Origin: Dehalococcoidia bacterium | GTDB lineage: Bacteria; Chloroflexota; Dehalococcoidia; UBA2979 | Assembly: GCA_029246995.1 (NCBI GenBank) | Contig: JAQWMB010000003.1 | Location: 1-43,602 of the forward strand | Direction of reading: 5' to 3' | DNA: 43,602 nt | Shown here: positions 1 through 43,602 of the stretch, piece after piece | Position numbering within the stretch: position 1 is the first letter of the stretch | Layout: every line of letters starts with the position of its first letter | The notes under the pieces: generated by a model | Seen by the model: only the letters and a program-made list of their open reading frames with translations | Database searches by the model: none | What the model was told of the DNA's origin: nothing | Translations under genes and position numbers: made by a program

Positions 1-194
1 TTTTTTTTTTCAATATATAATATGGCCCATTTCTTATCATCAATAATATGTCCTTTAACTAATTTATCGATGATAAGAAATTTTTCTTCACTTGATATAT
101 CTAATTTATTTAGCTCATTCTCAAAATTTTTTTTTGTCCAATGCTTTCGATTGATCAATTTTGTAATTTTTAGATTTTGTTTTGATGAATTCAC
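1..194 (-). CDS. recX: RecX family regulatory protein, N-terminal part (runs off the window edge)
   Basis: Own translation of the minus strand from GTG at 194 (abuts the recA stop): VNSSKQNLKITKLINRKHWTKKNFENELNKLDISSEEKFLIDKLVKGHIIDDKKWAILYIEKKK; RecX-like helical pattern and position directly after recA. Not in the ORF track because it is truncated. Confidence 0.75.
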   Translation of the reverse strand, partial: MNSSKQNLKITKLINRKHWTKKNFENELNKLDISSEEKFLIIDKLVKGHIIDDKKWAILYIEKK

Positions 195-1319
195 TTATTG
201 TTTATCCTTTGATTCTCCTCCAAATAATGGTTGTGTGATTTTTTCATCAACAATTTTTTCATCAACAATTTTAGTCGATTGTGATTTCTTTTGTTGAACT
301 ATTGGATTTGAAAGTCTTAAACCTATTTTTTCTCTTAATAGATTTTCTATTTTGAAGCTTAACTCTTTATTTTCACTTAGATATTTAGCAACATTTAATT
401 TCCCTTGTCCTAATTTTATATCTCCATATGAGTAATGAGAACCAGATTTTTGTACTATTTCATGCTCGGATGCTAAGTCTAGTATGTCTCCTTCTTTATC
501 TACACCTTTTCGTTCACTTGTGAACATGATATCAAATTCTGATTGTCGAAATGGTGGTGCGACCTTATTTTTAACTACTTTACATCTCACTCTATTGCCT
601 ATAAACACAGTTCCTGATTTTAAACTTTCTATTCTACGTATTTCTATTCTAACAGATGAATAAAATTTTAATGCTCTGCCTCCTGGAGTTACTTCAGGGT
701 TGCCAAAAACTACTCCAATTTTTTCTCTGAGTTGATTAATAAATACTAATGCTGTCTTACTTTTTGCTGTTGCTCCGGTTAATTTTCTTAATGCTTGTGA
801 CATTAATCTAGCTTGAAGTCCAGGTAATGAATCACCCATATCACCTTCAATTTCTGCACGTGGAACTAGTGCTGCTACGGAATCTATGACTATTAGGTCT
901 AAGGTATTAGATCTAACTAGTGCTTCACATATTTCTAATGCTTGCTCACCTGTATCTGGTTGTGAAATTAGTAATTCTTTTGTATTAATACCACATGCTG
1001 CTGCATATTCCGGATCTAAGGCATGTTCCACATCTATATATGCTGCTAATCCACCTTCTTTTTGTGACTCTGCAATTATATTTTGTGCAAGTGTTGATTT
1101 TCCTGCTGATTCTGGACCATATATTTCTGTAATACGCCCTTTTGGGATTCCACCAACACCTAAAGCCATATCTAACGACAGTATTCCTGTAGGAATTACA
1201 TCAGTGTTATTGTCAATATCTTTATCTCCTAAACGCATTATTGCACCCTTGCCAAAATCTTTTGTAATTTGATCTAGAGTTTTAGATAAATTTTCTGGTG
1301 ATTGGTTCTTTTTGTTCAT
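195..1319 (-). CDS. recA: Recombinase RecA
   Basis: Walker [43 protein letters not shown]; full length 374 aa. Confidence 0.99.
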
Positions 1320-1342
1320 TTCTATACCTTTCTGAATATATT

Positions 1343-1368
1343 AATAATAGAACAATTGTTCTATTATT
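1343..1368. promoter_or_regulatory. Candidate LexA/SOS operator upstream of recA
   Basis: Perfect 26-bp palindrome AATAATAGAACAATTGTTCTATTATT with core GAACAATTGTTC (GAAC-N4-GTTC), 24 nt upstream of the recA start. Confidence 0.75.
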
Positions 1369-1392
1369 GTCAATATACTAATAAGCATTTTA

Positions 1393-1647
1393 TTAGAAAT
1401 TTGCCGATTCAAGAACGCGCACTATGGAAGATAATAGAATAATGGCTACTAATGGAGAAAGATCAAGCATCCCAAATGTAGGGAGGACTTTACGTATAGG
1501 TTCTATGATTGGTTCAGTAAGGGAATCAAGTGAACGAATCAAAGCATTATTTTGATCAATGGGAAACCAGCTAACGATTGCTCGCATAAAAATTGCAAAA
1601 TATAAAAGTCTAACAATTAATGCTATGAAATCTATAAAAATGTTCAA
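1393..1647 (-). CDS. yggT: YggT family membrane protein
   Basis: 84 aa, two hydrophobic segments, MRAIVSWFPIDQNN...LTEPIIEPIRKVLP motif. Confidence 0.9.
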   Translation of the reverse strand: MNIFIDFIALIVRLLYFAIFMRAIVSWFPIDQNNALIRSLDSLTEPIIEPIRKVLPTFGMLDLSPLVAIILLSSIVRVLESANF

Positions 1648-1674
1648 TGTTTTATCCTTAATAAATTAATTTTA

Positions 1675-2475
1675 CTAATTATTAGCTAGTTCAGTAGCTC
1701 TATCGAAAGCTGCATGAATAGCTGAATCTATTATTTCATCTAATTGTTTATCGTCAAGTTTAGTTAATGCTGCTTCAGTTGTTCCTCCTGGAGATGTGAC
1801 TGATTCTCTTAATTTATTTAATGATTCTTGTGATTGCAGGGCATAATCTGCTGAGCCTAAAAAAGTAGCAAGGACTAATTGTTCTGCATCTTTTTTATTA
1901 ATACCTAGTTTAATAGCTGATTGAATTATGTATTCCATAAATAGAAAAACATATGCTGGGCCTGAGCCATGTATTGCAGTAGCTGCATCTAGAGTCTTTT
2001 CATCTGATACCTCTATAACAACTTTCGAAAATGATTGCAAAATAGCTTCTGTAATCGCGATATCTTCTGTGCTTACTTGCTTGCTAGTCGTATAAACACT
2101 TACGCCTAAGCCTATTGCTGCAAGTATATTTGGCATAACTCTAATAACAGGATGATTGTTGATTTTTTGTTCAATTGTTGCGATTGTAGTGCCTGCAGCA
2201 ATTGAAATGACTATTGTTTTTGGTGAAATGTTTTTTGATAAGTCGCTCAGAACTTGCTCAACTTGTTGTGGTTTTACTGCTAAAATAACAACCTTTTCAT
2301 TGTTCAGCAGATCAAGGCGATGATGAACTTGAATATTATATTTTTTTAACTGATTTATTTTTTCAGTATCGATTTCTATAACTGATATATCATTGGGTTT
2401 AAATTGATTTGTATTGAGCATACCTTTTATTATTGCTTCACCCATAAATCCGCCACCTATAATGCCTATTTTCAT
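1675..2475 (-). CDS. proC: Pyrroline-5-carboxylate reductase
   Basis: MKIGIIGGGFMGEAIIKG Rossmann start; HGSGPAYVFLFMEYI; ESVTSPGGTTEAAL. Confidence 0.96.
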   Translation of the reverse strand: MKIGIIGGGFMGEAIIKGMLNTNQFKPNDISVIEIDTEKINQLKKYNIQVHHRLDLLNNEKVVILAVKPQQVEQVLSDLSKNISPKTIVISIAAGTTIATIEQKINNHPVIRVMPNILAAIGLGVSVYTTSKQVSTEDIAITEAILQSFSKVVIEVSDEKTLDAATAIHGSGPAYVFLFMEYIIQSAIKLGINKKDAEQLVLATFLGSADYALQSQESLNKLRESVTSPGGTTEAALTKLDDKQLDEIIDSAIHAAFDRATELANN

Positions 2476-3203
2476 GATATGACTGATCCATTTCTTTCAA
2501 AAATTAATCTACCAATTCTTAACGATGTTGCACCTTCTTCAAGTGCTATTTTATAATCATTTGTCATTCCCATGGACAATTCATCTAAGTCGTATTTATT
2601 TGCTAAAAATTTTAATTCTTGAAAAATTTTTCTAGAATCTTCAGCATTACTTGATAATGGCGCAATTGTCATAAGCCCTTTTATTTTTACTGCTTTACTT
2701 TTTTTACATTTTAGCAAGAATGGCTCTAGCTCATTGACTAATATGCCTTTTTTTTGCTCTTCTCTTGCAATATTTACCTGTATAAAACATTCTAATCTAT
2801 TAGCTATAGCAATATTATGGTTTGTTGGTATTTTTCCATAATAACTTTCTATAGTTTCAAGAAGTTTTAAGGAATTTAATGAATGAAGGGTACTAATATA
2901 GGGAATCAATTTAGCAACCTTGTTTGTCTGAAGATGACCTATAAAATGCCAATTTATAGTTAGTGGTTGATCTTTGTTATTAATATTTTTTATCTTACGA
3001 TTTATTTCTTGGACTTTATTTTCTCCAAAATCTTGATGTCCTAAGTCGTATAAAGTTTTTATATCATCAATATTTCTCCCTTTTGAAACAGCAATAGTAG
3101 TTATTGAATGATAATCTTTGTGAATTAAATCACATATTTTTTTTATTTCTTGCTGTAAATTATTAAAATTATTTTTGATGAAGATCGTCAAAAGATTATC
3201 CAT
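2472..3203 (-). CDS. yggS: YggS/PLPBP family pyridoxal phosphate homeostasis protein
   Basis: TTIAVSKGR, FGENKVQEI, WHFIGHLQTNK, LSMGMTNDYKIALEEGATSLRIGRLIF. Confidence 0.96.
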   Translation of the reverse strand: MDNLLTIFIKNNFNNLQQEIKKICDLIHKDYHSITTIAVSKGRNIDDIKTLYDLGHQDFGENKVQEINRKIKNINNKDQPLTINWHFIGHLQTNKVAKLIPYISTLHSLNSLKLLETIESYYGKIPTNHNIAIANRLECFIQVNIAREEQKKGILVNELEPFLLKCKKSKAVKIKGLMTIAPLSSNAEDSRKIFQELKFLANKYDLDELSMGMTNDYKIALEEGATSLRIGRLIFERNGSVIS

Positions 3204-3340
3204 AAAATAAATAATGCAATACCCAAACCTGTGAGCAAAAGAAACAAAACAGGTAAAATAATTCGATATGTTCCTATTGTCATATCTACGAAGTCTTTCC
3301 AGGTTCCTGAGCGAGGATCATTTGGGTCTTGCCAGGGCAT
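3188..3340 (-). CDS. Small single-TM protein, 50 aa (not in ORF track)
   Basis: Own translation MPWQDPNDPRSGTWKDFVDMTIGTYRIILPVLFLLLTGLGIALFILWIIF*; SD GAGGTG 5 nt upstream of ATG; stop TGA lies inside the yggS start region (16-nt overlap). Confidence 0.7.
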   Translation of the reverse strand: MPWQDPNDPRSGTWKDFVDMTIGTYRIILPVLFLLLTGLGIALFILWIIF

Positions 3341-3361
3341 TTTTCACCTCATTAAATAAGC

Positions 3362-3853
3362 TTAAATATACTGCTCATTAAATAGTTTTTGTTGTTGGTG
3401 ATTATTTGCTGGATTAGAAGATAGCTCTTGAAGTTCATGGGACATTTGATCGATAGAAATAAAATCTTGATAAGTGCTTGCATAACGAACGTAAGAGATT
3501 AAATCCAGCCTACTGAGATGGCTGATTACCATCTTGCTAATAATTTTAGTAGAAACTTCGTTTATATCAGAATCATTAATTGTTTGGGTGATATCTTCAA
3601 GAATTGCATTTAATGAATTTGTTGGAATTGGTCTTTTGGATGTCGCTATGGATAGACTGTTGAGTAGTTTTTTCTCTTCAAATTTTTCTCGTCGATTATC
3701 TCTCTTAATGACCATTGTGTTTCTTAATAGTAACTTTTCAACTGAGTTGAATTTTTTATTACAGCTTATGCATTTATGCATTCTGTATGTCGTAGTTTCT
3801 TTTTTTTCTATTGCAATGATTTTTGATTTGTTGTTACAAAAAGGGCAACTCAT
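3362..3853 (-). CDS. nrdR: Transcriptional repressor NrdR
   Basis: MSCPFCNNKSKII...CISCNKKF zinc ribbon followed by ATP-cone-like region (VIKRDNRREKFEEKKL). Confidence 0.95.
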   Translation of the reverse strand: MSCPFCNNKSKIIAIEKKETTTYRMHKCISCNKKFNSVEKLLLRNTMVIKRDNRREKFEEKKLLNSLSIATSKRPIPTNSLNAILEDITQTINDSDINEVSTKIISKMVISHLSRLDLISYVRYASTYQDFISIDQMSHELQELSSNPANNHQQQKLFNEQYI

Positions 3854-3965
3854 TTACATTAATATCCTTAAAAAATATGACTAAAAATAATTTAGTACTT
3901 TGTTTAATTGATAGCAATCAATAACATCAACATTTCTTCACAGAAGTTTCAACGTTATATAAAAA

Positions 3966-5507
3966 TTATCTTAAAGGAAAATTTTTTCTTAAAAAAGTCG
4001 GCAAATCGGATGGACTATTTGCTGTATCTTCAACTTGAAGATCTGCTAATTTTATAGGCTCAATCTCTTGTTCTACTATTTCTGAGTTTAATGTTAGACT
4101 TGGCCCTGTACTAAAACCAGTGGCGATAATAGTTAATCTGACTTCATCAGAAAGTTCATGATCTATTGCTGCACCAAAAATAATTTCAGCATCAGGATCA
4201 ACGACTTCTGCGACTACCCTTGCGGCGGTATCAAGCTCTCTTAGTGTAAAATCAGCAGGACCAGCGATATTAAATAATACTCCTGTTGAACCAGTAATAT
4301 CGACTTCTAAAAGTGGATTAGCAATAGCATTTCTAGCAGCTTCGACAGCTCTATTTTCGCCCCGTCCTGAGCCAATAGCCATTAAAGCCGGACCTGCATT
4401 TGACATGATTTTTCGTACGTCAGCAAAATCTAAGTTGACAAGTCCTGGTTTAGTAATTAATTCACTTATTCCTTGAATAGCTTGCTGTAAAATATTATCA
4501 GCAGTTTCAAATCCTTCTTCAACAGATGCATCTTCGCCACATATTTGTAGCAAGCGATCGTTAGGAATTACAATTAATGTATCAACTTTTTCTTGTAAAT
4601 CCCTAATGCCTTCTTCAGCAATTTGTCTTCGTTTGCTTCCTTCAAAAATAAATGGTCTTGTTACTACACCTATGGTAAGTGCACCTAATTCACGTGCAAC
4701 TTCAGCAATAATTGGAGCTGCACCAGTACCTGTGCCACCACCAAGACAGGCAGTCACAAAAACCATCTCAGCATTATCTAATGCATCCGTAATAAGTTCT
4801 CTAGATTCATCTGCAGCTCTTCTCCCTTGCACTGGATCACTTCCTGCACCTAGGCCTCTTGTAACATGAGTGCCTATTTGAACTTTGTGTTCTGCAATAC
4901 TGTTGTTTAAAGCTTGCAAGTCAGTATTTACTGCTAAATACTGAACACCTTCAAGTTTATTTTCAACCATTCTAGTGACTGCATTTGAGCCACCACCACC
5001 GACTCCTACAACTTTAATGGGAGGTAGCACAGCTTTGTCTTCTTTAATCACTGCTTTACGATTAGCATTCATACTTTTTTTCCTTTTATTTTTTTTCTTT
5101 TTTATATTTGCAATTTCTTTTAATTTATTTGATAATCCAGATTCTACATTATCAAATAAATTATCATTTTTGATCAGTTTTTCTATATTATCTTCATCAT
5201 CAATTATATTATTCTGTTCGTCTACTTCTTTTTCAAGACTTTCAATTGAAAAATTTTCTTCATTAGATAAATCATTCACTTCTTGAAATTCTTCAATTGG
5301 GTCTGAGTCACTAAGAAATTTTTCAGTTAAATCATTAGAAATTTGATTATTATCATGATTGGACAAGTCTACTTCTTGTTCTATGTTTTTATCGAGATCA
5401 AATTCAGGAGGTTCATCAATATTATTTAGCTCTTTTTCAAAGTCTTGGTTATTCGATTTAAAAAGGTCAAAAAAGTTTTTTTGAGAATCATCATTATTTG
5501 TATTCAT
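3966..5507 (-). CDS. ftsZ: Cell division protein FtsZ with long acidic N-terminal extension
   Basis: VVGVGGGGSNAV, GGGTGTGAAP, PNDRLL, C-terminal LPTFLRKNFPLR; ~163 aa precede the GTPase core. Alternative start at 5072. Confidence 0.98.
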   Translation of the reverse strand: MNTNNDDSQKNFFDLFKSNNQDFEKELNNIDEPPEFDLDKNIEQEVDLSNHDNNQISNDLTEKFLSDSDPIEEFQEVNDLSNEENFSIESLEKEVDEQNNIIDDEDNIEKLIKNDNLFDNVESGLSNKLKEIANIKKKKNKRKKSMNANRKAVIKEDKAVLPPIKVVGVGGGGSNAVTRMVENKLEGVQYLAVNTDLQALNNSIAEHKVQIGTHVTRGLGAGSDPVQGRRAADESRELITDALDNAEMVFVTACLGGGTGTGAAPIIAEVARELGALTIGVVTRPFIFEGSKRRQIAEEGIRDLQEKVDTLIVIPNDRLLQICGEDASVEEGFETADNILQQAIQGISELITKPGLVNLDFADVRKIMSNAGPALMAIGSGRGENRAVEAARNAIANPLLEVDITGSTGVLFNIAGPADFTLRELDTAARVVAEVVDPDAEIIFGAAIDHELSDEVRLTIIATGFSTGPSLTLNSEIVEQEIEPIKLADLQVEDTANSPSDLPTFLRKNFPLR

Positions 5508-5544
5508 TTATTTAGCTTTCAATAGATTAATTCATTCAATAATA

Positions 5545-6777
5545 CTATTGAGGCTGCCAAATTTTCATTATGCTAGCAATTTTTTTAACAAAATTATTTG
5601 TAAATTGCCCAGGCTTGTTGCTTGTTAGTAGCGCATTTTCACGCATTGCCCATCTTAACAACCCAACAGATGTTGAATAAGCAGGGTCATGAAGTATGTC
5701 CGATAAACCAGCTAAATTCTTAGGTAATCCAACTCTAACAGGCATATCTAAAACAGTTTCTCCTAATAATTCCATGCCTTGAATTTTAGCAGCACCTCCA
5801 GTCAAGACGATGCCAGCAGAAAGCATTTGCGTGCTTGACCCTCTATTAATTTCAGCTCTTATCATTTCAAAAAGCTCTTCACATCTTTGTTGTAAGATCT
5901 CTGCGACGTATCGTCTTTCAATCGCTTTTTTACTTTCCATGCCGAAGCTATCTAATTCAATTAATTCACTTGCTTCGATCATTGATGGGATAACATGACC
6001 ATATTCTCTTTTAATGTGTTCAGCGGAGTAATGTGGAGCCTTTAAAGCAGCAATTAGATCTCGTGTCATTAGAGAGCCTCCGACTTCAATTACACCTGTA
6101 TGACATATATTGCCATCTACATAGACTGATATATCTGTTGTTCCTCCACCTATATCACATAGAGCAACACCGTGTTGAAGTTCTTCATGTTCAATTACAG
6201 CTTCTGTAGATGCTAATTGATCTAAGACTAAAGATTCAACTTGAACACCCGCACCTTCAATACATTGGATCAGATTGTTGATACTTGAGGATGAAGCAGT
6301 AATGACATGGGCATCAACATCCAATCTTGATGCAAACATTCCTACAGGATCAACTACTTGGTCTTGCCCATCTAAAGTGTAAAATCTTGGTACAACATGA
6401 ATGATTTCACGATTATTTGGGACATGTACAATTCTAGCACTCTCAATTGCTCGAGTTACATCTTGTTCTGTGATTGGATTCTGTGTATCAGCAACTGCTA
6501 TAATTCCCTGAGAATTCAACGAAGAAATGTGTGGGCCAGCTATTCCTACATAGGCAGATTCGATAGTTATACCTGATGTTTTTTCGGCTCTTTCTATTGC
6601 GGATGAAATTGCTTCTATTGCTGCAGGAATATTTGTAATTACGCCTTTAATTAATCCAGAAGAAGGCCCAATACCAACACCGAGAATTTTCAATTCAAAT
6701 TCTTCGCTGACTTCTGCTACTACAGCTGATATTTTAGTTGTTCCTATATCGAGAGCTGTAATAATTGATTTCTTCAT
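5545..6777 (-). CDS. ftsA: Cell division protein FtsA
   Basis: ALDIGTTKISAVVAEV, CDIGGGTTDISVYVDG, VLTGGAAKIQGM. Confidence 0.97.
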   Translation of the reverse strand: MKKSIITALDIGTTKISAVVAEVSEEFELKILGVGIGPSSGLIKGVITNIPAAIEAISSAIERAEKTSGITIESAYVGIAGPHISSLNSQGIIAVADTQNPITEQDVTRAIESARIVHVPNNREIIHVVPRFYTLDGQDQVVDPVGMFASRLDVDAHVITASSSSINNLIQCIEGAGVQVESLVLDQLASTEAVIEHEELQHGVALCDIGGGTTDISVYVDGNICHTGVIEVGGSLMTRDLIAALKAPHYSAEHIKREYGHVIPSMIEASELIELDSFGMESKKAIERRYVAEILQQRCEELFEMIRAEINRGSSTQMLSAGIVLTGGAAKIQGMELLGETVLDMPVRVGLPKNLAGLSDILHDPAYSTSVGLLRWAMRENALLTSNKPGQFTNNFVKKIASIMKIWQPQ

Positions 6778-6779
6778 TT

Positions 6780-7595
6780 TTACCTTAGAACTATTTTACT
6801 ATTAAATCTTAAATCAATTTCATTGAATTCAATATTATTTAACGCAATATCATTCATCACTTTTTCAAGATTAAGAATTTTAAATTCAAGTTGCTCACCA
6901 TTACCAAAAATTATTTTTTGGTTTTTACTAATAGTTACACTAATTCCAGTATCTCTATTATAAACATAATTCCACTTATTTAATTTTATTTTCTCTTTCA
7001 AATTATATTTTTCAACTTCTTGTGTGAATTTAATAAAATTTTTATTAAGTAATGGATTTAAGTCTTGAATGCTAGTATTAGCCTCTAATAATATAATTGG
7101 CAAACTAGGCATTTTTTTAATGTTTAATATTTTTTCGCCATTTTGATTAAAGTAATATAATTGTCCTTTATCATTTTTTATTATTAAAGCTATTGAACTG
7201 TATTCAATGTCAATAATTAATTTATTAGGCCATACTTTTTTTATTGAAGCTGAATCAACATCGTTAAGCAATGTAATATTATTTATTATCTTTTCTTCAT
7301 CAATAAAAAATAATATCTCACCAGTTACATCTAGTTTTTGCATAATCGCACTATTAATAGTTCCTGATGGATGATTAATAGTTATTTCAGATACTCTAAT
7401 AGATTTTTCGAAGAAGAAAATTAGTAAAAAAATTGTTGTAAATACAAAAGTGATAAACAAAGAAAAATTGATCATTCTGGTAAATTTTATTTTTAAGTTA
7501 TTAAAAAATTTTGATTGATCGTGCAATTTACTATTAGTAGTAGTCTTCTTTTTCTTTTTAAGTCTCGACTTACTTGACCAATTTTCTTTTCTCAT
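6780..7595 (-). CDS. ftsQ: Cell division protein FtsQ/DivIB (POTRA domain)
   Basis: Basic N-terminus, single TM, POTRA-like IRVSEITINHPSGTINSAIMQKL, position between ddl and ftsA. Confidence 0.85.
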   Translation of the reverse strand: MRKENWSSKSRLKKKKKTTTNSKLHDQSKFFNNLKIKFTRMINFSLFITFVFTTIFLLIFFFEKSIRVSEITINHPSGTINSAIMQKLDVTGEILFFIDEEKIINNITLLNDVDSASIKKVWPNKLIIDIEYSSIALIIKNDKGQLYYFNQNGEKILNIKKMPSLPIILLEANTSIQDLNPLLNKNFIKFTQEVEKYNLKEKIKLNKWNYVYNRDTGISVTISKNQKIIFGNGEQLEFKILNLEKVMNDIALNNIEFNEIDLRFNSKIVLR

Positions 7596-8668
7596 TTTGC
7601 ATTACCCTTTGCAATTGCTCCGTTTATTAACCTAGTAATTAATTCTTGGAATGCCACTCCTTCATTTTCCCAGACTAATGGGAATAGTGATTTTTTAGTA
7701 AATCCTGGCATCGTATTAATTTCATTAATATATATCATTTCATTCTTTTTAATATAAAAAAAATCAATTCTTGCAAGATCGTTTATTCCGATATCTAAAT
7801 AGACTTTTTTTGCATAATTAAAAATTCTTTTCGATGCTGATTCACTGATTTGAGCGGGTATAATAAGACGAGCTGAATTGTTAAGGTATTTATTTTCAAA
7901 ATTATAAAATCCATTATTATTTCTTATTTCTCCTAATGGAGGAAATTTCAGCTCACCATTACCAATAACCGCACATTCAATTTCCTGACCTATGATTTCT
8001 TCTTCAATAATAATTGTCTCATCTAGTTCTTTGATTTCATTAGAAGCAGAAATCATTTCTTCAAAGTTCATTACTTTTCTTACTCCTATAGACGATCCAC
8101 CCTTTGCTGGTTTTATAAAACATGGGAATCTAAACTTTTCTATGATTTCTGCTTTGTAGTCTATGAATTTATCGATATTGTATGTAGCATAATTCGCTTG
8201 AGGAATATTTAATTTTTTAAAAATATTTTTTGTGATCTTTTTATCATAACATTTTAAGCTGACCTCACTATTACTCCCCAAATATTGGACATTAATATTT
8301 TCTAAATATTTTTGAATTCTTCCATCTTCACCAAATGCACCATGGATACAAGGAAAAACGAGGTCTAATTCAGAAAATCTTGTTTGAATTTCAGATGAAT
8401 CCATTATTCTATCTGGTTTTATAGATGATATTGTAAAATTTAATGGATTATCAATCTTCTGTATGGTTTGGATTGCTTTCTTTGTCTCATTTAATGTCAG
8501 CCATTCATTTTGATTTGATATCGCATATGGAAAAATTTCAAACTCATCTTTATTGATTGATTGTAAAATATTTAGTGCGGAAATAATTGATATTGAGTGC
8601 TCATGGGATTGACCACCAAACAATATTCCAATTTTTAATTTCATTTTATTCATAAAAGTTCTTTTCAA
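7592..8668 (-). CDS. ddl: D-alanine--D-alanine ligase
   Basis: ILFGGQSHEHSISIISA, HGAFGEDGRIQ, KPAKGGSSIGV, INEINTMPGFTKKSLFP. Confidence 0.96.
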   Translation of the reverse strand: MKRTFMNKMKLKIGILFGGQSHEHSISIISALNILQSINKDEFEIFPYAISNQNEWLTLNETKKAIQTIQKIDNPLNFTISSIKPDRIMDSSEIQTRFSELDLVFPCIHGAFGEDGRIQKYLENINVQYLGSNSEVSLKCYDKKITKNIFKKLNIPQANYATYNIDKFIDYKAEIIEKFRFPCFIKPAKGGSSIGVRKVMNFEEMISASNEIKELDETIIIEEEIIGQEIECAVIGNGELKFPPLGEIRNNNGFYNFENKYLNNSARLIIPAQISESASKRIFNYAKKVYLDIGINDLARIDFFYIKKNEMIYINEINTMPGFTKKSLFPLVWENEGVAFQELITRLINGAIAKGNAK

Positions 8669-10091
8669 TTTTTTGATTGATTATAGGAACAATTTCAGAT
8701 ATATTTCCTGCACCAAGAGTTAATATGATATCTCCTGCTTCAATATTGTCTGTAATCCTTTTTATAGCCATTTCAAAAGAATCAATATACGTACATCTTG
8801 CAAGTTTAATTGATTTTGATAACTGGATTGAGTCAATGCCCTGTTCTGGTGTTTCTCGTGCTGCAAATGTTGGTAAAATAATTAGTTCATCTAAGAATTC
8901 AAAGCAGTCTTGAAACTTGGACAATAAGTATTGCGATCTAGAATAAGTATGTGGCTGGAAGCAACCAATAATTTTTCTTCTTGGAAATTTTGTTTTTGCA
9001 GTTGCTATAGTGACTTTGATTTCAGCTGGGTGATGTGCGTAATCATCAATAAGTATAATATTTTGAGGATGTTTATAAATACTGAATCTGCGATTAATTC
9101 CTTCAAAATCTAATAGCATGCTTTTAATTTCTTGAAATCCTATTCCAAGCTTCATTGCTATTGCAATGCTTCCAGTTATATTTAATATATTGTGCCTGCC
9201 AGAAAGTTTTGTAGTCAATGATTCTATTTTTTTCCCTTTCCAAAATAATTCAAATGAAGTGGTGCCATCTTTATTTCCTGTAATTTTTTTTGCTTGCCAA
9301 TCAGATCTTTTATCAATTGAGTAATACTCTGTTTTTATATTCTTTTTTTCAATAGAAGCTCCTATTATTGAAGCATTGTGAGAGTCTTTATTTAAAAAGA
9401 CAGTCCCATTTCTTTCAATTGAATTTGCAAAGTCTAAAAAAGATTCTGTAATAGCATCTTCAGAGACAAAATAGTCTATATGGTCAATATCAACATTGTT
9501 TATTAGTATTATGTTCGGATGATATGATAGATAAGCTTCTTTATATTCATCAGCTTCAATAATTGCTAGTTTACCCATTCCATCGTAAACATTTTCCTCC
9601 ATTCTTAAAAACTTCTTTTCAATCTTGGTTTCAATTGATTTACTAATATCTTTTGAAAGTCCTCCTGAAAATACTAATGGTTCTAATTCCATTTTGAGTA
9701 AGAAATATGATATGAGTGTTGTGATAGTAGTTTTTCCATGTGAGCCACCAATTGCAACTAGTTTTTTATCTTGAACTAAAAAATTTATAATTTGTGCTCT
9801 ACTAATTATTGGAACTTGACTTTGTTTTGCTTGAACTAGTTCAGGGTTATTTGGATTAATGGCAGATGTATAAACAATTAATTCTGCATCTTTAATATTC
9901 ACAGCATTATGACCAATGAATACTTTTATCCCAATTTTTTCTAGATGAGATATGGTTGATGAATGACTAAGATCTGAACCAGATACTTGATAACCGCGCA
10001 TAAATAAAAGTTTTGCAATTGCTGACATATGAATACCACCTATGCCAAGGAAAAAAATATTTTTAGGTAAATCTATGAATTCATTTTTCAT
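8646..10091 (-). CDS. murC: UDP-N-acetylmuramate--L-alanine ligase MurC
   Basis: FLGIGGIHMSAIAKLL, GGSHGKTTITTLI, IIEADEYKEAYL, DDYAHHPAEI. Confidence 0.95.
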   Translation of the reverse strand: MKNEFIDLPKNIFFLGIGGIHMSAIAKLLFMRGYQVSGSDLSHSSTISHLEKIGIKVFIGHNAVNIKDAELIVYTSAINPNNPELVQAKQSQVPIISRAQIINFLVQDKKLVAIGGSHGKTTITTLISYFLLKMELEPLVFSGGLSKDISKSIETKIEKKFLRMEENVYDGMGKLAIIEADEYKEAYLSYHPNIILINNVDIDHIDYFVSEDAITESFLDFANSIERNGTVFLNKDSHNASIIGASIEKKNIKTEYYSIDKRSDWQAKKITGNKDGTTSFELFWKGKKIESLTTKLSGRHNILNITGSIAIAMKLGIGFQEIKSMLLDFEGINRRFSIYKHPQNIILIDDYAHHPAEIKVTIATAKTKFPRRKIIGCFQPHTYSRSQYLLSKFQDCFEFLDELIILPTFAARETPEQGIDSIQLSKSIKLARCTYIDSFEMAIKRITDNIEAGDIILTLGAGNISEIVPIINQKIEKNFYE

Positions 10092-11163
10092 TTGTATGCT
10101 CCATTAATAGCTCTGCTATTTTTTTTACTGAGTCTTTATTTTTTAGTAGATCCATATTCATACTCATTTTTTCTAATAGCTTGTTGTTGTTCAATAAGCT
10201 TAGTACTATTGCGCATGTTTCCTGATTAATATTAGGCAGTAATATTGCAGCATTATTATCTATAAGATATCGAGCATTGTCTGCTTGATCTGAAAATTTG
10301 CCAGGATATAATAATGCAGGAATACGCGTTTCTGTCAATTCTCCAAATATACTTGCTCCTGCTCTACTAATGATTAAATCTGATTTAATCATTAGGTCTG
10401 GGATAAGATGTGAGAATTCATATAGTTCGTATCTGCTTTGCATAGTTGTGTTAAGGCTATGATGAATTTTCAAAAATTTATCATAGTCATTTATGCCACT
10501 AACGTGTATCAGCTTATGTTTATCGATCAACTCTAGAAGATTTTTTTTAACAAATTTATTTATAGATGAGGAACCTAAAGATCCTCCCATTATAAGTAAT
10601 GTTTTTTCTGATTTATTAAATGTTCGTTTATTATTTATTATTGATTTCTCATAAAATCTTTTTCTAAGCGGATATCCAGTCACGATAGTTTTATTTTTTG
10701 GTAAATAATTTTTTGATTCTTCTACAGAACAACAAATATATTTAGCATATTTAGATAAGAATCGTATTGCCCATCCTGGCTTAATATCTGGGCAAAAAAT
10801 AATTAATGGTATTTTATTTTTGTAAGCCGCCCAACCTATTGGAGCTGATGTAAAGCCACCAGTTATAAAAACAGCATCTGGCTTATCAATCAAAAAATAT
10901 TTTTTAGCTAATCTTGCTGTCTTATAAAAATTTATAATTCCTTTAATCAGCATAAGAAGATTTTTTGTTCGAATTTTAGATGGTTCAATGTTTCTAAATG
11001 TGTAATGGTCTTTATTTGTTAATTGATATTCAATACTTTTTTTTGAACCATAAAAGTTAATAGATGTTCGATTGTTATCAATTAAATAATTACAAACAGA
11101 TATTATAGGGAAAATATGACCACCTGTATGTCCACCTGAAACTACGATTGAATTATTTTTCAT
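10081..11163 (-). CDS. murG: UDP-N-acetylglucosamine transferase MurG
   Basis: SGGHTGGHIFPI, LLIMGGSLGSSSIN, DLIISRAGASIFGEL. Confidence 0.94.
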   Translation of the reverse strand: MKNNSIVVSGGHTGGHIFPIISVCNYLIDNNRTSINFYGSKKSIEYQLTNKDHYTFRNIEPSKIRTKNLLMLIKGIINFYKTARLAKKYFLIDKPDAVFITGGFTSAPIGWAAYKNKIPLIIFCPDIKPGWAIRFLSKYAKYICCSVEESKNYLPKNKTIVTGYPLRKRFYEKSIINNKRTFNKSEKTLLIMGGSLGSSSINKFVKKNLLELIDKHKLIHVSGINDYDKFLKIHHSLNTTMQSRYELYEFSHLIPDLMIKSDLIISRAGASIFGELTETRIPALLYPGKFSDQADNARYLIDNNAAILLPNINQETCAIVLSLLNNNKLLEKMSMNMDLLKNKDSVKKIAELLMEHTNEK

Positions 11164-12347
11164 TTTGACTTTCTTGCTAATATTGTATTATTTAATTCTA
11201 TTCGAGTTATATTAATTTTTTTGCGTTCTTTTTCCTTTGGCATTATTTGTTTGTTTATTGAAAAAAGTATGCCAATTGCAGAAAGTGTTACAATTAAAGA
11301 CGTTCCTCCCGTAGAAAGCATTGGAAGTGGGATGCCAGTGAGCGGTATTGTTCTGCTGATCCCTCCAATATTTAATAAAACTTGAAAAATTATCATCAAG
11401 CTAATCCCTGATGCTAACAATGATCCAAATTGATCAGATGATTTATTAGCAATTTTTAATCCTTGTAGAAGAATTGTTAAAAACAATATGATTACTAGAG
11501 TAACTCCAATAAAACCCAACTCCTCTCCAATTACTGCTAAAATTCCATCAGAATGAGAAGCTGGTAAGTAAAAGAATTTTTGTCTTGAAGAACCAAGGCC
11601 TAATCCAGTGAGACCTCCGGATCCAAGAGCAATTAATAATTGTAAGGTTTGATATCCTGCTCCGCCTGGATCAGATTCAGCAGATAAGTATGAAACTACT
11701 CTAGAAAAACCATATCCATTTACAATGATTAATAAACCTAAGCTTATTATGGAACTTGTTGCAAGTGCAATCACATGCAATAGTCTCGCTCCTGCAACAA
11801 AAAACATCGCACCTGCAACAGCGGTTATTAGTAAAGTGGTCCCCAGATCAGGTCCTAACATTATTAAGAAACTTACTGTACCAACAGTTATAACGAAGGT
11901 TGTTACACTCGCAAATGATCCTATGTCTTTGCCTGATCTGCTAGATAACCAGGCGGCAATATATATAATAATAGCTAATTTACTAAACTCGCTTGGTTGA
12001 AATGGTGGCAAGAGTGGAAGATCCACCCATCTTTTAGCACCATTAATTTCCATTGCAGTGTGAGGTTCTATAGTAAGAATTAGTAGTATTACAGAGAAGA
12101 TCATGATGAATGGGCTTAATGGTGCTAAAATCCTGTAATCCATAACGGCAAAGAATCCCATACCAATTAATCCAATAAAAGTGTAAATTACTTGTCTTTT
12201 AAGAAAATAATATGAGTCTTGATAATCCAAATAACCGATTGCATATGAAGCAGAATATATTGATACGATTCCAATGATTACTAAAAGAAGAACAGCTGAC
12301 AATAATATTTGATCATAAGCAAAATGATGATTGGCAATTTTATTCAT
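11160..12347 (-). CDS. ftsW: Lipid II polymerase/cell division protein FtsW (SEDS family)
   Basis: Polytopic; GAKRWVDLPLLPPFQPSEFSKLAIIIYIAAWLSS; AVIGEELGFIG; GIPLPMLSTGGTSL. Confidence 0.96.
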   Translation of the reverse strand: MNKIANHHFAYDQILLSAVLLLVIIGIVSIYSASYAIGYLDYQDSYYFLKRQVIYTFIGLIGMGFFAVMDYRILAPLSPFIMIFSVILLILTIEPHTAMEINGAKRWVDLPLLPPFQPSEFSKLAIIIYIAAWLSSRSGKDIGSFASVTTFVITVGTVSFLIMLGPDLGTTLLITAVAGAMFFVAGARLLHVIALATSSIISLGLLIIVNGYGFSRVVSYLSAESDPGGAGYQTLQLLIALGSGGLTGLGLGSSRQKFFYLPASHSDGILAVIGEELGFIGVTLVIILFLTILLQGLKIANKSSDQFGSLLASGISLMIIFQVLLNIGGISRTIPLTGIPLPMLSTGGTSLIVTLSAIGILFSINKQIMPKEKERKKINITRIELNNTILARKSK

Positions 12348-13725
12348 TTTTAGTCCAATCTTTATAAATTTGCTTAACTATTTTTTTAAAAAATCTTCCT
12401 CTTTCTTCATAATTTTCAAATTCATCAAATGAAGTTCCTCCAGGTGATAATAGTATGCATTCACCTGTACGTACAATGTTGCAGGCAAGTTCAACAGCTT
12501 CTTTAAGAGTCGTTACTTCTTTAATATTTATGTCAATTGATTCTAATTGAAGTAAAAATTTTTTTCTTGATTCGCCAAATAAAATTACAAATCTACATTT
12601 TTCTTGAATATGCATAACTAGATCACCAAATTCAAGATTTTTATCTTTGCCTCCCATCAATAAAATTGCTTTCTTATCTATAGACTTAAGTGCAGTAATG
12701 GTTCTTTCAGGAGTTGTTGCAATTGAATCGTTAATGAATTCTATATTATTTTTTATTGCAATAGTTTCTATCCTATGCTCTACGCCATTGAATTTTGAAA
12801 TACCTTTTTGGCAATCTTGGGCTTTAACTCCAAGCATTTGAGCTATGATTATTGCTAATAAGGCATTACTAATATTATGTTTACCTTTTAAAATTATTTC
12901 ATCTCTGTGGATAATTTTTGTTAGCTCATCGTTCTTTTTGTATGTCAGGAAACCATCTTGATCCATAAACGCGCCATTTTCATCTCCTATTTCATGATTT
13001 GCGGAGAAATAGCTTATTTGTGCATTTGCATCTTTGATAAAATCTTGAGAATTCTCATCATCTAAATTCATTACTACATGATCATTCTTTTTTTGGAACA
13101 ACATAATTTTATGTTTTAGTTGAACATATTCATTCCAAGAAAATTGGTCTAAATGATTAGGAGTAATATTTGTAATACAGCTTATATTCGGACTTTTTGT
13201 TAATAGCTGTAATTGCGTATGTGAAAGTTCTAAAATAACTTTAGTATTTTTATTAATCTTATGTAGTAATCCCAGCATGCCAATACCAATATTGCCACCA
13301 ATAACATGTTCTATTTTGCTTTCTTCTAGAATAGCTTTTATAATTGAAGTAGTAGTAGTCTTACCCGATGAACCAGTAATCCCGATAATTGGTGATTGAC
13401 ATCGATCAAAAAATAGATCGGTCATTGAAGAAATAGATATATTGTTTTGATGGACAAGTGCGATTTGCTCAGAGTTTAAGGGAATACCTTGAGAAATAAA
13501 TGCATATTTGATGTTTTGAAGATGTTTTTCTTTAACTTGCCCAATATGTAAATTAAATTTGTAACCATCAACTTCATCTATGTTTTTTTGAATTTTTTTC
13601 ACAGGCCCCTGATCTATAACTGTGATTATTGCTCCTTCATATGATAGAAATTTCAACATATCAATTCCTTCAATACCTAATCCAAATATTGCAATATGTT
13701 GATTTTTAAATGATACTGGTAACAT
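12340..13725 (-). CDS. murD: UDP-N-acetylmuramoylalanine--D-glutamate ligase MurD
   Basis: IGITGSSGKTTTTSII, ITPNHLDQF, INDSIATTPERTITALKS. Confidence 0.95.
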   Translation of the reverse strand: MLPVSFKNQHIAIFGLGIEGIDMLKFLSYEGAIITVIDQGPVKKIQKNIDEVDGYKFNLHIGQVKEKHLQNIKYAFISQGIPLNSEQIALVHQNNISISSMTDLFFDRCQSPIIGITGSSGKTTTTSIIKAILEESKIEHVIGGNIGIGMLGLLHKINKNTKVILELSHTQLQLLTKSPNISCITNITPNHLDQFSWNEYVQLKHKIMLFQKKNDHVVMNLDDENSQDFIKDANAQISYFSANHEIGDENGAFMDQDGFLTYKKNDELTKIIHRDEIILKGKHNISNALLAIIIAQMLGVKAQDCQKGISKFNGVEHRIETIAIKNNIEFINDSIATTPERTITALKSIDKKAILLMGGKDKNLEFGDLVMHIQEKCRFVILFGESRKKFLLQLESIDINIKEVTTLKEAVELACNIVRTGECILLSPGGTSFDEFENYEERGRFFKKIVKQIYKDWTKNE

Positions 13726-13738
13726 TACTGCCTTCTAT

Positions 13739-14698
13739 CTATACTGTTATTGCCAAAGCAATACCAACAATTGCTCCTATGAGTCCTACTAACCAAAATC
13801 TGATCACTATCTGATTTTCACTCCAACCAATAATTTCAAAATGATGATGTAAAGGAGTCATTTTAAATAATCTTTTACCATTTGATAATTTAAAATAAAT
13901 TATTTGAATTACAGCTGAACCAGCTTCTAAAACAAACACGATACCAATGATAGGTAGTAGAAGCCAATGCCCTGTCATTAATGCAACTACGGCAAGCGAC
14001 ATGCCAATTGGAAGCGCGCCTGCTTCGCCCATAAATATTTTTGCTGGATATGCGTTATACCATAAAAATCCAAGTATTGAACCGACCATCGTAAATGAAA
14101 AAATTGCTAAGTATACTTGCCCTTGTATAAATGCGATTACAGCGAATGCTGCAAAGCCAATTGCTGATGTTCCAGCAAGAAGCCCATCTAGCCCATCTGT
14201 AATTGCCATAGAAATAGTAGTTAATATTATAATTACTACTGCGATTGGAATATAATAGAATGTAAGAAATTTTTGTCCTAAAATCGGCAGATTGATGCTT
14301 TGAACTTCAAGCTGATAAAATAAAATAAGCCCTATGGATATAGATAGACATAGTAGGTAAATAAGTTTCATTTTCCAAGACAAGCCATGATTTGAGTTAG
14401 AAATAGTTGTCCTTAAATCATCTATAATTCCAATAAGTAAACAAGCAGTAATTGCAAAAAATGGTAATAAGATAGAAAGACGATTTTCTAGGTTGAATAT
14501 TCCTGTAATTATTAATGCAGTAAGTAATATTTGAATTCCCCCCATTGTTGGGGTACCAAGTTTATTATGATGCCTATCTGATATATCATCAGAAATATTT
14601 TTTAAAATTTTAAATTTTGTTAAAAAATAGATAGTTGGTCGCCCAATAATAACAGACAATAAAAAAGCAGTTCCTCCTATAAGTAGAGCTTCAAGCAT
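13739..14698 (-). CDS. mraY: Phospho-N-acetylmuramoyl-pentapeptide-transferase
   Basis: KLGTPTMGGIQILL, ITDGLDGLLAGTSAI, FMGEAGALPIG, MTPLHHHFEIIGW. Confidence 0.97.
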   Translation of the reverse strand: MLEALLIGGTAFLLSVIIGRPTIYFLTKFKILKNISDDISDRHHNKLGTPTMGGIQILLTALIITGIFNLENRLSILLPFFAITACLLIGIIDDLRTTISNSNHGLSWKMKLIYLLCLSISIGLILFYQLEVQSINLPILGQKFLTFYYIPIAVVIIILTTISMAITDGLDGLLAGTSAIGFAAFAVIAFIQGQVYLAIFSFTMVGSILGFLWYNAYPAKIFMGEAGALPIGMSLAVVALMTGHWLLLPIIGIVFVLEAGSAVIQIIYFKLSNGKRLFKMTPLHHHFEIIGWSENQIVIRFWLVGLIGAIVGIALAITV

Positions 14699-14707
14699 TT
14701 TTTTCTC

Positions 14708-16102
14708 TCAATCTCTCATACTATTTAATTGAATAAATTTTTGTACTATATTTTCCATTTTCAGTGTCCTTGAACCTTTTATTAGAATTGTACTATTTTT
14801 ATAATTTTGAATAGATAGATATGCATTAAGTTCTTCAATATCAAGGAAGTGTTTTGATTTAATTAATGCATTATTTTTGATTTTATGAAAAATAATGCTA
14901 GATTGCTTACCAAGGCAAATAACCTCGTCAATGTCTGTAGTGACTAGGGTGCCAATTTCAAGATGTAATTGATTGGAAAGCTTACCTAATTCATTCATAT
15001 CACCTAAGATAGCAACTTTATAGTTTTTAGAATCTTTTAATAAATTCAATGCTCCCTTTAATGCAGATGGCCCAGAGTTATAAGAGTCATCTATGATTGT
15101 GATGTCATTATCAAGTTTTAAGATTTGTAGTCGACTGTCTAGTTTAAATTTTGAAATTACTTCTTGCATATCTTTTATTCTGATTTCAAATTTATGAGCA
15201 AGCGCTATGCTTGCCAAGAAACATGGTAAAAGATGTACGCCTGGTTGTAATGTTCGAAATTTTCCAGCACTTTTATGATTAATGAGTAGTTCAAATGAAA
15301 AACCATTTAACCCATTACTATCAATATTTTTTGCAGAAATATCAGCAGATTTCTCTATGCCGAACGTAATTATTTTACCAGGAAATATGTTTTGCATTTT
15401 CGCTATTTGCTTATCATCGATGTTTAATATTGCTATACCGTCTGATGGTAATGCTTCGATTAATTCTTGTTTGGCAAGAAAAATATTTTGTTCTGAACCA
15501 GCTCTTTCGACATGAATAGATTCTATGTTTGTTATAACACCAATATTAGGCATACTTATTTTAGTTAAAAGATTAATGTCGCCTCTTTTATACATGCCCA
15601 TCTCAAGTACTGCAATTTCAGTATTGTGATTAATATCGAATATTGTTAAAGGGAGGCCAATTTCGTTATTATAATTTTTTTTAGAACCTAAAGTTTCAAA
15701 TCTAGATTGTAATAATGCACTGGATATTTGCTTAGTAGTTGTTTTACCTACACTTCCAGTAATTCCTACAACATCTAAATCTTTGAACTGTGCACGCCAT
15801 ATCTTTGCCATTTTTTGTAGTGCTAAATTACAATCTTTAACATAATACTTGGCAATATTATTGTCTATTTTATTATTTTGAGAAGTAATTATTCCTTTGG
15901 CACCATTTTTGATTGCTTCATTAATATACTTGCTTCCATTTTCATTGCTACCTTGCATAGCGATAAAGAGGTCATTATTTTTAATATCTTTTGAATGAAT
16001 TTTGATTTTGTTGAATACTTGATTTGTATCGCTTGCCTCAATCAAAATGTCTTTTAAGGCGTCGGTAATGAATTTGTTATTTAATTGTAATTTATTCGAC
16101 AT
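14708..16102 (-). CDS. murF: UDP-N-acetylmuramoyl-tripeptide--D-alanyl-D-alanine ligase MurF
   Basis: GITGSVGKTTTKQI, KNYNNEIGLPLTIF, VLEMGMYKRGDINLL, IDDSYNSGPSALKGAL. Confidence 0.94.
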   Translation of the reverse strand: MSNKLQLNNKFITDALKDILIEASDTNQVFNKIKIHSKDIKNNDLFIAMQGSNENGSKYINEAIKNGAKGIITSQNNKIDNNIAKYYVKDCNLALQKMAKIWRAQFKDLDVVGITGSVGKTTTKQISSALLQSRFETLGSKKNYNNEIGLPLTIFDINHNTEIAVLEMGMYKRGDINLLTKISMPNIGVITNIESIHVERAGSEQNIFLAKQELIEALPSDGIAILNIDDKQIAKMQNIFPGKIITFGIEKSADISAKNIDSNGLNGFSFELLINHKSAGKFRTLQPGVHLLPCFLASIALAHKFEIRIKDMQEVISKFKLDSRLQILKLDNDITIIDDSYNSGPSALKGALNLLKDSKNYKVAILGDMNELGKLSNQLHLEIGTLVTTDIDEVICLGKQSSIIFHKIKNNALIKSKHFLDIEELNAYLSIQNYKNSTILIKGSRTLKMENIVQKFIQLNSMRD

Positions 16103-17823
16103 TAATTTTTGACCATTTCTTTTGAAGGGGCAATCTGAAGATATTCTAGAATTTCAGAAGCTAATTTTGAAAATGTTGGAGCTGCTATTTCACCACCAAG
16201 ATTTTTATTCCCTCTTGGATAATCAATTTTAATTAAAATTGAAATCTTTGGGTTTTCGTATGGAACAAATCCTGCAAATGTTGCAATAGTGTAATCCCAG
16301 TCATAAACTGCGTTAATTGTATTTATAGTTGTGCCAGTTTTTCCAGCTACAAGGAAACCATCAATTTTTGCTTGATGGTATATACTCTCTTCTACAATCG
16401 CTAACATCATTTCTTTCATGTTCTGTGAGGTCTTTTGTTTAATTACTTGGTCATCATTCATAAAAATAGAATTATTAACATGAGTTTCGTTAGCTATTTC
16501 TTTAATTATTTTAGGACGAATTAATTTTCCATCATTAATTAATACATTCACTGCTGTTAATACTTGAAGAGGCGTTGCAGCTATACCTTGACCATAAGAG
16601 TTAGTAGCTAAGTCTATAGGATACCAGTCCTTTGATTTATTTGTTCTTAATAGGCCTTCTGCTTCTCCAGATAAACCTATCGATGTTAAATCGCCAAAAC
16701 CAAAATTGTCCAAATATTTATAAAATCTTTCTGGACCAACTTTTTGGGCTATCCATACAGCACCAGTATTTAAAGAATGAATTAAGTGATTTTTAATACT
16801 TGTTTCTCCATAAGTGTTTAAATCCCAGTTTTGTATTCTTTGTGGGCCAATATCAACGAATCCTTTGTCTATATAAGTTGTTTCTGGGGCAACTACCCCC
16901 AGATCAAATCCTATAGCAGTATTAATTAATTTCATTACTGAGCCTGGTTCATAAATATCACTAATAATTTTGTTACGCACATTATCAGATAAGTTTTCAG
17001 ATAGTAGGATATTATTTTCAAGTTCAATTTCAGGATAATTTGCCATAGCTAACACTTCACCATTGTTTGGATCCATAACTAATATACTGCCACTTTCAGC
17101 CTTAAAATCTTTTAAAGCTTCAAGTAAATATTTTTGAGAATAATTTTGAATGTATTTATCAATAGTTAGTACAATATCTTTGCCTGCTTGGGGTTCAGTA
17201 ATAACTTGATTACCAAATGTAATAGGTCTTCCAAATGGATCAGTTTCAAAATAGATTGAACCAGCTGTTCCGCTTAAAATATCGTTAAAATCTCTTTCAA
17301 TTCCCCATAGGCCTTTTTCATCCAAGCCAAGGTAACCAATGACTTGGCCAGCTAAATTTTTTTCTGGATAGATCCTTTTACTCGAATTTAATGCGTATAT
17401 TGCATCTGAGTTTTTTTTGTTGATTATGCTATATTTTGAGTAGGGAATTTTTCTCTGTACTAGGATTTGCTCAGAGCCATTTAATGCTTTATATAATATT
17501 TCATCGCAATTGATTAACAGGAATGCGCAAAGTTCTTGGATTTCATTTGTTTGATTAGCTGTATTAATTTTTGAACTATCGATGAAAATATCCCAAGTCT
17601 GTAAAGAAGTTGCTAATGGAAAGAAATTTCTATCATAAATTGTGCCACGGTTTGCAGTTAATTTTTGAACAGAAGAATGCATTAGATAAGCTTCTTCTTT
17701 ATATTTATTATGATTGATAACTTGAATGCTAAATAGCCTAAAGAGCAGAATGCCGGTCAGTAAAACTACAATACTGAATAAGGTTTTATGTCTCCAAGTC
17801 AAACGACTAATTTCGTTCGACAT
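16102..17823 (-). CDS. ftsI: Penicillin-binding protein/peptidoglycan transpeptidase FtsI
   Basis: RGTIYDRNFFPLA, YEPGSVMKLI (SxxK), SLN, GKTGTT. Confidence 0.94.
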   Translation of the reverse strand: MSNEISRLTWRHKTLFSIVVLLTGILLFRLFSIQVINHNKYKEEAYLMHSSVQKLTANRGTIYDRNFFPLATSLQTWDIFIDSSKINTANQTNEIQELCAFLLINCDEILYKALNGSEQILVQRKIPYSKYSIINKKNSDAIYALNSSKRIYPEKNLAGQVIGYLGLDEKGLWGIERDFNDILSGTAGSIYFETDPFGRPITFGNQVITEPQAGKDIVLTIDKYIQNYSQKYLLEALKDFKAESGSILVMDPNNGEVLAMANYPEIELENNILLSENLSDNVRNKIISDIYEPGSVMKLINTAIGFDLGVVAPETTYIDKGFVDIGPQRIQNWDLNTYGETSIKNHLIHSLNTGAVWIAQKVGPERFYKYLDNFGFGDLTSIGLSGEAEGLLRTNKSKDWYPIDLATNSYGQGIAATPLQVLTAVNVLINDGKLIRPKIIKEIANETHVNNSIFMNDDQVIKQKTSQNMKEMMLAIVEESIYHQAKIDGFLVAGKTGTTINTINAVYDWDYTIATFAGFVPYENPKISILIKIDYPRGNKNLGGEIAAPTFSKLASEILEYLQIAPSKEMVKN

Positions 17824-17849
17824 TTTACCTCATTTCTACCCCTGATATT

Positions 17850-18365
17850 CTAAAAAAACTTTAGTATTAAATTTTTTGCATCTTTTACAAAGCCTATAAA
17901 ATCTGAAAATATATTTTGTGTCACATTTACATCCATCACTTCTTGTGGGTAGGCATCATTTCCTTGTGGTGGTAATTTATATTTTTCTGGTATATATGAA
18001 ACTACCTCTAGAGGGATATAGGATTGGTAAGATTGTATAGGTTTTACTTTAATCATTCCATTTTCTAATGCTGAAGAGACTATTCTTTCTATATATAATA
18101 ATTTTGCAATTTCTACTTCTATTTCTGCAATTTCAGCCTGTAAATTATTATTAACTAAATCAAGATTTTTTCCTTCATATCCTATAGTAGATAACTTATC
18201 AGTTGCCAAGACCTGAGTTATACCAATGATGCAAATGAATATAGATAAAAATATATATGGTGAGAGATTACGTTTTTTAACTAGAGACTTGTGCTGTAGT
18301 TGTTTTTTGTTTCTTGTTTCTTGTTTTGCATAAATTTTTTCTGCAGTAGGATTTGCTAAAACCAT
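17850..18365 (-). CDS. FtsL/septum-formation-initiator-like protein
   Basis: Basic N-terminus, single TM, short coiled coil (LDLVNNNLQAEIAEIEVEIAKL), position between rsmH and ftsI. Confidence 0.65.
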   Translation of the reverse strand: MVLANPTAEKIYAKQETRNKKQLQHKSLVKKRNLSPYIFLSIFICIIGITQVLATDKLSTIGYEGKNLDLVNNNLQAEIAEIEVEIAKLLYIERIVSSALENGMIKVKPIQSYQSYIPLEVVSYIPEKYKLPPQGNDAYPQEVMDVNVTQNIFSDFIGFVKDAKNLILKFF

Positions 18366-19318
18366 TAGGATGCCTTCCTTGAATCAATTGTTTCTGCAAT
18401 TCGTATTTTTGCTGATCTGGCTGATGGATTTTCATCAATTTCTTCATCTGTCGGAGTAATGATTTTCTTATTAATAATTTGTAATTTTGCAACATGATTG
18501 CAATTACAAATTATTAATTTTGCTGGACAGATACAATGCCTTGATTCATGTTGGAAAAAATGCTTTACGACTCTGTCTTCTAGTGAGTGAAAAGATATTA
18601 CAACCAATCTTCCTCCTGGTTTTTCAAGTAATTGCAATGATTTAGTTAGTGCAATTTTTAGTAACTCTATCTCAGAGTTCACAGCAATTCTAATTGCTTG
18701 AAAGGATTTGGTTGCTGGATGAATTCTATTTCTTTTTTTACTTCTTGGATACACTGATAAAATAAGCTTAGTTAAATCTTCAGTATTATTAATTGGCCTT
18801 TTACGTATTATTGCTTTAGCTATTTTCTTACTATGTTTTTCTTCACCAAATTCTCGTAAGATATTATTTAGTTCAAGTTCTGAAGTTTTATTTACGATTT
18901 CATGGGCAGTATTTTTTTGTTTCTCATCCATTCTCATGTCTAGTGGTGCATTGTATCTAAACGAAAATCCTCTTTTATTATCATTAAGTTGAATTTGTGA
19001 AGTACCTAAATCAAACAAAATACCGTTAATTTTATTAAAATTACTTATTTTTGCAATTTGTTCTATTGAGCTAAAATCAAGATTGTGTAATGAAATTGAA
19101 TTTTTAAAATTTAATAAATTTTTTCTAGCTATTGCAAGAGCCTTTTCATCCTTATCAATGCCTATCACTTTAGTATTTGGGTATTTTTCAAGAATTGCTT
19201 TAGTGTGGCCTCCAGCACCTAAAGTGGCATCAAGGAAGTGGCTATTATCTTTTAAATTTAAACCTCTGATGACTTCTTTAATCATTACAGTTTTGTGCTC
19301 AACAATTTTATTCCTCAT
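18365..19318 (-). CDS. rsmH: 16S rRNA (cytosine(1402)-N(4))-methyltransferase RsmH
   Basis: HKTVMIKEVIRGL, DATLGAGGHTKAIL, GILFDLGTSQIQL, ISFHSLEDRVVKHFF. Confidence 0.98.
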   Translation of the reverse strand: MRNKIVEHKTVMIKEVIRGLNLKDNSHFLDATLGAGGHTKAILEKYPNTKVIGIDKDEKALAIARKNLLNFKNSISLHNLDFSSIEQIAKISNFNKINGILFDLGTSQIQLNDNKRGFSFRYNAPLDMRMDEKQKNTAHEIVNKTSELELNNILREFGEEKHSKKIAKAIIRKRPINNTEDLTKLILSVYPRSKKRNRIHPATKSFQAIRIAVNSEIELLKIALTKSLQLLEKPGGRLVVISFHSLEDRVVKHFFQHESRHCICPAKLIICNCNHVAKLQIINKKIITPTDEEIDENPSARSAKIRIAETIDSRKAS

Positions 19319-19715
19319 CTAATTCCTCGCTAATAAGTTCTTTTCCCCACTTAGATGTTGGCCATATTTCTATGTAATCTCCGCACCCAACGATTGTGAT
19401 CATTTTTGCGTCATCTAATATTTCTCTTAATTTTGTAGGTATTAATACTCTTCCTTGTGAGTCAAGATCAATTTCAAAAGCACCAGCTAAAAAATTTCTT
19501 CTTACTTTTCGCCCAATCTGTTTTCTATTACTAACATGTTCGCCGAGTCTTTTTGAAGTTTCCTCTTCAAAACCAGCTGCCGTATAAAGTTCCAAGCACT
19601 TATCAGGACTCTCTTTGATAACTGCACCTTTCAAAAAAGCAGTGCGATACCGAGGGGGAATTGAAATTCTACCTCTAGCATCTATTGCGTAATCATAAGA
19701 ACCAAAAAAATACAT
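19308..19715 (-). CDS. mraZ: Transcriptional regulator MraZ
   Basis: DARGRISIPPRYR and FEIDLDSQGRVLIPTKLRE tandem AbrB-like motifs. Confidence 0.97.
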   Translation of the reverse strand: MYFFGSYDYAIDARGRISIPPRYRTAFLKGAVIKESPDKCLELYTAAGFEEETSKRLGEHVSNRKQIGRKVRRNFLAGAFEIDLDSQGRVLIPTKLREILDDAKMITIVGCGDYIEIWPTSKWGKELISEELDEE

Positions 19716-19736
19716 AAATTGTCCATTAACCTAGAT

Positions 19737-19771
19737 AGGGAATTATTGGGTAATTAGCCCATTTACACCCA
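19737..19771. promoter_or_regulatory. Candidate MraZ operator (four boxes, 10-bp phase)
   Basis: AGGGA-N5-TGGGT-N5-GCCCA-N5-ACCCA starting at 19737, 19747, 19757, 19767, just upstream of mraZ. Confidence 0.75.
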
Positions 19772-19855
19772 TTTCTTATCATTTAAAGTACCAAATTCAA
19801 CCAGATTCGACAAGTATTATCCAAAAAAGTATTAATATTTTTCTTTAGGAATATT

Positions 19856-19883
19856 TTGATTTTATTGGTATAAAAAGTATATT
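19856..19883 (+). promoter_or_regulatory. Candidate -35/-10 promoter for mogA-like/trmD operon
   Basis: TTGATT - 16 bp - TATATT; the -10 ends 9 nt before the annotated start, so the transcript may be nearly leaderless. Confidence 0.35.
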
Positions 19884-19892
19884 TTTAGTAGA

Positions 19893-20432
19893 ATGATTAT
19901 TCTAATGGAAGAAATTAATAAAAGAAAAGCTTTAATTATCGTTTTAAGCGATCTTGGCTCTCAAGGTAAAAGAGAAGATACTGCAGGCGCATCAGTGAAA
20001 ATGATATTAGAGAATCATTCATTTAATATCATTAAAAAAATAATCATTCCTGATGATTATCAGACTTTGGTAAATCTCTTGATTGATTCAACTATCGAGA
20101 GCTTTAAAAATGTAGACATGATTTTAACCATTGGTGGAACTGGTTTGTCTCCTAGGGATATTACACCTCAAGCGACAAAAGATATCTTAGACTTAGAAAT
20201 ACCTGGAATATCAGAACTTATTCGGATTAAGGGATATGAATTTAATCATTTTTCAATACTCAGTAGAAGCATTGCTGGTGTGCGTAATAAAGTATTAATT
20301 ATTAATCTTCCGGGTAGCCTAAAAGGTGCTACAGAAAGTCTTAATATAATTGTTGATCAGCTTGAACATCTTTTAACTCAAATACAAGGAGTCATTGATG
20401 CTGAACATAAGGAGTTGAATAGTGAAAGTTAA
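19893..20432 (+). CDS. MogA/MoaB family molybdenum cofactor biosynthesis protein
   Basis: LTIGGTGLSPRDITPQATKDIL and NLPGSLKGATESL; alternative ATG at 19905. Confidence 0.9.
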   Translation: MIILMEEINKRKALIIVLSDLGSQGKREDTAGASVKMILENHSFNIIKKIIIPDDYQTLVNLLIDSTIESFKNVDMILTIGGTGLSPRDITPQATKDILDLEIPGISELIRIKGYEFNHFSILSRSIAGVRNKVLIINLPGSLKGATESLNIIVDQLEHLLTQIQGVIDAEHKELNSES

Positions 20433-21156
20433 TATACTAACTTTATTTCCTGAATTTTTTTCTAGTCCATTAAATGTTTCTATTTTAAATCGAGCAATTA
20501 ATGAAAAAATTATTCATGTAGATATTCATGATTTAAGGGAATGGGGTATTGGGAAACATCGTCAAGTTGATGACACTTCATATGGAGGAGGTCCGGGTAT
20601 GGTATTAATGGCTGAGCCATTGATTAGGTCTATAGATGAAATTTCTAAAATGCAATCCGAGCAAGCCCATGTAATCTTGATGACACCTCAGGGAGAACAA
20701 TTAAACTACGAAACTGCAAAAAACATTGCCAAACAAAAAAATATAATTATTGTATGTGGAAAATATGAAGGTATTGATGAAAGAGTTGTAGAAAAGAGCA
20801 TTGATCAACAAATATCTTTAGCCGATGTTGTTTTTTCTGGTGGTGAAATACCAGCATTAGCATTAATAGATTCAGTTTCAAGATTAATACCAGGTGTTTT
20901 AGGCGATGCAGAATCTTTAAATGAAGAATCATTTTGTGATAATTTACTTGAATATCCACATTATACAAAACCTGCTTCTGTCCATGATATGCATGTACCA
21001 GAAGTGCTTTTATCAGGTAATCATAAAATGATTAACGATTGGCGTCACAAGCAGCAAATTTTACGCACAGCTTTAAAAAGAAAAGATTTAATTGAAAAAA
21101 AAGAATTAACTACTGAAGAAAAAAAATGGCTAGTTGAAAGTAATGATGAAACGTAG
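20422..21156 (+). CDS. trmD: tRNA (guanine-N1)-methyltransferase TrmD
   Basis: DDTSYGGGPGMVLMAEPL, CGKYEGIDERV, GGEIPALALIDSVSRLIPGVLG; GTG start. Confidence 0.98.
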   Translation: MKVNILTLFPEFFSSPLNVSILNRAINEKIIHVDIHDLREWGIGKHRQVDDTSYGGGPGMVLMAEPLIRSIDEISKMQSEQAHVILMTPQGEQLNYETAKNIAKQKNIIIVCGKYEGIDERVVEKSIDQQISLADVVFSGGEIPALALIDSVSRLIPGVLGDAESLNEESFCDNLLEYPHYTKPASVHDMHVPEVLLSGNHKMINDWRHKQQILRTALKRKDLIEKKELTTEEKKWLVESNDET

Positions 21157-21199
21157 AATAATCTATAGATATTAATTATTAATGTAACGGGAAAGTTAG

Positions 21200-21538
21200 A
21201 TGAATAAAAATTTACTAGAAGAAATTGCTATAACTACTAATCCTCATCTGGAAGACGTGAGGCCAGGTGATCAAATCAGAATTTCATACAGAATTGTAGA
21301 AGGTGACAGAGAAAGGCTGCAGCCTTTTGAAGGTATTGTAATCAAAAGAAGAAATGGCAAGGATGGCAGTATTACTGTCAGAAGAATTGCATCTGGGGTT
21401 GGGGTTGAAAGAACGATCCCATTACAATCAAATCGTGTAGAAAAGGTAGAGCTTATACAAAGAGGTAAAGTTCGTCGTTCTAAGCTCTATTTCTTAAGAG
21501 GCAGGACAGGTAAATCTGCTCGATTAAAACAGAAATAG
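21200..21538 (+). CDS. rplS: 50S ribosomal protein L19
   Basis: RPGDQIRISYRIVEGDRERLQPFEGIVIKRRNG... RRSKLYFLRGRTGKSARLK. Confidence 0.99.
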   Translation: MNKNLLEEIAITTNPHLEDVRPGDQIRISYRIVEGDRERLQPFEGIVIKRRNGKDGSITVRRIASGVGVERTIPLQSNRVEKVELIQRGKVRRSKLYFLRGRTGKSARLKQK

Positions 21539-21572
21539 TTGTTTATCTTTTCATAGACTATTGGCATATTAG

Positions 21573-24275
21573 TTGAATATTAAAAACATTAATTCTGATC
21601 AAGGCTTAATTAGCTTAAAATATGTAAGGGTTGCTGTAAATACTGGTCGTCCTACAAGGATGCTTTTTAGTTATCATCTTAAAGATGGTATGCAGATTCA
21701 ATCAGGTTCTCTAGTATTAGTCCCATTTGCAAAACGAATATTGCAAGGAATAGTTGTAGAAGGCCCACTAGATCTGCCTGGATACCATGGTAAAACTAGG
21801 CCAGTAGATAGTATTCTTAATGATTTTCAACCAATTTCTTCAGATCATTTAAAACTTGCTAAATGGATAAGTGGTTTCTATTTATCTCCTCAGTGGGAAA
21901 CTTTTTCAATGATGTTTCCACCAGGCATTAGCCAAAAACCAATAGAAACTATAAAAAAAATTGCAAGCAATGATCAATTAATAAACGAAGATTTGAAAGA
22001 TCTTTATGATGATATTGATATGCAAGGGATAGATGCAGCTAAATTAAAAAAAAAATATCCAAAAAAGTTTAATGCTAATATTGATGAATTGATTTCATCT
22101 AATTTAATTCAAAAGGTATATTCTCTGCCAAGCCTAGTGCCAAAAAATTATGAGATTCAACATATTGAAATAAAGAAAAGCATTATTGAAATTAGGGATT
22201 TTTTAAATAACTATATTGGCTCACGTAAAAATAAAACATCAGAAGTTATTACTTTTATGATGAGGCATCCTTCTTCAATAACTTATGAAAAATTAATAGC
22301 TATTTATAATAAAGTGATTATTAATAAACTAATTGCAAAAAAGATTTTGAACCACGATCTTGATTCACACTTAGTGGTTTTTGATTTGCAAAAATTTTCA
22401 ATGGATGAAATACTTGACTTAACTTGTCTTACATATGAAAAAACTGCTAAAAAAGTACTTAATTTTTTTATAGATAAATCAAATTTTATAGAATCATATA
22501 TATCAACTCAAAATATAAAAAAAATTTTTGGTCCATCTTCCAATCAAGCGTTAGAATTTTTATTTTATTTAGGAATGATAAAATATAAAAAACGCAATGA
22601 ATCCAGTGATTCAATTTTTAAATCAAATAATGAATTGAGAAGTAAAAAAACATTAACTAAAGAACAAAAAAGTGCTGTAAGTGAGATTAGTGAGAGTGTA
22701 AATAATAATTTAGGTCAATCTTTTGTGATATATGGTGCTAGAGAATCAGGTAAACTTGAAACATGCTTGAACATTATAAAAAATCTTTCTGCTGAATCAC
22801 AAAGTTCTTTAGTAATTTCACCTAGTATTGCAAATAGTTCATTGATTTATTCTCGTTTTAAAGAATTTTTTGATTCTAATTTAATCTTAATAAACTCTGA
22901 TTCAACAAAAAAAAATTTTTTAGAAAAATGGCACAGTATTCAAAATTCTGATTATAAGGTTATTATATCAACAAAATTTGGATTTACATTACCAGTCAAT
23001 AATTTAAAACTCATAATAATCACAGAAGCAGAAAATTTTTCTTATAAACAGAATTTTTCTTCACCAAGATACGATCTTAAAGATGTTGCAGAATATTTAG
23101 CATTGAATTTTGGGATTACAATTGTGTATCTTACTTCAACTATGAATGCTAGTTTATGGCTTCAAGCTTATCAAGAAAAGATCATAAAAATTAATCTACC
23201 TGGAAAAATTAATAGAATTCTTCAATCAAATGGTAATTATAAAATATGGCGCAAGCAATCATTACCAAATGTTCAATTAGATGCAATCAAGGATCCTAGC
23301 ACAATTTTTTCATCAGGTATTTTAGAAACTATCAAAAAAAATATAGAAAAAAATATTCAAAGCATAATCATTATGAATAGACGTGGATTTGCAAAATACC
23401 TAATTTGTAAATGTGGAAAAAAGATTTTGTGTGAAAATTGCTTTTCCCCTATGTCTGTGCAGCAAGAATCTAAAGATTTAAATAATTTTAATACTATCTT
23501 TCTTTTTTGTTATCAATGTGGGAATAAATCTAAGAAAGTAAAAAGCTGTAATAAGTGTATGAGTAATTATTTACCATTAAGAGCAGGCACTAATATGGCT
23601 GAAGATTTGCTTCATAAAAAAATAAAAGATGCAAAAATTATTAGACTTGATAGTGATTCGGTTCTTGAATATGGAACTGGAGATAGACTTGTCAATGCTG
23701 TAAAAAATGCAGATATTATTTTAGGAACAAAAAAAATTTTAGATATTCATGAATTACAAAAGTCTCCATTTGTTTGCTTGCTATTACCTGAATATAATGA
23801 AAACGAAATTGATTATAGATATCAAGAAAGTATTTTTCAATTAATTATGGAGTCAATAGACTTCGTTGATGTGAATAATCCATTACATAAAGTAGTCATT
23901 CAGTCTATTAATCCGAATGAATTGATAATAAAGAATGCATTAGATAGAAATGTGGATGCTTTTTATCAAAGAGAGCTTGAGTGGCGATCACTTTATGAAT
24001 ATCCACCTTATACTCAAATATTAAAATTAGAATTTAATCATGACGATGGTAGCTTCGCAGCTGAGGAAGCAAATAGACTATATAAAGAACTGATTGAAAA
24101 AATAAATAATAACAATATTAAAATATTTGGTCCAATAAAACTTCAAAAGGATATTATGCGCAATAAGGAAAGATGGATAATATATTTAAAAGGTCAAGAT
24201 GCTAACATTTATATATCAAATGTTGATATTCCAATTGGCTGGCAAGTAGATTTAAATCCCATGGAAATAAATTAA
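21573..24275 (+). CDS. priA: Primosomal protein N' (PriA-like), helicase motifs degenerate
   Basis: PriA 3'-BD-like N-terminus; NRRGFAKYLICKCGKKILCENC...CYQCG...CNKC zinc-binding region; Walker A replaced by GARESGKL; TTG start. Confidence 0.85.
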   Translation: MNIKNINSDQGLISLKYVRVAVNTGRPTRMLFSYHLKDGMQIQSGSLVLVPFAKRILQGIVVEGPLDLPGYHGKTRPVDSILNDFQPISSDHLKLAKWISGFYLSPQWETFSMMFPPGISQKPIETIKKIASNDQLINEDLKDLYDDIDMQGIDAAKLKKKYPKKFNANIDELISSNLIQKVYSLPSLVPKNYEIQHIEIKKSIIEIRDFLNNYIGSRKNKTSEVITFMMRHPSSITYEKLIAIYNKVIINKLIAKKILNHDLDSHLVVFDLQKFSMDEILDLTCLTYEKTAKKVLNFFIDKSNFIESYISTQNIKKIFGPSSNQALEFLFYLGMIKYKKRNESSDSIFKSNNELRSKKTLTKEQKSAVSEISESVNNNLGQSFVIYGARESGKLETCLNIIKNLSAESQSSLVISPSIANSSLIYSRFKEFFDSNLILINSDSTKKNFLEKWHSIQNSDYKVIISTKFGFTLPVNNLKLIIITEAENFSYKQNFSSPRYDLKDVAEYLALNFGITIVYLTSTMNASLWLQAYQEKIIKINLPGKINRILQSNGNYKIWRKQSLPNVQLDAIKDPSTIFSSGILETIKKNIEKNIQSIIIMNRRGFAKYLICKCGKKILCENCFSPMSVQQESKDLNNFNTIFLFCYQCGNKSKKVKSCNKCMSNYLPLRAGTNMAEDLLHKKIKDAKIIRLDSDSVLEYGTGDRLVNAVKNADIILGTKKILDIHELQKSPFVCLLLPEYNENEIDYRYQESIFQLIMESIDFVDVNNPLHKVVIQSINPNELIIKNALDRNVDAFYQRELEWRSLYEYPPYTQILKLEFNHDDGSFAAEEANRLYKELIEKINNNNIKIFGPIKLQKDIMRNKERWIIYLKGQDANIYISNVDIPIGWQVDLNPMEIN

Positions 24276-24286
24276 GGAATAATTAA

Positions 24287-24787
24287 ATGATTGTGAGGCC
24301 AATTCGTTACCTCGGTGATCCAGTACTAAGAAAAAAAGCTAAGCAAGTTGAATTGATAAATGATGATATTCATGTTTTAGTTGAAAGTATGTTTAGTTCT
24401 ATGAATAAAGCTCAAGGTGTTGGCTTAGCTGCACCGCAAGTAGGAGTAAATTTAGCTATTGCAGTGATTGATATTCCTACTCATGAACCTTTTACAATTA
24501 TAAATCCTGTTATAACGAAGTCTAACGGTATGAGAATTGTTGAAAATGAAGGATGCCTCTCAGTTCCTGGTTATCGTGGTAATCCTGAAAGAAGCATAGA
24601 AGTTTTTGTAGAAGCACGAGATGTAAATAACAAAAAAATTAAATTTCATGCTCAAGATAATTTACTAGCTCAAGTGCTTGAACATGAGATTGATCATTTG
24701 CAAGGCTCTCTTTATATTGACAGATTGAAAGACATCAATGAATTAGTCAAATTGAATAGCCTTGATTGGAATGATCCAGAAGAATAG
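24287..24787 (+). CDS. def: Peptide deformylase
   Basis: GVGLAAPQVGV, EGCLSVPG, LEHEIDHLQG. Confidence 0.98.
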   Translation: MIVRPIRYLGDPVLRKKAKQVELINDDIHVLVESMFSSMNKAQGVGLAAPQVGVNLAIAVIDIPTHEPFTIINPVITKSNGMRIVENEGCLSVPGYRGNPERSIEVFVEARDVNNKKIKFHAQDNLLAQVLEHEIDHLQGSLYIDRLKDINELVKLNSLDWNDPEE

Positions 24788-24818
24788 ATGTAAAATTCAA
24801 TCTATGAAAGTAGGTGTC

Positions 24819-25121
24819 ATGGAATTTATTTATCCAATTTTTATTGCCATTGCATTTTATTTTATTTTACTTAAACCGGTAATGAAAGATCAAAAATTAA
24901 AAAAGAAAACAATGTCATCTTTAAAAATTGGTGATACAGTAGTGTTTTCTGGAGGATTGGTTGCTGTAATCGATGAGATTATTGTTACTAAGTCTGGGAC
25001 GTCTTTATTAAAATTAATCTTAAATAATAATACAGTAATATATTCTTTACCTGAGTCAATCGATAGACTTGTTGAAGATGATACTGTTCTAAGTAACATG
25101 AAAGATATAATAAAAAAATAG
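24819..25121 (+). CDS. yajC: Preprotein translocase subunit YajC (start revised from track 24762)
   Basis: MEFIYPIFIAIAFYFILLKPVMKDQKLKKK...LKIGDTVVFSGGLVAVIDEI; upstream of secD; ATG at 24819 avoids overlap with def. Confidence 0.88.
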   Translation: MEFIYPIFIAIAFYFILLKPVMKDQKLKKKTMSSLKIGDTVVFSGGLVAVIDEIIVTKSGTSLLKLILNNNTVIYSLPESIDRLVEDDTVLSNMKDIIKK

Positions 25122-25132
25122 GATAGGTTTTT

Positions 25133-26530
25133 ATGTTTAAACGTCATTTCATAAGCTTATTTTTCACTATTTTTATTTCAATTTTTTCTGCTTATTTATT
25201 TCTACCAAATGCTACACCTAATTTTTTGCCAAACTCAATACAAGAATCAATAATATGGCCTGAATCTGCTGGCGGTCTCTCTATAGGTAATTTCCAAAGA
25301 GATTCTATGAGGCTCGGCTTAGATCTCCAAGGAGGCACAAGATTATTGTTAAAAGCAATCTTTCCAGAGGAGTTTGAAGGTGATTCAAATTCTGTTTTAG
25401 AAGGAACCATACAAGTCCTTCGTAAAAGAGTTGATGGTGCTGGAGTTGCTGAGGCAGAAATTACTAGACAAGATCAAGATATGATTTCTATTCAATTGCC
25501 TGGATTGAATACTGAAGAGGCAAGAAATTTATTGGGACGGACAGCAAGATTGAAGTTTTGTGAACCAATTGCAATTGCTCCTTTTCAATCTGAACCATGT
25601 GATGAAAATGGTGAATTTGTTCAAGCATACGGAGAGGTGGATGGCAAGATCATTGCTATGTCTGGTTCTTTACTTAAGCCCAATGCTTTTGTTGGTACGG
25701 ATACTTTAGGTAATCCAGCGGTTGGGTTTGAATGGCAAAATGATGGACCAGAGATATCCAAGCAAGTAACTACAAGGTTAATTGGTCAACGTTTAGCAAT
25801 TTTTTTAGACGATGAAGTTTTATCCGCACCAACTGTTAATGCTACAATTATCAAACAAGGCCAAATTACTGGATTAGGCCTAGAACGAGCTAGGCAATTG
25901 GTCATTCAGTTAAACTCCGGTTCATTGCCAGTTGATTTGCAGATACTTTCTGAGCAAAGCGTTGATGCAACATTAGGTCAAGATTCAATTGATAAATCAT
26001 TAGTCGCAGGGCAACTTGGCTTAATGTTAGTATGTTTCTTTATGTTGCTTTACTATGGTTTGCTTGGTGGGGTTTCTGTAATTGCGTTACTTGTTTATTC
26101 ATTATTGACACTTGCCTTATTTAAATTGATACCAATAACATTAACTTTAGCAGGTATAGGTGCCTTCGTTTTATCTGTAGGAATGGCTGTTGATGCTAAT
26201 ATACTTATCTTTGAAAGAATGAAAGAAGAATTGAGGTCTGGTAGAAGTTATGTGAGTTCGCTAGAGATAGGTTTTGGAAGAGCCTGGCCTTCTATTCGAG
26301 ATTCTAATGCTACAACATTAATAACTTGTCTTATTTTGTATTCTCTCGGGGGTGGAATTGCATTACCAGGAATGGGTTCATTTAGCGCTCCGCTGGTACA
26401 AGGATTTGCTATTACTCTAGCAATTGGAGTATTAATTTCTATGTATACAGCAGTTTTTTTCACTAAATCAATGTTGTATTTTCTTGGTAAGTATCAAAGG
26501 TTCAGAAGATTTGTTGGTGAAGAAGTATGA
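25133..26530 (+). CDS. secD: Protein translocase subunit SecD
   Basis: LGLDLQGGTRLLL, VLRKRVDGAGVAEAEI, VGMAVDANILIFERMKEEL. Confidence 0.97.
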   Translation: MFKRHFISLFFTIFISIFSAYLFLPNATPNFLPNSIQESIIWPESAGGLSIGNFQRDSMRLGLDLQGGTRLLLKAIFPEEFEGDSNSVLEGTIQVLRKRVDGAGVAEAEITRQDQDMISIQLPGLNTEEARNLLGRTARLKFCEPIAIAPFQSEPCDENGEFVQAYGEVDGKIIAMSGSLLKPNAFVGTDTLGNPAVGFEWQNDGPEISKQVTTRLIGQRLAIFLDDEVLSAPTVNATIIKQGQITGLGLERARQLVIQLNSGSLPVDLQILSEQSVDATLGQDSIDKSLVAGQLGLMLVCFFMLLYYGLLGGVSVIALLVYSLLTLALFKLIPITLTLAGIGAFVLSVGMAVDANILIFERMKEELRSGRSYVSSLEIGFGRAWPSIRDSNATTLITCLILYSLGGGIALPGMGSFSAPLVQGFAITLAIGVLISMYTAVFFTKSMLYFLGKYQRFRRFVGEEV

Positions 26531-27858
26531 AATTAAATTTTGTTAAAACAAGGATATATTTCTTTATAGTCAGCGGCGTCTTAGTTATTTCTTCTTTAGT
26601 TTTGTTGGCTATCCCTCCAGCTTTTGTTCCAGGTATAGATTTTTCTTCTGGAACGACAATGTTAATTTCTAGTGATTCAAAGTTTGATCAATCTGAAATA
26701 CGTTTACTATTTGAAAATCTAGGTCATCCTGAAGCAAGAATACAAACATCTATCACTGATAATGGTTTTGAATATTTAATTAGAACGAAAGAATTGAAAG
26801 TGCCACAAGATGCTTTTACGTATACTTCGCCCATTGCTTCAGTCAGTAAAAGTTCAGCTCAGCCTTCTGAGATTGAGATTTTAGGAAACGTTATTGCAAA
26901 TAGCACAAATGAAACTAATGACATTGTTTTCTTACGGGGACTTTTTGAATCTTCACTTGAAAATGACACTAGAGGAATATTAGGCCCTTACTGTAATACT
27001 AATTTAGGCGAAATTGTTTTTGAAGTAAAAAATGGAACAAAATTAGATGTAGTGATGGGACCAAGCGAGAAATGTGCTGGACCTACGGATCAAACTTTTA
27101 GTATTTTATACAACGACTTGGTTGTATATATGCCTTTTCAACAAGGCTCTGATTATACTTCTTTTAAAAGTCAAATTGAAGAGAGAAAAATTAGTACTAA
27201 TTTGGGTGAGCGCTCAACAATAGAATTAGCAATTTATGAAAAATTTGGAAATTTTGATCTTTTAGAATTTTCTTCTGTAAGCCCAATTGTTTCACAAGTT
27301 GCTGTAAGAAATGCAAGTATAGCAGTTCTTATTGCAACCTTTTTTATTATGGCCTACGTGGCCTTTGCTTTCAGTCAAATGCCTAAACCATTTCGTTATG
27401 CATTAGCGGCAATAATTGCTTTAGTCCATGATGTCATTATTGTATTAGGTGTTTTCTCGCTTTTAGGTAAAGTGTTGGATTTTGAAATCAACTTAATGGT
27501 TATCACAGGATTATTAACGATTCTGGGATTTTCTGTTCATGATTCAATAGTTGTATTTGATAGAATACGTGAAAATATTTCTCGTAATCCGCTCAATAAA
27601 CTATCAGATAATGTGAATGTAGCACTTGTAGAAACTTTAGCTCGTTCTTTAAATACATCAGTCACCTTGCTTTTAACTGTCTTAACTTTATTATTTTTAG
27701 GTGGGCCAACTATTAGAGAATTTTTAGTAACAATGCTTGTTGGTATTATAGTAGGAACGTACTCTAGTATTGCTATTGCTGCTCAAGTACTTGTAGCTTG
27801 GGAAGATGGTGATTTTGCTAGAATGCGTAAAAAATTACTGAATCGTAATAAAGCATAA
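26527..27858 (+). CDS. secF: Protein translocase subunit SecF with enlarged first extracytoplasmic loop
   Basis: GIDFSSGTTMLI, LVHDVIIVLGVFSLLG, GFSVHDSIVVFDRIRENI; 443 aa. Confidence 0.95.
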   Translation: MKLNFVKTRIYFFIVSGVLVISSLVLLAIPPAFVPGIDFSSGTTMLISSDSKFDQSEIRLLFENLGHPEARIQTSITDNGFEYLIRTKELKVPQDAFTYTSPIASVSKSSAQPSEIEILGNVIANSTNETNDIVFLRGLFESSLENDTRGILGPYCNTNLGEIVFEVKNGTKLDVVMGPSEKCAGPTDQTFSILYNDLVVYMPFQQGSDYTSFKSQIEERKISTNLGERSTIELAIYEKFGNFDLLEFSSVSPIVSQVAVRNASIAVLIATFFIMAYVAFAFSQMPKPFRYALAAIIALVHDVIIVLGVFSLLGKVLDFEINLMVITGLLTILGFSVHDSIVVFDRIRENISRNPLNKLSDNVNVALVETLARSLNTSVTLLLTVLTLLFLGGPTIREFLVTMLVGIIVGTYSSIAIAAQVLVAWEDGDFARMRKKLLNRNKA

Positions 27859-27861
27859 CTT

Positions 27862-29715
27862 TTAAAGAACTAAATTTCTAATATTACCTTTTCTAATTGT
27901 TATTAATTCTTTATCCATAAATTCCAATAGTAATTGGGCTATGCGCCTATTTGTTTTTAGTAAGTCCCTTGATTCTGCTAGAGTTATACTGCCATTATTT
28001 TGAATTACATTTTTTATGAGTTGAATCGCAAGTTCATAGTTATCAACTGAAATGAATACTTCTTTAGAGATTTCCTTAATTCCTTTATCATTTTGTAAAA
28101 GCTTGACTGTTTCTTGAGTAAATTGTGTATTATTTGGATTGAATTGATAATCATTAATAATTACTAAAGCATGACTTAACTCGGATTGTTGCTTTTTTGT
28201 CAGACTTATTGAATAGTTTTTTAAAGAACAAAAAGATTTATTGTCAATTATGATTTCGCTACTATTTTCAATAATTGACCTTAATATCGGTATTTCAATT
28301 TCTACTTTTTGTGATATTTTTTTTATCTCCATATTGCTTTCGATTTTATTAGTATTTAAATATTTTGAAATGATTTTAATCATTCTTTGTTCGATTGATT
28401 CAATTTTTTTATTTGTATAAATATATTTTTTTGAATTTACATAAATAATTTTAATTTGATTGCTATGTATTAATTGCTCTATATTTATATCAAAGTCATC
28501 TACTTCTAAAACTGCAATTTTCCTTAATGCTTCTAGCTGTATTGATTGATTTTGTTCAATAATATTTATTATTATTGCTTGCTTGTTTTTTTTATAAAGT
28601 TCAAATAATTTATCTATTTCACGGCTATTAAATCGTTTAAACTTTAAGGGATTTATTCTTAAGATTTGTCCTCCGCCAATTGTTGTTCCAGAAAATCTTA
28701 TAATAAATCTATCAAATTGATTAATTGAAATTGGGCTTGATAGTTGTATTTGACAAAATCCAGCTTGATGAGGAATCAAACTATCTTGATTTAATAATTT
28801 TAATCTAGCATCTAAGTGCACAGTCCCTACGTGTAAGCTTATTTTCTTGTTTGTTAGTATATTATTTTTTGAAATATTTAGAATGCGTGCGTCAAATCTT
28901 GTTGTAATAGATGCATTATTAATTAACCGAATTACATTGCCTCTCATAATTTTATGCTTGGCTATACCTTGTAAGTTTATTGCAAGCCTAGCTCCATTGA
29001 CTCCTTCGTTAACTTGCTTACCATTGATTTGCATTCCCCTAATTTTAGCAGTGTTTTTTGTAGGAAGCACATGTACTGAATCGCCAATCTGAAAATTACC
29101 ATTTGTTGCTGTACCAGTCACAACAGTTCCAAAACCTTTTAATGTAAATACTCGATCAATGGATAATCTTGGATCATTGATTATATTTCTTTTAGGTATC
29201 TTAAGTAAAAAAGTATCAATCGTATTAGCTAATTTTTCTATAGATGTATCGCTTGCATCTATTTTTATTGTTTCTAGTAAGTCAAAATTATATATATCAT
29301 TTTTAGATTCTATATATTTTTTAAGATTATTTTCAAGTTTATTTAACAGTTCTTTTTCGTTGTATAAATCACATTTTGTAATTGTAATAATAATTTTATT
29401 AATACCTAATAAACCAATGATATCTAGGTGCTCTTCTGTTTGTTTCATAATACCTTCACCAGCTTCTACTACTAAAATAACAAGATCAATGGAGTGCATA
29501 CCTGCAATCATATTTTGAATAAATTTTTCATGTCCCGGGACGTCAATAATTGAGACTTGATATTTATTTTGGAAGTTATAATGTGCAAATCCAAGTTCGA
29601 TACTCATTCCTCTGTCTTTTTCTATTGGAAGTCGATCTGTATCTATGCCAGTTAATCGCTTAACTAGTGTTGTTTTTCCATGATCGATATGACCAGCTGT
29701 TGCAATAACATACAT
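27862..29715 (-). CDS. selB: Selenocysteine-specific translation elongation factor SelB
   Basis: ATAGHIDHGKTTLVKRLTGIDTDRLPIEKDRGMSIELGFA; FTLKGFGTVVTGT; C-terminal winged-helix-type region. Confidence 0.93.
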   Translation of the reverse strand: MYVIATAGHIDHGKTTLVKRLTGIDTDRLPIEKDRGMSIELGFAHYNFQNKYQVSIIDVPGHEKFIQNMIAGMHSIDLVILVVEAGEGIMKQTEEHLDIIGLLGINKIIITITKCDLYNEKELLNKLENNLKKYIESKNDIYNFDLLETIKIDASDTSIEKLANTIDTFLLKIPKRNIINDPRLSIDRVFTLKGFGTVVTGTATNGNFQIGDSVHVLPTKNTAKIRGMQINGKQVNEGVNGARLAINLQGIAKHKIMRGNVIRLINNASITTRFDARILNISKNNILTNKKISLHVGTVHLDARLKLLNQDSLIPHQAGFCQIQLSSPISINQFDRFIIRFSGTTIGGGQILRINPLKFKRFNSREIDKLFELYKKNKQAIIINIIEQNQSIQLEALRKIAVLEVDDFDINIEQLIHSNQIKIIYVNSKKYIYTNKKIESIEQRMIKIISKYLNTNKIESNMEIKKISQKVEIEIPILRSIIENSSEIIIDNKSFCSLKNYSISLTKKQQSELSHALVIINDYQFNPNNTQFTQETVKLLQNDKGIKEISKEVFISVDNYELAIQLIKNVIQNNGSITLAESRDLLKTNRRIAQLLLEFMDKELITIRKGNIRNLVL

Positions 29716-29742
29716 TACTATCTCTTATCCTTATTAATGATC

Positions 29743-30930
29743 TTATATAAAATCTTCAAAAACTTCATTTGATAGTAGTAAGCCTTTTTCACTTAATTTA
29801 AGATGGGTATTGTTTTCAATCATCAGTCCTTTATTTTTACTGCGTTCTATTTGTTCATTAAATTGTAGCCTGGGATCAATATTATATTTTTTTTGGAATT
29901 GGCTTATATTGACTCCTCTTATCATTCGTAAACCAAAGAGCATTGCTTCGTTTAAGATATTAGATTCATCAATCTTTTCGCCTTCTGTCACTTGTTCCAT
30001 TTTTATTTCTTGCTGTTGGTTAACATTTAAGCTCATTGTTTTTATTGCTGATATATACTCTCGTGGATTCTTAATATTTGAAAATCGATTATTGCTCATA
30101 AAAGAATGCGCTCCGGCACCTATGCCTAAGTATTCATTCATATTCCAATAAGAACTATTATGTAAGCTCTCATAACCTGTTTTTGCCCAATTAGATATTT
30201 CATAGTGATTGTAGTCATATGAAAGTAAAGTTTTACTAGTATGTTCATATTGGTTTGCAGCTAGATCGTCATCTGGAGCAGGGAGTTCCCCCTGCTCTAT
30301 TCTATATTTCAATAAGGTTCCTTCTTCTACACCAAGCGCATAGCAAGATAAATGTGTTGGCTCAAGCTCTAAAGCTTGTTTTAGAGAATAAATCCAATTA
30401 TCCATTGTATGATTTACCAATCCATACATGAGATCTAAATTAATATTAGTGAATCCAACATCTTTTAATTTTTTTATTTGTTTTTTTGCAAATTGCTCTG
30501 TGTAGTTTCTATCTAAAAGAATCAGCTCGCTATCAATAAAAGATTGTATTCCAACTGAGAGTCTATTCACTCCACTATCTATAAGTGTACTTAATTCCCA
30601 ATCGGGGATATCGTCTGGGTTGACTTCAGCAGTGATTTCTGCATCAGAACTTAGGTATGTATTATTTTTAATAATATTAATTATGTTAGATAATTTCTTT
30701 GCTTCAATTCTACTTGGCGTGCCTCCACCAATAAATATTGATACAATTTTTTTATTTTCTAAGCTAGGAATCCAAAATTCTAATTCTTTAATTAATGCGC
30801 TCTCATATTCATCAATCATGTCATCAATACCTTCATATGCATTAAAATCACAGAAATTACACTTTTTTTTGCAAAAAGGTATGTGAATGTAAAGACTTAT
30901 AGGCGATAAAGAATTACATTTGTTAGACAA
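29743..30930 (-). CDS. hemW: Radical SAM family heme chaperone HemW
   Basis: YIHIPFCKKKCNFCDFNAY, GGGTPSRIEAKKL, NRLSVGIQSF; TTG start with AAAGGA SD. Confidence 0.93.
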   Translation of the reverse strand: MSNKCNSLSPISLYIHIPFCKKKCNFCDFNAYEGIDDMIDEYESALIKELEFWIPSLENKKIVSIFIGGGTPSRIEAKKLSNIINIIKNNTYLSSDAEITAEVNPDDIPDWELSTLIDSGVNRLSVGIQSFIDSELILLDRNYTEQFAKKQIKKLKDVGFTNINLDLMYGLVNHTMDNWIYSLKQALELEPTHLSCYALGVEEGTLLKYRIEQGELPAPDDDLAANQYEHTSKTLLSYDYNHYEISNWAKTGYESLHNSSYWNMNEYLGIGAGAHSFMSNNRFSNIKNPREYISAIKTMSLNVNQQQEIKMEQVTEGEKIDESNILNEAMLFGLRMIRGVNISQFQKKYNIDPRLQFNEQIERSKNKGLMIENNTHLKLSEKGLLLSNEVFEDFI

Positions 30931-30974
30931 TTATATTTATCCTTTATTTTTTATTTCATAAAAGGATCACATTT

Positions 30975-31034
30975 ATGATGAAGAAAAATCAAGTGAAGGT
31001 TAAAATTTATTTTAATATTGTTATTTTTGTTTAG
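30975..31034 (+). CDS. Possible 19-aa leader peptide upstream of aspS
   Basis: MMKKNQVKVKIYFNIVIFV*; SD AAAGGA 8 nt upstream; stop TAG overlaps the TTTAGGTAA SD region of aspS. Confidence 0.35.
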   Translation: MMKKNQVKVKIYFNIVIFV

Positions 31035-31043
31035 GTAATTAAA

Positions 31044-32840
31044 ATGCTAAAGACTAATATGTGCGGCAAACTGAACATTAAAAATATTGATGAAAATGTT
31101 ATTTTAGCAGGCTGGGTATCTCGCAGAAGAGATCACGGAGGCTTAACATTTATTGATTTACGTGATTCGTCGGGAATTATTCAAATAGTGATCAAAAATC
31201 AAGATTTAAATTTAAATGAAGATGAGATTAACAGAATTAGAAATGAATGGGTATTAATTGTAGAGGGTCGCGTTGTAATTAGGCAAAAAGGTACTGAAAA
31301 TAGCAGTATGCTAACAGGTAATATAGAAGTTCAAGTTAAGAATATTACAATAGCTAATCAATCCAAGACCCCTCCTTTTCCTATAAATGAAGAAATTAAT
31401 ATTGAAGAAACTAATAGGATGCAATACAGGTATCTTGACTTGAGGCGCAGTAAGATGCTTTCAAATATTAAATTACGTCATGAAATTATACACTTCATAA
31501 GGAATTTTTTACATGATGAAGAATTTATTGAGATTGAAACTCCTATTTTAAATGTTGCTACTCCAGAAGGTGCTAGGGATTATTTAGTACCTAGCAGAGT
31601 GCATCCTGGAAAATTTTATGCCTTGCCTCAATCTCCGCAACAATGGAAACAATTATTGATGGTTAGTGGTTTCGAAAAATACTTTCAAATTGCCAGATGT
31701 TTTAGGGATGAAGATTTGCGTTCTGACAGACAACCTGAATTTACGCAATTAGATATTGAAATGTCATTTGTTGAACAGGATGATATTCTGCAGTTAACGG
31801 AAAATTTAATGACGGCTATGGTTAAAAAAATTAATCCAGCGTTTCAATTTAAAAATCCTTTTCCTGTGATTACATATGCAAATAGTATAGAAATGTATGG
31901 AACTGACAAGCCTGATATTAGATTTAATTTACCAATCCGCGATCTTTCTGCAATTTTTGCTAATACATCAATTAAAATTTTTCAAAATATTTTAGAATCA
32001 AAAAATCGAATTAGAGGAATCAGTATTCCTAACGGTGCGAGTTTAAATAAAAAACAAATACAAGTATTTAATGATATTGCAATCAACCTTGGTGCAAAAG
32101 GGATAGCTTCTATAAAATTAGAAGATAGTTTTGAATCTAATTCTCCTTCATCTAAAGATATTAGCTCTTTATTGAAAGACTATATTAATGATGAAGAACT
32201 CAAGCATTTAATAGACACATTAGAGAGTAAAAGTGGAGATTTGATTTTAATTTCTGGCGGTGATGAGACATTGACTTCTGAAATTTTAGGGGCCGTTCGT
32301 GTTGAAGCTGCTAGTAATATGAAATTAATTAATGAAGATCAACTTGGCTTTTGTTTTGTAACTGAATTCCCAATGTTTGAATTTAGTGAATCAGAAAACC
32401 GTTGGACTGCAATGCATCATTTATTTACTATGCCTTATTTATCTGATATTGAATTAATTCAAGATAATCCATCTAAAGTTCGCTCGCATGCTTATGATTT
32501 AGTTTGCAATGGACAAGAAATTGGTTCTGGGTCAATTCGAATCCACGAAAGCGCATTGTTGTTACAAATCTTAGAAAAATTAGGCTTTGATAAAGCTGAT
32601 GCAGAAAAACAATTTGCACATATGTTGAATGCTTTTGATTTTGGAGCTCCTCCTCATGGAGGCATTGCGCCAGGTATTGATAGAATTGTAGCGATGTTGG
32701 CTAAGGAAACCGATATTAGGGAAGTCATTGCTTTCCCTAAAACTAAAACTGCTGCTGATCTTTTAACAGGCGCACCTAGTGAGATTGATCAAAAATTTTT
32801 AGATGAATTAAAATTAAAAATTAATCTGACTGATAATTAA
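31044..32840 (+). CDS. aspS: Aspartyl-tRNA synthetase
   Basis: GWVSRRRDHGGLTFIDLRDSSG, FRDEDLRSDRQPEFTQLDIEMSF, GGIAPGIDRIVAML. Confidence 0.98.
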   Translation: MLKTNMCGKLNIKNIDENVILAGWVSRRRDHGGLTFIDLRDSSGIIQIVIKNQDLNLNEDEINRIRNEWVLIVEGRVVIRQKGTENSSMLTGNIEVQVKNITIANQSKTPPFPINEEINIEETNRMQYRYLDLRRSKMLSNIKLRHEIIHFIRNFLHDEEFIEIETPILNVATPEGARDYLVPSRVHPGKFYALPQSPQQWKQLLMVSGFEKYFQIARCFRDEDLRSDRQPEFTQLDIEMSFVEQDDILQLTENLMTAMVKKINPAFQFKNPFPVITYANSIEMYGTDKPDIRFNLPIRDLSAIFANTSIKIFQNILESKNRIRGISIPNGASLNKKQIQVFNDIAINLGAKGIASIKLEDSFESNSPSSKDISSLLKDYINDEELKHLIDTLESKSGDLILISGGDETLTSEILGAVRVEAASNMKLINEDQLGFCFVTEFPMFEFSESENRWTAMHHLFTMPYLSDIELIQDNPSKVRSHAYDLVCNGQEIGSGSIRIHESALLLQILEKLGFDKADAEKQFAHMLNAFDFGAPPHGGIAPGIDRIVAMLAKETDIREVIAFPKTKTAADLLTGAPSEIDQKFLDELKLKINLTDN

Positions 32841-32860
32841 TTTTTATAAGGAGTTATTCT

Positions 32861-34492
32861 ATGAATACTAAGAAAATTATTGCGCTATTACTTACAGTAT
32901 TGACTCTTTTACTAGGCATAGTATTTGCTTTGACTTTATTGCTTCGCGTAACAGATAATCAACCAATTAATTCTAGTCAAGGAAATCAATCTACTACAGA
33001 AGACAATACGCTATTTTTTGCCGGATCAGATCCCGTCACTCTTGATCCACATCTAGCTGGAGATGCTACATCTGCTCAATACATAGTTGAGCTATTTAGT
33101 GGCTTAGTTACAATAACGCCAGAAATGGAAATTGTTTTAGATCTCGCAGAAACACTTGAAGTGAGCCAAGATGGATTGCAATATAATTTTAAATTACGTG
33201 ATGATATTTATTTCCATAGTGGCAGGAAAGTAACTGTAGAAGACGTTAAATGGTCTTTTGAACGAGCAGGATCCCGTCAATTAAATTCAAATACATCATT
33301 ATCCTACTTGAAAGATATTGTTGGTTTTAGTGAAAAAAGATTTGGTATTGCCGAAGAAATTAGTGGTATAAAAATATTGAATAAGAATACTATCCAAATT
33401 ACTATTGATAGCCCAAAAGCATACTTTCTTGCTAAATTATCATATCCTACTTCATTTGTATTAGATAAAGAGCAAATTGCATTAAATCCAAGAAACTGGA
33501 CTAGAAAACCAAATGGTACTGGACCATATAAGCTTGCAGATTGGCAACTGTCTGAAAAAATAATTTTAGAGGCAAATGCTTCATATCATCTTGGTCCACC
33601 AAAAATTAAAAACGTTGTATATGCACTTTCTGGTGGTTCCGTTTTAACGAGATTTGAAAATGGTGAAGTTGACCTCGCTGGTATTGGTACAGCTGATATT
33701 GATAGAATTCGCGATGCAAGTAATCCATTGAATAGTCTGTATTACCAAAGTCCATATTTTCAAACTTCATACATAGGTTTAAATATAATGACTGCACCTT
33801 TTGATGACGTAAATGTTAGACGAGCATTTGCATCATCAATCGATATTAGTAAGGTCACTGAACTTACTTATAAAAAAATGTTTAAACAAGCTACAGGTAT
33901 CTTACCTCCAGGAATGTATGGCTATGAATCAACAAAAAAGACATTTAATTATGATCCTGAATTAGCAAGAGAATTTTTGAAAAAATCAAAATATGGCACT
34001 GCTGATAATTTACCTCCAATAGTTTTTTCAGATATTGGAGCAGGAGCTGAAGGCTCTGTTGACACTCAAGCATATATAGAACAATGGAAATTAAATCTTG
34101 GCGTTAATATTACTTTGAGACAAACTGATTTCGCTTCCTTTCTCCAAGATCTTGATGAAGGTAAAATGCAAATGTATGGAATAGGTTGGATTATGGACTA
34201 TCCTGATCCAGAGAATATTTTAGATCTAAAATTTCATTCAGAGTCAACAGAAAATAATGAAAATTATTCAAATCAAGAGGTCGATAAATTACTTGAACTT
34301 GCTCGTTCTGAAAATGATATCGAAAAAAGAAAAAACTATTATCAACAAGCAGAGAAATTAATCCTTGACGAAGTCCCTTGGATACCAACTTACTTTCCTA
34401 GTAGTCATTATGTAGTCAATAAGAAAATAAAAAAGTGGGTCGAGCCACCTATGACTGTGCCTCGCCTGAGATTTATAGAAATAATAGAATAA
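32861..34492 (+). CDS. ABC transporter peptide-binding protein (SBP_bac_5 type), TM-anchored
   Basis: DPVTLDPHLAGDATSAQYIVELFSGLV, LRDDIYFHSGRKVTVEDVKWSFERA, GIGWIMDYPDPENILDLKFHS. Confidence 0.92.
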   Translation: MNTKKIIALLLTVLTLLLGIVFALTLLLRVTDNQPINSSQGNQSTTEDNTLFFAGSDPVTLDPHLAGDATSAQYIVELFSGLVTITPEMEIVLDLAETLEVSQDGLQYNFKLRDDIYFHSGRKVTVEDVKWSFERAGSRQLNSNTSLSYLKDIVGFSEKRFGIAEEISGIKILNKNTIQITIDSPKAYFLAKLSYPTSFVLDKEQIALNPRNWTRKPNGTGPYKLADWQLSEKIILEANASYHLGPPKIKNVVYALSGGSVLTRFENGEVDLAGIGTADIDRIRDASNPLNSLYYQSPYFQTSYIGLNIMTAPFDDVNVRRAFASSIDISKVTELTYKKMFKQATGILPPGMYGYESTKKTFNYDPELAREFLKKSKYGTADNLPPIVFSDIGAGAEGSVDTQAYIEQWKLNLGVNITLRQTDFASFLQDLDEGKMQMYGIGWIMDYPDPENILDLKFHSESTENNENYSNQEVDKLLELARSENDIEKRKNYYQQAEKLILDEVPWIPTYFPSSHYVVNKKIKKWVEPPMTVPRLRFIEIIE

Positions 34493-34504
34493 AATATTAG
34501 GAAA

Positions 34505-35497
34505 ATGATGCTTGAGTATACTATTAAGCGTTTGCTATGGATTCCAGTAATTATATTAGCAGTTACTTTTTTTACTTTCTTAATTGGTAGATTGGGTCCT
34601 GGTGATCCTATTTCAGTTGCTGCTGGACAAATCAGAGATCCTCAATTATTGGCAGAAGTTCGTATTGAGAAAGGTCTTGATAAACCTATAACAATTCAAT
34701 ACTACAAGTGGCTTAAAGGCGCTGTAAGAGCTGATTTTGGTGATTCATATATATATCAGGGATATACAATTTCTGAATTAATTTTTCCTAAAATGTTAGT
34801 TTCTGCACAACTGGGTTTTTTAGCATTAATAGTAGTTTTCGGATTGGGTATTCCATTAGGATTGCTTGCAGCTACTTTACATAATACTTGGATCGATCCT
34901 TTTATAGTTAGCACTTTGCTTTTTTTTAGAGCCATACCAGTTATTGTGATAATTCCACCATTATTGTGGCTTTTTGCCGTGCACTGGAACTTACTTCCTG
35001 TTGGTGGTTGGGAAGGTGGACTTTTTAATATTTACTGGCTATTTGATATTATCGCAATACCGATATTAAATCCGCATGTTTATTTACCTGTATTTGCATT
35101 ATCTATAGGCGGTTTTGGAGGCGTTGCGCGTCTAGTAAGAATTACTGCGCTAGAAGTTAAAGATGAACCTTTTATCATTACTGCAAGATCGAAAGGCTTA
35201 AGTGAATCTCGAGTAATGTATAGCCATATTTTACCAAATTCTCTACTGCCATTAATAACTGTTATTGGGTTTGCGTTAGTAGGCATTTTAGAAGGAGCTT
35301 TTTTTGTAGAAGTTTTATTAGGTATACCTGGTATTGGTAGGTTTACTTTTGAAGCTGTTAAAAGTCGTGACTATGACGTTATCTTGGCCATGACAGTGAT
35401 ATTGTCAACGATGTTCATTGTTATTAATTTAATTGTGGAACTGTTGTATACAAAAATTGACCCAAGAATACAGTTAGGTGAGGATATTGGTCAATGA
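34505..35497 (+). CDS. Peptide ABC transporter permease, DppB-like
   Basis: IKRLLWIPVIILAVTFFTFLIGRLGPGDPI; EPFIITARSKGLSESRVMYSHILPNSLLPLITVIG. Confidence 0.95.
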   Translation: MMLEYTIKRLLWIPVIILAVTFFTFLIGRLGPGDPISVAAGQIRDPQLLAEVRIEKGLDKPITIQYYKWLKGAVRADFGDSYIYQGYTISELIFPKMLVSAQLGFLALIVVFGLGIPLGLLAATLHNTWIDPFIVSTLLFFRAIPVIVIIPPLLWLFAVHWNLLPVGGWEGGLFNIYWLFDIIAIPILNPHVYLPVFALSIGGFGGVARLVRITALEVKDEPFIITARSKGLSESRVMYSHILPNSLLPLITVIGFALVGILEGAFFVEVLLGIPGIGRFTFEAVKSRDYDVILAMTVILSTMFIVINLIVELLYTKIDPRIQLGEDIGQ

Positions 35498-36480
35498 CTA
35501 ACGTAGAAGGCAATCAATTAAATATATCTAATAATGAATCTTCACAAAACGATCTATTGAATACTTCCAGTAGTACCTGGCAAGCATTTTCTCAGCGTTT
35601 TATGAAAAAAAAATTAGGCGTAATTTCTTTAGTATTAATTATAGTGATGTACACGGCTGGTATCTTTGCTCCAATTTTAGCACCATATTCATATACTGAG
35701 CAAAATTTAGAACGTTCATTAGAGGGGCCTAGCGCTGACCATATCTTAGGTACGGACACACTCGGTAGGGACATGTATAGCAGAGTACTGTATTCGATTA
35801 GAACAACTTTAATAGTTACCTTTGCAGTTATAGTGAGTGGTTCATTGGTTTTAGGCACTTTCTTAGGTCTATTGTCAGGGTATAAAGGAGGTATAACTGA
35901 TACTATTATTATGCGTATTGGTGATGTCTTTGCATCCCTTCCAGGTCTACCTTTATTGATCCTTGTCAATGCTGCCTTGAGTCCTAAAATCAATGAACTA
36001 AGCTTATGGATTGATGAAAATACATTTATTAATGATTTTCAAGCTTCTGGTGCAGCATCGTATATAACAATCTTTTTTGCTCTTTCATTATTTTCTTGGG
36101 TTGGTAGTGCCAGGTTGATTCGATCACAAGTATTATCAATTAGAGAAAAAGATTATATTACTGCAGCTCGTTCTATTGGCCTCAAGCAGAAGCGAATTGT
36201 TATTCGACATTTATTACCGAATATCTCAAACTTGCTCATATTGTTAATTTCTAGTTCTTTAGGTGCTATTGCAGGCTCGGAAATTGTCCTTACATGGTTC
36301 GGTGTTGGGGTTCAGCCCCCTGCAGCATCTTTTGGACAAATGTTATATGCTGGTTCAGGCGCACGTACTTTTCAAGCTTATCCACATCTATTATTAGTCC
36401 CAGCTTTTTTCGTGACAATATTAATGTTTGCTTTTAATATTCTTGGTGATGCTCTTAATGATGTTTTGCGTAGAGATTAA
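35494..36480 (+). CDS. Peptide ABC transporter permease, DppC-like
   Basis: HILGTDTLGRDMYSRVLYSIRTTL; EKDYITAARSIGLKQKRIVIRHLLPNI. Confidence 0.95.
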   Translation: MTNVEGNQLNISNNESSQNDLLNTSSSTWQAFSQRFMKKKLGVISLVLIIVMYTAGIFAPILAPYSYTEQNLERSLEGPSADHILGTDTLGRDMYSRVLYSIRTTLIVTFAVIVSGSLVLGTFLGLLSGYKGGITDTIIMRIGDVFASLPGLPLLILVNAALSPKINELSLWIDENTFINDFQASGAASYITIFFALSLFSWVGSARLIRSQVLSIREKDYITAARSIGLKQKRIVIRHLLPNISNLLILLISSSLGAIAGSEIVLTWFGVGVQPPAASFGQMLYAGSGARTFQAYPHLLLVPAFFVTILMFAFNILGDALNDVLRRD

Positions 36481-36494
36481 ATTAAGATAATGCT

Positions 36495-36523
36495 TTTACC
36501 AAAAGTAGATATAGTGTTATACT
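36495..36523 (+). promoter_or_regulatory. Candidate sigma70-type promoter for tig (clpP-clpX)
   Basis: TTTACC - 17 bp - TATACT, upstream of the tig start at 36558. Confidence 0.5.
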
Positions 36524-36557
36524 CCATCAATAATAAACCAAATAAAGAGTAAGCAAT

Positions 36558-37952
36558 ATGGTTGAAACAGTAAAAAAGCAGTTGCCTAAATGCCTTATTG
36601 AATTAACAATTGAGGTTGAAGATTCGATGGTCCAAGATGCCACAGATGAGGCTACAAAGAATTTAGCTAAAGAATCCAAAATCCCTGGTTTTAGACCAGG
36701 TAAAGCACCTAAACATATTATAGAAAAAAATTTTGGTAAAGCTGCAATTTTTCAAAAAGCTTTGGATGACTTATTGCCTAAAATATACAGTGAATCAATT
36801 CAACTTGAATCTATTGAACCAATAGGTCAGCCTGAAATAAATATTAAATCAACAGAACCTTTAATAGTTGAAGCAAAAATTCCTACTAAGCCAATAATTA
36901 ATCTTGGTGAGTATAAAAAATACAGAGTTAAAGAGCCTGAAATGCCTGAAATAGAGCCTTTAGTCCAGCAATCAATTGATACTTTACAGCGTCAATACGG
37001 CACTCTAGAGCCAGTAGATAGACCAATTGAGTGGGGTGATTCTGTTAGAATTGATTTTAATCTTAAGATTGCTGGTATAGACCAAGACCAATCGGAAGAA
37101 GATGCTGAATTTATTATGGATAAAAATGCAAAAAGCTCTCTGCCTGGTTTTTTGGATAAATTGGTTGGTAAAAAAAGAAATGATTCATATAAATTTTCTA
37201 TTACTATTCCTAAAGAATTCGAAGTCGAAGAGCTTTCAGGTAAAAAAGCAAACTATGATGTAAAAATTAAAGAAATAAAGAAATCCATTTTACCTGAACT
37301 AAATGATGATTTTGTACAAACACTTGATCCACAATTAAAAACTGTAAAAGACCTAAAAGAAAAATTACATTTAGACGTTACAGGAAAATTAGAATCTGAT
37401 CAAAAGAATGCCTATCGAGAAGAGATTATAGATTTCTTTGTCACAAAGTCTGAAATTGAGTATCCTGAAATATTAGTTCAAAGAGAAATTGAAAGAATTA
37501 TTGACCAGCAATCTAACCATGAATCTCATACTCCACAAGGATTTGAAAAATGGCTTAAATCAATTGGTAAATCAGAAACGGAAGTGAATGATGCATTAAA
37601 GCCAAATGCAGAAATTGCTGTTAAGAGGTCCTTAGTACTATCAGAAGTAATTAATATAGAGAAAATTAATGCGTCTACTGAAGCAATTGAACAAGAAGTT
37701 AATAAAATAAAACTTGATCCTTCTTATTCATTAAGTCCTGAAAAGGCAAAACTTGATGAATTAATTAACAGTGATGATTTTGTCGATTCTTTAAAAAATC
37801 AGATTTTAACAAATAAAGCTTGGGAAACATTAGAAGCTATTGCATCAGGTAAAAAACAGAACAAAAATGCCGATAAACCAAAATTAAATAAGCAATCTCA
37901 AGCAAAGACTAAATCAAATGTTAAAAATAAAAAACAAGCAAATAATAAATAA
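36558..37952 (+). CDS. tig: Trigger factor
   Basis: SKIPGFRPGKAPKHIIEKNFG ribosome-binding signature; PPIase and C-terminal domains; upstream of clpP-clpX. Confidence 0.95.
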   Translation: MVETVKKQLPKCLIELTIEVEDSMVQDATDEATKNLAKESKIPGFRPGKAPKHIIEKNFGKAAIFQKALDDLLPKIYSESIQLESIEPIGQPEINIKSTEPLIVEAKIPTKPIINLGEYKKYRVKEPEMPEIEPLVQQSIDTLQRQYGTLEPVDRPIEWGDSVRIDFNLKIAGIDQDQSEEDAEFIMDKNAKSSLPGFLDKLVGKKRNDSYKFSITIPKEFEVEELSGKKANYDVKIKEIKKSILPELNDDFVQTLDPQLKTVKDLKEKLHLDVTGKLESDQKNAYREEIIDFFVTKSEIEYPEILVQREIERIIDQQSNHESHTPQGFEKWLKSIGKSETEVNDALKPNAEIAVKRSLVLSEVINIEKINASTEAIEQEVNKIKLDPSYSLSPEKAKLDELINSDDFVDSLKNQILTNKAWETLEAIASGKKQNKNADKPKLNKQSQAKTKSNVKNKKQANNK

Positions 37953-38052
37953 TTTTTAATTATCTTTCGTTATAGCTACTTGTTTAGTTAAACTTATTTA
38001 CACTAGCAGTTGCAAGTTTTATTGTTGCAATAACTTAGTTTAAGGAAATTGA

Positions 38053-38682
38053 ATGACAAATTTTTATAGTTCTAAAAATACTATTGAGAATATAGTACCT
38101 ATGGTAGTTGAGCGAGACCCTAGAGGTGAACGAGCGTATGACATATATTCACTTTTATTAAAAGAAAGAATTATTATGTTAGGCACAGGCATTGATGACC
38201 AAGTTGCAAATACTATTGTTGCGCAATTACTTTATCTTGATAGAGAAGATCCTGACAGGGATATTTCTTTATATATTAATTCTCCTGGTGGGCAAATTTA
38301 TGCTGGCCTTGCAATCTATGATACGATGAACTTAGTTAATGCTAACGTTTCCACAATTGCAGTTGGTGTCACTGCATCAATGGGCACGGTCCTATTATGT
38401 TCTGGAGCTAAAGGTAAAAGATTTGCACTACCAAATGCAACTGTGCACATGCATCAAGCATTAGGGGGAGCTCAAGGTCAGGCAAGAGATGTTGAGATTG
38501 CTGCAAGAGAAATTTTACGTAATAATGAAATTATTAAAAATATTATCGTTGAAAATAGTGGTCAAACTGAAGCAAAGATTAAAGAAGACTTTGATCGTGA
38601 TTTTTATATGAATGCTAATGAAGCATTAAAATATGGAATGATAGATCAAATCTTAACGCCTAATAAAAAGAATGAAAAATAG
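38053..38682 (+). CDS. clpP: ATP-dependent Clp protease proteolytic subunit
   Basis: [58 protein letters not shown]. Confidence 0.98.
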
Positions 38683-38706
38683 TTAATTTGGGCGATATGA
38701 TTTATT

Positions 38707-40005
38707 ATGGATGATCAAGAATTAAAATACCACTGTTCTTTTTGTGGGAAAACACAATCAGAGGTCAAAAGACTAATAGCTGGCCCAAGTTCAGTGTATA
38801 TCTGTGATGAATGTATCAATTTATGTAAAGAAATAGTTGATAATGAGCAAGTTGATGAGTCTGAAGTAGACCCTCTACATGATGGCGCGCTTCTTAAGCC
38901 AATGGAAATATATGCAAAGTTAAATGAGTATATTGTTGGACAAGATCGTGCAAAAAAAGTCTTGTCTGTCGCAGTTTATAATCATTTTAAAAGAATCAAT
39001 GCTTTATCAAAAACAGATGTAGAAATTGATAAGTCTAATATTTTATTAATTGGTCCTACTGGAACAGGTAAAACGGAATTTGCAAGAACTTTAGCACGTA
39101 TCTTAAATGTACCTTTTTCTATAGCAGATGCAACTGCATTGACTGAAGCTGGATACGTAGGTGAAGACGTTGAAAATATCTTATTACAGTTAATTCAATC
39201 TGCTAATTTTGATATTTCTCTAGCAGAAACAGGCATTATATATATTGATGAAATTGATAAAATTACTAGAAAATCAGATAATCCATCAATTACGAGAGAT
39301 GTTTCTGGAGAAGGAGTACAGCAAGCATTATTAAAAATTATTGAAGGGACTAAGGCAAAAGTGCCACCTCAGGGTGGTCGAAAGCATCCTAATCAAGAGT
39401 TTCTAGAAATTGATACTTCAAAAATTCTTTTTATTGTCGGAGGTGCTTTTGAAGGATTAGAAAATTTAATTCAAAAAAGAACTGGTTTTGGCGCTAGAGG
39501 GATTGGTTTTTCATCTGATGATGAAGATAAAATTTTAATCAAACAAGCGCTTTTGAAAGAAGTAGCTCCTGATGATTTAATACATCATGGTCTAATTCCT
39601 GAATTTGTTGGCAGATTGCCTATTGTTGGAGTCTTAGAGCCTCTTTCTAAGGACATGATGATAGATATTATGCGCAAACCAAAGAATGCAATTCTAAAGC
39701 AGTTTGTTGAATTATTGAAACTAGACGGTGTCAAATTAGAATTTGCAAAAGGTAGCTTAGAGGCCATAGCAACTGAAGCAATGACTCGAAAAACAGGAGC
39801 AAGAGGTTTGAGAACAGTTGTGGAAGAAGTGTTATTGGATGTAATGTACGATTTACCTTCTAGAGATGATATTGAGCGCTGCATTATTACAACGAAGTCA
39901 ATAAATAAACAAGGTGGGACTCCAATACTTGTTACTAAAACTGGCAAGCCTTTGAATGCTAGTAAGAAAGATATACCAAAAAAATTAGAAGAAGATATTG
40001 CTTAA
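38707..40005 (+). CDS. clpX: ATP-dependent Clp protease ATP-binding subunit ClpX
   Basis: [18 protein letters not shown] zinc finger, [31 protein letters not shown]. Confidence 0.98.
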
Positions 40006-40043
40006 TACTCATGTTGATTACTTTTTGATTATGGATTTTATTT

Positions 40044-40778
40044 ATGAAAAAAAATAAAGAACGATTAGACAATATGCTCTTTTCAAGAGGCTTAGCACCG
40101 AGCATTGTTAATGCTCGGTCTTTAATAATGTCGAACGAAGTTATTGTTGATGGGCAACATGTAACACAAGTAGGAACAAAATTTAGTGATGATATAACTA
40201 TTAAATTAAAACAAAAAAAACAATTTGTTAGCAGAGGTGGAATTAAACTTGAGCATGCCTTAAATATATCTGGTATAAAAGTTTTAAATAAGCACTGCCT
40301 AGATATAGGATCGTCAACTGGTGGTTTTACAGATTGTCTTCTGCAAAGAAATGCTAATTCTGTTGTAGCTATTGATACTGGATACGGGCAAGCTGCTGAT
40401 AAAATTAGAAATGATTCAAGAGTAATGCTTTCTGAACGAACAAATGCCCGATATATGAATAGACTGAAGAAACCTGTCAATTTGGTTGTTATAGATGTTT
40501 CTTTTATTTCAATATTGAAGATTATTCCTAATATCTTACTATCCTTAGAGGCTGGGGCAGATATGATTGCATTAGTTAAGCCTCAATTTGAACTTCCAAA
40601 GAAAATGGTTAAGTCCGGAGGTGTAGTTAAGAGCCATTTACTCCATGCTCAATCGGTTGCTAAAATAGTAATAGAATTAATTGATCAAAAACTTCAATTT
40701 TGCCAAGTAATACGGTCTCCTATAAAGGGCGCAAGTGGTAATTCTGAGTTTTTTATTTGGATGAAATATGAAAACTAA
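40044..40778 (+). CDS. tlyA: TlyA family rRNA 2'-O-methyltransferase (S4 domain + FtsJ-like)
   Basis: S4-like N-terminus, KQFVSRGGIKLEHAL, CLDIGSSTGGFTDCLLQ, LVKPQFELP. Confidence 0.94.
   Translation: MKKNKERLDNMLFSRGLAPSIVNARSLIMSNEVIVDGQHVTQVGTKFSDDITIKLKQKKQFVSRGGIKLEHALNISGIKVLNKHCLDIGSSTGGFTDCLLQRNANSVVAIDTGYGQAADKIRNDSRVMLSERTNARYMNRLKKPVNLVVIDVSFISILKIIPNILLSLEAGADMIALVKPQFELPKKMVKSGGVVKSHLLHAQSVAKIVIELIDQKLQFCQVIRSPIKGASGNSEFFIWMKYEN
40097..40119. repeat. Perfect 10-bp inverted repeat with 3-nt loop inside tlyA
   Basis: ACCGAGCATT-GTT-AATGCTCGGT. Confidence 0.8.
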
Positions 40779-41649
40779 TAACCAAATAGATTTTAAGAAA
40801 ATAGTTTTATTTTATAATATTGAAATTGCAGGAGTAGAAGATCTTGTAAATAAGATTTTCAATGATTTTAATGAACGCTTTAATGAAATAGTTAAAATAC
40901 CACTTGTTTTAAATACTGAAGGCGATCTACTTAATGAATATGAGCAGCAGTTAATCAAAACAGATTTAATTGTATGTGTTGGTGGTGATGGGACTGTATT
41001 GAGATTAGCTCAATCAGTCATTGGCCACGAAATTCCTATTTTTGGTATTAGAATGGGAAGATTAGGATTTTTAACTGAATCAACTGCACAAGAGGCAAAA
41101 GAGAAGATCAATTCTATTTTAAATGGAGATTTTTATATAGAAAAGCGAAAACTTGTACAAGCAAATTATGATGAACAAAATTATTTTGCTTTAAATGATT
41201 TTGTAATTGGAAGGAAAAATTTAGGCAAAACTGCATCTATAGGTGTATGGATTAATGGCATGCCTATTGCTGAATATAGATCAGATGCAATCATAATTGC
41301 ATCTGCAACTGGTTCAACTGGTTACACGCTATCAATTGGTGGCCCAGTGCTTATGCCTAGTGCTGAATCGATTATTATTATGCCCCTTGCCCCACATCTT
41401 ACTCCAAGCAATCCAATTATTTTACCATCTGGTGATGAAGTTGCTCTTCAAGTACTCAGAGATGATGATTCAATTATGGTTGCTGATGGACTTCATGAAT
41501 ATTCAATTCAAACTGATAAGAAAATTCTTATATCTGTCTCTAAAGAGAATATAGCTTTTTTACGTATAAATAATAGTTATAACTTTCTTAATCGTGTTGC
41601 GGATCGTTTAGGTTGGCTACGCAAAGATCATAATTTAGATATTAGTTAG
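40768..41649 (+). CDS. nadK: NAD kinase
   Basis: VGGDGTVLRLAQ, IRMGRLGFLTE, ALNDFVIGR, TGSTGYTLSIGGPVLMP. Confidence 0.95.
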   Translation: MKTNNQIDFKKIVLFYNIEIAGVEDLVNKIFNDFNERFNEIVKIPLVLNTEGDLLNEYEQQLIKTDLIVCVGGDGTVLRLAQSVIGHEIPIFGIRMGRLGFLTESTAQEAKEKINSILNGDFYIEKRKLVQANYDEQNYFALNDFVIGRKNLGKTASIGVWINGMPIAEYRSDAIIIASATGSTGYTLSIGGPVLMPSAESIIIMPLAPHLTPSNPIILPSGDEVALQVLRDDDSIMVADGLHEYSIQTDKKILISVSKENIAFLRINNSYNFLNRVADRLGWLRKDHNLDIS

Positions 41650-41672
41650 AATATTATTTAGGAATTTATTAT

Positions 41673-42131
41673 ATGACTCAAGTTACTCGAGCAACATTAA
41701 ATGAAGGGGAACAAATTTTTGAGTTAATTAATATATGGGCTGGTCGTGGACAATTATTACCTAGAACTTTAGGTGAGGTTTATGAAAATATAAGAGATTT
41801 TTATGTTGTTCGAGAAGAAAATAAAGTTGTAGGATGCGCGGCACTACATATTACATGGAATGACCTCGCAGAATTGAAATCCATTGCAGTACTTGATGAA
41901 AAACATTCTAATGGATATGGAAAGATGTTAGTCAAAGAATGTGTTGAAGAGGGTAAAATTCTTAATTTATCAAAAATCTTTGCATTAACTTATCAACCTC
42001 AATTTTTTGAAAAATTAGGTTGGAAGCAGGCTGATGTGATGACTCTGCCTCAAAAAGTATGGAATGAATGCTATCGATGTCCTAAGTTTCCTGCTTGTGA
42101 AGAAATTGCTGTTACTTTAGATTTAAATTGA
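41673..42131 (+). CDS. GNAT acetyltransferase, short ArgA/N-acetylglutamate-synthase-like
   Basis: VVGCAALHITWNDLAELKSIAV, FEKLGWKQ, QKVWNECYRCPKFPACEEIAV. Confidence 0.8.
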   Translation: MTQVTRATLNEGEQIFELINIWAGRGQLLPRTLGEVYENIRDFYVVREENKVVGCAALHITWNDLAELKSIAVLDEKHSNGYGKMLVKECVEEGKILNLSKIFALTYQPQFFEKLGWKQADVMTLPQKVWNECYRCPKFPACEEIAVTLDLN

Positions 42132-42287
42132 ATTTCTTACATCTTCCTCATATTGGTGCTAACTTTATTTCTTAGGTGTGGCTGTAGTTAAAAATTGCTT
42201 ACGCAAGCTCTAGTTATTAACGACTTAGGTGCATAGAATAGTCATGAAAGTTTTTATTGTATTTATTAGAGATATAGTGGAATAATC

Positions 42288-43070
42288 ATGGTAAGTCAAA
42301 GCGTACAAACTGATTCATTATTAAAGAGATATGGTAAAACACTCAGGACTGACCGTTGGTGGTTTGAACCATTAATGGTTGGAATAGGACTGTTTCTTTT
42401 TGTGTTGTATTCAACAATATCTGCCGCCCTGCTAGGTAATTATTGGCCATATGAAATTGGGCCTTACCTCTCACCATTTTTTGAGCCATTGTTTTATACT
42501 GATATCTTACCAAAATGGATTTCCCCAGCTATCTTTGTGCTGTGGGCTCCCCTATCTTTTAGGATGACATGTTATTACTACAGAAGAGCTTATTATCGTT
42601 CTTATTTTTTAAGTCCGCCTGCTTGTTCTGTCCAAGAACCAGCTGGTTCTTATTCTGGAGAATCAACGATTCCATTAGTTGTACAAAATATTCATAGATT
42701 TGCTATGTATGGTGCAATAATCTTTGTACCAATTCTATGGAGCGGAGCAATTAAATCATACTACTGGGATGGAGAATTAGGTATAGGAGTGGGCTCTCTT
42801 ATTCTTACATTGAATGCCTTCTTATTATCTGGTTATACATTTGGATGTCATTCTTTTAGACATCTAGTGGGCGGTGGATTGAATTCATTTACAGGCAGTA
42901 AATATCAATTATTAAGAAAAAAAGCTTGGGATATTGTTTCCGCAATCAATGCAAAGCATCGTGCATGGGCATGGTCAAGTTTAATTGTTGTAGGTCTTAC
43001 TGATCTGTATGTTCATTTAGTAGCATCTGAGATGATTGTTGATTTGAATACTTGGGGTAGTTTTTTCTAA
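42288..43070 (+). CDS. Succinate dehydrogenase membrane anchor/cytochrome b subunit (Sdh1-like)
   Basis: ~260 aa polytopic protein with conserved His/Tyr residues directly upstream of sdhA; resembles actinobacterial Sdh1 SdhC. Confidence 0.75.
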   Translation: MVSQSVQTDSLLKRYGKTLRTDRWWFEPLMVGIGLFLFVLYSTISAALLGNYWPYEIGPYLSPFFEPLFYTDILPKWISPAIFVLWAPLSFRMTCYYYRRAYYRSYFLSPPACSVQEPAGSYSGESTIPLVVQNIHRFAMYGAIIFVPILWSGAIKSYYWDGELGIGVGSLILTLNAFLLSGYTFGCHSFRHLVGGGLNSFTGSKYQLLRKKAWDIVSAINAKHRAWAWSSLIVVGLTDLYVHLVASEMIVDLNTWGSFF

Positions 43071-43077
43071 GGATATT

Positions 43078-43602
43078 ATGAGTAAATTTGAAATTGAAGA
43101 ACATGAATATGATGTCATAGTTATTGGAGCAGGTGGTGCTGGTCTTAGAGCAGCCATTGAATCCATGGCATTAGGTTGTTCAACTGCTGTAGTATGTAAG
43201 TCATTATTTGGAAAAGCACATACTGTAATGGCTGAAGGTGGAATGGCTGCAGCAATGGGTAATGTGTATGCTGAGGATAATTGGAAAGTACATTTTAGAG
43301 ACACAATGCGTGGTGGTAAAATGTTAAATAATTGGCGTATGGCACAAATCCATGCTCAGGAAGCTCCTGATCGTGTCCTTGAATTAGAAGAATATGGAGC
43401 GTTATTTGATAGAACGGAAGATGGATTAATTCTACAAAGAGATTTTGGTGGTCATAAATTTGCAAGATTAGCACATGTTGGTGATAGTACTGGATTAGAA
43501 ATGATACGAACTGAACAACAAAAAGCAGCATCTTTAGGAGTAAAAGTTTTTTCTGAATGTACTATAAATAGATTGATTATAGATAAAGAATCAAATTCTA
43601 TT
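43078..43602 (+). CDS. sdhA: Succinate dehydrogenase/fumarate reductase flavoprotein subunit, N-terminal part (truncated by window)
   Basis: Own translation MSKFEIEEHEYDVIVIGAGGAGLRAAIESMALG...FGKAHTVMAEGGMAAAMGN...LQRDFGGHKFARLAHVGDSTGLEMI. Confidence 0.93.
   Translation, partial: MSKFEIEEHEYDVIVIGAGGAGLRAAIESMALGCSTAVVCKSLFGKAHTVMAEGGMAAAMGNVYAEDNWKVHFRDTMRGGKMLNNWRMAQIHAQEAPDRVLELEEYGALFDRTEDGLILQRDFGGHKFARLAHVGDSTGLEMIRTEQQKAASLGVKVFSECTINRLIIDKESNSI

Follow-up and report, generated by a model that had tools for sequence, protein, structure and literature searches.

A candidate MraZ operator with two boxes inverted in helical phase at the mraZ promoter of a Dehalococcoidia bacterium

The mraZ locus and its surroundings

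The stretch of DNA analysed here, referred to as the window, comprises 43,602 nucleotides of contig JAQWMB010000003.1 from a Dehalococcoidia bacterium (GCA_029246995.1). On its minus strand it carries the start of a dcw cluster, which a 177-bp intergenic region separates from a divergent operon on the plus strand. The genes flanking this region are listed below.

18365–19318, minus strand: rsmH (mraW), the second dcw gene (TIGR00006, 355.7 bits)
19308–19715, minus strand: mraZ, 135 aa with two AbrB-like halves (PF02381 over its cut-off in each half; structural model matching MraZ)
19893–20432, plus strand: mogA/moaB-like gene, the first of the divergent operon (TIGR00177 over cut-off)
20422–21156, plus strand: trmD, divergent operon (TIGR00088)

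Downstream of mraZ, the dcw order continues with rsmH, an ftsL-like gene, a gene for an ftsI-type transpeptidase and, by reading, a murF-like ORF. On the other side trmD is followed by rplS (by reading), and the mogA/moaB-like–trmD–rplS stretch occupies positions 19893–21538. The product of mraZ scored 90 bits with TIGR00242, just below the cut-off of 98.35, and its structural model matched the fold of 1N0E, 9QLG and 9R4J with E-values of 8.8e-13 to 2.8e-12. The model superposes on Mycoplasma MraZ with a TM score of up to 0.86, the best match being a promoter-bound chain of M. genitalium, and a motif of the D-x-x-G-R type is intact in both AbrB-like halves. By profile and fold, the protein is MraZ.

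Four boxes in phase downstream of the predicted mraZ promoter

Within the intergenic region, positions 19737–19771 read AGGGA ATTAT TGGGT AATTA GCCCA TTTAC ACCCA on the plus strand, with four GGG/CCC boxes that start at 19737, 19747, 19757 and 19767 and thus keep an exact 10-bp pitch. As mraZ lies on the minus strand, its coding strand reads TGGGT GTAAA TGGGC TAATT ACCCA ATAAT TCCCT, that is, two direct boxes followed by two inverted ones. Together with the predicted promoter, the features in transcriptional order are:

19808–19813, minus strand: predicted −35 of mraZ, TTGTCG, 17 bp from the −10 hexamer, a weak match to the consensus (TTGTAG at equal spacing in the sister species)
19785–19793, minus strand: predicted extended −10 of mraZ, TGG-TACTTT, invariant in the sister species
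19767–19771, minus strand: box 1, direct, TGGGT, at predicted +8 to +12; its TGGG is kept in the sister species within an invariant 29-bp block
19757–19761, minus strand: box 2, direct, TGGGC; 33 loci of the window's family were anchored on the TGGGN6TGGG pair, with up to one mismatch
19747–19751, plus strand: box 3, inverted, ACCCA on the mraZ strand and TGGGT on the plus strand; CCC at the exact register in 25 of 33 family loci and 13 of 16 genera
19737–19741, plus strand: box 4, inverted and weaker, TCCCT on the mraZ strand and AGGGA on the plus strand; in-register CCC in both species of the window's genus and in genus g5, with TCCCA in the sister species

Three of the four boxes in the window are perfect TGGGN, and AGGGA (19737–19741, plus strand) is without the T. 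The direct boxes place GGG at offsets +1 to +3 of each 10-bp unit and the inverted boxes place CCC at identical offsets, so that flipping a box about its central base pair exchanges the strands of its GGG:CCC triplet but leaves the helix face unchanged. A preliminary description of this DNA had placed four boxes at 10-bp phase in front of the dcw cluster, and we find sequence and coordinates as it gave them; the inversion in mid-array at constant helical phase, which it had also pointed out, is true of the window and proved to be a feature of the whole family.

The window has a GC content of 31% and the intergenic region one of 25%. Among 20,000 dinucleotide shuffles of the 177-bp region none contained four in-phase GGG/CCC triplets in any orientation, while 25 contained three, and base composition leads one to expect 0.0003 exact GGGN7GGGN7CCCN7CCC sites per genome; a chance origin of the array in the window is excluded. 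The genome-wide motif scan that had been proposed was run as a search for patterns rather than with a weight matrix, on an assembly that is 89% complete. With at most one mismatch allowed, the four-triplet pattern occurs in the 1.19-Mb genome solely at 19737–19771, where it is found on both strands because it is its own reverse complement; the control gave 0 hits. There are 17 other TGGGN6TGGG pairs, of which 16 lie inside long open frames, and the remaining one (C17:61840–61853) lies in a short frame outside any long ORF, without an in-phase CCC after it. When these direct pairs and the TGGGN7CCCA sites were checked for their coding context, no second MraZ target was evident in the genome, which fits an operon-specific autoregulator.

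Usual promoter geometry predicts transcription to start near 19778 and thereby places the array at about +8 to +42, starting about 8 bp after the predicted start. In the alignment of the window with its sister species, the invariant 29-bp block, ATTTGGTACTTTAAATGATAAGAAATGGG, starts from the extended −10 (TGG-TACTTT) and reaches into box 1, and 17 bp upstream there is a hexamer, TTGT[CA]G. All 33 family loci have TGnTAnnnT on the upstream side of box 1, at a distance of 20, 21 or 22 bp. The array sits just downstream of the predicted mraZ −10, as known MraZ operators do. In Escherichia coli, the dcw operon from mraZ to murC is repressed by MraZ from Pmra (Eraso et al. 2014, as cited in PMC7761207). 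Pmra carries TGGGA AATTG TGGGG CAAAG TGGGA directly after the mraZ −10, the first box lying 8 nt past the apparent −10 by reading. It resembles the window in its TGGG boxes, its 10-bp pitch and its placement relative to the −10, whereas all its boxes are direct and an in-phase CCC is absent. PmraBc of Burkholderia cenocepacia has four 7-nt repeats with 3-nt spacers that cover the start site downstream of the −10, in a fragment bound by MraZ in EMSA (PMC7761207); it shares with the window four repeats at 10-bp pitch near the start site, but is described as a series of repeats, with inversion unmentioned. Likewise, the Mycoplasma MraZ site (AAAGTGKN3)3 and the four-box promoter structure 9SZ7 show 10-bp repeats before mraZ, and the window model matches the promoter-bound subunits; in contrast to the window, these repeats are direct and have a different core. 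An mraZ mutant of M. genitalium shows altered expression of the cluster (PMC8475190). One regulator family with both kinds of repeat is that of the HsdC controllers of Mollicutes: most species have direct repeats, M. conjunctivae and M. mobile have inverted ones, and the HsdC site is bound by M. gallisepticum MraZ in vitro (PMC5282649). HsdC is, however, a restriction-system controller and not MraZ, its spacing differs, and mixed orientations within one array are not described for it. So far as surveyed, the published MraZ consensus sites are direct repeats, and a literature search covering few subscription papers found none of mixed orientation.

For Staphylococcus aureus, a G-rich tract downstream of PmraZ has been reported as an intramolecular G-quadruplex (PMC11796246), and the G-rich boxes of the window might be thought to act in the same way. 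We regard this as barely conceivable here: with two GGG runs per strand, an ordinary four-run intramolecular quadruplex is impossible on either strand, and the flip would destroy such a structure, yet it is conserved.

Conservation and orientation of the boxes

In the sister species (contig QGNP01000009.1) the array reads TGGGA TTAAA TGGGA GAAAT ACCCT ACTAT TCCCA, with the four triplets in register and 12 of 12 core bases conserved. In each of the two species three boxes are perfect TGGGN and one is AGGGN; the weak box is the fourth in the window and the third in the sister species. The family set comprises 33 loci from 16 genera, anchored on the direct pair with at most one mismatch; L021, in which the second box is mutated and which mis-anchors, was left out of the statistics. 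The CCC that 25 of these loci, from 13 genera, carry exactly at +21, the position of the third box, occurred in a mean of 1.6 and a maximum of 8 genera in 5,000 shuffles. Counts are given by genus because related species are not independent and because the loci were chosen for diversity, those of the class and the phylum having been picked from similarity-sorted lists for family diversity and not at random. The preliminary description had staked its reading on conservation of the boxes in close relatives, and both the sister species and the family were found to keep the array. A second in-phase inverted box is present in genera g1 and g5 of the family, as well as in L150 of another family, f33; genera g2, g3 and g12 of the window's family have no in-phase inverted box. 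Within the inverted third box, the position mirroring the T of TGGG holds A in 13 of 25 loci and T in 9. Given this degeneracy of the flipped boxes, their recognition by MraZ may be weak or may fail altogether.

In the rest of the class, CCC occupies the next in-phase position in 14 of 75 anchored loci, notably in family f33, where L150 has a 2+2 array and L102 and L151–L153 have 3+1 arrays. The rest of the phylum shows a CCC on the 3′ side in 2 of 53 loci, about chance level, a typical array being TGGGG CAAAG TGGGG CAAAG TGGGG; the flip is therefore a feature of a clade and not general to MraZ sites. Since other lineages carry a direct box at the next in-phase position, the inverted boxes fill positions that MraZ boxes use elsewhere.

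The mirror image of the window's arrangement was also seen: L032, L115, L117, L118 and L148 of the class and L219 of the phylum have an in-phase inverted box that precedes the direct boxes on their 5′ side (NCCCA CGAAG TGGGG or similar); in some loci this inverted box lies at or close to the start site. In class loci outside the window's family (e.g. L033, L067–L076, L099, L100, L110–L112), 37 of 42 cases have the extended −10 (TGnTAnnnT) and the boxes in a common 10-bp register, so that the TGG of the −10 may also serve as a weak MraZ box.

With TGGGN7CCC[AT] as the most conserved inverted element, boxes 2 and 3 could alternatively be read as a palindrome, TGGGN7CCCA, which would overlap the MraZ direct pair and serve a different regulator, a dimer, and TGGGN7CCCA sites are indeed frequent in the genome (20, against 3 for a control pattern). 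Many of them, however, contain the TTCGA core of tRNA T-arms, an assignment based on the core sequence, with ARAGORN run on L088 only. The others examined lie in open frames, and none of the TGGGN7CCCA sites examined resembled the further regulatory sites that such a regulator would be expected to have. A palindrome moreover leaves unexplained both the in-phase fourth box of g1, g5 and L150 and the 5′-flipped boxes at the same pitch, and we hold this explanation to be quite improbable.

Genus g9 of the window's family (L048, L049, L050, L096), whose MraZ is about 30% identical to that of the window, differs in its operator region. The 10-bp TGGG array is absent upstream of mraZ, and TAGGG boxes are found around the mraZ promoter at a spacing of 41 bp (or 42 bp), about four helical turns, with three copies at 41+41 in L048 and L049. 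This arrangement is possibly a rewired operator.

Control of the mraZ promoter and alternative readings

The array is probably an operator through which MraZ would control, and most likely repress, its own promoter and the dcw operon, with the 3′ boxes flipped about their own centres and the phase kept. Its anatomy, its placement against a conserved promoter, the conservation and phase of boxes 1–3 in the family and the presence of box 4 in g1 and g5 can be read directly from the DNA. As had been suggested beforehand, the array can be described as a predicted MraZ-type operator for mraZ and dcw: it adjoins mraZ just downstream of its promoter, is conserved in relatives and is unique in the genome. 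The inversion of boxes 3 and 4 departs from the all-direct arrangement by which an MraZ operator is recognised, and as the inversion of box 3 is kept in 13 of 16 genera, we class the array as a variant and not as a plain MraZ operator. The regulator is ordinary and at its ordinary place; its operator is unusual and conserved.

MraZ forms a ring of subunits, each with two AbrB-like halves. In the mechanism that we propose, boxes 1 and 2 would provide the canonical direct TGGG pair at 10-bp pitch, starting about 8 bp past the predicted mraZ start, and boxes 3 and 4, turned about their own centres, would prolong the array at the same pitch. Subunits of the MraZ ring would line up along the shared helix face and cover the initially transcribed region, which would block RNA polymerase, and falling MraZ levels would release the dcw operon. 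Binding of MraZ to the array, contact with the flipped boxes and repression as the outcome are what we infer from sequence and conservation. How a ring could accommodate the flip is more speculative. If a subunit had an internal pseudo-twofold axis, a box could be flipped in place, since the triplet keeps the same face. We tentatively suggest, with somewhat less than even confidence, that an MraZ subunit reads its box via such an axis on the middle G of TGGGN, which presumably would pass through the centre of the box. A flip would then be tolerated without turning the subunit or breaking the ring, the flipped 3′ boxes would be functional parts of one continuous operator, and their orientation would tune binding strength or geometry.

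MraZ belongs to the bacterial transcription factors with the widest conservation, and its complex with a four-box promoter can be seen in cryo-EM entries that appeared in 2026. A natural and conserved array in which two boxes are flipped where they stand offers a test of how this ring-shaped protein reads DNA, either by subunit polarity, which admits direct boxes only, or by an internal pseudo-dyad, which admits boxes either way, and the window array is testable directly against the 2026 structures. It also provides a conservation-supported candidate operator for the control of cell division in uncultured Dehalococcoidia (Chloroflexota).

It had further been proposed that the array possibly acts in both directions; MraZ bound to the inverted half would then also govern the divergent mogA–trmD operon. 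The divergent order beside mraZ is kept in most of the loci examined that have enough flank, across much of the class, as such control might lead one to expect. In all 33 family loci, the position of the array is nevertheless tied to the mraZ promoter alone. The nearest candidate −10 of mogA, an extended one reading TGG-TATAAA (19866–19874), lies about 94 bp from box 1 with the mraZ promoter in between, although this mogA promoter is a guess, with 3 consensus sites on the plus strand against 1.8 in shuffles. The array is also kept in g7, g16 and g17, three genera that have trmD as the divergent neighbour and in which no mogA could be detected next to mraZ. Locked to the mraZ −10 and retained where mogA was not detected, the array gives no support to control of mogA–trmD, which the preliminary description had held possible and which we consider very unlikely.

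Lying within the predicted mraZ leader, the array might also act as RNA. The operator would then consist of boxes 1 and 2 only, and the CCC boxes would pair with the GGG boxes (2 with 3, 1 with 4) in a leader hairpin tuning translation, stability or attenuation. Predicted folds of the window and sister leaders do give such a nested hairpin, box 2/3 within box 1/4. Against this, the variable positions pair in the family no more often than column composition expects (10 against 7.9 for positions 14 and 20, 14 against 14.0 for positions 10 and 24, and likewise for the spacers), and the leaders are not more stable than shuffled ones, with z values of 0.31 for the window and −0.92 for the sister species. 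The differences between the two species beside the stems are not compensatory, and some loci outside the family have their inverted box on the 5′ side of the direct boxes, at the start site or close to it. An Rfam search returned no match for a hairpin element, and a terminator search found none. A leader hairpin in the window's family is not supported by these comparisons, and we judge it unlikely as an explanation of the flipped boxes, preferring the extended MraZ operator. In family f33 (L150, L102, L151, L152, L153) the array spacers are, by reading, partly complementary, e.g. GGGGAAAGA...TCTTCCCC, and a leader hairpin may exist there alongside the boxes.
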